In this document: positions 1-52,271 of the stretch, piece by piece
How the letters are laid out: every line of letters starts with the position of its first letter
How positions within the stretch are numbered: position 1 is the stretch's first letter
From: Acidobacteriaceae bacterium
Lineage (GTDB): Bacteria > Acidobacteriota > Terriglobia > Bryobacterales > Bryobacteraceae
DNA: 52,271 bases
Direction: 5' to 3'
NCBI GenBank assembly: GCA_020247055.1
Contig: JADCJL010000153.1
Span: 1 to 52,271 of the forward strand
Program-made: the position numbers and the translations under genes
Notes under the pieces: generated by a model
The model's database searches: none
Told to the model about the DNA's origin: nothing
What the model saw: only the letters and a program-made list of their open reading frames with translations

Positions 1-510
1 GCCGGAGGTGGTCTGGGAGCCGACCTGGAGCACCCGCTTGGTCTCCTTGACGGTGTCCATCAACTGCTTGACCTCTTCGACGGTGTGGCACATCGGCTTT
101 TCGACGTAGACGTCCTTGCCGTTGTCCATGGCGGCGAGGGCGACCTTGGCGTGCCAGTGGTCGGGGGTGGCGACGATGACGGCGTCGATCTCCGGGTTGT
201 TGACCACTTCGCGCCAGTCCAGGGTGCCTTTGCACTTGAAGCGTGCGGCGGCTTCGGTGACGCGCTTCTGGTAGACGTCGCAGACTTGGCTGATCTGGCA
301 CTTGCCGGTCTGTTCGCCGAGTTTGGCGAAGACATTGGCGACGTAGCGGCCCCGGCCGCCCACGCCGACCACCCCGACGTTGATCTTATCGTTGGCGCCG
401 ATCACGCGGCCTGCTTTGGCAGCCGCCGGTTTGGCGGCGAGGGCCGAGCCGGCCGCCGAAAAAGCGGCGCCGGCCGTACCGGCCTGCATTAGAAAATTGC
501 GACGTTCCAT
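1..510 (-). CDS. Gfo/Idh/MocA-family oxidoreductase, exported, 3' end outside window
   Basis: Only the first 170 codons are present; the gene runs off the left edge. The start ATG (508-510) opens a twin-arginine-type leader (ERRNFL, then an Ala-rich hydrophobic stretch to about residue 25), so the protein is probably exported folded with its cofactor. A Rossmann nucleotide-binding loop follows (VGVGGRGRY, about residues 49-57), then the family's ATPDHWHA segment and the conserved EKPMCH motif, in which Lys is the usual catalytic/cofactor-contacting residue. Family members oxidise or rearrange sugars and cyclitols with NAD(P). The substrate cannot be read from this part. A second, shorter-leader member lies at 18030-19148. 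Confidence 0.93.
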   Translation of the reverse strand, partial: MERRNFLMQAGTAGAAFSAAGSALAAKPAAAKAGRVIGANDKINVGVVGVGGRGRYVANVFAKLGEQTGKCQISQVCDVYQKRVTEAAARFKCKGTLDWREVVNNPEIDAVIVATPDHWHAKVALAAMDNGKDVYVEKPMCHTVEEVKQLMDTVKETKRVLQVGSQTTSG

Positions 511-650
511 TCAGGGGACTCCTTTGGCCGGGGTCCCGTTGCGGACTCCGGACATCCGTAATGAGTGCGGGCGCAAACCCACACCTTTGAGTTTACACCC
601 GATGGAGTCGACTTCCGCCGGCGTGCCGGAACGAGAATGCCTCAATGTGT

Positions 651-1355
651 TCAGGGCGCGGTGCGCATCCGGCCCAAGGTACGGAACGCGGTCGGCTGAA
701 AGATGCGGAACCAGAGGTAGCTGGTCAGGATGCTGCCGGCGGAGATGACGAAGTTGCCGGCGTCGCGGAGTTCGTTCGGGAAGAAGCGCAGGGCGTGACC
801 GATGGCGTCGATCGAGCATTGCAGACCGAGTCCGGCGCTGACGAGCAGCAGGGTGTGATCCCGCCTGCGGTTCGAAAGCAGGACAGACCACAGGAGCAGA
901 TTGAAACCGGCGGAAACGACGGCTACATCCCGGCTAACAAAGGTCATCCAACGGTTCGGGCGCCCGGCGGCGAACACCTCGAAATGCCAGACGGCCGAAC
1001 CGCCCAGCGCTGCCAGGAATGCCAAAGAGAGCCAACCGACCAGGCGGACGATTTCCGGCCGTCTGTCTCCGGCCCGGCGCAGGAGCGAGAGCACCAACAC
1101 CACGCCACAGAGTTGCATGGACAGGGAAAGCATCCAATACGCGGACTGACTTACCCCGGTCCAGGTGGCGCCGCCGGCCAGAAAGGCGAGGCTCATGGGG
1201 GCCGAGAGCGCGAAGGTCAGTCCGATGTAAGCGAACAGAACCGGATATCGACGCCAGGCGCCCCCGAGCATCGCGTGAATCGCTCCGATGAGCAGGAGCG
1301 TACTGAGGACCGTAGATAGGAGATAAAAAGACGCCACCGCAAAACTTCTCGGCAA
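651..1355 (-). CDS. Hypothetical multi-pass membrane protein (234 aa)
   Basis: I do not recognise a named family. The product has roughly seven hydrophobic segments spread along its length, with short basic loops (WRRYP, RRAGDRRPE, NRRRDH), as expected for an inner-membrane protein. No catalytic motif is visible. The start is TTG at 1353-1355, preceded by an AGGGG ribosome-binding sequence six bases upstream; GTG at 1335-1337 is an alternative. It stands alone between the oxidoreductase start (140 bases away) and the small repeat protein gene on the same strand. The distance to both neighbours suggests separate transcription. Confidence 0.6.
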   Translation of the reverse strand: MPRSFAVASFYLLSTVLSTLLLIGAIHAMLGGAWRRYPVLFAYIGLTFALSAPMSLAFLAGGATWTGVSQSAYWMLSLSMQLCGVVLVLSLLRRAGDRRPEIVRLVGWLSLAFLAALGGSAVWHFEVFAAGRPNRWMTFVSRDVAVVSAGFNLLLWSVLLSNRRRDHTLLLVSAGLGLQCSIDAIGHALRFFPNELRDAGNFVISAGSILTSYLWFRIFQPTAFRTLGRMRTAP

Positions 1356-1429
1356 AGTTTGCCCCTGTCAAGAAGATTTGCGGTGGATTTAGAGAAAAAA
1401 AAGTTAGAGGATGGAAAGAGCGTCGCTAT

Positions 1430-1687
1430 TTAATTTAGCGTCGGGCTGTCGAGGTCCCACGGGGGAGGAATCGGGCCACCGAGCTGGTTTTGCCCGTCGA
1501 AGTCCCACGGGGGAGGAATCGGGCCGCCGAGATGGTTTTGCCCGTCGAAGTCCCACGGGGGGGGGATGGGGCCGCCGTTGAGCAGTTGGGGCTCGACCGT
1601 CCCAGCCGCCGGGGTGACGCTGACGCTCGAGGCGAACGCCAGTGATGCGCAGATTACAGTTCCCAGGATTAAGTTAATTATTTTCAT
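1430..1687 (-). CDS. Small secreted protein with proline-rich tandem repeats (85 aa)
   Basis: No known family recognised. The ATG at 1685-1687 is preceded by GGAG, so I prefer it to a start seven codons upstream. Residues 1-20 form a clear Sec signal peptide (MKIINLILG..., cleavage near AFAS). After a short linker the mature part is nearly all repeat: GGPIPPPWDFDGQN at residues 38-51 and 54-67, then a diverged third copy at 70-79, with a period of 16 residues. There are no cysteines after the signal. The third repeat (first in sequence order) contains nine consecutive C bases in the coding strand. Possible roles include an envelope or surface peptide, or a substrate for modification; nothing in the neighbours settles this. 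Confidence 0.72.
   Translation of the reverse strand: MKIINLILGTVICASLAFASSVSVTPAAGTVEPQLLNGGPIPPPWDFDGQNHLGGPIPPPWDFDGQNQLGGPIPPPWDLDSPTLN
1448..1576 (-). repeat. 48-bp in-frame tandem repeat, about 2.6 copies
   Basis: Two full 48-base units and one partial unit encode the GGPIPPPW repeats. Copies differ by a few bases (for example His versus Gln after DGQN). One copy holds an uninterrupted G9 run on the plus strand at 1557-1565, where the others have five Gs interrupted by an A. Confidence 0.9.
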
Positions 1688-1701
1688 TGATCTCCGTCCG
1701 A

Positions 1702-1754
1702 CCGGCACGGTTTGCGCCGGGATTCAGGCGGGAACGCTGCGACTTCCCGTCGCA
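1702..1754 (-). promoter_or_regulatory. Two-hairpin leader upstream of the repeat protein gene
   Basis: On the minus strand, TGCGAC-GGGAA-GTCGCA (1738-1754) forms a six-pair hairpin. Its GGGAA loop is complementary to TTCCC at 1730-1734, which would allow a pseudoknot. A second hairpin, CCGGCGC-AAACC-GTGCCGG (1702-1720, one G-U pair), ends about 15 bases before the start codon. It could be a 5' leader regulatory RNA; it matches no riboswitch class I know. Confidence 0.35.
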
Positions 1755-1918
1755 TGTCGCCTCCCACCTAGTTCTAGTCTAAGTGGAGAGATATCGTTTG
1801 TTTTCCAAGGAATAGCCCGCTTGGGAGGGCGGATTACTCCGTTCCGTGCTTCGGGGAAAACGGGGACAATAGCCGGACATTCCCGAGAGGGTACGGGAAG
1901 ATCTGAGGCCGGGTGCGG

Positions 1919-2809
1919 TTAGTCTCCGCGCTCGCTGCGCGCCGATGGCTCGTAGGAGTCCTCGTAGATGCTCCGAATTGGCCGCAGACGGCGTCCGGGC
2001 CATTCGAGACGCATGTCATCGGCCACTTCGTCGAGCATTTTGAGGGTACAGACCTTCGAACCCATGGCAAAGGCGGTGAGCAGCAGGTTATCGCAGATGC
2101 CGTTAATGACGCGCGGAATCCCGCGGGAGCGCAGGTGGATCTCTTTGATGAGATCGTCGGGGAAGACGGTCTGGTCAACGAGGCCGACCTTTTCGAGCCG
2201 GGAGTCGATGTATTCGACGGTCTCTTCGAGCGAGAACGGCTTGAGGTTGTAGCGGAGGACGATGCGCTGCTTGAGTTGCCGGAGGTTGGGGGCGTCGAGT
2301 TTCCGGTCGAACTCGGGTTGGCCCGCCAGAACGATCTGCAGCAGTTTGCCCTTCCGGTTCTCGAGGTTGCCGAGGAGGCGGATCTCTTCGAGGACCTCCC
2401 AGTCGAGGTTGTGAGCCTCGTCCACGATCAGAACCGTGGTGCGTCCTTGGTTGGCATGCTGGATCAGGAGACTGTTGAGGGCGAACAGCACCTCGCTTTT
2501 CGAGGTCCGCTCGCATTGCAGGTCGAGGTCGTAGGCGATCATCTCGAAGAACTGCTGGGGATTGATGCGGGAGTTGAACAGAAACGCGAATTCGATGTAG
2601 TTGGCTTCGAGGTACTCGCGGAGGCACTCGAGCATGGTGGTTTTGCCGGTGCCGACTTCGCCCGTCAATACGATGAAGCCCTTACGGCTCTGCACTCCGT
2701 AGATCAGATTCGCCAATGCCTCTTCATGCTGGGAGCTGCGATAGAGGAACGCAGGATCCGGCGAGAGGTTGAAAGGGTTATCCGTTATCCCGAAGAAAGC
2801 GTTGTACAT
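1919..2809 (-). CDS. ExeA-type AAA+ ATPase (296 aa)
   Basis: The protein begins MYNAFFGITDNPFN, the usual opening of GspA/ExeA and PEP-CTERM-locus secretion ATPases, so I take ATG 2807-2809 rather than the longer frame. Walker A is GEVGTGKT (residues 50-57) and Walker B is LIVDEAH (127-133). A sensor/lid region with the family's SRGIPRVIN sequence lies near residue 240. It lacks the periplasmic peptidoglycan-binding half of full-length ExeA and should be cytoplasmic. Family members energise secretin assembly, exopolysaccharide export or related envelope tasks. It lies 89 bases downstream of csm5 on the same strand, but the gap argues against one transcription unit. No secretin gene is nearby. 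Confidence 0.88.
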   Translation of the reverse strand: MYNAFFGITDNPFNLSPDPAFLYRSSQHEEALANLIYGVQSRKGFIVLTGEVGTGKTTMLECLREYLEANYIEFAFLFNSRINPQQFFEMIAYDLDLQCERTSKSEVLFALNSLLIQHANQGRTTVLIVDEAHNLDWEVLEEIRLLGNLENRKGKLLQIVLAGQPEFDRKLDAPNLRQLKQRIVLRYNLKPFSLEETVEYIDSRLEKVGLVDQTVFPDDLIKEIHLRSRGIPRVINGICDNLLLTAFAMGSKVCTLKMLDEVADDMRLEWPGRRLRPIRSIYEDSYEPSARSERGD

Positions 2810-2898
2810 AAGAACTACTGCGAACCATCTTATGCTATCACGCGGTTTTCGCACACCCGCTTTTTGATCTATTTGCTGGTACTACGCCCGCGAGAAAG

Positions 2899-3927
2899 TC
2901 AGGACTGTTGGGGTGCGGGGATGGGGTAGTACTCCAGGCGGACCCAGCCTGGTACGGTTCCTGGCTCTCCGCCCAGGTAGAAGATGCGCTGCGATTTGGG
3001 AAACGGGAACGATGAGGCCAGGGCGCGGCGGTAGGCAGGGATCGCGTCGAGAAGGGGCCGGGCGGCGGCAAGGCGCGGGCCGCCGCCCACCGATTTCGAC
3101 AGAAAGCCGCCGCCCCAGCCCAGGTTCAACAGACAGCCGCTGCCGGCTTCGACCTGAGCCAGAGTCTGCGCGAGCCGCCCTAACCGGTGGGTGGCCGCGA
3201 ACTCCCGCTGGCGGGCGAGCAGGGAAGCCGATTGCGCGGTGACGGCGGCAAATTCGGCTGCCCAATCCCCGGTGACGGTGCCGCGTCCCCGGAAGACGGT
3301 GCCGGGGGCGGCGCATTCGACAAAGGCCGGGGCGGGTTTCCAGCGGAGTTCGGGGCCGCCGGGCTTGGCCGGGGTGGCGACGCGGGCGTAGTAGACGCGG
3401 TAGGAGTCGCCCGCCTCCGGGGCGCCATCGCCGAGCCGCCAGCCGCGCAGCAGTTTCGCGGCACTCATATTGCGAAACGAAGCCAACTGCTCCGGGGGGA
3501 GTTGGGCGGCGAGCAGGGCCGTTTTGAGGGCACCTTTGAGAGCCGTGGCCGGCAGCAGTTTGCCACGAGGGCCGGTGCAGAAGGTTGGGATGAAGATTTC
3601 TTCATCTTTGGCCTGTTCCCAGAGCGGGACGAGACCGGGGTCTTCGAGCGGGATGCGGCGGACGGCGTAGGATTGGGCGTAGCCGCCCCAGTTTTTGAAC
3701 TCCAGGCGCCGGGCGCGGCCGAGTTCGGCGAGGTAGCCCTCCATGCGGGGCGTACCGGCGAGGCGGCGGAAGATGAGGCTCTGGTCGAGCACGTTGACCT
3801 GGTCCTTCCAAACCATATAGTCGATGGGGGCGAGGCGCTTGCCGTCGCCTACCAGGGTGGGGGTGAGGATGGTGAGGCGCCACTCGATGGGGAAGGGGGG
3901 CGGGGTGGCCGCGGGAGGAGTGCTCAT
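2899..3927 (-). CDS. csm5: Type III-A CRISPR RAMP protein Csm5
   Basis: A 342-residue RAMP protein, last in the csm operon. It opens with the RAMP strand typical of Csm5 (WRLTILTPTLVGDG, about residues 16-29), then IDYMVW, and a mid-protein segment LLPATALKGALKTALL (about 145-160) that matches the family's IPGSSLKGALRTAL. The C-terminal half has the Gly-rich NLGWGGGFLSKSVGG loop. Csm5 caps the head of the Csm backbone and helps crRNA maturation. The ATG (3925-3927) overlaps the csm4 stop as ATGA, so the longer open frame upstream is not used. Assignment rests on order and motifs; sequence conservation in this subunit is low. Confidence 0.83.
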   Translation of the reverse strand: MSTPPAATPPPFPIEWRLTILTPTLVGDGKRLAPIDYMVWKDQVNVLDQSLIFRRLAGTPRMEGYLAELGRARRLEFKNWGGYAQSYAVRRIPLEDPGLVPLWEQAKDEEIFIPTFCTGPRGKLLPATALKGALKTALLAAQLPPEQLASFRNMSAAKLLRGWRLGDGAPEAGDSYRVYYARVATPAKPGGPELRWKPAPAFVECAAPGTVFRGRGTVTGDWAAEFAAVTAQSASLLARQREFAATHRLGRLAQTLAQVEAGSGCLLNLGWGGGFLSKSVGGGPRLAAARPLLDAIPAYRRALASSFPFPKSQRIFYLGGEPGTVPGWVRLEYYPIPAPQQS

Positions 3928-4835
3928 AGGGCCACCGCCACGGCGAGGCCGTTCCGGTAGACGGGGTGGTCCCAGCCGGCGGGGGCTACATTCTCGAGAG
4001 TTCCGGCGGGGGCTTGCGGGGCGAACAGGACGGAGCCTTCGCGGACGAGGCGCTGGGGGAGTTTGGCGGTGGTGGAGCCTTCGACCCAGCCGGAGCGGAC
4101 GGTGAGCTGGTAGGCGCCCTGGTCCCAGGCGATCTCCTCGCCCGGGGCGGGGGCGAACAGGCTGAGCAGCCACCACCCTTTCGAACCGTCGCCGGAGGAG
4201 CCGCGGCGGAGGAGGGCCTCGACGGAATCTCCGGTTTCTAACCGCACGGCGGCGCTGCCGCCCCAGCCGAGCGAGCGGTTGCCGCCGAGGCCGGAGTCGG
4301 CGAGCCAGCGCAGGGCGGCTTCGAGGCGGGGGCGCCAGAGTTCATCCGCGCAGAGGGCGAGGCCCCAGGCGCCGGCGCCTTCGGCGAACTGAATGCCGGA
4401 TTTGGGTCCGGCCCCTTTTTCGACGCGGAGCGGGCGGAAGGGGCCGCCGGCGCCGGCGCGGTCGGCGGCGAGGAGGCAGCCGGAGGCGGGGTCGAGCACC
4501 CAGCGGGATTCGACGAGACCTGGTTCGCTGAGCAGATCGCGAATGGCGGGCAGGGGCAGGAAGCGGACGAGTTTGGGCCGCAGACGCTGGAGGCCGTTGG
4601 GCGGGGGCCAGGCCGAGGCGGGCGGGGGGGCGAAGAGCGTGCCGTGCTGCCAGGGGAACAGAGAGGTGAGGCGGACGGCGGGGCCGGCGGCCAGAAACTC
4701 GGCGAGCCAGCCGAAGCGATCCATGGCCGCGCAGACGGCGCCGTAGAAGGTGTCGCTCGGGAGCAGGGAAGGGCCCGTGGGGGCCGCGGTCCACGCTCCG
4801 CGGGCTTCGAACCGGAACAGGATCGCCTGCGCCAT
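3924..4835 (-). CDS. csm4: Type III-A CRISPR RAMP protein Csm4
   Basis: A 303-residue Csm4-like protein. It starts MAQAILFRFE and carries the characteristic PSDTFYGAVCAAMDRFG segment (about residues 26-42), equivalent to the family's SDTLFSALCNA. Two Gly-rich loops follow: GLGGNRSLGWGG near residue 180 and the PVYRNGLAVAV C-terminus. Csm4 binds the 5' handle of the crRNA and anchors Cas10 in the complex. It starts four bases after the csm3 stop and overlaps csm5 by four bases. The open frame extends far upstream through csm3 only because of GC-rich coding; the internal ATG at 4833-4835 is the sensible start. Confidence 0.86.
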   Translation of the reverse strand: MAQAILFRFEARGAWTAAPTGPSLLPSDTFYGAVCAAMDRFGWLAEFLAAGPAVRLTSLFPWQHGTLFAPPPASAWPPPNGLQRLRPKLVRFLPLPAIRDLLSEPGLVESRWVLDPASGCLLAADRAGAGGPFRPLRVEKGAGPKSGIQFAEGAGAWGLALCADELWRPRLEAALRWLADSGLGGNRSLGWGGSAAVRLETGDSVEALLRRGSSGDGSKGWWLLSLFAPAPGEEIAWDQGAYQLTVRSGWVEGSTTAKLPQRLVREGSVLFAPQAPAGTLENVAPAGWDHPVYRNGLAVAVAL

Positions 4836-4839
4836 ACCG

Positions 4840-5670
4840 CTATTCCGCCAGGGTCGCGGCGAACTGTTCGCCGCGTACGAGGGTTTGCAGAGCGGCGAGG
4901 TCGCCGCCGGAGAGCAGTTCCACTTCGGCGTTTTCGCCGAGATAGAAGCCTTTGCCGCGCCAGGTGAGGCGGCAATCGGAAAAACGAACCCGGCCGCTGC
5001 CGCGGGAGCCGCCGCCGCCGAGGGCATCGTCTTCAAGGAGGCGGAGGCCCTGGGCGAGGAGGCCGGCGAGGGCCGCGTCGCCATCGGCGAGTTGATCGAG
5101 GACGAAGCGGACGCGGAAGCGAGCCCCGGCCGGGACCCGTTCGAGGGTGCGGGGATTGGCCTGGGCGGTGATGCGGTCGATGGCGTTCTCGCTTTTGACT
5201 TCGGTGAGTTCGTCGTCGAGGAACTCGCGCATGGGCGGGGTGATGGAGTCGAGGTCGAGGGGGGCGTCGTAGATGGTGAGGCGGGCGGGGGTGGCGGCGC
5301 GGCCGTCGAGGGCGTCGCCGCGGACGCGCTCCATGCGGTTGGGGCTACGGCCGAACAGGAGGCAGAGGGCGTCGTCGGGGCGGTCGCTCTGGTGGATGCG
5401 GACCTCCTGACCGCGGCGGCGGGAGAGGTAGACGAGTTCGTCGGGGGTGGTGAGTCCGTGGGCGTGCTCGAGCAGGCTGCGGAGGCGGCCGCGGAGCGAG
5501 GAGCCGGGGACGATGGGGCGGCCGAAGGCATCCTTGACGACGGGGTTATCGGCGCCGCCGATTTCGAGCGATCCTTTGCCGGCGCCGATGTGGAGGCCGG
5601 TTTCGCAGTGGAGCACCGCTTCGAGAATGAGTTTGCCGCGCAGACGCAGCGTGGGTTTGGCTTCGCTCAT
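4840..5670 (-). CDS. csm3: Type III-A CRISPR RAMP nuclease Csm3
   Basis: The best-conserved subunit here (276 aa). CETGLHIGAG (residues 22-31) leads to IGGADNPVVKD, in which Asp41 aligns with the catalytic Asp33 of characterised Csm3 proteins that cut target RNA at six-base intervals. IVPGSSLRGRLRSLLE follows, the canonical RAMP helix, then SENAIDRITAQANPRTLERV and GGSRGSGRVRF near the C-terminus. Csm3 forms the backbone filament, so target RNA cutting should be intact. It lies six bases after csm2 and four before csm4, clearly co-transcribed. Confidence 0.95.
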   Translation of the reverse strand: MSEAKPTLRLRGKLILEAVLHCETGLHIGAGKGSLEIGGADNPVVKDAFGRPIVPGSSLRGRLRSLLEHAHGLTTPDELVYLSRRRGQEVRIHQSDRPDDALCLLFGRSPNRMERVRGDALDGRAATPARLTIYDAPLDLDSITPPMREFLDDELTEVKSENAIDRITAQANPRTLERVPAGARFRVRFVLDQLADGDAALAGLLAQGLRLLEDDALGGGGSRGSGRVRFSDCRLTWRGKGFYLGENAEVELLSGGDLAALQTLVRGEQFAATLAE

Positions 5671-5676
5671 GGCTGG

Positions 5677-6123
5677 TTACTCGTTATAGGCAATGATGGC
5701 TTCAAACAGGTCGCGGAACCGCTCGTAGGCGGCGAGTTCATTCTTGCGGGTTACCTGGAGCAGGAGTTTTTCGAGCGGGTCCAGGCTGCGCAGCGAGTGG
5801 CGGGCGATGGTGTAGGCCAGACGGGCGCGGAACATGACGAACTGGTGCTGGCGTTCGGTTTCGGGGGCGCGGCAGGCGCGGCGGACGGCGCTGTAGAGGC
5901 GACGCAGCTGGCTGCGGGTGCCGGAGTCCATGTCGTGCAACCGGGTGACGAGCAGGTGCGCCTGGTTGTCGAGATAGAGACTGTCGGCGCACAGCTTGGC
6001 GAGGTCGATTTCAACGTTGGTTTCCTGGCGGGGACGGTCGCGGTCCCGGTCGTCGCGGCGCGGGGGGCGGCCACCGTCCCGGGGGGGCCGGTCATCGCGG
6101 CGCGGCTGTCTCTGTTCGGCCAT
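5677..6123 (-). CDS. csm2: Type III-A CRISPR small subunit Csm2 with charged N-terminal tail
   Basis: A 148-residue protein between cas10 and csm3, the usual place of csm2. Residues from about 37 onward look like the all-helical small subunit: ending FRDLFEAIIAYNE, with a FVMFRARLAYTIAR helix and HSLRSLDPLEKLL. Residues 1-36 are an extension rich in Arg, Asp and Pro (RRDD, PPRDGG, DRDRDRPRQ) that is probably disordered and could contact RNA. Csm2 lines the inner filament and contacts target RNA. The family is weakly conserved, so position carries much of the assignment. Confidence 0.82.
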   Translation of the reverse strand: MAEQRQPRRDDRPPRDGGRPPRRDDRDRDRPRQETNVEIDLAKLCADSLYLDNQAHLLVTRLHDMDSGTRSQLRRLYSAVRRACRAPETERQHQFVMFRARLAYTIARHSLRSLDPLEKLLLQVTRKNELAAYERFRDLFEAIIAYNE

Positions 6124-6144
6124 ATTCGCTCCTTACAAGAAATT

Positions 6145-7497
6145 TTACGAGGATGTTGCTTCGAGGCGTGCCCAGGCGAGCGCGACGTAACCGGTGGGGC
6201 GCAGTTGGCGGCGACCGGCGGCTTCGGCGGTGAGTTGGCTCAGCAGGGTATCCCATTGTTTGTCGAAGGCGTCGCTTTCGCGGACGTCGACGGCGCGGCG
6301 GAGGCGACGGTGGAGCCGCCAGGGCTTGTCGAGGGTGCGGCCGCGGCGGCGGGCCCGGGCGGAGGTGAGGTCGGCCCCGCCGGCGGGGTCGAGGTAGAAT
6401 CCTTCGAGTTCGTCGAGGAATTCGGGCGAGGCGTGGAAGCGGCTCAGCAGCTTGCGCATCTGCCCTTTGATTTCGACCGCTTCCTTTAGCTGGGCCCAAT
6501 CGAGGGTGCGCCCGAACAGCGAGATGGCGTTTTTGCCCGAGGCCTTGACGGCCTCAAGGGCTTCGAGGGAGCGGCTGTAGACGTCGGCCAGGCTTTCGCC
6601 GCGCCGGGCGTGGACGATGGCCATGGAGACGCTGCGGGAGGCGCCCTCGCGCTGTTCATCGAGCTGGCGCAACATCAGGCCGGCCACGCGGCGCATTTCG
6701 CGCGCCAAATCGAGCAGGGCGTCCCACGGGGCGGCGACGGCGAAATCGTCGCCACCGCTATAGAGCACGGTGACGCGGGAGGCGAACTCCGGGGTGGCGG
6801 CGACGCGGGCGAGTTCGCCGGCGACGAAGTTCTTGAAGGTCATCGACAGCTGCAGGTACTCTTCGGCGGTGGTGGCGGCCTGGAGGCGGGGGCCGACGTT
6901 GTCGAGATCGGCCGTGAGGACGCCCCAGCGCCGGGCGGGGGGCACGGTGGGGCTGACGGCGATCGGCAGCGGCCACTGGTGGGTGCCGGCGTCGGGGAGG
7001 AAGGCGGTGGGATCTTCGGGTGACCAGCCGACGTTGGCGGCGGGGCGGAGCGAGGCGGCGAGGGTATCGTAAGGAAACGGAGTGGCGCCGCCGGCGAGGA
7101 GGCCGAGGGGGAGACGCGGGGTATCGCGACGCTGGCGGAGGCCGATTTCGAGGCGCTTACGGATATCGGGCCAGGCGCCGAGGTTCTCGGTGGTGGCCCA
7201 GATGAGGCCGGCGCGGCCGTTGGTTACCGTGGAGACCCGTTCGGCGAGGGTGGAGAGAAAAGCCTCGGCGGCCGGGATGGAGGCCTCCGGGAGGACCAGC
7301 AGGAAGCGCCCGCCGGTGGCGGCGCCGAGCAGGAGGGGCGACAGGCCCAATTCGGCGAGCAGAGCCCGCGGGGCCATCTCGCCGAGCAGGGAGAACCAGT
7401 GACAACGGCTGAGGAAGGCTTCACCACCCAAGCCTTCTTCCGTGAGCAGGGCGTTGATTCCGAAAAATTTGGCTTGGAGGAAGACCTGGAGCGACAT
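6145..7497 (-). CDS. cas10: Cas10/Csm1 large subunit, compact form lacking HD domain
   Basis: Residues 9-70 resemble the first palm domain, including the GGRFLLVLPEA strand. LTADLDNVG (194-202) and YSGGDDFAV (246-254) mark the second palm; the GGDD catalytic motif (248-251) is intact, so cyclic oligoadenylate synthesis is plausible. The protein is only 450 aa, against about 750-850 for usual Cas10/Csm1. There is no N-terminal HD DNase domain, and the region between the palms has no cysteines where a zinc-binding insert is normally found (the only Cys is residue 32). The ATG at 7495-7497 is 46 bases from the divergent rluD-type start, leaving no room for a missing 5' part. First gene of the csm operon. 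Confidence 0.88.
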   Translation of the reverse strand: MSLQVFLQAKFFGINALLTEEGLGGEAFLSRCHWFSLLGEMAPRALLAELGLSPLLLGAATGGRFLLVLPEASIPAAEAFLSTLAERVSTVTNGRAGLIWATTENLGAWPDIRKRLEIGLRQRRDTPRLPLGLLAGGATPFPYDTLAASLRPAANVGWSPEDPTAFLPDAGTHQWPLPIAVSPTVPPARRWGVLTADLDNVGPRLQAATTAEEYLQLSMTFKNFVAGELARVAATPEFASRVTVLYSGGDDFAVAAPWDALLDLAREMRRVAGLMLRQLDEQREGASRSVSMAIVHARRGESLADVYSRSLEALEAVKASGKNAISLFGRTLDWAQLKEAVEIKGQMRKLLSRFHASPEFLDELEGFYLDPAGGADLTSARARRRGRTLDKPWRLHRRLRRAVDVRESDAFDKQWDTLLSQLTAEAAGRRQLRPTGYVALAWARLEATSS

Positions 7498-7543
7498 CGG
7501 CTTGGCGGCGCTGCAAAAACTTCACTGTAGCATGGAGAAGGGA

Positions 7544-8395
7544 ATGACTTATCGGTTTCTTGTCACCGGGGAGGCGCGCGTTTCGGTCAAACAGTTTTTG
7601 TTTGCGCAGCTGCCGGTTTTTTCGCGGTTTGCGCTGCGGCAGGCGGCGGCGGCCGGGGCGTGCCGGGTGGACGGGGAGAGCGTGCCGGCGGGCTATCGTC
7701 TGCGGGCGGGGCAGGTGGTGGAGTTTACGCTGGCGCCCGAACCGCAGCGGACGATTCTAGCCGAGGAGCAGGCGCTGGACATTCTGTTTGAAGACGATGC
7801 GATTGTCGTGCTGAACAAACCCGCAGGCATGCTGGTGCACCCGACGGCGCGGGAGCGCCACGGGACGGTGGCCAACGCGCTGCTGGGCCATTGGCGGGGG
7901 GAGAACCGGCGGCCGACGTTTCCGCACCGGTTGGACCGGGAGACCTCCGGGGTGCTGGTGGTTGCCAAAAGCACGGCCGCGGCCTGCGCCCTGGCGCTGC
8001 AGTTTGAAAACCGGCAGGTGCAGAAGCGATACGTGGCGCTGGTGGCGGGTGAGGTGGGGGCGCCGCGCGAGATCGACGCGCCGATCGGCCGGCGGGGCGG
8101 GGAGATGCCGCCGTGGCGGATCTGTCCGGAGGGGCGGGCGGCTTTGTCGCGGCTCACGCCCGTGCGGGCGATGGGGGGGGCGACGCTGGTGGACTTGGAG
8201 CCGGTCACGGGGCGGACCAACCAGCTACGGATCCACTGTGCTTCGATTGGCCATCCCATTGTGGGGGACCGGCTGTACGGCGGGCCTCCGGCGGAGCGGC
8301 TGTTTTTGCACGCGCGGAGGATTGGGTTCCGGCATCCGGTGACGGGAGAGACGATGACGGTGGAGAGCCCGCCGATTGACTTTAAATTTCAATAA
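7544..8395 (+). CDS. RluA/RluD-family RNA pseudouridine synthase
   Basis: Residues from about 15 to 75 form an S4-like RNA-binding domain (SRFALRQAAAAGACRV...). The catalytic domain carries the signature HRLDRETSGVLV, in which Asp is the nucleophile that isomerises uridine to pseudouridine, plus LVDLEPVTGRTNQLRIH and GDRLYGG. Members modify 23S rRNA helix 69 or other rRNA sites; the exact target is not readable. I choose the ATG at 7544 because GGAGAAGG lies just upstream; an in-frame ATG at 7532 and a frame reaching 7442 (inside cas10) are less likely. It is divergent from the csm operon and about 75 bases before the FAS1 gene. Confidence 0.93.
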   Translation: MTYRFLVTGEARVSVKQFLFAQLPVFSRFALRQAAAAGACRVDGESVPAGYRLRAGQVVEFTLAPEPQRTILAEEQALDILFEDDAIVVLNKPAGMLVHPTARERHGTVANALLGHWRGENRRPTFPHRLDRETSGVLVVAKSTAAACALALQFENRQVQKRYVALVAGEVGAPREIDAPIGRRGGEMPPWRICPEGRAALSRLTPVRAMGGATLVDLEPVTGRTNQLRIHCASIGHPIVGDRLYGGPPAERLFLHARRIGFRHPVTGETMTVESPPIDFKFQ

Positions 8396-8471
8396 AAAGA
8401 TTTGCACTCTGAGTGTAAATCCCGGCATCTCCTGTAGACAGTGGGGAACCCCTCGCTGAGGAGATTTGAAA

Positions 8472-8957
8472 ATGAAAAAGATTGCTTTGTACGCGGCTCT
8501 GCTGGGCCTTCCTTTGTTTGTGACGGCGGGTCGGGCTTCGGCCGCCGACATTGTGGACACGGCCGTGGCGGCCGGTTCGTTTAAGACGCTGGTGGCGGCG
8601 GTGAAGGCCGCCGGACTGGTGGAGACCTTGAAGGGCGCGGGTCCTTTCACAGTATTTGCTCCCACGGACGAGGCGTTTGCCAAGCTGCCCGCCGGAACGC
8701 TCGATTCGCTGCTGAAGCCGGAGAATAAAGCCAAGCTGGCCGCGATCCTGACCTACCACGTGGTGGCGGGGAAGGTGATGGCGGCGGACGTGGTGAAGAT
8801 CAAGTCGGCCAAGTCTGTCCAGGGCGGCCCGATTGCCGTGAAGTCCAAAGGCGGGAAGGTCACGCTGAACGGGCTTTCGCAGGTAGTGAAGACGGACATT
8901 GGCACGGATAACGGCGTGATTCACGTGATCGATACCGTGATCCTGCCGAAGCTGTAA
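8472..8957 (+). CDS. Secreted fasciclin (FAS1) domain protein
   Basis: A 161-residue protein with a signal peptide (residues 1 to about 25, ending GRASAADI) and one complete FAS1 domain. Box H1 is visible as [17 protein letters not shown] and box H2 as [13 protein letters not shown], with a YH motif ([10 protein letters not shown]) between. FAS1 domains mediate adhesion or protein interaction in the envelope or outside the cell. GAGGAG eight bases before the ATG supports this start over an in-frame TTG six bases upstream. A strong terminator follows the stop, so this is probably a single-gene unit. Confidence 0.93.
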
Positions 8958-8980
8958 CCACGGTTCACCTTGAGCCTAAA

Positions 8981-9019
8981 AAAACAAAACGGAGCCCTCG
9001 CGGGGCTCCGTTTTGTTTT
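8981..9019. terminator. Bidirectional intrinsic terminator
   Basis: A perfect 17-base-pair stem (8981-8997 with 9003-9019) around a five-base loop. GC-rich inner pairs are flanked by A-rich and T-rich arms, so each strand ends in a U-rich tail. It sits between the convergent FAS1 and peroxiredoxin genes and can serve both. Confidence 0.95.
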
Positions 9020-9071
9020 GCAGGAGAGGGCGCCGGGAGCCGTGCGGGCGATTCCCGGCGCCTCGAACAGC

Positions 9072-9599
9072 TTACTTCTTTTTGAGCCGCGAGCAGACCG
9101 CCGCGGTAGCTTCGTTATGCGCGGCGGGTTTGGGATCGGCGACGATCTCGATGATCTTCCCCTCCTTGTCAATCACGAAGGTGGTGCGGCTGGCGATGCC
9201 ACGCTCCTCCATCAGCACGCCGTAGGCCTTGGCCGTGGCGCGATTCGGGAAGTCGCTCAGCAGGGGGAACGCCAGACCCAGATCATCCGAGAACCGCTTG
9301 AGGGATGGGGCGGCGTCCACGCTGATACCGAACAGCTGGGTTTCCGACTCATTGATCGTTTGGATTCCAGCCTGGAATCCTTTCATTTCCGCCGTTCAAC
9401 CACCGGTAAACGCCAGCGGGAAGAAGGCAAGGACAACGTTTTGTTTGCCTTTGAAATCCGCGAGCGAGAACGATTTGCCGGGAACGGAGGAGGGCAGTTT
9501 CTCAAAGCCGGGAGCCATGTCGCCGACTTTGAGGTGGGTCTTTCCGCCCTGGGCAAGAAGCGCAGTGGCGGCGACCAGACTCAATAGTAGAGTTTTCAT
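9072..9599 (-). CDS. Secreted peroxiredoxin, probable selenoprotein (in-frame TGA = Sec68)
   Basis: One continuous reading frame of 176 codons, interrupted only by TGA at 9396-9398. Upstream are a signal peptide (MKTLLLSLVAATALLAQ), VGDMAPGFEKLP and VVLAFFPLAFTGG; downstream are TAEMKGFQAGI, the FGISVDAAPSLKRF segment and TFVIDKEGKI. The TGA falls exactly where AhpC/TSA peroxiredoxins have the peroxidatic Cys (TxxC), and no base is gained or lost. A hairpin meeting bacterial SECIS rules follows (separate entry). I therefore read residue 68 as selenocysteine; the product is 175 aa, periplasmic or exported, and reduces peroxides. Cys169 near the C-terminus could be a resolving residue. Standard gene callers would split or miss it. 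A nonsense mutation is the alternative. Confidence 0.88.
9362..9380 (-). promoter_or_regulatory. Predicted bacterial SECIS hairpin
   Basis: In the coding strand GGATTCCA-GGC-TGGAATCC forms a perfect eight-pair stem with a GGC loop. It begins 15 bases after the TGA, so the apical loop starts 23 bases downstream. Loop G residues, stem length and spacing all fit the published description of bSECIS elements that SelB recognises. Confidence 0.85.
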
Positions 9600-9649
9600 A
9601 GTGGACCTCTCCGCCTTTTAGTCTAGTGGAGGAGAGCGCCGGTTGGGAA

Positions 9650-11002
9650 CTACCAGGGGAGCGGGAGATTGAGGATTTCGTTGCCGCCGGCTTTTGAGTG
9701 GACCGTGTGCCGGAGCGTTTTCCCCCCGCCGAGGAAGACGACCCATTCGTAGGTGCGGGCGACTTTCGATTCGATTTCAAGGCGGAGGAACTCGGCGGAG
9801 GGGCCGGCGTGGACCTGCGAGATATCCTCGTGGTCCGACTCCCAGAGGAAGAATTCGGCGCCGAGTTTGGGGGTGTAGTGGAGGCGGACGGTGTTGCCTT
9901 CGGCGAGGGGAAGGATGGCTCCGTTGCGCAGAAAGAAGATGGGCGTGGCGGCGTCGCCGGTGACTTCGATGGTCTGGCGGCCCTGGTGGGTGATGCCGGT
10001 GCGGAGGTCGGTCCAGTTGCCGCGGGGCAGGTAGACGGTGCGCTGGGTGCCGTTGCAGAGGGGCGCAACGAGCAACTCGTCGCCGAGCAGGTACTCGTCG
10101 GCGCGTTCGCGGGCCGCGGCCTCGGTGGGGTACTGCAGGGGCAGGGGATGGATGATGGGATAGCCGCGGTCACGGACCTCCTGCAGGTAGGTGACGAGGA
10201 AGATGCGGAGGCGTTCGCGCCAGGCGGGGTTGGCGAGGGGCTGATCGCGGTAGACCATGGGGAGGCCGGCGGCGAAGGCTTCTGAGACGGCGGGGTAATG
10301 GTCGAGGTTGACGGCGGGGACGGTGGTGCCGGAAAGGGAAGCATGGACGAGGGAGTGGACGAGGGCGCAGGCGTCGGGCTGTTTGTCGATGCGGCGGGCG
10401 TAGCGCGGGACGTTGCGGGTGGCGAGGAGTTCGACGTCGGTGGGCGAGTAGTCGATGGCGGCCCCGGTTTTGAAGCGCTCGTCGTAGATCTCTTTGGGGG
10501 TGGGGCCGTAGTGGAAGAGGTATTCGAGGCGATCGGCGCCGGCGATGGTGGTGCGGGCGAGGGTCTTGTTGGTGGCAGCGAGGTCGAAGCGGTAGCGGCC
10601 GTAGTTTTTGTGATCGAGGGCGTAGCCGGCGGTGGAGAGGAGGAAGGGCGATTGCGTCGCGATTTCGCGGCCGCGGGAGGCGAGACGGGCGTCGGGCCGG
10701 GGGCCGAGGCCGAAGAACTCTTCGTCGGCCGGGGCGTGGCGGCTGAGCAGGATGTCGCCGTTGACGCGGCGCGCCGGGGCGGCTTCGGCGAGCAGCACTT
10801 TGCCGCTCGAGACGGCGAGGACGGTGAGCTGGCCGGTCTGGCTGATGCGGACGATCAGGTGTTCGGACTTGAGCTCCTGGTTCTGGGCCGGACCGGGGGA
10901 GGCGCCCCAGGTGCGGATGAACTTGAAGGTCGACGGGGTGAGGAAGTCAAAGTCGATTTTGCCGTCGGCGAGCGGGAGGGTGAGAAAGAGGGCGAGCCAC
11001 AT
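9650..11002 (-). CDS. GH31-like glycoside hydrolase relative, shortened barrel
   Basis: 450 aa, starting with a short hydrophobic leader (MWLALFLTLPLA). Residues to about 170 match the N-terminal beta-sandwich of GH31 enzymes (FFGLGPRPDARL, YRFDLAATNKT, LEYLFHYGPTPKEIY). The C-terminal part has the GH31 DEYLLGDELLVAPL segment and the following beta domain (TVYLPRGNWTDLRTG). What is missing is most of the catalytic barrel between them: no WxDMNE nucleophile motif and only about 120 residues where GH31 proteins have about 300. It may be a non-catalytic binding protein or a decayed enzyme kept in frame. Its ATG directly abuts the stop of the M24 peptidase gene. Confidence 0.72.
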   Translation of the reverse strand: MWLALFLTLPLADGKIDFDFLTPSTFKFIRTWGASPGPAQNQELKSEHLIVRISQTGQLTVLAVSSGKVLLAEAAPARRVNGDILLSRHAPADEEFFGLGPRPDARLASRGREIATQSPFLLSTAGYALDHKNYGRYRFDLAATNKTLARTTIAGADRLEYLFHYGPTPKEIYDERFKTGAAIDYSPTDVELLATRNVPRYARRIDKQPDACALVHSLVHASLSGTTVPAVNLDHYPAVSEAFAAGLPMVYRDQPLANPAWRERLRIFLVTYLQEVRDRGYPIIHPLPLQYPTEAAARERADEYLLGDELLVAPLCNGTQRTVYLPRGNWTDLRTGITHQGRQTIEVTGDAATPIFFLRNGAILPLAEGNTVRLHYTPKLGAEFFLWESDHEDISQVHAGPSAEFLRLEIESKVARTYEWVVFLGGGKTLRHTVHSKAGGNEILNLPLPW

Positions 11003-12171
11003 TTAGATCAGGAGCATTTTTTCTTGCTTTTCGCCGGTGACGCGGGCGGCGGTATCGCCGATGAAGAGATTGACTTCCGAGCGAATGCCGAACTCGGGCA
11101 GGTAGATGCCGGGTTCGACCGAGAAGCAGGTCCAGGGGATGACGCGGCGTTCGTCGTGGGTTTCGAGGTTGTCCATGTTGGCGCCGGAGCCGTGGACCTC
11201 TTCGCCGATGGAGTGGCCGGTGCGATGGACGAAGTATTCGGCCAGGCCGTGTTCGCGGATGTGGCCGCGGCAGGCGTCGTCGACTTCGTAGCCGTACAGG
11301 GGCTGGCCGTTGGCGATGGTGGTTTGCACTTTGGCGATGGCGGCGTCGCGGGCGCCGGCGACGATGGAAAAGATGTTCTGGACGTTCGAGGGGATTTCGT
11401 GGTCGGTGTAGCCGGTCCAGGTGATGTCGTAGTAGACCGAGCCGGGGCGGGCGAGTTTGGCCCACATGTCGATGAGGACGACGTCGCCTTGCGCGATGGG
11501 GGCGCTGTTTTCGGGGTGGGGTTCGTAGTGGGGGTTCGAGCAGTTGGCGTTGACGGCGACGATGGGGCCGTGGTCGGTGTAGAGTCCGGCGCGTTCAAAG
11601 GCCTGGCGGATGAAGGCGGCGATGATCCATTCGTTGACGAGTTCGCGGCCGCGGAGACGGTCGCCGATTTCTTCAAAAGCGCGGCGGCGGATCTCATCGA
11701 CGAGCTGGCCGGCGGCGAGATGGGAGTCGAGCTTGTCCTGCGTCCAGCGGGCTTCGAAGTACTGGACGAGATTGGCCGAGGAGGCGACTTCGACGCCGCG
11801 GGCGCGGACGAGTTCTACGGTGCCGGCGTCGACCATGGCGACGTAGGGGATGGCGCAGTCGGGCGAATACTGCATGGCGACGCGGCGGCAGCCGGCGAGG
11901 AGGGTGGCGAGGCCGTCGACCTGGGTGGCCCAGCTGGAATAGACCTGGGTGACGCCGGGCAGGGCGCCGAGCATGTTGCGTTCGATGCGGTGTTCGAGCT
12001 TGCGCGGTTCGCCGTGGGCGGGGATGAGGTAGTACCAGCGGCGGCTGGGCGTGCGGGGCGGGTCGAAGTTGAGAATGCGGTAGGCGAGGGGGTCGCGGAG
12101 GTGGTGGTCGAAGAAGAGCCAGCCGTCGAGGTTTTCTTCGCGGAGGGCGGTCTGGATGGCGGAGAGATTGG

Positions 12172-12175
<4 letters not shown>
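11003..12175 (-). CDS. M24-family metallopeptidase (Xaa-Pro aminopeptidase-like)
   Basis: 390 aa with a creatinase-type N-terminal domain and a pita-bread catalytic domain from about residue 155. All five metal ligands of the family can be placed: Asp236 (VLIDMW), Asp250 (YYDITW), His321 (HRTGHSIG), Glu354 (SVEPGIY) and Glu367 (IRSEVNL). Members remove N-terminal residues before proline or cleave related dipeptides, using Mn, Co or Zn. No signal peptide, so cytoplasmic. It overlaps the upstream POT transporter gene by four bases (ATGA), which fits uptake of peptides followed by hydrolysis. Confidence 0.93.
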
Positions 12176-13607
<1,432 letters not shown>

Positions 13608-13626
<19 letters not shown>

Positions 13627-14798
13627 TCAATCTCCGTTCGCAACTGCACCATGCCCGCCGTATCCTTGGGGTCGATGACGGCAAAGGTCAACACGTCGTC
13701 AATCCAGTCCTGGCTGGTCCCATCCCAGTGCTGCGTGGCAACCGTCAGTGTATATTCCTGGCGGCTCAGCAGGCAATCGAAGCGGAAATCGAGTTCGATG
13801 ACTTCGCCGGCTTGGACGGGGCCGAGCGGGCGTTGTTCGACGCGGGTGTTGGTGCCGTAGACGTCGAGGCCCATGCGGTTGCGGATGAGCATGCCGAAGA
13901 TGGGGTTGTCGTTCGCGATCAGGAAACGGGCGGTGATGCGGACGGTGGCGGGCTGGCCGGAGTGGAGGGCGGTAGCGGGTTGGCCGAGGTGGTTGAGCAG
14001 GACGACGGATTCGATTTTGCTGTGTTCATCGCCGTGGCGGTAGCTGCCGAGGGGGGTGGCGGCGTCGCGGAGCTGGAGTTCGTGGACGAGGCCGACGTAG
14101 CGGTTGACGACGTCGTTGGGGGTGCCGACGGCGACGACTTCGCCTTGCAGCATGAGGGCGGCGCGGGTGGCCAGGCGCTTGACCATGCCGAGGTCGTGCG
14201 AGACGAACAGGATGGTGATGCCGCGTTCTTTGAGCTCTTCGAGTTTGTGGATGCAGCGGTTGGCGAAGATGGCGTCGCCGACGGCGAGGGCTTCGTCGAC
14301 GATGAGGATTTCCGGGTCGACGTGGATGGCGGTGGCGAAGGCGAGGCGGACGTACATGCCGCTGGAATACTCTTTGACGGGGCGGTCCATGAAGTCGCCG
14401 ATTTCGGCGAAGGCGGCGATGGCGGGGAAGGCGGCTTCGATGGCGGGGCGGGAGAGGCCGAGGATTTCGCCGTTGAGGAGGACGTTTTCGCGGCCGGTGA
14501 ATTCGGGGTTGAAGCCGGCGCCGAGTTCGAGCAGGGCGGCGATGCGGCCGGCGGCGACGACGCGACCGCGGGTGGGTTGCATGATGCCGGCGACGATCTG
14601 CAGCAGGGTGCTTTTGCCGGAGCCGTTCGGTCCGACGAGGGCGAAGACTTCGCCGGCTTCGACGGTAAGGTTGATATCGCGGAGGGCCCAGAACTCTTTG
14701 GGGCGAACTTCGTCGAGGAAGGGCAGGGCGGCGAGCAGGCGGTCGGCGGGCCGGGCGAACAGGGGGTAGATTTTAGAAACGTGTTGGATGGAGACCAA
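13608..14798 (-). CDS. Wzt/TagH-like polysaccharide-export ABC ATPase
   Basis: 396 aa. Walker A is GPNGSGKST (near residue 55), the signature YSSGMYVRLAFA and Walker B ILIVDEALAVGD follow, then the switch His in VSHD. This sequence style is that of Wzt/TagH/KpsT-type ATPases. From about residue 255 a Wzt-like C-terminal beta domain follows, which in O-antigen exporters binds the polysaccharide end. The permease partner (Wzm type) is not adjacent, so the ATPase appears orphaned here. The start is TTG at 14796-14798 with AGAGG upstream. Confidence 0.88.
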
Positions 14799-14832
14799 CC
14801 GGAAACCTCTTTACTCCAGTATCGGGGCAGAG

Positions 14833-16314
14833 TTACGGTTTGTCGATGATGCGGTCGTAGCGGAGTTCGCCTCCTTTGAGGACCTTGACGCCGCCCCAGC
14901 CGCGGTCGAGGCGCGGGGGGCCGACCTGCTTTTCCATGCGGCTGAATACTTCACGCATCCTGGCGACGAGGTCCGGGTGCGCGGCGGCGACGTCGTGCTG
15001 TTCAGCGGGGTCGGTGGCGAGGTGGAAGAGCATGTTTTCGCGGGCGGGGTCGCCGGTGGTGACGCCGGGGTGCATGGTGGGCCGGGCCTGTTCGTAGGGG
15101 GCGAGGAGGGTGACGCCGTCGGGGCCGCGCGGGTCGACGTAGCGGTCGGGGTCGGGGATGCCGCCGGCGAGGCCGGGGCCGGGCTTGCGGACGTGGAGTT
15201 TCCAGGGGCCCATGCGGAGGGCGGAGAGGTTGGCGCCGCTCATGACGAAGAGGGCTTCGTGCGGGGAGGGGGCGCGGGGTGTGGTCATGAGGCCGAAGAT
15301 GTTTTTGCCGTCGATGGTCCGGCCGGCGGGCAGCGGAGCGCCGGCGAGGGCGGCGAGGGTGGGGAGGAGGTCGATGACGCTGGCCATTTCGCTGGTGCGC
15401 AGGCCGGCGGGGATGCGGCCGGGCCAGCGGGCGAGGAGCGGGACGCGGACGCCGCCTTCAAAAGGCGAGCCTTTCATGCCGCGCAGACCGCCGGTGCTGC
15501 CGCCGAAGGTGGCGCCGTTATCGGAGGTGAACAGGACGAGCGTGTTGTTGTCGAGGCCGAGCGCCTTGAGCTTGGCGAGGATCTGGCCGACGGACCAGTC
15601 GAGTTCGGCGATGACGGCGGCGTAGAGGTTGGCGGGGTCGCCTTTGGTGTAGAAATCCTGCGAGGCGGCCAGGGGCTTGTGGGGCATGGCGTGGGGCAGG
15701 TAGAGGAAGAAGGGCCGGGCTTTGTTGCGGTCGAGGAAGGCGAGGGCGCGCTCGGTGTACTTGCGCGTGAGTTCGGACTGGGCGACGGGGTATTCGACCA
15801 CGGTTTCGTTTTCGACGAGCTGGACGGGGCGCATGTCGTTCGAGTAGGGGATGCCGTAGTACTCGTCGAAGCCCTGCGAGCGCGGCAGGGTGGTGGCCTG
15901 GTGGCCCAGATGCCATTTGCCGAGGATGGAGGTGGCGTAGCCGAGGGGCTTCAACACTTCGGCGATCGTTACCTCGGCGGGCGGCAGGGCGAGTTCGTTG
16001 ATGCCCGAGTCGGGGGCGGGGTTGCCGGTGATGGTGGTGCGGAAGGGGTAGCGCCCGGTGAGCAGCGCCGACCGGGAGGGGGCGCAGAAGGGCATGGGGA
16101 CGTAGAAGTCGGTGAACAGGGCGCCTTCGGCGGCCATGCGATCGAGGTGGGGGGTGGCGTTGCGGGCCGAGCCGTAGCAGGCGAGGTCGCCGTAGCCGAG
16201 GTCGTCGGCGAAGATGACGATGAAGTTCGGCTTGGGGGGCTGGGGCCGCGCGGGGCGTTGGGCCCAGGCCGCGGCGCCGCCGAGGAGCAGGAGCATATCC
16301 CGACGGGTGGTCAT
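14833..16314 (-). CDS. Exported sulfatase (arylsulfatase family)
   Basis: 493 aa with a Tat-type leader (TTRRDMLLLLGGAAAWA). The metal site begins at Asp37-Asp38 (FADDLGYGD). The active-site motif CAPSRSALLTGRY gives Cys77, to be converted to formylglycine, and Arg81; LGKWHLG and the SDNGA segment supply further metal and substrate ligands. Cys-type motif CxPSR can be matured by FGE or an anaerobic radical-SAM enzyme; neither gene is in the window. Likely releases sulfate from sulfated glycans or esters in the periplasm. It lies 34 bases upstream of the TTG of the ABC ATPase gene, on the same strand. Confidence 0.95.
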   Translation of the reverse strand: MTTRRDMLLLLGGAAAWAQRPARPQPPKPNFIVIFADDLGYGDLACYGSARNATPHLDRMAAEGALFTDFYVPMPFCAPSRSALLTGRYPFRTTITGNPAPDSGINELALPPAEVTIAEVLKPLGYATSILGKWHLGHQATTLPRSQGFDEYYGIPYSNDMRPVQLVENETVVEYPVAQSELTRKYTERALAFLDRNKARPFFLYLPHAMPHKPLAASQDFYTKGDPANLYAAVIAELDWSVGQILAKLKALGLDNNTLVLFTSDNGATFGGSTGGLRGMKGSPFEGGVRVPLLARWPGRIPAGLRTSEMASVIDLLPTLAALAGAPLPAGRTIDGKNIFGLMTTPRAPSPHEALFVMSGANLSALRMGPWKLHVRKPGPGLAGGIPDPDRYVDPRGPDGVTLLAPYEQARPTMHPGVTTGDPARENMLFHLATDPAEQHDVAAAHPDLVARMREVFSRMEKQVGPPRLDRGWGGVKVLKGGELRYDRIIDKP

Positions 16315-16366
16315 TGGAAGCCGATTCTATATCAGGCGGGGGCGGAAAGGGGTTGCGTTCAGCGAT

Positions 16367-16849
16367 ATGCTCGTAGAGATGGGTAACGGGGGGAAGGTGA
16401 AAACGGCGGTGATTCCGCGGCGGACGGCGGAGGCGCTGCTGCGCGCGGTGGACTGGTTGACGGAGTTGGAGGTGGATTTCCAGGTGACGGGGGACACGGC
16501 GGCTCGGTTCTATGGCGCGAAGCTGAAGGTGCGGGAGATTGAACTGACGGTGACGGCGAGTACGCTCGAACGGTTGGGCGCGGGCGTCGAGTGGCAGCGG
16601 GACGAGCGGTGGGAGCGGTTGACGCTTGAGCGGGACGGGGTGCGGCTGGTGGCGAGCGCGGCGCGGTGTTGGGAGGCGCGGCGCGGGCGGTGGACCGCGG
16701 TGCGGGCCGACCTCCGGCATAACACGTGGATTGATTTTCAGGGCCGCCACATTCCGTTTGAAACGCGCGGCCCTTTGATGCGGCGCTATGAGCGCCTGGG
16801 CGAGGATGAACCGGTGCGGCAGATGCTGGCCGGCAGCCACTGCAGTTAG
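16367..16849 (+). CDS. Hypothetical protein, possible nucleotidyltransferase-fold relict
   Basis: 160 aa if started at ATG 16367; ATG 16379 is equally possible. Residues around 35-65 (DFQVTGDTAARFYGAKLKVR then EIELTV) resemble the GGxAAxxYGxxRxTxDID opening of minimal nucleotidyltransferases. Here the Gly-Gly is Gly-Asp, and the acidic DxD is Glu-x-Glu, so catalysis is doubtful. The remainder is Arg- and Trp-rich with no recognised motif. It is divergent from the sulfatase (52 bases) and converges on the DUF481 gene. Real coding is supported by codon pattern and frame length, function is not. Confidence 0.5.
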   Translation: MLVEMGNGGKVKTAVIPRRTAEALLRAVDWLTELEVDFQVTGDTAARFYGAKLKVREIELTVTASTLERLGAGVEWQRDERWERLTLERDGVRLVASAARCWEARRGRWTAVRADLRHNTWIDFQGRHIPFETRGPLMRRYERLGEDEPVRQMLAGSHCS

Positions 16850-16864
16850 TCTCCGCAGTTAGTC
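16842..16864. repeat. Short direct repeat at a convergent gene junction
   Basis: GCAGTTAGTC occurs at 16842-16851 and 16855-16864. The first copy holds the stop of the plus-strand gene and the second the stop region of the DUF481 gene. Confidence 0.7.
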
Positions 16865-17953
16865 GGTGGGCTTGGCGAAGGTGAGGCGGATACCGGTGGT
16901 GAACAGCAGGTCGTTGGTTTTGGCGCCGGGGACGGGGTTGCTCAGGTAGCGGTTGCTAAAGCCGACGTTCCAGGCCATCCATTTGTTGATGTTGGTGGAG
17001 AGGGCGGTGTCGAAGTTCAGGCGGTAGTTGCCGGTGTTCGAGACGTTGGGATAGAAGACGAGGCGTTCGGTGAGCACCATGTTTGAGGCGAGTTTGCGAT
17101 TGAGTTCGTTGCCGAGGATGAGTTCGGTGGAGGTGCGGCGGAGGCCGGTGGAGAAGAATTCCTTGTTGAGGTTGGCGCCGGAGAACAGGTCGAAGACGGT
17201 GGTCTTGTTTTTGACGACGCGGTAGCCGCCGCCGCCGCCGAGGACGAAGCGGAGGTCGAGGCGCTGGAACTCGTCAAATTCGAGATCGGAGAGGGCGAAG
17301 ACGAAGGATTTTTTGCTGAGGTTGAGGTCGTAGCGGCCGCCGCCGCGGATGGCGTTGGCGGTTTGTTGGGTTTTGCCCTGGAGGCGGGCGTTGGTGTTGA
17401 TGCTGGTGAAGAAGAGCGAGATTTTGTCGCGGGAGGTGGAGCGGGTGAGGTTGGCGCCGAGGTTGAGGGTGTTGGTTTCGGCGTTGCCACGGGTGGCGGC
17501 GTAGCCGGCGTCGAAGAAGCCGGTCCAGAGGTCGAGCAGGCCGGGGTTGGTGAGCCGGTCGAGGGCGGCGAGGTAGCGGGCCTGCTCCTGCTCGGAGCGG
17601 ATGGTGGCGATTTTTTCCTTGGTGGTTTCGACGGTACCGGCGGCGGCGGTGGTGACGGTGTAGCGGTCGTCCTCGGCCTTGAGGGAGCCGACGAGGGTTT
17701 GGCCGTCTTTGAGGACGAGGCTCAAGGGGGCGCCGGAGTCGATGCTGGTGATGGCGGCGAAGGGGATCTTCACTTCGCCGGCTAATTCAGACTTCAGCGT
17801 CAGCGAGTCGCCTTCGACGCGGATGACGGTGCCGGTGAGGCGGTCGCCGTTCTTCATGGTGATGGCGTCGCCGAATAGGGCGGTGGCGGTGAGCAGAACG
17901 GTGCAGGCGAGCAGCGCGAGGCGGGGCGGCGTGGAGAAACGGAGACAAAGCAT
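16859..17953 (-). CDS. DUF481-family outer-membrane protein
   Basis: 364 aa with a signal peptide (hydrophobic residues about 10-27, ending LFGDA). Residues 30-120 form a small all-beta region (ITMKNGDRLTGTV, EVKIPFAAITSI) common in acidobacterial DUF481 proteins. From about residue 140 the sequence shows alternating beta strands (FFDAGYAATRGNAETNTLNLG, GGGGGYRVVKNKTTVFDLFSG split across strands) ending in a terminal strand LLFTTGIRLTFAK, as expected for a beta-barrel. The family resembles E. coli YdiY; its substrate is unknown. Its start codon sits inside a tandem 13-base repeat. Confidence 0.85.
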   Translation of the reverse strand: MLCLRFSTPPRLALLACTVLLTATALFGDAITMKNGDRLTGTVIRVEGDSLTLKSELAGEVKIPFAAITSIDSGAPLSLVLKDGQTLVGSLKAEDDRYTVTTAAAGTVETTKEKIATIRSEQEQARYLAALDRLTNPGLLDLWTGFFDAGYAATRGNAETNTLNLGANLTRSTSRDKISLFFTSINTNARLQGKTQQTANAIRGGGRYDLNLSKKSFVFALSDLEFDEFQRLDLRFVLGGGGGYRVVKNKTTVFDLFSGANLNKEFFSTGLRRTSTELILGNELNRKLASNMVLTERLVFYPNVSNTGNYRLNFDTALSTNINKWMAWNVGFSNRYLSNPVPGAKTNDLLFTTGIRLTFAKPTD

Positions 17954-17977
17954 AGGGTTTAACGATAGGGTTTAACG
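17952..17977 (-). repeat. Perfect tandem 13-base repeat at the DUF481 start
   Basis: CGTTAAACCCTAT is repeated twice head to tail on the minus strand, with a partial third copy upstream (CCGTTAAACC overlap). The last copy includes AT of the start codon. It lies in the 76-base region shared with the divergent oxidoreductase gene and could be an operator or a recent slippage product. Confidence 0.75.
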
Positions 17978-18029
17978 GTTAAAAATCAGTATCCCAGACC
18001 GGGGTGGGAGTCGTGACATAATCTCTCGT

Positions 18030-19148
18030 ATGAGCTCAGAAACCAGGCGTAATTTTGTGAAAGCCGCGGCCGCGTTCACGATTGTCAGCCCGCAGGCGGT
18101 GCGGGGATCGCAGGCGAATTCGGCGATGACACTCGGATTGATTGGCTGCGGGAACCGGGGCATGTACGTCAGCGGGATTTTCGCCAAGAACGAGAACGCG
18201 CGGGTAGCCGGCTTCAACGATATCTACGAAGACCGCTTTCAGGCGGCGGCGCAGAAGTATTCGGGCGCGAAGCGGTACAACACTTATGACGAGATGCTGG
18301 CCGATCCTGGCATTGACGCGGTGTTGATCGCCACCCCGGCCTTTCTGCATCCGGAGCATTTTGAGCGGGCCGTGAAGGCGAAGAAGCACATTTTTTGTGA
18401 GAAGCCGGCGGGCGTGGACGCGCCCGGGGTGTTGCGGTTTTTGAAGGCGGCGCGGAGCGCGGATCCGACCAAGCGGATTTCGATGGACTATCAGCAGCGC
18501 TATGGGACGGAGTACCGGAAAGGGTATGCGCTGGTGAAGTCGGGCGAGTTGGGGCGGATCAGTCAGGTGCGGGCGGCGTGGATGGGCGGCGGGCCGCCGA
18601 TCAAGAAGGGGCATGATCCGAAAGAGGAGCGGATCCGGAACTGGTTCTTTTACCGGGAGCTTTCGGGCGATATGTTGATTGAGCAGGACTGCCACAACAT
18701 CGACGTTGTGAACTGGTTTATGGGGACGCATCCGGTGCGGGTTTCGGGCGTGGGTTCGCGGATGCAGCGGACGCAGATCGGCGACATCTACGACAATGTC
18801 TCGCTGAGCTATCAGTACGAAGACGGCACCATCTTCAGCTTCACGGCCAATCAGTTTGGCAACCCGGGGTGGACAGACGTTTCCGAGACCTTTGTGTGCG
18901 AGAAGGGCGTGGTGAACGTGTCGCGCAAAGGGGTGAAGATCTACCGGCCGGGTAAGCCGGTCGAAGAGACCGAAACCAAGTACGACATTACGCAGGACGG
19001 GGTGAACCAGTTTGTGGCCGGGGTACGTGCCGGACAGGTGGAGAACGCCGGGTTGTGGGGCGGGGAGAGTACGCTGTCGGCGGTGATGGGCTTGATGGCC
19101 TGCACCTCGGGCCAGCCGATGACTTGGGAGAAGGTGAATCAGGTCTAG
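18030..19148 (+). CDS. Gfo/Idh/MocA-family oxidoreductase with Tat-type leader
   Basis: 372 aa. The leader ETRRNFVKAAAAF is twin-arginine type. The Rossmann loop is GLIGCGNRGMY (about residues 35-45), followed by ATPAFLHPEH and CEKPAGVD, where Lys is the conserved active-site residue. The catalytic-domain segment EQDCHNIDVVNW supplies the family's conserved His. Oxidoreductases of this kind act on sugars or cyclitols in the periplasm; substrate unknown. The downstream acyltransferase-like gene begins 36 bases after the stop, so the two may be co-transcribed. Divergent from DUF481. Confidence 0.94.
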   Translation: MSSETRRNFVKAAAAFTIVSPQAVRGSQANSAMTLGLIGCGNRGMYVSGIFAKNENARVAGFNDIYEDRFQAAAQKYSGAKRYNTYDEMLADPGIDAVLIATPAFLHPEHFERAVKAKKHIFCEKPAGVDAPGVLRFLKAARSADPTKRISMDYQQRYGTEYRKGYALVKSGELGRISQVRAAWMGGGPPIKKGHDPKEERIRNWFFYRELSGDMLIEQDCHNIDVVNWFMGTHPVRVSGVGSRMQRTQIGDIYDNVSLSYQYEDGTIFSFTANQFGNPGWTDVSETFVCEKGVVNVSRKGVKIYRPGKPVEETETKYDITQDGVNQFVAGVRAGQVENAGLWGGESTLSAVMGLMACTSGQPMTWEKVNQV

Positions 19149-19184
19149 CCCCGGCGCGGGCGAAGCTGATTCTACAATGGGAGT

Positions 19185-20219
19185 TTGCAGAACAGGCTGC
19201 TCTCTCTCGACTCGTTTCGCGGATTGATCATGGCGTTCATGGTGCTGGTGAATACCCCCGGCACCGGAGCGCATGTTTATCCGCCGCTGCGGCACGCCGA
19301 ATGGCACGGTTGGACGCCGACCGATGTGGTGTTTCCCTCGTTCGTGTGGATCGTAGGCGTAGCGATTACGCTGGCGCGGCGGCCGACGATGGGGAAGACG
19401 CTGCGGCGGGGGGCGGTGCTGTTCGGGTTGGGGTTGCTCGTGTATCTGTATCCGCACTTCGATTTTTCGACGGCGCGGATTCTGGGTGTGCTGCAGCGGA
19501 TTGCGATCTGTTACGTGGCGACGGTGGCGATCTACCTTGGGACGGGGGTGCGCGGGCAGATCCTATGGACCGTGGGGCTGTTGGCGGGCTACTGGGTTTT
19601 GATGGTGGTGGGCGGGGACGGGCGGTTTGACGTTGAAGGGAACTTTGCCCACACGGTGGACCGGATGGTGCTGGGGGTGCATAACTACGCCAACACGAAG
19701 ACGTGGGATCCGGAGGGGATTGTCAGCACGATTCCGGCGATTGCGACGTGTTTGCTGGGGGTGCTGGCCGGGCAGGTGCTGGCGCGGAAGGAGGAGTTGG
19801 CGCGGCGGTGTACGTGGCTGTTCCTGACGGGGAATCTGCTGCTGGCGGCGGCGCTGGTGCTGGATCACTGGTTGCCGGTGAACAAGCAGCTGTGGACGAG
19901 TTCGTTCACCTTGCTGATGGCGGGGCTCGACTTTGTGATGCTGGCGATGATGGTGTGGCTGGTGGATGAGTACAAGGTGCGGCGGCCATTTGCGCCGTTT
20001 GTGATTCTGGGGCGGAACGCGATTGCGGTGTACATGGCTTCCGAGCTGATTGATATTTCCCTGCATGCGCTGGGATGGCGCGTGCCGCTTTATGAGAGCT
20101 TGTTTGCGCCGCTGGCATCGCCGATGAATGCTTCGCTGCTGTATGCGGTGGCTTATGTGTTGGTGAATTTCCTGATCGCGTGGGGGCTGCACCGGCGCGG
20201 CTGGTACCTGAGGGCATAA
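19185..20219 (+). CDS. HGSNAT/DUF5009-like membrane acyltransferase
   Basis: 344 aa with about ten membrane segments. It opens with RLLSLDSFRGLIMAFMVLVN, followed by HAEWHGWTPTDVVFPSFVW; this pair typifies bacterial relatives of heparan-alpha-glucosaminide N-acetyltransferase, where the His-rich loop is thought to carry the acetyl group across the membrane. Loops at the C-terminal half contain GRNAIAVYMASE, also a family feature. It may acetylate or otherwise modify an envelope sugar. The start is taken as TTG 19185 because it gives the canonical N-terminus; a better-placed ATG at 19177 is out of frame. It ends two bases before the AAA ATPase start. Confidence 0.85.
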   Translation: MQNRLLSLDSFRGLIMAFMVLVNTPGTGAHVYPPLRHAEWHGWTPTDVVFPSFVWIVGVAITLARRPTMGKTLRRGAVLFGLGLLVYLYPHFDFSTARILGVLQRIAICYVATVAIYLGTGVRGQILWTVGLLAGYWVLMVVGGDGRFDVEGNFAHTVDRMVLGVHNYANTKTWDPEGIVSTIPAIATCLLGVLAGQVLARKEELARRCTWLFLTGNLLLAAALVLDHWLPVNKQLWTSSFTLLMAGLDFVMLAMMVWLVDEYKVRRPFAPFVILGRNAIAVYMASELIDISLHALGWRVPLYESLFAPLASPMNASLLYAVAYVLVNFLIAWGLHRRGWYLRA

Positions 20220-20221
20220 CG

Positions 20222-21829
20222 ATGGGAAGCTGCGGCGCGACATTGGCGGGGGGACGGTCGGCGGCGATTGGCCGGGGCGAGAGTTTGGTGGAGTTCTGCT
20301 TCGACCATTTCGAGATGCGGTCGGAGAAGAACCGGGACGCGGTGTTTGTGCTGCACGCGGTGGGGGTGGACGAGGAGGGGCGGACGGCGGCGTTTGCGTT
20401 GCTGCACGTGGACGGGGTGGCGCAGTACTTTACGGCGCGGTGGGGGCGGAGCGGGGTGGGTTCGCACCACTTCGGGCCGATTCCGGTGCCGGTGGAGGAG
20501 GACGAGCGGCCGGGGATCATGGTGTACGGTTCGCGAGCGTGCACGTTTACCTGGCGGAGCCATCAGTGGGAGATTACGGGGGTGCAGAGTGCGCCGCAGT
20601 TTGAGTTTCCGGCGCTCGAGGGGGAGACGCTGGTGGAGCCGTGGAACCTGCGGAACGCGTGGGCGCTGCGGGACGGGCGGCCGGTGTGCGATGTGGATGA
20701 GCTGGCCGATGGCGAGCACGGGGAGCTGACCAAGGATCCGGAATCGGCCGAGTCGTACCGGGTGCGGTTCGGGGGGCGGATCTGGCGGCGGTGGCGGCAC
20801 CGGCACACGGGCAAGCAGTCGGTGGAGTTGTTGGCGTTTGACATTGCCGCGGCCGAGATTGAGGCTTCGCTCGAGGAGGTCTGGAGCGAGATTGGGGGGC
20901 AGGAGGAGGCAAAGCGGGAGCTGGTGCGGGCGATTCAGTGGCCGGTGCTGTACCCGGAGCTGTTCATGCTGTTCAAGCGGCGGCGGTCGCGCGGGGTGCT
21001 GCTGTACGGGCCGCCGGGATGCGGCAAGACGCTGCTGGGGAAGGCCGTGGTGAAGCTGCTGGCGGCGCTGTACCGGCGGAAGGCCGACGACGGGGGCTTT
21101 CAGTATGTGAAGGGGCATCAGTTGCTCGATCAGTATGTCGGCAACTCGGAGAAGGGCGTGAAGGCGCTGTTTGACCGGGCGCGGCGCTGGAAGGAGGACA
21201 AGGGCTACCCGGCCGTGCTGTTCTTCGACGAGGCCGATGCGTTGTTTAAACGGCGGCCGCAGGGCGACGCGAGTTTTACGCTCGTGCCGGCGCTGCTGGC
21301 CGAGATGGATGGCATGGACGAGAGCGGCGCGTTTCTGATTCTGGCGACGAACCGGCCCGACGCGCTGGACCTGGCCGTGACGCGCCCGGGGCGCGTGGAC
21401 CGGAAGATCCGCATCACGCGGCCGGACGAGAGCGGCTGCGAGCGGATTTTCGCGATTCATCTGGACGGGGTGTTTCTGGCCGAGGGGCTGACGCGGGAGG
21501 GGCTGAGCGCGGCGGCGGCGCGGGAGCTGTTTTCGACGGCGCACCGGTTGTACGACGTTGAGTGGGAGGACGGCACGCAGGAGGGGTTTTTGCTGAAGGA
21601 CCTGGCGAGCGGGGCGCTCGTGCAGAACATTGTCGACCGGGCGACGGCGAACAAGATGGAGCACTGCATTGAGAACGGGGTGCGGGAGGGTCTGGACGTG
21701 GCGGACCTGGCCAGGGCGATTGATGAGGTGCAGGCCGAGCAGCTGCTGTCGAACCATACCGAAGAGGTGGCGGAGTTTGCCGAGAGCCGGCGGCGGCGCA
21801 TCGCCGATGTGCGGAAGGCGGGGCTATAG
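20222..21829 (+). CDS. ARC/Mpa-like AAA+ ATPase with unusual N-terminal domain
   Basis: 535 aa. Walker A is GPPGCGKT (263-270), Walker B FFDEAD (334-339), and the arginine-finger region RPGR lies at 388-391. The ATPase module from GVLLYGPPGCGKT to the end follows the layout of ARC/Mpa proteasome-associated ATPases, including YDVEWEDGT and FLLKDLASGALVQNIVDRA (about 444-474), a hallmark of that family. What differs: residues 1-215 show no coiled coil and no clear OB domains, and the C-terminus (RKAGL) has no proteasome-docking HbYX tail. No 20S subunit, Pup or ligase gene is near. It may act as an unfoldase or remodelling motor. SD GAGGG precedes ATG 20222. Confidence 0.82.
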   Translation: MGSCGATLAGGRSAAIGRGESLVEFCFDHFEMRSEKNRDAVFVLHAVGVDEEGRTAAFALLHVDGVAQYFTARWGRSGVGSHHFGPIPVPVEEDERPGIMVYGSRACTFTWRSHQWEITGVQSAPQFEFPALEGETLVEPWNLRNAWALRDGRPVCDVDELADGEHGELTKDPESAESYRVRFGGRIWRRWRHRHTGKQSVELLAFDIAAAEIEASLEEVWSEIGGQEEAKRELVRAIQWPVLYPELFMLFKRRRSRGVLLYGPPGCGKTLLGKAVVKLLAALYRRKADDGGFQYVKGHQLLDQYVGNSEKGVKALFDRARRWKEDKGYPAVLFFDEADALFKRRPQGDASFTLVPALLAEMDGMDESGAFLILATNRPDALDLAVTRPGRVDRKIRITRPDESGCERIFAIHLDGVFLAEGLTREGLSAAAARELFSTAHRLYDVEWEDGTQEGFLLKDLASGALVQNIVDRATANKMEHCIENGVREGLDVADLARAIDEVQAEQLLSNHTEEVAEFAESRRRRIADVRKAGL

Positions 21830-21839
21830 GGAGCAAGCG

Positions 21840-23261
21840 ATGGCGAAGATCTTGATGGTGGCAAGCGAGGTGGCTCCGTTTGTGAAGACGGGGGGCTTGG
21901 CGGATGTGATGGGTTCGCTGCCGGCGGCGCTCGCGCGGGCGGGCGAGACGGTGACGGTGTTGATGCCGCGGTACCGGGGCGTGAACGGGGCGGATTTTCG
22001 GCGGGTGCGCGAGGATCTGCCCGTTTGGTTGAATGGCTTCCGGCACCGGGTGAACATTGACGGCTGTGACCGCGAGGGCGTAGCGTATCGTTTCGTGGAT
22101 GCGCCGTGGTTTTATGACCGCGAAGGTATCTATTCGTCTGGCGGCAAGGATTGGGGGGACAACCATATTCGCTACGCCATTCTGTGTCTGGCGGCGCTGG
22201 CCATGGCGCAGGAGCTGGAGATGCCGGACGTCTTCCACGTCCATGACTGGCAGGGGGCGCTGCTGCCGGTTTATCAGCGATCCTGGTTTGCGGGCGATGC
22301 GCGGTTGCAGCAGGTGAAGACGCTGCTGACGATCCATAATCTCGGCTACCAGGGGCGGTTCGGGGCGGCGGCGATGGGAGAGTTGGGCCTGGACCAGAAG
22401 CTGTTTCATGCCGGGGCGCTTGAGTACTACGGTGATGTGAACCTGCTGAAGGGGGGGCTGGTGATGAGCGACTGGCTGACGACGGTGAGCCCGCGCTATG
22501 CCCAGGAGATTCAGACGGCCGAGTACGGGTTTGGCCTGGAGGGGCTGCTGCGCGAGCGCGCGGGGAGCTTGACCGGGATTTTGAACGGGGTCGACTACCG
22601 GGAGTGGGACCCGGCGACGGACCACTATCTGCCGGCGAACTACACGCCGGAGGATCTGCGGGGTAAGCGGGAGTGCAAGCGGTATCTGGTGGAGTATTTC
22701 GGGCTGCCGCCGGAGGCGATGGAGCGGCCGCTACTGGGGATTGTGTCGCGGTTTGCCGAACAGAAGGGCTTTGATCTGATTGAGCAGATTGCCGGGGCGC
22801 TGGCGGATGAGCCGATGTCGCTGGTGGTGCTGGGATCGGGCAATCCGCATTGGGAGCAGATGTTCCGGAACCTGACGAACTGGCGGCCGGACAAGTTTGC
22901 CAATTGGATTGGGTTTTCAAACGAAATGGCGCACCGGATCGAGGCGGGCGCGGACATTTTTCTGATGCCGAGCCGGTATGAGCCGTGCGGGCTGAACCAG
23001 ATCTACAGCTTAAAGTACGGCACGCCGCCGGTGGTTCGCGCCACGGGGGGCCTGGATGATACCATCGACGGAGAGACCGGATTTAAGTTTTGGGAGTATC
23101 ACCCCGAGGCGCTTTTGCAGGGCGTGCGGTATGCCATCGAGCGCTGGTACGACCGGGACAGTTGGCAGGGGCGGATGCGGCGCGGGATGGCGAAAGACTT
23201 TTCGTGGGACCGCTCGGCCGGCGACTATCAGCGGCTCTACCGGCAGCTGCTCGAAGGCTGA
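21840..23261 (+). CDS. glgA: Glycogen synthase (ADP-glucose), GT5
   Basis: 473 aa, close to the usual 470-480. The N-terminal motif KTGGLADV (Lys16) binds ADP-glucose phosphate. DVFHVHDWQGALLPVY, the TIHNLGYQG segment, LNGVDYREWDP and the C-terminal domain SRYEPCGLNQIYSLKYGT with the conserved Glu are all present. It transfers glucose from ADP-glucose to the non-reducing end of a growing glucan in the cytoplasm. The ATG at 21840 has GGGAG upstream, ten bases after the AAA ATPase stop, so co-transcription is likely. No other glg genes are in the window. Confidence 0.97.
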   Translation: MAKILMVASEVAPFVKTGGLADVMGSLPAALARAGETVTVLMPRYRGVNGADFRRVREDLPVWLNGFRHRVNIDGCDREGVAYRFVDAPWFYDREGIYSSGGKDWGDNHIRYAILCLAALAMAQELEMPDVFHVHDWQGALLPVYQRSWFAGDARLQQVKTLLTIHNLGYQGRFGAAAMGELGLDQKLFHAGALEYYGDVNLLKGGLVMSDWLTTVSPRYAQEIQTAEYGFGLEGLLRERAGSLTGILNGVDYREWDPATDHYLPANYTPEDLRGKRECKRYLVEYFGLPPEAMERPLLGIVSRFAEQKGFDLIEQIAGALADEPMSLVVLGSGNPHWEQMFRNLTNWRPDKFANWIGFSNEMAHRIEAGADIFLMPSRYEPCGLNQIYSLKYGTPPVVRATGGLDDTIDGETGFKFWEYHPEALLQGVRYAIERWYDRDSWQGRMRRGMAKDFSWDRSAGDYQRLYRQLLEG

Positions 23262-23305
23262 ATCTTTTTTGCGGGCCGGGACATCCATAATTCTGGAGAA
23301 TAGCA

Positions 23306-23635
23306 ATGGCAGGACAAAACACACTTACCTTCACTGACGGCGCCTGGGACACCGAGGTGTTAAAATCGGACCAGCCCGTGCTGGTGGATTTTTGGGCCGA
23401 ATGGTGCGGCCCGTGCCGCATGCTGGCGCCGACGATTGATGCCTTGGCGGCTGATTATGAGGGGCGCGTGAAGGTGGGCAAACTGAACGTGGACCAGAAC
23501 GGGGGCGCGACGATGCGCTACGGCATCCGGGGCATTCCGGCGCTGATCCTGTTCAAGGACGGCCAGGTGGTGGCTCAGAAGGTGGGCGCCGTTTCGAAGG
23601 GTGAAATTGCGGCCATGCTCGACGCCGCGCTGTAA
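23306..23635 (+). CDS. trxA: Thioredoxin
   Basis: 109 aa, a single classical thioredoxin fold with the redox site WCGPC (Cys34, Cys37), buried Asp (VLVDFWAEW) and cis-Pro in [11 protein letters not shown]. No signal peptide, so it acts in the cytoplasm as a protein disulfide reductant. GGAG stands nine bases before the ATG. It lies 44 bases downstream of glgA and is followed by a terminator. Confidence 0.98.
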
Positions 23636-23665
23636 CGAGTTTCCGTAGGCTAATCCCGCAAGCCG

Positions 23666-23705
23666 AAAACGGCCCCGATGGAGTGATCCATGCGGGGTCG
23701 TTTTT
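23666..23705. terminator. Probable bidirectional terminator
   Basis: AAAACGGCCCCG-ATGGA pairs with TCCATGCGGGGTCGTTTT, with one bulge and one G-U pair, and ends in a T5 run on the plus strand and an A-run on the left for the minus strand. It separates convergent trxA and the S41 protease gene and slightly overlaps the latter's stop. Confidence 0.8.
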
Positions 23706-25176
23706 ATTTCGCGGGCGGGGAGGTGAGGGTCGCGAGGGCGGCGACGATCCAGGGTTCGCGCTCGGCCTCCACCTTGTCGCCCTCCTCGACGCCGAGGCTA
23801 AGGTTGATGATCTCCTGGCGGAGGCGGTGTTCGATCCAGTCCGAGCTGGCGAACCACTCGGCGATGCCGGGCTGGATGTTGTTCTGGCTGAGCCAGGAGC
23901 GGAAGCGGTCGAGCAGCGGCTTGGGCAGCCGCCAGCCGGGGGTGATGGCGGGCCGTTCGGCGCGCAGATACTCGGTGCCGAAGGCGGCGTAGGCGCCGGA
24001 GGCGTCGAGAACCATTTCGAGGCGCTTATAGGGGGGCGGGGTGACGGCTTGATCGGGATCGATGCCACCGCCGCCGCGGACGATGCGGCCGGCGTCGGTT
24101 TTGTACTCCTGGCGGGGGGCGGAGGTGACGTGCTCGAGCTGCATGTCGACGAGCGGCTTCTGAATGCTGCGGCCGCTGGGGGTGTAGTAGAGGGCCATGG
24201 TGAGGGCGAGGCCCGTTGATTGGGAGATGGGCAGGACGTTCTGGACGAGTCCTTTGCCGAAAGTGGGTTCGCCGAGGATGGTGGCGCGGTCGTGGTCCTG
24301 GAGGGCGCCGGCGACGATCTCGGAGGCGCTGGCGCTCTTGGCGTTGACGAGTACAGCGAGGCGGAAGCGGTAGGGTTTGGCGGTGGCGGGCACCTTCTCT
24401 TCGCCGTTCATGCGGCGGCCGCGGGCGCTGAGGATGGTCTGGCCGGGGTTGAGGAAGAGCGAGGCGGTGTCGATGGCGCTGGCGACGACGCCGCCGGGGT
24501 TGTTGCGGAGGTCGAGGACGAGGCCGGCGAGGCCGTGGCCGCCGAGTTTTTCGATGCCGGCCTGGATATCCTTGGCGGTTTTGTCGTCGAAGCTGGAGAC
24601 GCGGAGGTAGCCGTAGCCGGGTTCAAGGAGAAACGCCCGTTCGACGGAGCTGGACTGCATCTCCTCGGGGATGAGGGTGAACTGGATGGGCCGGGCGTTG
24701 CCGGGCTTGCGGACGTAGACGGTGGCGGGGGCCTGGCGGGCCTGGCTGAGCACCTGGGTGAGCTGTTCGGTGGTGAGGGGGCCGAGGGCGATATTGTTGA
24801 TGGCGAGGATCTCATCGCCGGCCGAGATGCCGGCTTTGGCGAGCGGGGCGCCGGGGATGGCCTGCAGCACCTGAACACGGCCGGGAAGGATGCTGACGAC
24901 GCTACCGAAGCCTTTCGATTCGCTGCGCTGCATGCGCTTGAGCTGGTCGAACTGGCCGGGATCGAGAAAGACGGAATGGGGATCGAGGCGGCGGAGCAGG
25001 CCCGGGATGATGCCTTCGTAGAAGAGGCGGGTGGAGTCGACCGGGTCGGCGTGGTTTTCGCGGGCGATGGCGTAGACGTCGAGGATCTTCCTGACGGAGG
25101 CTTCGAGGGCGTCCGGTTCCTGGGCCGGCAGCAGGCTGATAGAGAGAAGGGCCAGGAGGAGACAGCGGGGCATCAT
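23704..25176 (-). CDS. Carboxyl-terminal processing protease (S41, CtpA/Prc family)
   Basis: 490 aa with a signal peptide (MMPRCLLLALLSISLLPA). A PDZ domain spans about residues 85-165 (GFGSVVSILPG, GISAGDEILAINN). The catalytic core carries LDLRNNPGG and SASASEIVAGAL; by spacing to E. coli Prc the nucleophile is Ser283, with Lys308 (GEPTFGKG) and Gln312 completing the site. It should degrade or trim envelope proteins. The start overlaps the ddl stop by four bases (ATGA); it is the last gene of the long minus-strand run. Confidence 0.95.
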   Translation of the reverse strand: MMPRCLLLALLSISLLPAQEPDALEASVRKILDVYAIARENHADPVDSTRLFYEGIIPGLLRRLDPHSVFLDPGQFDQLKRMQRSESKGFGSVVSILPGRVQVLQAIPGAPLAKAGISAGDEILAINNIALGPLTTEQLTQVLSQARQAPATVYVRKPGNARPIQFTLIPEEMQSSSVERAFLLEPGYGYLRVSSFDDKTAKDIQAGIEKLGGHGLAGLVLDLRNNPGGVVASAIDTASLFLNPGQTILSARGRRMNGEEKVPATAKPYRFRLAVLVNAKSASASEIVAGALQDHDRATILGEPTFGKGLVQNVLPISQSTGLALTMALYYTPSGRSIQKPLVDMQLEHVTSAPRQEYKTDAGRIVRGGGGIDPDQAVTPPPYKRLEMVLDASGAYAAFGTEYLRAERPAITPGWRLPKPLLDRFRSWLSQNNIQPGIAEWFASSDWIEHRLRQEIINLSLGVEEGDKVEAEREPWIVAALATLTSPPAK

Positions 25177-26153
25177 CGGGTGAACCGGGTAGCTTTTTTG
25201 CGCTCGTGGCGGGCGAGCGCGAGTTGGATGAGCTCTTCGACGAGGGCGTTGAGCGGCACGCCGCTATGCTCCCACATTTTCGGGTACATGCTGATGGAGG
25301 TAAAGCCGGGGATGGTGTTGATCTCGTTGAGGTAGAGACGGCCGGTGGAGGCCTCCATGAGAAAGTCGACGCGGCTCATGCCTTCACAGTTGCAGGCGCG
25401 ATAGGCGGCGACGGCGAGGCGCTGGAGTTCGGCGGTGGTGACGGGGTCGAGCGCGGCGGGGAGTTCGGTTTTGGCCGCGTCGAGCAGGTACTTGTCTTCG
25501 TAGTCGTAGAATTCGCGGGAGGGGAGGATTTCGCAGGGGACCGAGGCGCGGGCGTCTTCGTAGTTGCCGAGGACGGCGCATTCGAGTTCGCGGCCGACGA
25601 TGGTGCGTTCGATGAGAATTTTCCAATCGTAGTGGGCGGCGAATTCGAGGGCGGCGACCAGTTCGGCGTGGTCGTGCGCCTTCGAGATGCCGACGGAGCT
25701 ACCGAGGTTGGCGGGTTTGACGAAGACCGGGTAGGCGAAAGCCGCTTCCACGGCGTAGGGATCGAGCGCGCCGCGGTACTGAGTGACGTACTCGGTAACG
25801 GGCAGGCCGCGTTCGGCGCAGACGCGTTTGAGCAGCTCCTTGTCCATGGCCACGGCCGAGGCCATGACGCCGGGGCCGACGTAGGGGAGGTCGGCGAGTT
25901 CGAGCAGGCCCTGCACGGTGCCGTCTTCACCGAAGGTGCCGTGGAGGACCGGGAAGACGACGTCGATGCCGGGGTTGGCGCCGGGGGCGGGGAGGATGGG
26001 CGCGGGGCTCCATTGGCCTTCGCGCGAGATGAGGTAGGGGATGACCTCGTGGCCGTTGGCGGCGAGCGCCGCGGAGACGGACCGGGCCGAGCGGAGCGAG
26101 ATTTCATGTTCGCCGCTGCGGCCGCCCTCAAGAACTGCAACACGCATTTTCAC
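25173..26153 (-). CDS. ddl: D-alanine--D-alanine ligase
   Basis: 326 aa ATP-grasp enzyme. Motifs: EGGRSGEHEISLRSA near the N-terminus, PVLHGTFGEDGTVQGLLE, the KPANLGSSVGISK loop, and a C-terminal SRVDFLM...NEINTIPGFTSISMYPKMW that holds Mg ligands and the second D-Ala site. It joins two D-alanines for peptidoglycan precursors. The sequence after GVGPGVMASAVAMDK is the normal type; no D-lactate or D-Ser specific feature is obvious. GTG 26151-26153 overlaps the arginase stop as GTGA, supporting it over ATG two codons inside. Confidence 0.97.
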   Translation of the reverse strand: MKMRVAVLEGGRSGEHEISLRSARSVSAALAANGHEVIPYLISREGQWSPAPILPAPGANPGIDVVFPVLHGTFGEDGTVQGLLELADLPYVGPGVMASAVAMDKELLKRVCAERGLPVTEYVTQYRGALDPYAVEAAFAYPVFVKPANLGSSVGISKAHDHAELVAALEFAAHYDWKILIERTIVGRELECAVLGNYEDARASVPCEILPSREFYDYEDKYLLDAAKTELPAALDPVTTAELQRLAVAAYRACNCEGMSRVDFLMEASTGRLYLNEINTIPGFTSISMYPKMWEHSGVPLNALVEELIQLALARHERKKATRFTR

Positions 26154-27067
26154 AGAATCTTTTTTCCTAGAGCCGAGGTGAGGACTTCGACGGCGAGGTC
26201 GGCGGTGCGGTTAGCGACGTCGAGCACGGGGTTGACCTCGACCACTTCGAGGCTGACGAGTTTGCCGGAGTCGGCGAGGATCTCCATGGCGAGGTGCATT
26301 TCGCGATAGCTGAGCCCGCCGCGGACGGGGGTGCCGACGCCGGGGGCTTCGGCGGGGTCGATGGAGTCCATGTCGAAGCTGAGATGGATGCCGGCGGTGC
26401 CGGCGCTGGCGAGGGCGATGGCTTCCTGCATGATGGCGGGCATGCCGCGTTCATCGATGTCGCGCATGGTGAAGGCGCGGACGCCGGTGGCCTTGACGTG
26501 GCGGGCTTCGAGGGGGTCGACGTCGCGGAGGCCGATGAGGGCGACGTTGCGCGGGTCGACTTTGGGCGAGAAGCCGCACAGAGTGACGAGTTCGGCGGGG
26601 CCGTCGCCGGTGAGGCAGGCGAGCGGCATGCCGTGGACGTTGCCACTGGGCGTCGTAGCCGGGGTGTTCATGTCGGCATGGGCGTCCATCCAGATGACGC
26701 CAATGGCTTCGTTTCGTTGTGCGAAGTGTTGCGCGACGCCGCTGACGGAGCCGGCTGCGATGGAGTGGTCGCCGCCGAGGATGAGGGGCAGTTTCTGTTC
26801 GTCGAGCGCGGCGGAGACGAGGTGGGCGAGACGGCCGCAGACGGCGGTGATCTCGGGCAGATGATGGGAGTCGGCCGGGCCGGCCGGGATGGCTTCGGCC
26901 TGCTCGACGGGAACGTTGCCGCGGTCTTCGACGGTGTAGCCGAGGGCGGCCAGGCGACGGCCGAGGCCGGCGACACGGATGGCGGACGGGCCCATGTCGA
27001 CGCCGCGGCGGCCGGCGCCGAGATCGACCGGCGCTCCGATGATGGCAATGGTGGACTTGGCGTGCAA
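26150..27067 (-). CDS. rocF: Arginase
   Basis: 305 aa ureohydrolase. The two-manganese site can be placed in full: His101 (GGDHS), Asp128, His130 and Asp132 (DAHAD), and Asp232/Asp234 (SFDMDSIDP). The N-terminus GAPVDLGAGRRGVDMGP and the length fit arginase rather than agmatinase. It hydrolyses arginine to ornithine and urea. The start is TTG directly after the asnS stop; no better start exists before residue 25. proC at 41291-42139 could use downstream P5C, though it is far away. Confidence 0.93.
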   Translation of the reverse strand: MHAKSTIAIIGAPVDLGAGRRGVDMGPSAIRVAGLGRRLAALGYTVEDRGNVPVEQAEAIPAGPADSHHLPEITAVCGRLAHLVSAALDEQKLPLILGGDHSIAAGSVSGVAQHFAQRNEAIGVIWMDAHADMNTPATTPSGNVHGMPLACLTGDGPAELVTLCGFSPKVDPRNVALIGLRDVDPLEARHVKATGVRAFTMRDIDERGMPAIMQEAIALASAGTAGIHLSFDMDSIDPAEAPGVGTPVRGGLSYREMHLAMEILADSGKLVSLEVVEVNPVLDVANRTADLAVEVLTSALGKKIL

Positions 27068-28378
27068 CTAAGGCCTCGTGCGGTAGAGCATGCGCGGATA
27101 GGCGATGGTTTCGCGGATATGTTCGAGGCCGCACATCCAGGCCACGCACCGCTCGATGCCCATGCCGAAGCCGGCATGGGGGACGCTGCCGAAGCGGCGA
27201 AGATCGAGGTACCACTCGAAGGCCTCTTTGGGCAGGTGGTGCTCTTCAATGCGCTGGAGCAGGAGGTTGTAGTCGTGGATGCGCTGGCCGCCGCCGATGA
27301 TTTCGCCGTAGCCTTCCGGGGCGAGCATGTCGACGCCGAGGGCGAGTTCCGGGCGTTCGGCATCGGGTTGGAAATAGAACGCCTTCACCTGGGCCGGATA
27401 CTTTTCAACGAGCACGGGCTGATTGAACTCTTCGGCGAGGAGCGTTTCGTCCGTACCGCCGAAGTCGCTGCCCCATTCGATGGCGCTGCCTTTGCGGCGG
27501 AGGATTTCTACGGCTTCGTCGTAGGTGATGCGGGGGAAGGGGCCGGTGATGGCTTCAAGCTTCGTGGTGTCGCGTTCGAGGATGGCGAGTTCGGCGCGGC
27601 GATGGGCGAGCACGCGCTGGGCGATGAAGCAGACGAGGCCTTCGGCGAGGGTTTTGACGTCTTCGAGCGTGGCGTAAGCCATTTCCGGCTCGACCATCCA
27701 GAACTCGGTGAGGTGGCGCCGGGTCTTCGACTTTTCGGCGCGGAAGGTGGGGCCGAAGCAGTAGACTTTGCCGAAGGCCATGGCGTTGGCTTCGTTGTAG
27801 AGTTGCCCGGACTGGGTGAGATAGACCTTTTCGTCCTCGAAGTAGTCGACCTCGAACAGGGTGGTGGTGCCTTCGCAGGCGGCGGGGGTGAAGATGGGGC
27901 AGTCGACGAGGGTGAAGCCGTTGTCGTCGAAATAGTCGCGGGTGGCTTTGATGACCTCGTGGCGCACCTTGCCGATGGCGTACTGGCGGCGGGAGCGGAG
28001 CCAGAGGTGGCGGTGGTCCATCAGGAAGTCGATGCCGTGTTCCTTGGGGGTGATGGGGTAGGGTGTCTCTTCGGGGACGCGCTGGAGGATATCGCAGGAC
28101 TCGACGTCGAGTTCAAAGCCGCCGGTGGCCCGCTGTTCGGCGCGCACCTTGCCGGTGAGGCGCACGGAGGACTCCTGCGTCAGGTTCTTGAGGGCTTCGA
28201 AGGTCGCTTCGGGCAGGTTGGCTTTGACGGCGACGCACTGGATGATGCCGGAGCCGTCGCGGAGGATGGGGAAGCAGATTTTCCCGCTTTTCCGCAGGTT
28301 ATAGAGCCAGCCGGCGAGGGTGACGACTTGACCGTCGTACTGGGCGATGTCCGCGATCCGGACGTGAGCGGTGGACAT
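27068..28378 (-). CDS. asnS: Asparaginyl-tRNA synthetase
   Basis: 436 aa class IIb aminoacyl-tRNA synthetase. An OB-fold anticodon-binding domain ([18 protein letters not shown]) occupies about residues 15-110. Motif 2 is [22 protein letters not shown] and motif 3 [15 protein letters not shown]. The asparagine rather than aspartate type is indicated by the short length and lack of the bacterial AspRS insertion. It charges tRNA-Asn in the cytoplasm. It directly precedes the arginase gene with no gap and follows the isomerase gene with no gap. Confidence 0.96.
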
Positions 28379-29209
28379 TTACACTTTCTCCAGATTTTCA
28401 AAGATACGTTGGATGGCTTCGAGCGGTTGCGGGAAGTCGGGGTTGGCCTTGAGTTCGAGCAGGAGAGGATATTGATGCTCGCGGGAGCGGAGCAGGGCCA
28501 TGGTGTCTGCCCAGTTGACGGTGCCGGCGGGGCTGAGGGTGGGGAACAGATGATGATCGTCCTTGCCGTTGTTGTCGTGGACGTGGGTGGACCGGATACG
28601 GTCTTTCATCATTTCAAAGGCGGCGGGGATGCCTTCCATCAGGTTGGCGTGGCCGGTGTCGAAACAGTAGCCGAGGTTGAGGTGAGTAATGCCGAGAAAG
28701 TAGTTGAGTTTTTCGGCTGAGCTTAGCCCGTTCGGGATGTTTTCGAGCAGCACCTCAACGCCACGATGGCGGGCAAACAGGCTGATCTCTTCGAGCGAAC
28801 TGAAGGCGGCTTCGAGCTTGCCTTCGTCAAAGTCGTCGACCGGGGCGCCGAGGTGCTGGACGAGATAGCGGCAGGGGATCTGGTCGGCGATTTCGAGGGC
28901 GCGTTTGATCTCATCGACGGCGGCGATGCGACGGGGCTTGCTGCGGTCGGCGATGTTGATGATTGACGCCGGACCGGTGCGTCCCCAGACCTCGTCATTG
29001 AACATAGGCGAGTGGAGGGAGTGGAGCTTGAGGGGGGCGTCGGAGAACCAGTGGGCCAGTTCGTTGACCTGGGCTTTGTTGTGCCAGTCGCAGTGCTGTT
29101 TGGCGCAGAAGATTTCGACGGCGGGGATGCCGGCTTCGTAGATCTTGTCGAGCCAGACGTTGCTCAACCGCTGGTTGACGAGAAAGTGGGTGGAGAGGGC
29201 GTGATTCAT
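28379..29209 (-). CDS. Sugar phosphate isomerase/epimerase-like TIM-barrel protein
   Basis: 276 aa of the AP-endonuclease-2/xylose-isomerase-like superfamily (PF01261 type). Likely metal-binding segments are VEIFCAKQH, LHSLHSPMF, YLVQHLGAP, LLENIPN (Glu), CFDTGHANL (Asp, His), THVHDNNG and LLLELKA (Glu). Substrate is not readable; relatives act on sugars, inosose or hydroxypyruvate. The stop abuts the asnS start, and the ATG lies 11 bases after the ggt stop, so it belongs to the same transcription unit. Confidence 0.88.
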   Translation of the reverse strand: MNHALSTHFLVNQRLSNVWLDKIYEAGIPAVEIFCAKQHCDWHNKAQVNELAHWFSDAPLKLHSLHSPMFNDEVWGRTGPASIINIADRSKPRRIAAVDEIKRALEIADQIPCRYLVQHLGAPVDDFDEGKLEAAFSSLEEISLFARHRGVEVLLENIPNGLSSAEKLNYFLGITHLNLGYCFDTGHANLMEGIPAAFEMMKDRIRSTHVHDNNGKDDHHLFPTLSPAGTVNWADTMALLRSREHQYPLLLELKANPDFPQPLEAIQRIFENLEKV

Positions 29210-29220
29210 GGGGTAGCGGG

Positions 29221-30894
29221 TTAGTAGCCGGCGGCCTTGCCTTCGACGCGGGGGTCGGCGGCGCCGGCGAGCCAGCCCGAGGACTCTACCTGAATGGCGG
29301 AGATTTCGCAGATGCTGGCGGCGGTTTCGAGTTGATGGCCCTTCTGTTCGAGGAGGCGGCGGGTATCGGGGGAGAAGCCGGGTTCAAGGAAGAGTTTGTC
29401 GGGGCGCCACTGGTGGTGATAGCGGGGAAAATTGACGGCGTCCTGGATGGGCAGGCGGAAGTCGATGACGTTCTGGAGAACCTGGAGGACGCTCGTAAGG
29501 ATGCGGGTGCCGCCCGGGGTGCCGACGACGAGCGCGAGTTTGCCGTCCTTGAGGACGATGGTGGGGGTCATGGAGCTGAGCGGGCGCTTGCCGGGCTGAA
29601 TGGCGTTGGCTTCGCCGCCGATGGCGCCGTACAGGTTGGGGGCTCCGGGTTTGACGGAGAAGTCGTCCATTTCGTTGTTGAGGAGGATGCCGAGGCCGGG
29701 GGCGGTGGCGCCGGAGCCATAGCCGCCGTTGAGGGTATAGGTCACGGCGACGGCGTTGCCATCGGCGTCGACGATGGAGTAGTGGGTGGTTTCGGCGGAT
29801 TCATAGGGGGTGAGGTTGCCGGGTTTGACCTGATCGGAGTTGGTGGCGGCGTCGGGGTTGATGGACTCGCGGAGTTTGGTGAGGTAGCGGGGGTCGAGGA
29901 GTTTTTTGGTGGGGACGGTGACGAAGTCGGGATCGCCGAGATGTTCGGCGCGGTCGGCGTAGAAGCGGCGCATGGCTTCGGCGGTGTAATGGATGGCCTG
30001 GGCGGAGCCGGCGCCGGAGGAGGCGTAGGCGGTGGGTTCGAGGACGCCGAGCATCTGGAGGATGCCGATGCCGCCGGAACTGGGAGGGGGGGCCGTGAGG
30101 ATCTGATAGCCGCGGTAGGCGCCGGTGAGGGGGGCGCGTTCGGCGGCCTGGTAGTTTTTGAGATCGTTCAGGGTGAACAGGCCACCCATTTTGCCGACGC
30201 CGGCGACGAGTTGGCGGGCGGTTTCGCCTTCGTAGAAGTCGCGGGGGCCGATCTTCTGGAGTCGTTCGAGCACGGCGCCGAGTTCGGGTTGGACGAGGCG
30301 TTCGCCGGGTTCATAGAACTTGCCGTCGCGTTGGAAGATGCGCCGGGAGTCGGCGAACTGGGCGAGGAGTTTCGAGTTTTTGAGCGAGTTGGCGAGGCCG
30401 TAGGTGATGGGGAAGCCCTGCTGGGCGAGTTTGACGGCCGGGGAGACGAGGTCGGCCCATTTGGCCTTGCCGTAGCGGCGGTGGGCGAGTTCGAAGCCGC
30501 GGACGGTGCCGGGGATGCCGGCGGCGCGCCAGCCGACGAGCGAGTCGCGGGTGGGGCGGCCGTCCTTGTCGAGATACATGTCGCGGGTGGCTTTTTCGGG
30601 GGCGCGCTCGCGGAAGTCAATGAAGTTGGTGCGGCCATCGGCCATGCGGACGAGCAGGAAGCCGCCGCCGCCGAGGTTGCCGGCCGAGGGGTGGGTGACG
30701 GCGAGGGCGAGGCCGACGGCGATGGCGGCATCGACGGCGTTGCCGCCGGCGGCGAGGACGGCGAGCCCGGCGTCGGTGGCGTTGGCTTCCCGGGAGACGA
30801 CCATAGCCTTCCGGGCGCGGACGGGGACTGCGGCGTGGAGCAGCGGGGAGAGAACGCTGACGAGAGCGAGAACGAGCGCAAGGAGGGTCCGCAT
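29221..30894 (-). CDS. ggt: Gamma-glutamyltransferase
   Basis: 557 aa Ntn hydrolase with a signal peptide (MRTLLALVLALVSVLSPLLHA), so periplasmic. Autocleavage and catalysis should occur at Thr369 in AETTHYSIVDADGNAV, matching the E. coli site. GKRPLSSMTPTI supplies the oxyanion Ser pair, and the substrate-binding Arg segment (FRERAPEKA) is present. It cleaves glutathione and other gamma-glutamyl amides. It sits 38 bases downstream of rlmB; a small direct repeat fills that gap. Confidence 0.96.
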   Translation of the reverse strand: MRTLLALVLALVSVLSPLLHAAVPVRARKAMVVSREANATDAGLAVLAAGGNAVDAAIAVGLALAVTHPSAGNLGGGGFLLVRMADGRTNFIDFRERAPEKATRDMYLDKDGRPTRDSLVGWRAAGIPGTVRGFELAHRRYGKAKWADLVSPAVKLAQQGFPITYGLANSLKNSKLLAQFADSRRIFQRDGKFYEPGERLVQPELGAVLERLQKIGPRDFYEGETARQLVAGVGKMGGLFTLNDLKNYQAAERAPLTGAYRGYQILTAPPPSSGGIGILQMLGVLEPTAYASSGAGSAQAIHYTAEAMRRFYADRAEHLGDPDFVTVPTKKLLDPRYLTKLRESINPDAATNSDQVKPGNLTPYESAETTHYSIVDADGNAVAVTYTLNGGYGSGATAPGLGILLNNEMDDFSVKPGAPNLYGAIGGEANAIQPGKRPLSSMTPTIVLKDGKLALVVGTPGGTRILTSVLQVLQNVIDFRLPIQDAVNFPRYHHQWRPDKLFLEPGFSPDTRRLLEQKGHQLETAASICEISAIQVESSGWLAGAADPRVEGKAAGY

Positions 30895-30903
30895 ACCTTC
30901 TAT

Positions 30904-30940
30904 GTTATCGCTCCAGCGAGTGAGTTATCGCTCTAGCGAG
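30904..30940. repeat. 17-base direct repeat between rlmB and ggt
   Basis: GTTATCGCTCCAGCGAG (30904-30920) recurs at 30924-30940 with one change. Each unit contains a CGCT...AGCG palindrome. The second copy overlaps the stop codon of rlmB, so the gene's final residues depend on it. Confidence 0.75.
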
Positions 30941-31652
30941 CGGTGGCCGCGCGGCGGCGCCACTCAAACAGGGCGATACCGGTGGCGACGCTGACGTTCA
31001 GCGAGCCGATTTTGCCGTACATGGGGATTTTGACGAGGAAGTCGCAGTGTTTGGCGACGAGGTCGTGGAGGCCGGCTCCTTCGGCGCCGACGACGAGGAC
31101 GGTGGGCAGATGGAGGACGACCTGGTGGTAGGTTTCGGCGCCGTGTTCGGTGAGGCCATAGATCCAGAAGCCCTGCTGCTTGAGTTTTTCGAGGGTTTGG
31201 GCGACGTTGCCGATGCGGACGATGGGGAGGTGGGCGAGGGCGCCGGCGGCGGCCTTGGCGGCGACTTCGGTAACGGGGGCGGCGCGGCGATCGGGCAGGA
31301 GGACGGCGTCGGCGCCGGCGGCGTGGGCGGAGCGGATGATGGCGCCGAGGTTGTGGGGGTCCTCGACGCCGTCGAGCAGGACGAGGAGTTGGGCCTTGGC
31401 GGGGATTTCGGCGAACTGGGCGTAGCGCTGGCCGGTGGTGAAGGCGACGATGCCCTGGTGGGTGGCCGCTTTGCTGGCGCGGTCGAGAGCCTCGCGGGGT
31501 TCGTAGCGGAGGGGGACCTTTGCTTTTTTTGCCAGGTCGATGATGAGCTGGAGTTTGGGTCCGCCGGCGCCTTTGGCGATGAGAATACGTTCGATGGGTT
31601 GGCCGGCGCGGAGGGCTTCGGTGACTGGGTGGATCCCGGCGAGCAGTTGCAT
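30933..31652 (-). CDS. rlmB: SPOUT RNA 2'-O-methyltransferase (TrmH/RlmB family)
   Basis: 239 aa. Residues 1-75 form the substrate-binding domain (GIHPVTEALRAG, HQGIVAF); the SPOUT knot follows, with LDGVEDPHNLGAIIRSAHAAG (Asn and Arg of motif 1), VVGAEGAGL (motif 2) and IPMYGKIGSLNVSVATGIALFE (motif 3). This is the typical RlmB layout, methylating a guanosine ribose in 23S rRNA; tRNA targets cannot be excluded. First gene of the minus-strand run to the S41 protease, divergent from the MerR gene. Confidence 0.93.
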   Translation of the reverse strand: MQLLAGIHPVTEALRAGQPIERILIAKGAGGPKLQLIIDLAKKAKVPLRYEPREALDRASKAATHQGIVAFTTGQRYAQFAEIPAKAQLLVLLDGVEDPHNLGAIIRSAHAAGADAVLLPDRRAAPVTEVAAKAAAGALAHLPIVRIGNVAQTLEKLKQQGFWIYGLTEHGAETYHQVVLHLPTVLVVGAEGAGLHDLVAKHCDFLVKIPMYGKIGSLNVSVATGIALFEWRRRAATAR

Positions 31653-31738
31653 GAAACCTCCATGGTAACCCGCGGGTCGGGCGGGGGGAGCAGGGCAGGG
31701 GGGAGGGCGAGGGCGGGTAGCGCGGAAGGCGCTGCCGG

Positions 31739-32191
31739 GTGCATACTATCCACAAGGTGCCTGCGCGCAAGCAGACAGTATCGGCTCCCGAAGGCGACAG
31801 CCTGCTGGAAACCCCGGAAATCCCCAACAAACTGTATTTTCGCATTGGCGACGTCAGTAAGTTAGCGGGGGTGAAGCCGTATGTTTTGCGGTATTGGGAG
31901 TCGGAGTTTGCGCAGTTACGGCCGAAAAAGAGTGGTACGAATCAGCGATTGTATCCGCGGAAAGAGGTGGAGCTGATCTTAGAGATTAAGCGGCTCCTCT
32001 ATGATAAGCGGTTTACGATTGAAGGGGCCCGGAAGGCTCTCGAGCAGCGTGCCAAGCCGGTAGCGGCGCCGAAGGCGCTGGTGAAGGTGCGCAAGCAGGC
32101 GGCGCTGTTTGCGATGGAGGAGGGGATCCCGCCCGAGAACTGGGGCGCGGTGCGGGAGGAACTGCAGTCGATTCTGAAGCTACTCAAATAG
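31739..32191 (+). CDS. MerR-family transcriptional regulator
   Basis: 150 aa. A winged-helix MerR domain spans about residues 33-100: FRIGDVSKLAGVKPYVLRYWESEF is the recognition region, and QRLYPRKEVELILEIKRLLYDKRFTIEGARKAL the following wing and helix. There are no cysteines for metal sensing and the effector part is short. Acidobacterial genomes often have this kind near translation or flagellar genes. Start GTG 31739, with GTG 31757 as alternative. It precedes flbD by 50 bases on the same strand. Confidence 0.9.
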   Translation: MHTIHKVPARKQTVSAPEGDSLLETPEIPNKLYFRIGDVSKLAGVKPYVLRYWESEFAQLRPKKSGTNQRLYPRKEVELILEIKRLLYDKRFTIEGARKALEQRAKPVAAPKALVKVRKQAALFAMEEGIPPENWGAVREELQSILKLLK

Positions 32192-32241
32192 TTTCAAGAA
32201 ACGGGGTCTTCGGGCGAAATGCTGCATGAGGCCCAACTCCC

Positions 32242-32457
32242 ATGATAGCCCTGACCCGCATCAACGGTTCGCCGTTGGTGCTTAACTCCGATTTAATCGA
32301 GCAGATTGAATCGATGCCCGATACGATCATTCGTTTGACGAATGGTCATCGGGTAGTGGTGCGGGAGACCCCGGACGATATCATCGACCGGGTGGTGGCG
32401 TTTCAGCGGCGGGTGAAGCGGACGACGGACGCTGAGACGGTGGGGAATGGCGAATAA
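32242..32457 (+). CDS. flbD: FlbD-family flagellar protein
   Basis: 71 aa, beginning MIALTRINGSPLVLNSDLIEQIE and continuing TIIRLTNGHRVVVRETPDDII, the pattern of the short FlbD/SwrD proteins encoded next to motA in many phyla. In Bacillus the homologue SwrD raises motor torque. It overlaps the next gene, motA, by 11 bases, so translational coupling with the stator is likely. Confidence 0.9.
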   Translation: MIALTRINGSPLVLNSDLIEQIESMPDTIIRLTNGHRVVVRETPDDIIDRVVAFQRRVKRTTDAETVGNGE

Positions 32458-33250
32458 AGCGGCCGCCCATCGGAAGCTGCGGCCGGATCTGGCGACGCTG
32501 GGGGGACTGGTGGTCGCCGTGGCGGCGATTGTGGGCGGACTCATTCTCGAGGGCGGTTCGCTGCACGATATCTCGCAGGTGACCGCGCTGCTGATTGTGT
32601 TGGGCGGGACGCTGGGGGCGGTGATGGTGCACTATCCGCTGGCAGCGCTGCGGGGCGGGATTTTGCGGCTGCGGGACGTTCTGTTTGAGTCCCCGACATC
32701 GAAGCCGGATCTGGTGGAGGTGATCTATGCGCTGGCGCACCGGGCGCGGCGGACGGGGATGGTTTCGCTCGAAGATGAGTTTGACAAAATTGCGGATCCG
32801 TTTCTGCTGAAGGCGTTGAACCTGGCGGTGGATGGGGTGGAGGGCGCCGAAATCCGGCGGGTGATGGAGTTGGAGATTATGATGCAGGAGGCGCGGGTGG
32901 AGCAGGAGGCCAGGATTTGGGAAAGCGCGGGGAGTTACTCGCCGACCGTCGGGATCATTGGCGCCGTGATGGGGTTGATTCAGGTGATGAAGAACCTGGC
33001 CGACATTGACCGGGTGGGGCACGGCATCGCGGTCTCTTTCGTGGCGACGGTGTACGGGGTGGCATTTGCGAACCTGCTGTTTCTGCCGGCCGGCAACAAG
33101 ATCAAAGCGCGGGCGCGTCTGGAAACCGAGGCCCGCGAGATGATGCTCGAGGGGGTGCTGGCGATTGTCGACGGTCTGAACCCCAAACTGATCAAGGACA
33201 AGCTGGAGATGTATCTCGATACGGGCTGGCCGACCCGGCGGAGTAAGTGA
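32447..33250 (+). CDS. motA: Flagellar motor stator protein MotA (set 1)
   Basis: 267 aa with four hydrophobic segments: about 17-35, 40-60, 160-180 and 190-212. The cytoplasmic loop contains the charged region used for FliG contact (RARRTGMVSLEDEFDKI and IMMQEARVEQEARIWE). TM3-TM4 carries YSPTVGIIGAVMGLIQVM and a VGHGIAVSFVATVYGV segment with the conserved helix-breaking pattern. The form is closer to PomA/MotC (267 aa, shorter than E. coli MotA). It stops one base into the motB start. Confidence 0.95.
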   Translation: MANKAAAHRKLRPDLATLGGLVVAVAAIVGGLILEGGSLHDISQVTALLIVLGGTLGAVMVHYPLAALRGGILRLRDVLFESPTSKPDLVEVIYALAHRARRTGMVSLEDEFDKIADPFLLKALNLAVDGVEGAEIRRVMELEIMMQEARVEQEARIWESAGSYSPTVGIIGAVMGLIQVMKNLADIDRVGHGIAVSFVATVYGVAFANLLFLPAGNKIKARARLETEAREMMLEGVLAIVDGLNPKLIKDKLEMYLDTGWPTRRSK

Positions 33251-33999
33251 TGAGGAGCGGACGCCGGCGGGTCTCCGAGCCCGAGAATCATGAGCGGTGG
33301 CTCGTCTCCTACGCCGATTTCATTACGCTGCTATTTGCCTTCTTTGTGGTGATGTTCGCCAGTTCGCAGGCCGATAAAGGGCGGCAGGAGATGATCTCCG
33401 ATTCCGTGAAACGGGCGCTCCAAAAGGACGAAGTCCTGTCAAAAATCGCGGGAATTCTGGGCGGCAGCGTAGACAACAAAGGTGTGGGCAATGCGCAATG
33501 GCGTGGCCCGGGGGGAAGTCAGCCGAATCTCCAGACGGCGCTCGAGCGGCTGCTGAATGAGCTGAAGCACGAGATCCAGAGCGGGTCGGTCCAGTTGCAG
33601 ATGACGGACCGGGGACTGGTGGTAAGCCTGCGGCAGGCGGCGTTTTTTCCCGTAGGCGACGACGGAATCTATGAAACGGCGCTGCCGGCGATTGAGCGAG
33701 TGGCTGCGACGTTGAAGGGTCTGGGGAATCCGATCCGGCTGGAGGGTCATACGGATGCGGTGCCGATTCAGACGGACCGGTTTCGGAGTAACTGGGATTT
33801 GTCGGCGGCGCGGGCGATCTCGGTGATGGCGTTGCTCGATGAGCGATACCACATTGCGCGGGGGCGCATGGCGGTGATGGGCTACGGAGATACGGTGCCG
33901 ATTGCCGATAACGAGAGTGAGGAGGGGCGTCAGAAGAACCGGCGGGTAGACATTGTCGTCTTGAACGAGGCAGCGGCGAAGTTGGAGCCGCACCGGTAG
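33250..33999 (+). CDS. motB: Flagellar motor stator protein MotB (set 1)
   Basis: 249 aa. One TM segment near the N-terminus, WLVSYADFITLLFAFFVVMFA, contains the ion-binding Asp (YADF). A plug/linker region follows, and the C-terminal OmpA-like peptidoglycan-binding domain has LEGHTDAVPIQT and NWDLSAARA. The ATG at 33250 overlaps the motA stop by one base; an in-frame GTG just before it is less likely. With motA it forms a stator; coupling ion cannot be decided by eye. Confidence 0.95.
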   Translation: MRSGRRRVSEPENHERWLVSYADFITLLFAFFVVMFASSQADKGRQEMISDSVKRALQKDEVLSKIAGILGGSVDNKGVGNAQWRGPGGSQPNLQTALERLLNELKHEIQSGSVQLQMTDRGLVVSLRQAAFFPVGDDGIYETALPAIERVAATLKGLGNPIRLEGHTDAVPIQTDRFRSNWDLSAARAISVMALLDERYHIARGRMAVMGYGDTVPIADNESEEGRQKNRRVDIVVLNEAAAKLEPHR

Positions 34000-34014
34000 C
34001 GGGGACAGAGAAGA

Positions 34015-34046
34015 GGCCGGCGAACTTGGAAGCAAGCTCGCCGGCC
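34015..34046. terminator. Terminator-like hairpin between the two mot operons
   Basis: GGCCGGCGAACTTG (34015-34028) pairs with CAAGCTCGCCGGCC (34033-34046), a 14-base stem with one A-C or G-U position and a four-base loop. There is no U-tract on either side, so termination may be weak or the hairpin may only protect RNA ends of the convergent transcripts. Confidence 0.55.
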
Positions 34047-34061
34047 GGTATGGGGCTACGG

Positions 34062-34934
34062 TTAATGGCCGGCGGCGGGCTTTTTCGCGTGTTCGTCTTT
34101 GGCGTGGCCATCCGCGGGAGGGGAGGGAGCGGCTCCGTGGGCATCGGCCTTAGGTGCTGCATCGGCGTGGCCGTGGTTGTCGCCTTTATCTGCCGGTGCA
34201 TTGGCCGCCGCCTTGGGCGGATTCAGGTATTGGATGATGATAGAGATGCGACGATTGGTAGGGTCTTCCGGTTTGGAGGCCAAACGGAGCGACTGGTCGG
34301 AAAAGCCGCGAATCTGCGCCACCTGGTCGGCGCGAATGCCATAAGCCTGCATGACCCGGCGGGCTGTATTGGCACGGTCAGCGGAGAGTTCCCAGTTCGT
34401 ATAGTCGCCCTGGAAAGGTTTTGAATCGGTGTGACCTTCAATCACAATCCGGTTTGGTAATTTGCTGATCTCCTGGGCTAAGGTGCCCAGAATCACCGTG
34501 GCGCGCTCGGTAGGGGCGGGGCTGCCGGAGTCAAAAAAGGTTCCGACATCGGATTCGAGCAACTCGACGCGCAGTCCATCGCCCTTCACAATCATCTTCA
34601 CCTGTTCCTTGATCTTCTGGAACTGGGGCGTCTCGCGCATAGCCGCTTCGAGTTTGTCCTTGAGCTTCTCCATGTCAGTGGCCGCCAGGTTGATGGATTC
34701 GCCCCCCGCACCGGCCTCCTGGGTGCCGATCTGTTTGCCGCTGCCGTCCGGATCAGAGAAATAGCCGCCCACCGCCTTTTGAACCTGCTCGGAGGAACTC
34801 AACAGCCAGAGGACCATGAAGAACGCCATCATGGCCGTGACAAAGTCGGCGTAGGCGACCTTCCAGGCTCCGCCATGGTGCCCGCCCTTTTTGATGATCT
34901 TCTTGATGACATAAATCGGTTGTTCCTGAGACAT
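34062..34934 (-). CDS. motB: Flagellar motor stator protein MotB (set 2) with His-rich tail
   Basis: 290 aa. IYVIKKIIKKGGHHGGAWK leads into AYADFVTAMMAFFMVLWLL, with the ion-binding Asp in YADF; this is the E. coli-like MotB N-terminus. The OmpA-like domain has IEGHTDSKPFQG, NWELSADRAN and NRRISIIIQ. After about residue 240 an Ala/Pro/His-rich tail of about 50 residues follows (with repeated AHG, DGHAK, DEHAK units and six or more His), absent from set 1. Two bases separate its start from the motA stop. Confidence 0.94.
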   Translation of the reverse strand: MSQEQPIYVIKKIIKKGGHHGGAWKVAYADFVTAMMAFFMVLWLLSSSEQVQKAVGGYFSDPDGSGKQIGTQEAGAGGESINLAATDMEKLKDKLEAAMRETPQFQKIKEQVKMIVKGDGLRVELLESDVGTFFDSGSPAPTERATVILGTLAQEISKLPNRIVIEGHTDSKPFQGDYTNWELSADRANTARRVMQAYGIRADQVAQIRGFSDQSLRLASKPEDPTNRRISIIIQYLNPPKAAANAPADKGDNHGHADAAPKADAHGAAPSPPADGHAKDEHAKKPAAGH

Positions 34935-34936
34935 GA

Positions 34937-35791
34937 TTACGCGCCTCCCTTAACGGCCTTTTCCATTTCCTTGAACGAGGGGCGAATGTGGGCCGGGATG
35001 GACCGGCGAGCGAACTCGGCGGCCAGGATCGGCGCCGAGCCTTTGATGAAGTTAATCAAACCGACGCGGAGGAAGTTGTAATACTCCTTCTCCGCCAGGG
35101 TGATCTTCCCCATGTTCGCGGCCAGCGGTCCGAAGAAGCCGTAACACATCAAAATGCCAAGGAAGGTGCCGACGAGCGCGGCGGCCACATGGTGGCCGAC
35201 CTCCTCGGGGGGGCCGCCGAGCGAGTTCATCGTAATGACGATACCGAGCACGGCGGCCACAATTCCCAGGCCGGGTAAGGCATCCGACATGGTATTCAGA
35301 GCATGCACCGGTTCTTCGGCTTCGTGGTGATGGACCTCCATGTCGAGCTCCATCATCTGATCGATTTCAAAGTGCCCCACACCCCCGCTGATTGCCATGC
35401 GGAGGGTATCGCAGATGAAGTGGAGGGCGTGATGGTTGCTGACCAGGCTCTTGTAGTTAGCAAACAGAGGGCTCTTATCCGGCTCCTCGACGTCGGCCTC
35501 TAACTTCACCAGACCGTTCTTGCGGGCATAGGTGAACAGTTCGTTCAACATCTTCAACTGTTCGGTATAGAAAGCTTTGGTGTAGTGGCTGCCCTTCAGG
35601 GTGCCGAGCATCCCCTTGACCACCCCGATGACCACCGAGAGGGGGTTGGCGATCAGCAGCGTCCCGATGGCCGCCCCGAGAATGATCAGCAACTCGAAGG
35701 GCTGAAAAAGAATCTGCATCTTTCCGTGTGAGAGCAGGTAGCCCCCGATCACGGAACCAACGACGATAAGCGCACCGATAATGACAAACAT
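34937..35791 (-). CDS. motA: Flagellar motor stator protein MotA (set 2)
   Basis: 284 aa, close to E. coli MotA. It begins MFVIIGALIVVGSVIGGYLL, so I take the ATG at 35789-35791 and not the longer frame. Four TM segments, a large cytoplasmic loop (about 65-160) with KSPLFANYKSLVSNHHALHFI, and GLGIVAAVLGIVITM in TM3 with the conserved PEEVGHHVAAALVGTFLGIL in TM4. The loop carries several His residues (MEVHHHEAEE). It lies 36 bases downstream of rnc in the minus-strand run and is followed by motB set 2. Confidence 0.94.
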   Translation of the reverse strand: MFVIIGALIVVGSVIGGYLLSHGKMQILFQPFELLIILGAAIGTLLIANPLSVVIGVVKGMLGTLKGSHYTKAFYTEQLKMLNELFTYARKNGLVKLEADVEEPDKSPLFANYKSLVSNHHALHFICDTLRMAISGGVGHFEIDQMMELDMEVHHHEAEEPVHALNTMSDALPGLGIVAAVLGIVITMNSLGGPPEEVGHHVAAALVGTFLGILMCYGFFGPLAANMGKITLAEKEYYNFLRVGLINFIKGSAPILAAEFARRSIPAHIRPSFKEMEKAVKGGA

Positions 35792-35826
35792 AGCTATCGG
35801 TGTTATCGGCGGGAAATAGCTTGGTT

Positions 35827-36528
35827 TTAGAGGTTCCACTGCGCCAGCAGCAGTTCGGCGGCGCGCTGGCTGGCTTCTTTTTTGGACACCCCTTCGGCGG
35901 AGGCCTGCCTGGCCTTGCCGACGCGCACCTCGACGGTGAAGCGCTTGGCGTGCTCCGGACCGCGTTCGGCGATCGTGACGTATTTGGGCGGGGCGATCTT
36001 CAGCGCCTGCGCCTTTTCCTGCAGGAGGGTTTTATAATCGACCACGGCGGGCGGCGCGCCGTCGGCGAGCAGGGGGCCGGCGGGGAGGACGTGGATCTCG
36101 ACAAAAGCCCGGGCCGCTCCCATGCCCCCGTCGAGGTAGACTGCGGCCAGGATGGCCTCGACCGCGTTGACCAACAGCGCCCGTTTGGAGCGACCGCCGC
36201 TCATCTCTTCTCCCCGTCCGAGTTGCAGGTACTCGCCGAGGTTGAGCGCTTCGGCGATGGCCAGCAGGTGCGCGGCGGAGACGAGCCAGGCTTTGAGCTT
36301 CGACAGTTTCCCTTCCGGGTAGTCCGGAAAGCGGGCCAGGAGGGCCTCGCTGACGAGAAAGCCAAGGACGGCATCGCCGAGAAACTCCAGTTGTTCGTTG
36401 TCCCGCGTGGGGTCGGACCTGGAGTTTCCGGCTATGCGCGATTTATGGGTGAGGGCGCGGACCAGAAGTTCCGGGCGATCGAACGAGTGGCCGATCCGGA
36501 CGGCCAGAGGCTCCCAGGCCGCACCCAT
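35827..36528 (-). CDS. rnc: Ribonuclease III
   Basis: 233 aa, standard length. The signature NEQLEFLGDAVLGFLVSE gives acidic residues Glu48 and Asp52 of the catalytic centre; the second acidic cluster reads NAVEAILAAVYLDGG, with Glu124 retained and Asn121 where E. coli has Asp114. A dsRNA-binding domain occupies about residues 160-230 (DYKTLLQEKAQ, SKKEASQRAAELLL). It processes rRNA precursors and structured RNAs. It starts six bases after the stop of the TPR-type gene. Confidence 0.96.
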   Translation of the reverse strand: MGAAWEPLAVRIGHSFDRPELLVRALTHKSRIAGNSRSDPTRDNEQLEFLGDAVLGFLVSEALLARFPDYPEGKLSKLKAWLVSAAHLLAIAEALNLGEYLQLGRGEEMSGGRSKRALLVNAVEAILAAVYLDGGMGAARAFVEIHVLPAGPLLADGAPPAVVDYKTLLQEKAQALKIAPPKYVTIAERGPEHAKRFTVEVRVGKARQASAEGVSKKEASQRAAELLLAQWNL

Positions 36529-36534
36529 GCCGGT

Positions 36535-37284
36535 CTACTTACCAGCCTTTGCTTTGGTGGCGCGTTCCTTCTCCGCGGCGGCAACCTGCTTGATGGCGGG
36601 ATTGACGTCGGGCGTCGCCATGGCGCGGTCGGCGGCGGCGATGGCGTTGTCGGGCTGGTTGGCGAAGTTGTAGGCGCTCGCCAGGCGAACGAGCGTCGCC
36701 GGGTCTGGCTGCGGGGTCGTCTCGGCGGCGGTCTTGAAGGCGGCGATGGCATCGGGGTACTTCTTCCGCGCCATGGCGACCAGACCCAGGGCCTGATGCG
36801 CTTCGGCCGTATACTCCTTCTTGATCATCTCCCACTGGTCATCGGGAATCCCCGGGTTGGGCTTAGTGGCGGTCTTGACCGCTTCCATGGCGGCGTTGGC
36901 CATTTTGACGGCGCGGCCGAGTTTGTCTTCTTTATCGAGGTCGAATTCGCGGGTCTTCTGGGCGAGGCCGGTGGCGATCATGTTCATGCACATGAAGTTG
37001 GTCTTGTCGACTTCGAGGGTCTTTTCGGCCCATACGATGGCGTTCTCGGCATCCCCTTTCTGCTGGTAGGAGGAGGCGATCACGTAGAGCGCGAAGGGCT
37101 TGAACTCCGTATCGGCGAACTTGGTGATGAGCGCCTGCGCGGCCTTGATGCGGGAATCGGCATCCTGGGCGTTCTGCATGACCATGATGGCATCGACTTC
37201 TTTCTGGGACTTCGGCTTGGGCTGAGCCAGCGCGACAGCGGCCAAAAGGCCGACGCTGCAGGCGAGGCGGACAAAACGGGACAT
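36535..37284 (-). CDS. Exported TPR-type protein (249 aa)
   Basis: Signal peptide at residues 1-20 (MSRFVRLACSVGLLAAVALA). The rest is helical with TPR-like units: AQALITKFADTEFKPFALYVIASSYQQKGD, AENAIVWAEKTLEVD and AHQALGLVAMARKKYPDAIAAFKTA. It resembles scaffold proteins common in acidobacteria, with no catalytic motif. It is three bases upstream of the next larger exported TPR protein gene's stop, so the two are cotranscribed and may form a periplasmic assembly. Confidence 0.78.
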   Translation of the reverse strand: MSRFVRLACSVGLLAAVALAQPKPKSQKEVDAIMVMQNAQDADSRIKAAQALITKFADTEFKPFALYVIASSYQQKGDAENAIVWAEKTLEVDKTNFMCMNMIATGLAQKTREFDLDKEDKLGRAVKMANAAMEAVKTATKPNPGIPDDQWEMIKKEYTAEAHQALGLVAMARKKYPDAIAAFKTAAETTPQPDPATLVRLASAYNFANQPDNAIAAADRAMATPDVNPAIKQVAAAEKERATKAKAGK

Positions 37285-37286
37285 GA

Positions 37287-38762
37287 TTATTCCTTCTCCT
37301 TCGGGGTGTTAACTAACTTGTTGAGCGCCTGCTGGGCGGCTTGGCGGGCCGCGGCGGTAGCGCCGGGAGTGGCCAGGGCGGCTGCGAACTGCGCCTGAGC
37401 CTGCTGAGGCTCCTGAGCCCGTTCGGCCAGGTTGCCCAGATAGACGTGGGTCCAGGCCTTGGTTTGCGGGTCGGGGGAGAGCTCCAGGACTTTGGTGAAC
37501 ATCTTTTCGGCCAACTCGAGATTGGCCTGGCGCGCGGCGACACGGCCCAAACCATAATAAGCCTTGGCGTGGAGCGGTTGGTCAGCGGTCTGCTGCAGGG
37601 CGCGGAGGAACAGGTCGCGGGAGGGTTCGAGTTTGGCGGCGCGGTAGAGGGTTTCGGCGTCGTCGAGCGTCTTGAAGACCCCGGTTAACTCCACCTTCTC
37701 CTCCTTGGCGACGACGGTGATGGTCTTTACCGGGCGGTCCTTCAGGAAGTCTACCGCCGCCAGGCGTTTATCCTCTTTCTTGATGTCGATGGCGTCGATC
37801 ATCTCCGGGTAGTAGAGCCGTAGGGAGGCTTCCTGCGCTTCATATTTGGCGAGCGCTTCGCTGAAGTAGGGCGTGAGGATGAAACCTTCGCGGAGAGCCT
37901 GGTCCGGGCTCTTGCGGCGGTCGATGCGGGTTTCGATAGCGCGGATGAGGCTGGCTGTGGTGAGCAGCGAGAAATCGGCTTTGTAGTGTTCTTCGAGCGC
38001 CGGGGCGGCCTGGGCCAGGTCGATGAGGGGCTTCTTCTTTTCGAGCTTGGCGGCGAACTTGAAGCTCAGCGGGTCGAGCAGGTACTGCAGGTAGGCATAG
38101 CGGATATAGTCCGTCTGCAGTTCGGGCGAAGGGGTAAGGATGAGGTAATAGTCGTCGCGGTAGGCGCGGGTCTGAATCTGGTTCGGGGGTCCGAGCAGTT
38201 CGACGATGATGGAGAAGCGGCGGCCGGCGTAGCCGCTGGTGGGGTTGCGCAGGTAGCCGTTGACCTGACTGAGGGTCTGTACGACGGCCGGTTGGTAGCT
38301 GGCGAGAGTGCGCTCGATGGCGGGCTGCGCCTGCTTGTACAGCTCCTCCACCTGGGCTTCGGCGTAGAAGCGGCTGATGAGCCGTTCGAAGCCGGCCAGC
38401 GGAACCACATCGGGCGGCATCTCGTGGGAGGCGAACTTGTAGTTGAACTTCGGCGGGCCGTCGACGGACAGGGCAAAGGAGATGAAGCGGTTCAGATCGA
38501 GGCGTTTGGGCCCGAGCTTGCGGTTTTCGAGCCACTCGCGGAGCTCTCCGGCCGTGGTCAGGTTGCGGCTGGCCAGGTTCCGCACGGCGGCGGCGCGGAG
38601 CGGGTGGTTGTTCGGCGAATCGATCTCGGCATCGTAGCCCGCCGCGTGCAGGGCGCACATCACGGTAAACAGCGACACGTTCGCATCCAGTTGACCCGAT
38701 TCGGCGGCGCGGGCCGCGAGAAGGCTCCCCAGCAGGACGAAGATGCAAAGATGTCGAAGCAA
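37287..38762 (-). CDS. Exported protein with C-terminal TPR region
   Basis: About 490 aa from TTG 38762, which gives a clean signal peptide (LRHLCIFVLLGSLLAARAAES). A longer frame from 38825 would overlap the TonB-receptor gene. The body has no motif I recognise; near the C-terminus, ARQANLELAEKMFTKVLELSPDPQTKAWTHVYLGNLAERA reads as two TPR units, ending in an Ala-rich tail. Probably a periplasmic or outer-membrane-associated protein of unknown role. It lies between the TonB receptor and the smaller TPR protein. Start codon choice is uncertain. Confidence 0.65.
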   Translation of the reverse strand: MLRHLCIFVLLGSLLAARAAESGQLDANVSLFTVMCALHAAGYDAEIDSPNNHPLRAAAVRNLASRNLTTAGELREWLENRKLGPKRLDLNRFISFALSVDGPPKFNYKFASHEMPPDVVPLAGFERLISRFYAEAQVEELYKQAQPAIERTLASYQPAVVQTLSQVNGYLRNPTSGYAGRRFSIIVELLGPPNQIQTRAYRDDYYLILTPSPELQTDYIRYAYLQYLLDPLSFKFAAKLEKKKPLIDLAQAAPALEEHYKADFSLLTTASLIRAIETRIDRRKSPDQALREGFILTPYFSEALAKYEAQEASLRLYYPEMIDAIDIKKEDKRLAAVDFLKDRPVKTITVVAKEEKVELTGVFKTLDDAETLYRAAKLEPSRDLFLRALQQTADQPLHAKAYYGLGRVAARQANLELAEKMFTKVLELSPDPQTKAWTHVYLGNLAERAQEPQQAQAQFAAALATPGATAAARQAAQQALNKLVNTPKEKE

Positions 38763-38781
38763 GGCTGATCTCTCGTATAGT

Positions 38782-40545
38782 TTATCGCGGCCGGTAGAGA
38801 ACAAGTTCGAGCCCCCCCACCGCACTGCGGCCGGGCATGCGGACCCCGATCAACTCCTCATATCGGGTGGACGTGAGATTGGCCAGCTGCAGGTACGGGC
38901 GGACGCGGCCTTTCTGCCAGGAGAGGAACACGTCCCAGACGGCATAGGGCGACCGGCTGAAACGCTCGATGGCGCCGAGCCGGGTTCTCGCCAGCAGACC
39001 ATTGCTCCAGGCCGCCTGCCAGGTGGCCACTCCCGCGTGGCGGGGATAGTTGAAGACATACTTCGATTGCAGGCCCATCAGGACCGTCTGGGCTCCGTGC
39101 AGGCCGGTGTAGGCGAGTTCAATCCGGTGGCGGCGCGCGGCCACGGTCCGCCACTGCGCTTCGACGCCGGTGAAGTTGAGGGCCTGGAAGTTGGTGGCGC
39201 GCCAGATGTCGGCCGGGGAGCGGCGGACGAAGTCGATGCCGTCCCGCTCGCGGCGTTGAAAGACGGTGAGGGCGGCCTTGGCTTCGCCCGGCAGCGAAAG
39301 GTCGAGGCCTCCTTCGTAGGTCCAGGCCCGTTCCGGGCGCAGGAGCGGGTTGCCGATGTTGGCCGGGTCGCGGTAGTACAGATCGGTGTAAGTGGGCAGG
39401 CGGAACGCCCGGCTGGCGGAGGCCCGCAGCTTGGCCCACGAGTTCAGCCAGAAGCCGGCGCCCGCCGAAGGGTTCCACTGGTGCTGGAAGTTGCGATAGA
39501 TCTCGTCGCGCAGGCCCAGGGTGAGCGAAAAACGGCGCAGGGCGCGGATGTCGTAGGCGGCGTAGACGGCCGAGCGGGCGCGGGCGTGGCGGCCGAGATT
39601 ATTCGACTCAATCCGGTCGCCCAGAAACTCAGCGCCATAGTGCAACCGCGCGTTCCGCGGCAGGTTCTCGACGCGGCGGAGACTGGCCTGCCAGGTTTCG
39701 ACGGCATGCCGGTTCGTGAACACTTGGGGACGGTCGCGGTAGAGGACGAATAGATCGGTGTTGCGGCGGTAGGCAAACTGCACATCGGTCTTCTTTCCGA
39801 GACCCTGGCGCAGGCCGGCAAACCAGCCCTTGGTCCGCTCCCAGGAGTTGAAGTTGCCATAGAACTGCTCGGCGCCGTAGGGGCGGTCGTTCAGCGCCAG
39901 CGTGATTTCGGTCTGCCGGAACTGCGTCTGCGAGGCGAGGGACAGGTTGCGATAGTCGCGGTTGGCCATGAAGCCGCGGGAGAAGTCGCGCGCCATGGTC
40001 CAGTGCTGCGCGAGGCCGTTGCCGACGTAGGCGACCGAGGCGTGCTGCTGCTGCGTGCCCCAATTGCCGAAGCCGCTGCGGAAGCGCACTTCGCTTAACG
40101 CCGGCGGCCGGGAGATGACGTTGACGACGCCGGCCGTGGCGTCCGAGCCGTAGAGCGTGGAGCCGGAGCCCTTGAGGATTTCCACCTGGGCCATTGACTC
40201 GAGGGGAATCGGCAGGTCCATGCTCAGATTCGCTGTGTGCGCGCTGTTCAGCCGCAACCCGTTCCAGAGAATCAGTGATTGGCCGAAGCTGCCGCCCCGA
40301 ATCGACAGGCCGCTGTTGACGGCCCCGGGGGCGCGTTCGCGCAGGTCGACCGATGCGTCGAGATTCAGCAGATCGCTGATCGATCCGGCCAGCGGCGCCA
40401 ACTCCCGCGCTGGAATGGCCCTGACGTTCCGGTCGGCCTCTTCGAGGGGGATGGCTTCATACGCGCCGGTCACCACGATCGTTTTCTTCTCCGGTTCCTG
40501 CGCCAGCGCGGTGCAGCAGGCGAGCGCCGCTAGCCATAACCTCAT
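38782..40545 (-). CDS. TonB-dependent outer-membrane receptor, BtuB-like
   Basis: 587 aa, short for the family and close to BtuB. It has a signal peptide (MRLWLAALACCTALA), a TonB-box-like KTIVVTGAYE, a plug domain with SGLSIRGGSFGQSLILWNGLRLN and VEILKGSGSTLYGSDATAGVVNVISR, and a beta-barrel ending in an aromatic-poor YRPR. NPLLRPERAWTYEGG is a typical barrel segment. It brings a scarce nutrient such as a corrinoid or chelate across the outer membrane; ligand is not decidable. The ATG overlaps the PIG-L gene stop as ATGA. Confidence 0.93.
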   Translation of the reverse strand: MRLWLAALACCTALAQEPEKKTIVVTGAYEAIPLEEADRNVRAIPARELAPLAGSISDLLNLDASVDLRERAPGAVNSGLSIRGGSFGQSLILWNGLRLNSAHTANLSMDLPIPLESMAQVEILKGSGSTLYGSDATAGVVNVISRPPALSEVRFRSGFGNWGTQQQHASVAYVGNGLAQHWTMARDFSRGFMANRDYRNLSLASQTQFRQTEITLALNDRPYGAEQFYGNFNSWERTKGWFAGLRQGLGKKTDVQFAYRRNTDLFVLYRDRPQVFTNRHAVETWQASLRRVENLPRNARLHYGAEFLGDRIESNNLGRHARARSAVYAAYDIRALRRFSLTLGLRDEIYRNFQHQWNPSAGAGFWLNSWAKLRASASRAFRLPTYTDLYYRDPANIGNPLLRPERAWTYEGGLDLSLPGEAKAALTVFQRRERDGIDFVRRSPADIWRATNFQALNFTGVEAQWRTVAARRHRIELAYTGLHGAQTVLMGLQSKYVFNYPRHAGVATWQAAWSNGLLARTRLGAIERFSRSPYAVWDVFLSWQKGRVRPYLQLANLTSTRYEELIGVRMPGRSAVGGLELVLYRPR

Positions 40546-41294
40546 CGGCGCAGCCGGTCTCCGACTAATTCCTGCAGTAGCGGGGTTACCGGATACGGAT
40601 GGTGCTTGTACTGCCGGAAGCCTTCGGCGTAACGCACGGCCACCGATTGCCCCCGCGCCCGCGTCCACTCCTCCATCGAGTGCAGATAGTCGTCCATGCC
40701 GTGCTGCCGCTGCAGCCACTCGCGCTGGCTGGCGTGGGCGGCCAGCATCTCTCGCTTGCGGGCAAATTCGGGCCCGATGTCGACGGCGAAGTCGGCTTGC
40801 ACGGGACGGCCATCGCGGTCCCGACCCTCGATTGAGTCCATGAAGTACAGGTGCGGAATGCCGGGCAGCGGGGCGGCCTCGCCGCAGCGGTAGTTGGGAC
40901 AGGAGACGGCGAAGCAGGCATCGCGTACGAGTGTGCTGGTGGCTTCGTGATCGCAGTGGTAGTCGGTGGGGGAGGAGGTGAGGATGAGGGTCGGCTGCTG
41001 CCGCCGGATGAGTTCGGTGACGCGGCGACGGCTCGAGTCGTCGTTGAAGATGGAGAGATCACGAAACTCGGCGCATGCGTAGGCGGCGCCGATGAGTGCG
41101 GCGGCCGCGGCGGCCTCCCGGCGGCGGATGGCGGCGATCTCCTCGGGCCCTTGTTCCATCGAACCGCAGTCGCCCGGGGTCATGGTGACAATGGTCACGC
41201 GGTGGCCGGCCTGCGCCAGCAGCGCCAGGGTGCCGCCGGCAAGGATTTCGGCGTCGTCCGGATGGGCGTGAATGGAGAGAATGTGGTGGGTCAT
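40542..41294 (-). CDS. PIG-L/LmbE-family zinc deacetylase
   Basis: 250 aa. The zinc motif HAHPDDAEILAGG lies at residues 9-21, with the third ligand in TDYHCDHEATS. TMTPGDCGSMEQGPEEIAAIRRREAAAAAALIGA is the usual family segment after the first strand. Members remove N-acetyl groups from sugar conjugates such as bacillithiol or mycothiol precursors. It is coupled by ATGA overlaps both to proC upstream and the TonB receptor downstream, so the three proteins come from one message. No bshA/bshC homologue is near. Confidence 0.93.
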   Translation of the reverse strand: MTHHILSIHAHPDDAEILAGGTLALLAQAGHRVTIVTMTPGDCGSMEQGPEEIAAIRRREAAAAAALIGAAYACAEFRDLSIFNDDSSRRRVTELIRRQQPTLILTSSPTDYHCDHEATSTLVRDACFAVSCPNYRCGEAAPLPGIPHLYFMDSIEGRDRDGRPVQADFAVDIGPEFARKREMLAAHASQREWLQRQHGMDDYLHSMEEWTRARGQSVAVRYAEGFRQYKHHPYPVTPLLQELVGDRLRR

Positions 41295-42139
41295 GAGTTT
41301 GGAGTGGCGAGCGAATCGAGCATGGCCCGCGTCTTCTTCCGGCTGTGCTGCGTGGCGGCTTCGATGGCCGAGATCAGCATGCTGCGCAGACCGTGCCGTT
41401 CGAGTTCGTGGATGGCAGCGATGGTAACGCCCCCGGGGGTGATCACCTGATCGCGCAGGATGGCCGGGTGCAGGCCGGAGTCGCGCACGTGCTTGGCCGC
41501 GCCGAGCACGGTCTGCTCGGCCAGGCGCGTCGAAATATCGCGCGAGAGGCCCATTTTGAGGCCTGCCGCGATCATCGCCTCGATGAAGATATAGACATAG
41601 GCGGGGCCGGAGCCGGAGAGCGCCGTCACGGCGTCCATCTGTTCGTCGTCGACCCAGGCAACCACGCCCACCGCCCGGAAAATGCTTTCGACAATCTCGC
41701 ACTGCGCCCGTGTCGCCACGGCGTTATGACTCAGGCCGATGGCGCCCTCTTCGAGGATCACGGGAATGTTCGGCATGGCGCGAAAGACGGCCATCGGTAC
41801 GCCGGCTTCGGCTTCGAGCACGGCGAGCGGCAACATGGCGGCCAGTGAAATCAGGATCTGATCCGGTCGCAGCGCGTCGCGAATCTCGCGGATCACCTTG
41901 GGAACGTTGACGGGTTTTACGGCCAGGATCACGATATCGGCCGCGGCGGCCGCCTCGCGGTTGCCGCCGGCCGTAGCCAGGATGCCGAATCGCTTGGCGA
42001 GGGCAGCGGCCGAAGCCTCGGTCCGCGTAGTCGCCACGCAATGCGCCGATTCTACCACTTCAGCCTTTAACATGCCGCCCAGGAGTGCGGCACCCATGTT
42101 GCCGGCGCCCAGCACGGCCACGCGAGGGGGAGAGACCAT
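41291..42139 (-). CDS. proC: Pyrroline-5-carboxylate reductase
   Basis: 282 aa. NADPH-binding VAVLGAGNMGAALLGGM at the N-terminus, VKPVNVPKVIREIRD, then the C-terminal signature ALSGSGPAYVYIFIEAM with the conserved Ser-Gly-Ser, followed by VITPGGVTIAAIHELE. It performs the last step of proline synthesis in the cytoplasm. It lies 13 bases after the dehydrogenase gene and overlaps the deacetylase gene. Confidence 0.97.
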   Translation of the reverse strand: MVSPPRVAVLGAGNMGAALLGGMLKAEVVESAHCVATTRTEASAAALAKRFGILATAGGNREAAAAADIVILAVKPVNVPKVIREIRDALRPDQILISLAAMLPLAVLEAEAGVPMAVFRAMPNIPVILEEGAIGLSHNAVATRAQCEIVESIFRAVGVVAWVDDEQMDAVTALSGSGPAYVYIFIEAMIAAGLKMGLSRDISTRLAEQTVLGAAKHVRDSGLHPAILRDQVITPGGVTIAAIHELERHGLRSMLISAIEAATQHSRKKTRAMLDSLATPNS

Positions 42140-42152
42140 CCCTATAGATTCG

Positions 42153-43157
42153 TCAATAGCCCTTCTGCTTGTCCACTACATTCAGCATCGGACGGCCGTC
42201 GACAAACCGCTTCACATTCTCTTTGATGGTCCCGATCATGCGCGCCCGGTCTTTGTCGCTGCGTCCGGCAATGTGCGGCGTAATGATGGCGTTCGGGAAC
42301 TTCCACAGGGCGTGGCCCTGCGGCAGCGGCTCCGGATCGGTCACGTCGACGCCCGCCCCGGCAATCCGCTTGCTGTCGAGCGCCTTCACAAGGCCGCCCA
42401 TCTCATAGATGCCGCCCCGGCTCACCGCAATGAAGAAGCTGTCCTTCTTCATCAGTTCGAACTGCCGGGCGCCCATCATCTTGTGGCTCTTTTCGGTGTG
42501 CGGGGCCGAGATGAAGATGACATCGGCTTCCGGCACCACCTCGTCCAACTGATCCGGCTTCACCGTCCGCTTGATGAACGGTGAGAAGGGCAGGTCCTCC
42601 GGGTCGACGCAAATCACCGTCATCCCGAACGCCCAACTCCGCAGGGCAATCTGCTGACCGATGCCGCCGCAGCCGATGACGACGGCCGTCCGTCCGTTCA
42701 GTTCAATGCCCGGATAGGGCCGCGGCTGCCAGGTTTCGGTCGTGCGGTCGCCGACGAATTTGTAGATGCCGCGCGACAGCGCGAGCAGCATGGCCAGCGC
42801 GTGGTCGGCGATCTCGGGGCCTTGCACGATCTGGTTGTTGGTCAGAATGATGTTCGAGTCGCGCAGGTCCCCTCCGCCCGACAGATGCAGCACCCGCTCG
42901 ACGCCGGCGCTCATGGTCTGCACCCACTTCAACTTCTTGGCCGCCCGAATGTCCTGCGGCCGCACCTCGCCCACCACCGCATCGGCATCGACGATCTCGC
43001 CGGCCAGGGTGTCCCGCGTCACGTTCACCACGCGGACTTTATCCGAGACGCTTTGTAACTCCCGGGCGACTTCGGCATCGCCCATCACAAGGATTTTCTT
43101 CGGTTGGGCCGGCAGCAGAGTGGCGCACAGGGCCAGGAGGAGGAGGGTTCGCTTCAT
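42153..43157 (-). CDS. D-isomer-specific 2-hydroxyacid dehydrogenase with export signal
   Basis: 334 aa. The catalytic triad is complete: Arg247 (SRGGIY), Glu276 (DPEPLP) and His295 (TPHIAG). The NAD-binding motif is GCGGIG (162-167). What is odd is the N-terminus: MKRTLLLLALCATLLPAQPKK is a convincing Sec signal peptide ahead of the usual first strand, although this family normally works in the cytoplasm with free NAD. The substrate is not readable. Divergent from ilvD, first gene in the long minus-strand run. Confidence 0.9.
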   Translation of the reverse strand: MKRTLLLLALCATLLPAQPKKILVMGDAEVARELQSVSDKVRVVNVTRDTLAGEIVDADAVVGEVRPQDIRAAKKLKWVQTMSAGVERVLHLSGGGDLRDSNIILTNNQIVQGPEIADHALAMLLALSRGIYKFVGDRTTETWQPRPYPGIELNGRTAVVIGCGGIGQQIALRSWAFGMTVICVDPEDLPFSPFIKRTVKPDQLDEVVPEADVIFISAPHTEKSHKMMGARQFELMKKDSFFIAVSRGGIYEMGGLVKALDSKRIAGAGVDVTDPEPLPQGHALWKFPNAIITPHIAGRSDKDRARMIGTIKENVKRFVDGRPMLNVVDKQKGY

Positions 43158-43201
43158 GGCCGGAATTGTATCGCATGAAGTAGTTAGAATAGAAGTGCTT
43201 T

Positions 43202-44875
43202 ATGTCACTCCGCAGCTATACCATCACCCAAGGCCGCGATCGCGCGCCGGCGCGTTCCATGCTGAAGGCCATTGGCTTCACCGACGAAGATCTCCGCAAG
43301 CCGATTATCGGCATCGCCAACACCTGGATTGAAACCATGCCGTGCAACTACAATCTGCGCGCGCTGGCCGAAAAAGTAAAAGAGGGCGTCCGCGCCGCCG
43401 GCGGCACCCCCATGGAGTTCAACACCATCGCCATCAGCGATGGCGTCACCATGGGCACTGAAGGCATGAAGGCGTCGCTCGTCAGCCGCGACCTGATCGC
43501 CGACTCGATCGAACTGACCGCGCGCGGGTACATGTTCGACGGCCTCGTTACCCTGGTCGCCTGCGATAAGACCATCCCCGGCGCGGCCATGGGGCTACTA
43601 CGGTTGAACATCCCCAGCCTGATCCTCTACGGCGGGTCCATTATGCCCGGCAAACTGGGCGACAAGCTTCTCTCCATCCAGGACGTTTTTGAGGCCGTGG
43701 GCGCCAACGCCGCCGGCAAGATCACCGACGCCGAACTGCTCGCCATTGAAGACCACGCCTGCCCCGGCGCCGGCGCCTGCGGCGGCCAGTTCACGGCCAA
43801 CACGATGGCCACGGTGATGGAGGTCATCGGCCTGGCTCCGATGTTCACCGCCAGCATCCCGCAGGTGGACCCCCGCAAGGACGACGTCTCGCGCTACTGC
43901 GGCCGCGTCATCATGGACGCCGTGCGCAAGGACATCAAGCCCCGCGACATCTGCACCCGCACCTCGTTTGAAAACGCCATCGCCTCGGTGGCCGCCAGCG
44001 GCGGCTCCACCAACGCGGTCCTCCACCTGCTCGCCATGGCCACAGCCGCCGGCGTCTCGCTCGACATCGACGACTTCCAAACGATCAGCCAGCGCACCCC
44101 GCTCTATCTCGACATCAAGCCCGCCGGCAAGTACTTCGCCGCCGACGTCGACACCGCCGGCGGCATTCCGCTGATCGCCAAGCGCCTCGTCGATGGCGGG
44201 TATGCCGATGGCAACTGCCTCACCGTCACGGGCAAGACGATCAACGAAGAGCTGCTCGCCGTGGTCGAAACGCCCGGCCAGCAGGTGATCAAGCCGCTCG
44301 ATGCGCCCATCAAGAAGACCGGCGGGCTGCTGATTCTCAAAGGCTCCCTGGCGCCGGAGGGATCCGTGCTGAAGGTCACCGGCATCGCCAAGAAGAGCCA
44401 TCGCGGGCCGGCCCGCTGTTTCAACCGGGAAGAGGACGCCATGACCGCCGTGCAGACCGGGCAGATTCAGCCCGGCGACGTGGTGGTGATTCGCTATGAA
44501 GGGCCCAAGGGCGGCCCCGGTATGCGCGAAATGCTCGGCGTCACCAGCGCCATCATGGGCGCGGGCCTCGGTGAAGATGTCGTGCTGCTTACGGATGGCC
44601 GCTTCAGCGGTGCTACCCGTGGCTTCATGATCGGCCACGTCGCTCCCGAAGCCGTCGACGCCGGTCCGATTGCCGTGGTCGAAGATGGCGACATGATCCA
44701 CATCGATTTGGAGAAGTCGGTGATCGATCTCGAAGTGGCGCCGGAGACCATCGCCGCCCGCTTCGCCAACTGGACCAAACCGCCGTGGAAGTACACCAAC
44801 GGGGTGTACGCCAAGTACATCGCCCTGGTCGGCTCTTCGGCCAAAGGCGCCGTCACTAGCCACTTCGACAAGTAG
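43202..44875 (+). CDS. ilvD: Dihydroxy-acid dehydratase
   Basis: 557 aa. Iron-sulfur ligands Cys48 (MPCN), Cys121 (ACDKTIPGA) and Cys193 ([10 protein letters not shown]) are all present. [20 protein letters not shown] and the C-terminal [22 protein letters not shown] complete the family pattern. It dehydrates dihydroxy acids in the branched-chain amino-acid pathway. Codons end mostly in C, as in genes to the right and unlike plus-strand genes to the left of about 39 kb. No other ilv gene lies near. Confidence 0.98.
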
Positions 44876-44884
44876 TCGCTCTGC

Positions 44885-46024
44885 TCAGATGCGGCCGCGG
44901 CGGTCCAGGATCGCCGCGGCCGCACAGTTCCCCAGCACATTGACCGCCGTGCGGATCATGTCGATCACCGCGTCAATGCCCAGCAGCATCGCGAGTCCCT
45001 CGAGCGGCAGGCCGAACGCCGTGAACAGACTCGAGAGGATGACAAAGTTCGCCCGCGGAATTCCGGCCACCCCCTTGCTCGTCAGCTTCAGCGTGGCCAA
45101 AATCATTACCTGCTGGCCGGGGCTCAACGCCACCCCCGCCGCCTGCGCGACAAATAACGTCGCCATCGCCAAATGAATCGTGCTGCCGCAGAGATTGAAG
45201 CTCAAGCCCAGCGGCAGCGCCAGACTGGCCACCTCGCGCCGCACCCCGAATGCCTCCATGGCCTCGATCGATTTGGGCAGCGCCGCGGCGCTCGACGTGG
45301 TGCCCAGCGCCAGTAAGAACGGCTCCCGCACCGCCAGGGCAAAGCGTCGCACGGAGACGCCCGCCCCCCACAGTCCCAGCGCGATCACCCCGGCAAAAAG
45401 CCCCTGCGCCGCCCAGGCCAGCAGCGCGAAGTAGCTCAACCCCTGAATCACCGCGAATCCGCCCGCCCCCACCGTCGCCGCCATCGAAGCCGCCACGCCG
45501 GCCGGCGCCAGCAGCATCACGTAACGGATAAACGCATACGCTACCGCCGCTACTGACTCGGCGAACCGGATAAACCGCTCCTGCCCCTGCGCCGCCACCC
45601 CCACCAACACACTGAACAGCACAATCTGCAGCACGTTGCCCTTTGCCATGGCGTCAAAGATGCTCGCCGGAAACAGGTTCGCCACCACCTCGCCGAAGTT
45701 CGCCGCGGGCGCCGCCGCCACCGGGGTCGCCCGGAGCGCGACGCCCACCCCTGGTTCAAACCACCACGCGGCGCACCATCCGAGCAGGAGGGCGATCGAC
45801 GTGGCGACCTCGAACAACAACACGGCCCGCCCGCCCAACCGGCCTACCCCCGCTCCCCGCCCGCAGCCTGCCACCAGCGCTCCGAACAGCACCGGCGCCA
45901 CCACCACCTGAATCAGCTTCAGAAAAATGCGCCCTACCGGCGCCAGGCTGCGGCCGAACTCCGGCCACACCAGGCCTACCGCCGCACCCACCGCCATACT
46001 CAACAACAGATAAACGCTAAGCAA
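44885..46024 (-). CDS. Dicarboxylate/amino acid:cation symporter (SDF family)
   Basis: 379 aa with about eight membrane segments and two hairpin loops. LALGTTSSAAALPKSIEAM is the HP1 serine-rich motif, LPLGLSFNLCGSTIH the NxxG unit, and GIDAVIDMIRTAVNVLGNCAAA the substrate-binding TM8 with Asp and Arg. The TM7 motif NMDG is replaced by NLCG. It moves C4-dicarboxylates or Asp/Glu with Na or H. Start TTG 46024 overlaps the tiny upstream gene by eight bases; an internal ATG at 45995-45997 is possible. Confidence 0.92.
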   Translation of the reverse strand: MLSVYLLLSMAVGAAVGLVWPEFGRSLAPVGRIFLKLIQVVVAPVLFGALVAGCGRGAGVGRLGGRAVLLFEVATSIALLLGWCAAWWFEPGVGVALRATPVAAAPAANFGEVVANLFPASIFDAMAKGNVLQIVLFSVLVGVAAQGQERFIRFAESVAAVAYAFIRYVMLLAPAGVAASMAATVGAGGFAVIQGLSYFALLAWAAQGLFAGVIALGLWGAGVSVRRFALAVREPFLLALGTTSSAAALPKSIEAMEAFGVRREVASLALPLGLSFNLCGSTIHLAMATLFVAQAAGVALSPGQQVMILATLKLTSKGVAGIPRANFVILSSLFTAFGLPLEGLAMLLGIDAVIDMIRTAVNVLGNCAAAAILDRRGRI

Positions 46025-46211
46025 GCTTCCGGACCAGACGCGCAGGGAGGCTGAACAGCGACCAGATCAGATCGAGCACCCCGGTAACCACCACCCCTAC
46101 CAGGCGAAACGGCAACAAAACCAGCCAGATGACCGGATAGAGCAGCAGCGCCAGAATGGCCGCCGGCCAGCAAAGGATTAGCAAAATGCACCAGAGCAAA
46201 AATTTAAGCAC
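46017..46211 (-). CDS. Small membrane protein (64 aa)
   Basis: Starts at GTG 46209-46211 after a near-perfect AAGGAGG sequence. Two adjoining hydrophobic segments (about residues 2-21 and 24-45) are followed by an amphipathic basic end (LPARLVRKLA). No family recognised. Its stop overlaps the start region of the symporter gene, so it may assist or regulate that transporter, or only provide translational coupling. Confidence 0.68.
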   Translation of the reverse strand: MLKFLLWCILLILCWPAAILALLLYPVIWLVLLPFRLVGVVVTGVLDLIWSLFSLPARLVRKLA

Positions 46212-46278
46212 CGGAAAATCCTCCTTCTCCCCGAAGTACGCAGTGTAGCAGCCTCGCGTTCGGCTAAACTTGAACGCT

Positions 46279-47346
46279 ATGCGGTGGACCATCGTTCTTT
46301 TCCTAGCCGCCCTGCTCCGCGCCGAAGAGTGGTCCGCGGACAAGGTGCGGCGCGTCGAACAAGCCATTGAAGCCGAGCGGCAGCGGCAGCAGGTCGTCGG
46401 GGTCAGCGTCGCGATTGCCGAAAAAGGGATCCTCCGCCTCGCCGCCGGCTTGGGCAAGGCTGACCTCGAACACGACGTCCCCGCCCGGCCGGACACCGTC
46501 TACCGCCTCGCCTCCCTCTCCAAACCGATAACGGCCGTCGCCGCCCTTCAACTCTACGAACGGGGCAAGCTCAACCTCAGCGCGCCGGTGCAGAACTACG
46601 TACCGGCGTTTCCGCAGAAGCAGTGGGGCGTGTCGGTGCTCGACATGCTCGGCCATCTCGCCGGCGTTCGTCACTACCGGGGCAGGGAACTGGACTCCAC
46701 CGTTCACTACTCCAACCTGCTCGACCCGCTCGCCATCTTCGCGCAGGATCCGCTCGTTCATCAGCCGCGCACGAAGTACCTCTACACCACCTACGGCTAC
46801 AACCTGATCGGCGCCGCCGTCGAAGCCGCGGCCGGAACCCCCTTTCTGCAGTATCTGCGCGAAAACATCTTCAAGCCCGCGGGCATGGGCTCCATCCGTG
46901 CCGACGACCAGACCGAGATCATCCGTCATCGCTCCCGCGGCTACGCCAAAGGCAAAGACGGGCGCATCGTCAACACCGGCCTCGCCGACACCAGCAACAA
47001 GATCCCCGGCGGGGGCCTGGCCGCCACGGTCTTCGATCTGATCGCCTTCGCCAACGCCTACGAGACCGGCCTACTGCTGAAGCGCCCCACCATGCGCCTG
47101 ATGACGCAGCGCCAGCGCCTGCTCGACGGCCAACTGACCGGCTACGGACTCGGCTGGAACGTTATGCCGCTAGCCGGCCGCCCGGCGATCTCCCATAGCG
47201 GCTCGCAGCAGGGCGCGCGGACGCTGCTCGTCCTCTACCCGGAAGCGAACCTGACGATTGTCGTCCTGGCGAACTCCGATCACGCCATCGTCAATGATTT
47301 TGCATCCGCCATTTTGAAAGCGCTCGAGACGCCCTCGTCGGCGTGA
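46279..47346 (+). CDS. Serine hydrolase, class C beta-lactamase/DD-peptidase family
   Basis: 355 aa with a short signal peptide (MRWTIVLFLAALLRAEE). Active-site motifs are SxxK at Ser79-Lys82 (ASLSKPIT), the Tyr motif YGYN (in TTYGYNLIGAA) and a third-box HSGSQQG. The usual THTSG segment is replaced by GHLAG. Family members include esterases and D-aminopeptidases as well as lactamases, so antibiotic resistance cannot be assumed. The last 67 bases overlap the opposite-strand lipA end. It diverges from the small membrane protein gene. Confidence 0.9.
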   Translation: MRWTIVLFLAALLRAEEWSADKVRRVEQAIEAERQRQQVVGVSVAIAEKGILRLAAGLGKADLEHDVPARPDTVYRLASLSKPITAVAALQLYERGKLNLSAPVQNYVPAFPQKQWGVSVLDMLGHLAGVRHYRGRELDSTVHYSNLLDPLAIFAQDPLVHQPRTKYLYTTYGYNLIGAAVEAAAGTPFLQYLRENIFKPAGMGSIRADDQTEIIRHRSRGYAKGKDGRIVNTGLADTSNKIPGGGLAATVFDLIAFANAYETGLLLKRPTMRLMTQRQRLLDGQLTGYGLGWNVMPLAGRPAISHSGSQQGARTLLVLYPEANLTIVVLANSDHAIVNDFASAILKALETPSSA

Positions 47347-48188
47347 TAGCTGCTCCGCACCAGCGGCCCGGCTTCGACGTGTGCGTAGCCCATCTCGTAT
47401 CCCAATCGGCGGTACTCGGCAAACTCTTCGATCGGGATGTAGCGCAGGATCGGCAGATGCTTCGGCGAAGGCCGCAGATACTGCCCCAGCGTGAGAATGT
47501 CCACGTGATGCGCCCGCAGATCTTTCATCACCTGCACCACCTCTTCGGACGTCTCGCCGAGCCCAAGCATCACGCCGGACTTGGTAGGCGTCTCCGGACG
47601 CAGCGTTTTCGCATAGGCGAGCATGTCGAGCGATCGTTCGTAGCGCGCGCCCAGGCGCACCATCCGGTACAGGCGCGGCACGGTCTCCGTGTTGTGGTTG
47701 AGAACGTCCGGCGCTGCCTCCATGACGATCTCCATCGCCTCGTGCTTGCCCTGGAAATCGGGCACCAGCACCTCGACGCGACAGCCCGGCACCCGCTCCC
47801 GAATCGCCTCGATGGTCATTTTGAACAGTAGCGCGCCGCCGTCTTTGCGATCATCGCGGTTCACGCTGGTCACAACGGCATACTGCAATCCCATCAGCGC
47901 CACGGCTTCGGCCACCCGGCGCGGCTCGTCCATATCCACCGCCAGCGGAGCGCCTTTCTGGACGGCGCAAAACCCGCAGCGCCGCGTGCAGACGTTGCCC
48001 AGAATCATGAACGTCGCCGTCCGGCGGTTCCAGCAGTCGCCAATGTTCGGGCAAGCGGCCGACTCGCAGACGGTGTGCAGCTTCAGGTCCGTCACCAACT
48101 GCTTCAACTCGCGGTAGTTCTCCCCCACCGGGGCCGGAGCGCGCAGCCACTTGGGCCTTTCCACCTTGGTTTCAATGGTAACCAGCAC
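47280..48188 (-). CDS. lipA: Lipoyl synthase
   Basis: 302 aa radical-SAM enzyme. The auxiliary cluster cysteines are Cys41, Cys46 and Cys52 (CESAACPNIGDC); the SAM cluster is Cys67, Cys71, Cys74 (CTRRCGFC). The C-terminal RSSYHADE holds the third auxiliary ligand (Ser). About 15 residues follow RSSYHADE and lie antisense to the end of the serine hydrolase gene. It inserts two sulfurs into octanoyl groups. The start is GTG 48188 with AAGGAAA upstream. No lipB is visible. Confidence 0.97.
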   Translation of the reverse strand: MLVTIETKVERPKWLRAPAPVGENYRELKQLVTDLKLHTVCESAACPNIGDCWNRRTATFMILGNVCTRRCGFCAVQKGAPLAVDMDEPRRVAEAVALMGLQYAVVTSVNRDDRKDGGALLFKMTIEAIRERVPGCRVEVLVPDFQGKHEAMEIVMEAAPDVLNHNTETVPRLYRMVRLGARYERSLDMLAYAKTLRPETPTKSGVMLGLGETSEEVVQVMKDLRAHHVDILTLGQYLRPSPKHLPILRYIPIEEFAEYRRLGYEMGYAHVEAGPLVRSSYHADEGVSSAFKMADAKSLTMA

Positions 48189-48227
48189 TTTCCTTCAGCA
48201 TAGCGCAGGCAGAATAGGGCGGGAACA

Positions 48228-50762
48228 ATGTGGGACCATGGGAAAGAACGTCACCGCGTTTTCATGATCCGCTCCTCCCCGGACAAGCCGAATCCTCTCG
48301 CCTCCCCCTGGCGTTACCAGCCCGAAGAGGGCTTTTACGACGAGGTGTTGCAGCCCTCCGGCCAGATTCGCCCGCATTGGCGCGGGTTGACCGAGTCCAT
48401 CCTCAGCCTCGGCGAAGGAGGCTTTCGCGAACGGTGGAAGGAGGGGCAGCGGCTCATCCACGACCACGGCATCACCTACAATGTCTACGGCGATCCCCAA
48501 AGCACCGATCGCCCCTGGCCGCTCGACCCCGTGCCGCTCGTCATGGACCCGGGCGAATGGCGCTCCATTGAAGCCGCCGTTGCCCAACGCGCCCGCCTGC
48601 TCAACAGCATCCTGGCCGATGCCTACGGCCCGCAGCGGCTGCTCAAAGACCGGCAACTGCCGGCCGAACTCCTCTACCCCAATCCCGGCTTCCTGCGCCC
48701 CTGCCAGGGGATCGCCGTTCCCGGCGGAACCTTTCTGCATCTCTACTCCGCTGACATCGCCCGCGCCCCCAACGGCAACTGGTGGGTCCTGGCCGACCGC
48801 ACCCAGGCGCCCTCCGGCGCCGGCTACGCGCTCGAAAATCGACTGGTCTGCTCCCGCGTCCTGCCCGACGTCTTCAAAACTTCGAATGTGCAGCGTCTGG
48901 CCGGCTTCTTCCAGGCCTACCGCGAAACGCTCACCGGCCTTGCGGCCAACCAGCGCGACAACCCCCGCATCGTCCTGCTCACCCCTGGCCCCTACAACGA
49001 AACCTATTTCGAACACGCCTTCCTCGCCCGCTACCTCGGCTTCACGCTCGTCGAAGGGGGCGACCTGACCGTTCGCGATAACCACGTCTATCTGAAAACC
49101 CTCGGCGGTCTGCTGCCCGTCGATGTCATCGTCCGCCGCCAGGACGCAGGCTTCTGCGACCCGCTCGAACTGCGGCCCGAATCGATGCTGGGCATTCCCG
49201 GCCTCGTCCAGGCCGTGCGCTGCGGCAACGTGGCTATCGCCAACGCCCTCGGCAGCGGTCTGGTGGAATCGGCGGCGCCCTCGGCGTTCTATCCCTCGCT
49301 GTGCCGCCACCTGCTCGGCGAGGAGCTGAAGATGCCCACCGTCGCCACCTGGTGGTGTGGGCAGGAAGGGCCGCTCTCCTACGTCGCCAGCCAGTTGCAT
49401 AACCTCGTCGTCAAACCGGTCTTCCCCCGGCCCGGCGACCAGCCGATCTTCGGCGCCCGGCTCACGGAGGCCGAACGTCGCCAACTGGTTTCAAAAATGC
49501 GGGCCGAACCGGGCAAGTGGGTCGCTCAGGAGCAGGTTGCGCTCTCCACCGTGCCCGTTTGGGAGGATGGCACCCTGGCCCCCCGCCACGTCGTCGTGCG
49601 CGTCTACGCCGTCGCCCACGCCGGCGGCTACAAGGTCATGCCCGGCGGACTGACCCGCGTCACCCCCTCGCTCGACAACCTCGTCGTCAGCGTCCAGCGC
49701 GGCGGCGGCAGCAAAGATACCTGGGTGCTCGGAGGGAAAGCTGAAGAGCAGTTGACCCTGCTGCCGCCCGCCTCCCATCGCCTGCCGGTCAGCCGCGCGA
49801 CGTTCGATTTGCCCAGCCGCGTGGCCGACAACCTGTTCTGGCTCGGCCGCTATGTCGAACGCGTCGAAGCCATGGTCCGCGTCACGCGTTCCATGCTGCC
49901 CCGCCTCACGCAGGAGAGCGATCCGACGCAGGCGAGCGGCCTGCAGGTCGGGGCTCGCATCCTCTCCCACCAGGGCTACATCAAACGGAGCCGCGAGCCG
50001 CTCGAATCCGAGCTCCTCGCTCTTCTCTACGACGGCGCCCGGCGCGGTAGCCTCGGCCACAGTATTCATCTCATCCATTCGGTCGTCTGGCCGATGCGCG
50101 ATCGCATCTCCACCGACGCCTGGCGTATCCTCACCCGCCTCGACCAGCAATTTGCGGCCGAACCTCCGCCCGAGGCGCTTCGCCTCAGCGCGGCCCTCGA
50201 CCTGCTGAATCAGACCGTCATCACCCTGGCCGCTTTCTCCGGGCTCACCCTCGAAAGTATGACCCGCGGCGAGGGCTGGCGCTTCCTCGACATCGGTCGC
50301 CGCCTCGAACGGTCGCTGCAGATGATCGAACTCCTTCGTCACGGCCTCGCCAGCGATCCCACCGTCACCCGGGGAGAGCTGGAAGCGGTTCTCGAAATCG
50401 CCGACAGTACCCTCACCTACCGCGCCCGGTACCAAACCTCCATGCAGACCGACCTCGTGCTCGACCTGCTTCTGATCGACGAGGCCAACCCGCGCTCGCT
50501 CGTCTTTCAAGTGGCCCGCCTCGCCGAGCACATCGAGCAACTGCCCGAGAGCCGGTCCCGCATCCGCCGGCCTGCCGAAGCCCGCCTCCTGCTCCGGCTA
50601 CTGGCCAACGTGCAATTGGCCGAAGTCAATGAACTCGCTGCGCCCGAAACACTGCAGGCGTTCCTCCACAAAGCGGCCGCCGACTTCCGGCAGTTATCCG
50701 AGATTCTGACGCGGACCTACTTCAACCACGCCGTCACCTCCCACCGTCTGACCGCCCCCTAG
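48228..50762 (+). CDS. Circularly permuted ATP-grasp protein fused to alpha-E domain
   Basis: 844 aa. Residues about 50-500 are the CP-ATP-grasp unit (DUF404/DUF407 type): GITYNVYGDPQ, WPLDPVPLVMDPGEW, DVIVRRQDAGFCDPLELR, and VANALGSG equivalents with NALGSGLVESAA. From about residue 535 the all-helical alpha-E (DUF403) domain begins, FDLPSRVADNLFWLGRYVERVEAMVRV, ending near the C-terminus. These are usually two genes; here they are fused. Predicted to be a peptide ligase. The transglutaminase gene begins five bases after the stop. ATG 48228 has GGCGGGAA upstream; ATG 48264 is an alternative. Confidence 0.92.
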   Translation: MWDHGKERHRVFMIRSSPDKPNPLASPWRYQPEEGFYDEVLQPSGQIRPHWRGLTESILSLGEGGFRERWKEGQRLIHDHGITYNVYGDPQSTDRPWPLDPVPLVMDPGEWRSIEAAVAQRARLLNSILADAYGPQRLLKDRQLPAELLYPNPGFLRPCQGIAVPGGTFLHLYSADIARAPNGNWWVLADRTQAPSGAGYALENRLVCSRVLPDVFKTSNVQRLAGFFQAYRETLTGLAANQRDNPRIVLLTPGPYNETYFEHAFLARYLGFTLVEGGDLTVRDNHVYLKTLGGLLPVDVIVRRQDAGFCDPLELRPESMLGIPGLVQAVRCGNVAIANALGSGLVESAAPSAFYPSLCRHLLGEELKMPTVATWWCGQEGPLSYVASQLHNLVVKPVFPRPGDQPIFGARLTEAERRQLVSKMRAEPGKWVAQEQVALSTVPVWEDGTLAPRHVVVRVYAVAHAGGYKVMPGGLTRVTPSLDNLVVSVQRGGGSKDTWVLGGKAEEQLTLLPPASHRLPVSRATFDLPSRVADNLFWLGRYVERVEAMVRVTRSMLPRLTQESDPTQASGLQVGARILSHQGYIKRSREPLESELLALLYDGARRGSLGHSIHLIHSVVWPMRDRISTDAWRILTRLDQQFAAEPPPEALRLSAALDLLNQTVITLAAFSGLTLESMTRGEGWRFLDIGRRLERSLQMIELLRHGLASDPTVTRGELEAVLEIADSTLTYRARYQTSMQTDLVLDLLLIDEANPRSLVFQVARLAEHIEQLPESRSRIRRPAEARLLLRLLANVQLAEVNELAAPETLQAFLHKAAADFRQLSEILTRTYFNHAVTSHRLTAP

Positions 50763-50767
50763 TCGCC

Positions 50768-51652
50768 ATGCTTCTGCGCGCCACCCACACGACTACGTAT
50801 CTCTACAGCGAGCCGGTGTCGATCTGCCATACCGAGGTCCATCTGGCCCCGCGCCACTCCGGTCGCCAGCGCCTCGTCGAGCACGAACTCCTCATCCGGC
50901 CCCAGCCGGCCCAACTCCACGAACGCCTCGATTACTTCGGCAACCCGGTCACCTTTTTCTGCCTGAGCGAACCGCACGAGACGCTGACGATTACCGCGCG
51001 GAGCATCGTCGAAGTGGCTGCTGACGCCCCCCTCCTGGCCGGCATCTCGCCGCCCTGGCAGGAGGTGTGCGACCAGCTGCGCCGCCGCGATAACGCGGAT
51101 ACCCTGGCCGCCGCCGAGTTCACCTTCGAATCGCCGCTCATCCAAATTGGTCCCGAGTTCGCCGCCTTCGCGGCCAAAAGCTTTACCCCCGGGCGTCCCC
51201 TGCTCGAAGCAGCTCTCGACCTCTCCCACCGGATCTTCACCACCTTTACCTACGACCAGCGGGCGACGACGGTGACCACCCCCGTCCGCGAAGTGCTCAA
51301 AACCAAACAGGGCGTCTGCCAGGATTTCGCGCACTTCTTTATCGCCTGCCTGCGTTCTCTCGGACTCGCCGCCCGGTACGTCAGCGGTTACCTGCGCAGC
51401 GGCCCGAACTCGATCGGTGCGGAGGCCTCCCACGCCTGGGCCGCCATTTTCTGCCCCGGCTGCGGGTGGTTTGACTTTGATCCCACCAACGATGTCATGC
51501 CGGCCGGCAACCACGTCACCGTCGCCTGGGGTAGGGACTACTCGGACGTCACCCCGGTCAAGGGCGTGGCCCTCGGCGGCGGCGAGCAGGTCATAACCGT
51601 TGCCGTGGAAGTCGTTCCGGAGAGCGCCAACACTTTCCCGGCCGCCGGATGA
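50768..51652 (+). CDS. Transglutaminase-like cysteine peptidase with N-terminal beta domain
   Basis: 294 aa. The N-terminal beta domain (about 1-80) is the bacterial transglutaminase-like N-region (TTYLYSEPV, HELLIRPQP). The catalytic triad is complete: Cys184 (GVCQDFAH), His222 (SHAWAA), Asp238 (FDPTND). No signal peptide. Such proteins are encoded with ATP-grasp/alpha-E partners and are predicted to hydrolyse or transfer gamma-glutamyl or peptide bonds; the joint substrate is unknown. Co-transcribed with the fusion gene. The stop is followed by a promoter for the tRNA cluster. Confidence 0.95.
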   Translation: MLLRATHTTTYLYSEPVSICHTEVHLAPRHSGRQRLVEHELLIRPQPAQLHERLDYFGNPVTFFCLSEPHETLTITARSIVEVAADAPLLAGISPPWQEVCDQLRRRDNADTLAAAEFTFESPLIQIGPEFAAFAAKSFTPGRPLLEAALDLSHRIFTTFTYDQRATTVTTPVREVLKTKQGVCQDFAHFFIACLRSLGLAARYVSGYLRSGPNSIGAEASHAWAAIFCPGCGWFDFDPTNDVMPAGNHVTVAWGRDYSDVTPVKGVALGGGEQVITVAVEVVPESANTFPAAG

Positions 51653-51672
51653 CAGAAAGTTGCGTTCCTGAT

Positions 51673-51700
51673 TTGGCAATGGCAAATTTTTTGCTATACT
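51673..51700 (+). promoter_or_regulatory. Sigma-70-type promoter of the tRNA-tuf cluster
   Basis: TTGGCA (-35, 51673-51678) and TATACT (-10, 51695-51700) are separated by 16 bases, with an A/T-rich spacer. It lies about 50 bases before tRNA-Thr and just after the transglutaminase gene. Confidence 0.75.
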
Positions 51701-51750
51701 CAAGCTGTTTGGCCGTTGCCGGAGCAATCCTATGCGCGCCTGATAAGTTC

Positions 51751-51826
51751 GCTGGCGTAGCTCAGCTGGTAGAGCATCTGATTTGTAATCAGAGGGTCGG
51801 GGGTTCGATCCCCTCCGCCAGCTCCA
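51751..51826 (+). tRNA. tRNA-Thr (anticodon TGT)
   Basis: 76 bases including encoded CCA. The acceptor GCTGGCG pairs with CGCCAGC, with a T discriminator; the anticodon stem TCTGA/TCAGA encloses TTTGTAA, giving anticodon TGT for ACA/ACG-type codons. D-loop TAGCTCAGCTGG and T-loop TTCGATC are canonical. Confidence 0.97.
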
Positions 51827-51848
51827 GTTTTGTGAGCCGGAACAATGT

Positions 51849-51935
51849 GGACAGGTGGCGGAGCGGTCAATCGCAGCAGACTGTAAATCTGCCGCCCATC
51901 GGGCTACGAAGGTTCAAATCCTTCCCTGTCCACCA
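51849..51935 (+). tRNA. tRNA-Tyr (anticodon GTA)
   Basis: 87 bases including CCA. The acceptor GGACAGG pairs with CCTGTCC; the anticodon loop CTGTAAA carries GTA. A long variable arm (class II) is present, as expected for bacterial tRNA-Tyr. It follows tRNA-Thr by 22 bases. Confidence 0.97.
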
Positions 51936-51944
51936 TCAATTTAA

Positions 51945-52020
<76 letters not shown>

Positions 52021-52050
52021 CTTCTTCTCCCCTCCCGGTAGGAAAAATCC

Positions 52051-52271
52051 ATGGCGAAAGAAAAATTTGATCGCAGTAAGCCGCACGTAAACATCGGTAC
52101 GATTGGTCACATCGATCACGGCAAGACCACACTGACGGCCGCGATCACCAAGGTGCTGAGCAAGCACAACCCGAAGAACTCCTTCCGCAGCTTCGACTCG
52201 ATCGACAACGCGCCGGAAGAGAAGGCTCGTGGTATCACGATTAACGCGGCGCACGTCGAGTACGAGACGCC
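52051..52271 (+). CDS. tuf: Elongation factor Tu, 3' end outside window
   Basis: The first 73 codons: [20 protein letters not shown], followed by the P-loop [11 protein letters not shown] and the effector region [18 protein letters not shown]. The TAGGAAAA sequence upstream is a good ribosome-binding site. EF-Tu carries aminoacyl-tRNA to the ribosome with GTP. Placement behind tRNA-Thr/Tyr/Thr matches the tufB-type cluster of other bacteria, without the tRNA-Gly that E. coli has there. Confidence 0.98.

Follow-up and report, generated by a model that had tools for sequence, protein, structure and literature searches.

A predicted exported AhpE-like selenocysteine peroxiredoxin with a conserved C-terminal cysteine in Acidobacteriota

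The peroxiredoxin locus

The window (the whole stretch of DNA that was analysed, 52,271 nucleotides of contig JADCJL010000153.1) contains a leftwards-transcribed gene predicted to encode a peroxiredoxin (Table 1). Read from 9599 to 9072 with TGA as selenocysteine (Sec, U), the frame has 175 codons and a sole internal TGA at 9398-9396, in the context PLAFTGG-U-TAEM, and there is a GGAGAGG sequence a few bases upstream of the ATG start codon. A preliminary description of this DNA had reported a TGA as the single break in an otherwise continuous peroxiredoxin frame, placed exactly at the peroxidatic Cys. The break, the continuity of the frame on either side and the position all hold, and homologues including Mycobacterium tuberculosis AhpE have a Cys aligned with the TGA; the strand (minus) was absent from that description and is added here. 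Standard annotation may truncate genes of this type.

Table 1. Positions of the features in the window.
Feature	Position	Strand	Remarks
Predicted selenoprotein gene, AhpE-like peroxiredoxin with putative signal peptide	9072..9599	-	175 aa including Sec68
Putative signal peptide, approximately residues 1-17 (MKTLLLSLVAATALLAQ)	9549..9599	-	N-terminal Lys, then hydrophobic stretch
TGA codon 68, predicted Sec codon of the peroxidatic residue	9396..9398	-	AhpE and other Cys homologues have Cys here
bSECIS-like hairpin, 8 pairs, loop GGC	9362..9380	-	Starts 15 nt after TGA
Codon of Cys169, candidate resolving Cys	9093..9095	-	Conserved in the clade, in Sec and Cys forms alike; C-terminal helix
TAA stop of the selenoprotein gene	9072-9074	-	
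Fasciclin-domain protein gene	8466-8957	+	Convergent neighbour of the selenoprotein gene
Type III CRISPR genes	3924-7497	-	Csm4 C-terminal domain, 3924-5531; Cas10/Cmr2 palm domain, 6145-7497

The product matches the AhpC-TSA domain PF00578 with 114.3 bits (cut-off 26) and has the peroxiredoxin motif residues P61, T65, U68 and R138, the last of these present in 87 of 87 rows of our alignment A4, placing the predicted protein in the peroxiredoxin superfamily. A Pfam scan of nine nearby frames revealed no redox partner near the gene.

Selenocysteine at codon 68

The TGA codon is widely shared. Among 152 distinct homologous genes, codon 68 is TGA in 94, Cys in 57 and CGC in one, and the TGA form is present in 67 of the 81 genomes searched (the genome of the window included), with the TGA gene of a few of these (e.g. 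G070, G074, G075 and G078) belonging outside the main clade. The nearest genes (95-99% identity) on named contigs are in MAGs titled Bryobacteraceae, Acidobacteria, Acidobacteriales or Ca. Sulfopaludibacter. A draw of 199 genomes from the phylum gave matches at E ≤ 1e-25 in 52, the other 147 having no match that strong; TGA is present in 50 of the 60 among the matches listed from this draw, and 40 of those 60 loci were examined, 37 having TGA, all exactly at codon 68, and the remaining three having Cys. The gene form thus appears to be spread through many Acidobacteriota families, and not through all of the phylum. A plasmid search returned 318 records, every one below 60% identity and matched on similarity irrespective of codon 68. 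Comparison with five near relatives reveals 8-35 synonymous and 1-4 non-synonymous codon differences in the part 3' of the TGA, a bias indicating that the downstream part is translated and kept; purifying selection acts on the codons beyond the TGA.

A pseudogene, or a catalytic codon recently hit by a nonsense mutation, would also present as a TGA that breaks the frame, and one relative has a decayed-looking tandem copy of the gene (L033, with CGC at codon 68 and TAG shortly after). However, the same TGA is retained across many families of the phylum, purifying selection acts on the codons 3' of it, and the hairpin that follows it covaries (see below). On this synonymous bias, conservation and covariation we reject decay as very improbable.

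The genome of the window encodes tRNA-Sec, SelA, SelB and SelD, all above the cut-offs used, and ARAGORN, with which that one locus was scanned, assigns the tRNA the anticodon tca. The preliminary description had proposed a search for selA, selB, selC (tRNA-Sec) and selD and regarded the absence of all sel genes, or a residue other than the peroxidatic Cys at this site, as arguments against its reading; the machinery is complete, and the alignment that it likewise proposed gives Cys or TGA at the site in all genes but the one with CGC. The selD gene (L024, G000:C339:12633-13553) has its own in-frame TGA in a KAAG-U-ASK context, and SelD is itself a predicted selenoprotein. Decoding of UGA by a reassigned or suppressor tRNA, and not by the Sec machinery, has as its only point that the frame is open under such a reading; the relatives show Cys and not Trp at this codon, the genome has a tRNA of the Sec type (anticodon tca), and a hairpin accompanies the TGA. 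Stop-codon reassignment is rejected on the first two of these, and we give it hardly any credence.

Among the 81 genomes, a selA match (E ≤ 1e-60) is present in 73, and a tRNA-Sec match (E ≤ 1e-7) in 75, of which six are weak, near 1e-8, and may be other tRNAs. The TGA form occurs in 63 of the 73 genomes with selA, being missing from ten, and in four of the eight without it (Fisher p 0.027, with relatedness ignored), a co-occurrence that is weak evidence. The four genomes that carry the TGA gene without a selA match speak against the Sec reading; two of them are incomplete (G005, 83%; G008, 62%), and the other two are near-complete (G034, 96%; G047, 99%). The tRNA-Sec match is absent or weak (~1e-8) in six genomes with the TGA gene (G018, G023, G034, G042, G049 and G051), misses that arose under the stricter filters of the tRNA search; they include G018, which is 99% complete and has no match under those filters. 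In G065, which has the Cys form, there is no match to selA and only a weak one to the tRNA.

The eight-pair hairpin with a G-containing loop that was originally described 15 bases past the TGA is found as such, with arms GGATTCCA-GGC-TGGAATCC running from 9380 to 9362 in the window and a predicted energy of -11.1 kcal/mol (z -1.71; 16 of 200 shuffles equally stable). A comparable 8-pair hairpin follows 40 of the 1213 TGA triplets in the window (G-U allowed, loop 3-7, start 10-20 nt after the TGA), so the hairpin alone is not decisive, and it is the cross-species comparison that makes it significant. All 82 distinct TGA genes of our first set together contain 42 two-sided changes versus 13.1 in shuffles (0 of 500 as high), and pairing drops from 79.4% to 26-39% when the hairpin arms are slid. 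Six of six inner pairs are kept in 64 of these rows, five in 11, four in one and 0-2 in six, such that 75 of 82 retain five or six. Alignment A1, with 76 of the 82 rows and restricted to the main clade, has 39 two-sided changes versus 10.2, including AU/UA, CG/UA and GC/CG swaps. The six rows omitted from it (L095, L166, L176, L177, L178 and L182) lie outside the main clade and are exactly the six with 0-2 inner pairs, and A1 therefore leans toward structure; with all 82 rows restored the covariation result holds, but is weaker in two of five measures (two-sided-change pairs, 30 of 500 shuffles as high; further pair types, 52 of 500).

The Cys forms of this clade, 16 in number, give no covariation signal and 15 of them lack the hairpin, and resampling of codons under the same protein finds unusual stability in 28 of 36 TGA genes versus 2 of 13 Cys genes. 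The energy of a 54-nt window does not separate the two among rows of over 40% identity (mean -12.0 kcal/mol for 39 TGA genes, -12.4 for 24 Cys genes); the separation comes solely from the position-specific pairs and from the resampling of codons. In a second, phylum-wide set of 37 TGA genes, 17 have five or six of the pairs, 13 fall in another clade whose hairpin, at the same position, is a different one, and seven have neither, among them L189, L202 and L213, which fold very weakly.

From the machinery and the covariation we infer that UGA is read in a SelB-dependent manner aided by the hairpin. Recoding of the TGA to selenocysteine is very well supported, and it is highly probable that codon 68 specifies selenocysteine in a working peroxiredoxin.

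Family placement, leader and Cys169

TxxU peroxiredoxins are an established family of selenoproteins, as passages in several reports describe (PMC13188914, PMC1088965, PMC2398784, PMC1794560). The protein described here shares PF00578, a Sec at the peroxidatic position and the TxxU motif with the TxxU protein PrxU of Eubacterium acidaminophilum, but differs from it in being AhpE-like, with a signal-peptide-like start and a conserved C-terminal Cys, and it scores below the cut-off of the PrxU equivalog NF040737 of NCBIfam (50.1 versus 270 bits). Prx-SUH and Prx-like UxxC are likewise peroxiredoxin/thioredoxin-type selenoproteins according to a passage in PMC13188914, but have Sec elsewhere (CxxU, UxxC), and the score to the Prx-SUH model is also below its cut-off (47.5 versus 298 bits). 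The same is true for PrxQ/BCP NF006960 (73.8 versus 140 bits), and there is no Cys near U68.

The best solved relative by sequence is M. tuberculosis AhpE, an enzyme described as 1-Cys, with Cys where the window gene has Sec. AhpE is also at the top of a fold search, but BcpB, Bcp1 and others are within 1 Z unit. The AhpE cluster is described in a section of PMC5302317 as having Val or Ile directly before the peroxidatic Cys, whereas the window gene has Gly67 before Sec and V/I occurs there in only 2 of 94 Sec genes. Filing the protein outright as AhpE was dropped for these reasons, and because of Gly67 and the tie with BCP-type structures we refer to it as AhpE-like. For Prx5, PMC5302317 gives the motif P(G/A)A(F/Y)(T/S)(P/G)xC, which fits 32 of 94 Sec genes and does not fit PLAFTGG-U of the window; there is no Prx5 structure in the best 50 matches listed of either fold search, an absence that proves nothing.

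The Sec signal peptide assigned in the preliminary description is putative, and export itself is a prediction from it. A crude rule using hydropathy only (a positive residue, then a hydrophobic stretch) assigns a signal-peptide-like leader to 84 of the 89 complete Sec genes and to 14 of the 16 complete Cys genes in the motif group, and the first 20 residues have low model confidence in the predicted structure. We infer that the protein is exported. A selenoprotein that remains cytoplasmic, its N-terminus neither cleaved nor exported, could be argued from the simplicity of the rule, which leaves five of the 89 complete Sec genes unflagged and flags 4 of 41 other Cys homologues; against it, the other 37 of those 41 have no leader, and the Lys/Arg and hydrophobic stretch are retained while the sequence varies, making cytoplasmic residence improbable.

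A second Cys, absent from the preliminary description, lies 101 residues after Sec68, within a C-terminal helix (residues 158-174) of the predicted model. Of the 89 complete Sec genes, 86 encode a Cys 95-105 residues past Sec. At the corresponding place it is also found in 15 of the 16 Cys genes in the motif group, all but L186, which is PrxQ-like and was picked up by the loose motif list. In the Cys169 column of A4, 78 of 87 rows show Cys and the other nine, all of which are outside the main clade, V, L or I, and 22 of the 37 TGA genes of the second set have such a Cys. Human PRDX5, an atypical 2-Cys enzyme, has some 104 residues between its peroxidatic and resolving Cys, a spacing close to the 101 found here and a lead towards possible kinship. 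As AhpE is described as 1-Cys and a second Cys is conserved here, a Se–S resolving step is suggested, for which Cys169 is the candidate resolving residue.

The mechanism that we envisage would begin with SelB and Sec-tRNA(Sec) reading UGA68, helped by the hairpin 15 nt downstream, and with export of the chain by the Sec signal peptide. Outside the cytoplasm, the U68 selenolate, in a pocket formed by P61-xxx-T65-xx-U68 and R138, would by the chemistry of the family reduce peroxides and become a selenenic acid. Cys169 of the C-terminal helix would probably resolve this by forming a Se–S bond, either inside one subunit or across two, and a periplasmic reductant may reopen the U68–Cys169 bond. All three properties, catalytic activity, export and formation of the Se–S bond, are predicted. 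We tentatively propose (probability about 45%) an exported AhpE-like lineage across many Acidobacteriota families in which the peroxidatic Sec would form a Se–S bond, in one subunit or between two, with the Cys of the C-terminal helix, an extracytoplasmic Sec/Cys type of peroxidase with repeated natural Sec↔Cys switches in enzymes that are otherwise alike.

It is also quite conceivable, if short of an even chance, that Sec is correct and the enzyme is an ordinary 1-Cys (1-Sec) peroxiredoxin, in which Cys169 has a structural role or contributes to subunit contacts and a low-molecular-weight thiol or Dsb-type protein resolves the selenenic acid. The closest structures, those of M. tuberculosis AhpE, are titled 1-Cys, and AhpE is so classed in passages of PMC5811025 and PMC8945050; the retention of the Cys in nearly all complete Sec genes and motif-group Cys genes, as counted above, argues for the Se–S scheme instead.

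Exported selenoproteins exist, formate dehydrogenase N being an example. Literature searches on exported selenoproteins and on Solibacter returned nothing, and a term search of the main texts of PMC13188914, PMC1794560, PMC5029168, PMC12013277, PMC2398784 and PMC1088965 did not find 'signal peptide'. No exported AhpE-like selenoprotein was found in the literature searched, which does not prove that none has been described, and the TxxU peroxiredoxins being known, it is the combination of AhpE-like sequence, leader, C-terminal Cys and presence in many Acidobacteriota that we did not find described in these sources. Acidobacteriota are abundant soil bacteria whose selenoproteins are little treated in the literature that we consulted: four in three families are tabulated for the phylum in PMC1794560, and three are listed in one species in a table of PMC12013277.

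Sec and Cys forms and a second clade

At least 13 changes of the Sec/Cys label are required on a tree of 145 genes, with well-supported branches forcing eight of them, and this tree cannot tell Sec gain from loss. One genome (G030) has sister Sec and Cys copies. The Cys (TGC) gene L130 of G044 keeps all eight hairpin pairs (L130:681-728), the only one of the 16 to do so, and the hairpin is likely a relic (a fossil SECIS) of a recent Sec→Cys change, which indicates at least one Sec loss. The repeated changes, the sister copies and the L130 hairpin constitute a natural experiment, offering a direct comparison of Sec with Cys in a probably extracytoplasmic enzyme.

The decayed-looking tandem copy in G017 (L033:2191-2469) is situated beside a Sec gene. 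L095, on a contig titled Chloroflexi, has AFTGG-U and lacks the hairpin in this register.

The 13 genes of the other clade in the second set share the motif WFP(K/R)AFT(G/S)G-U-T..C. Members of this second clade, with WFPKAFTGG-U-TAEC-like sequences, have a Cys four residues past Sec and lack the C-terminal Cys, and in most of them the hairpin found at roughly this distance from the TGA is a different one and rich in GC. The loci are L166, L182, L204, L206, L208, L210, L211, L214, L215, L218, L221, L223, L224, L227 and L228, and L212 and L219 look like Cys forms of the same clade.
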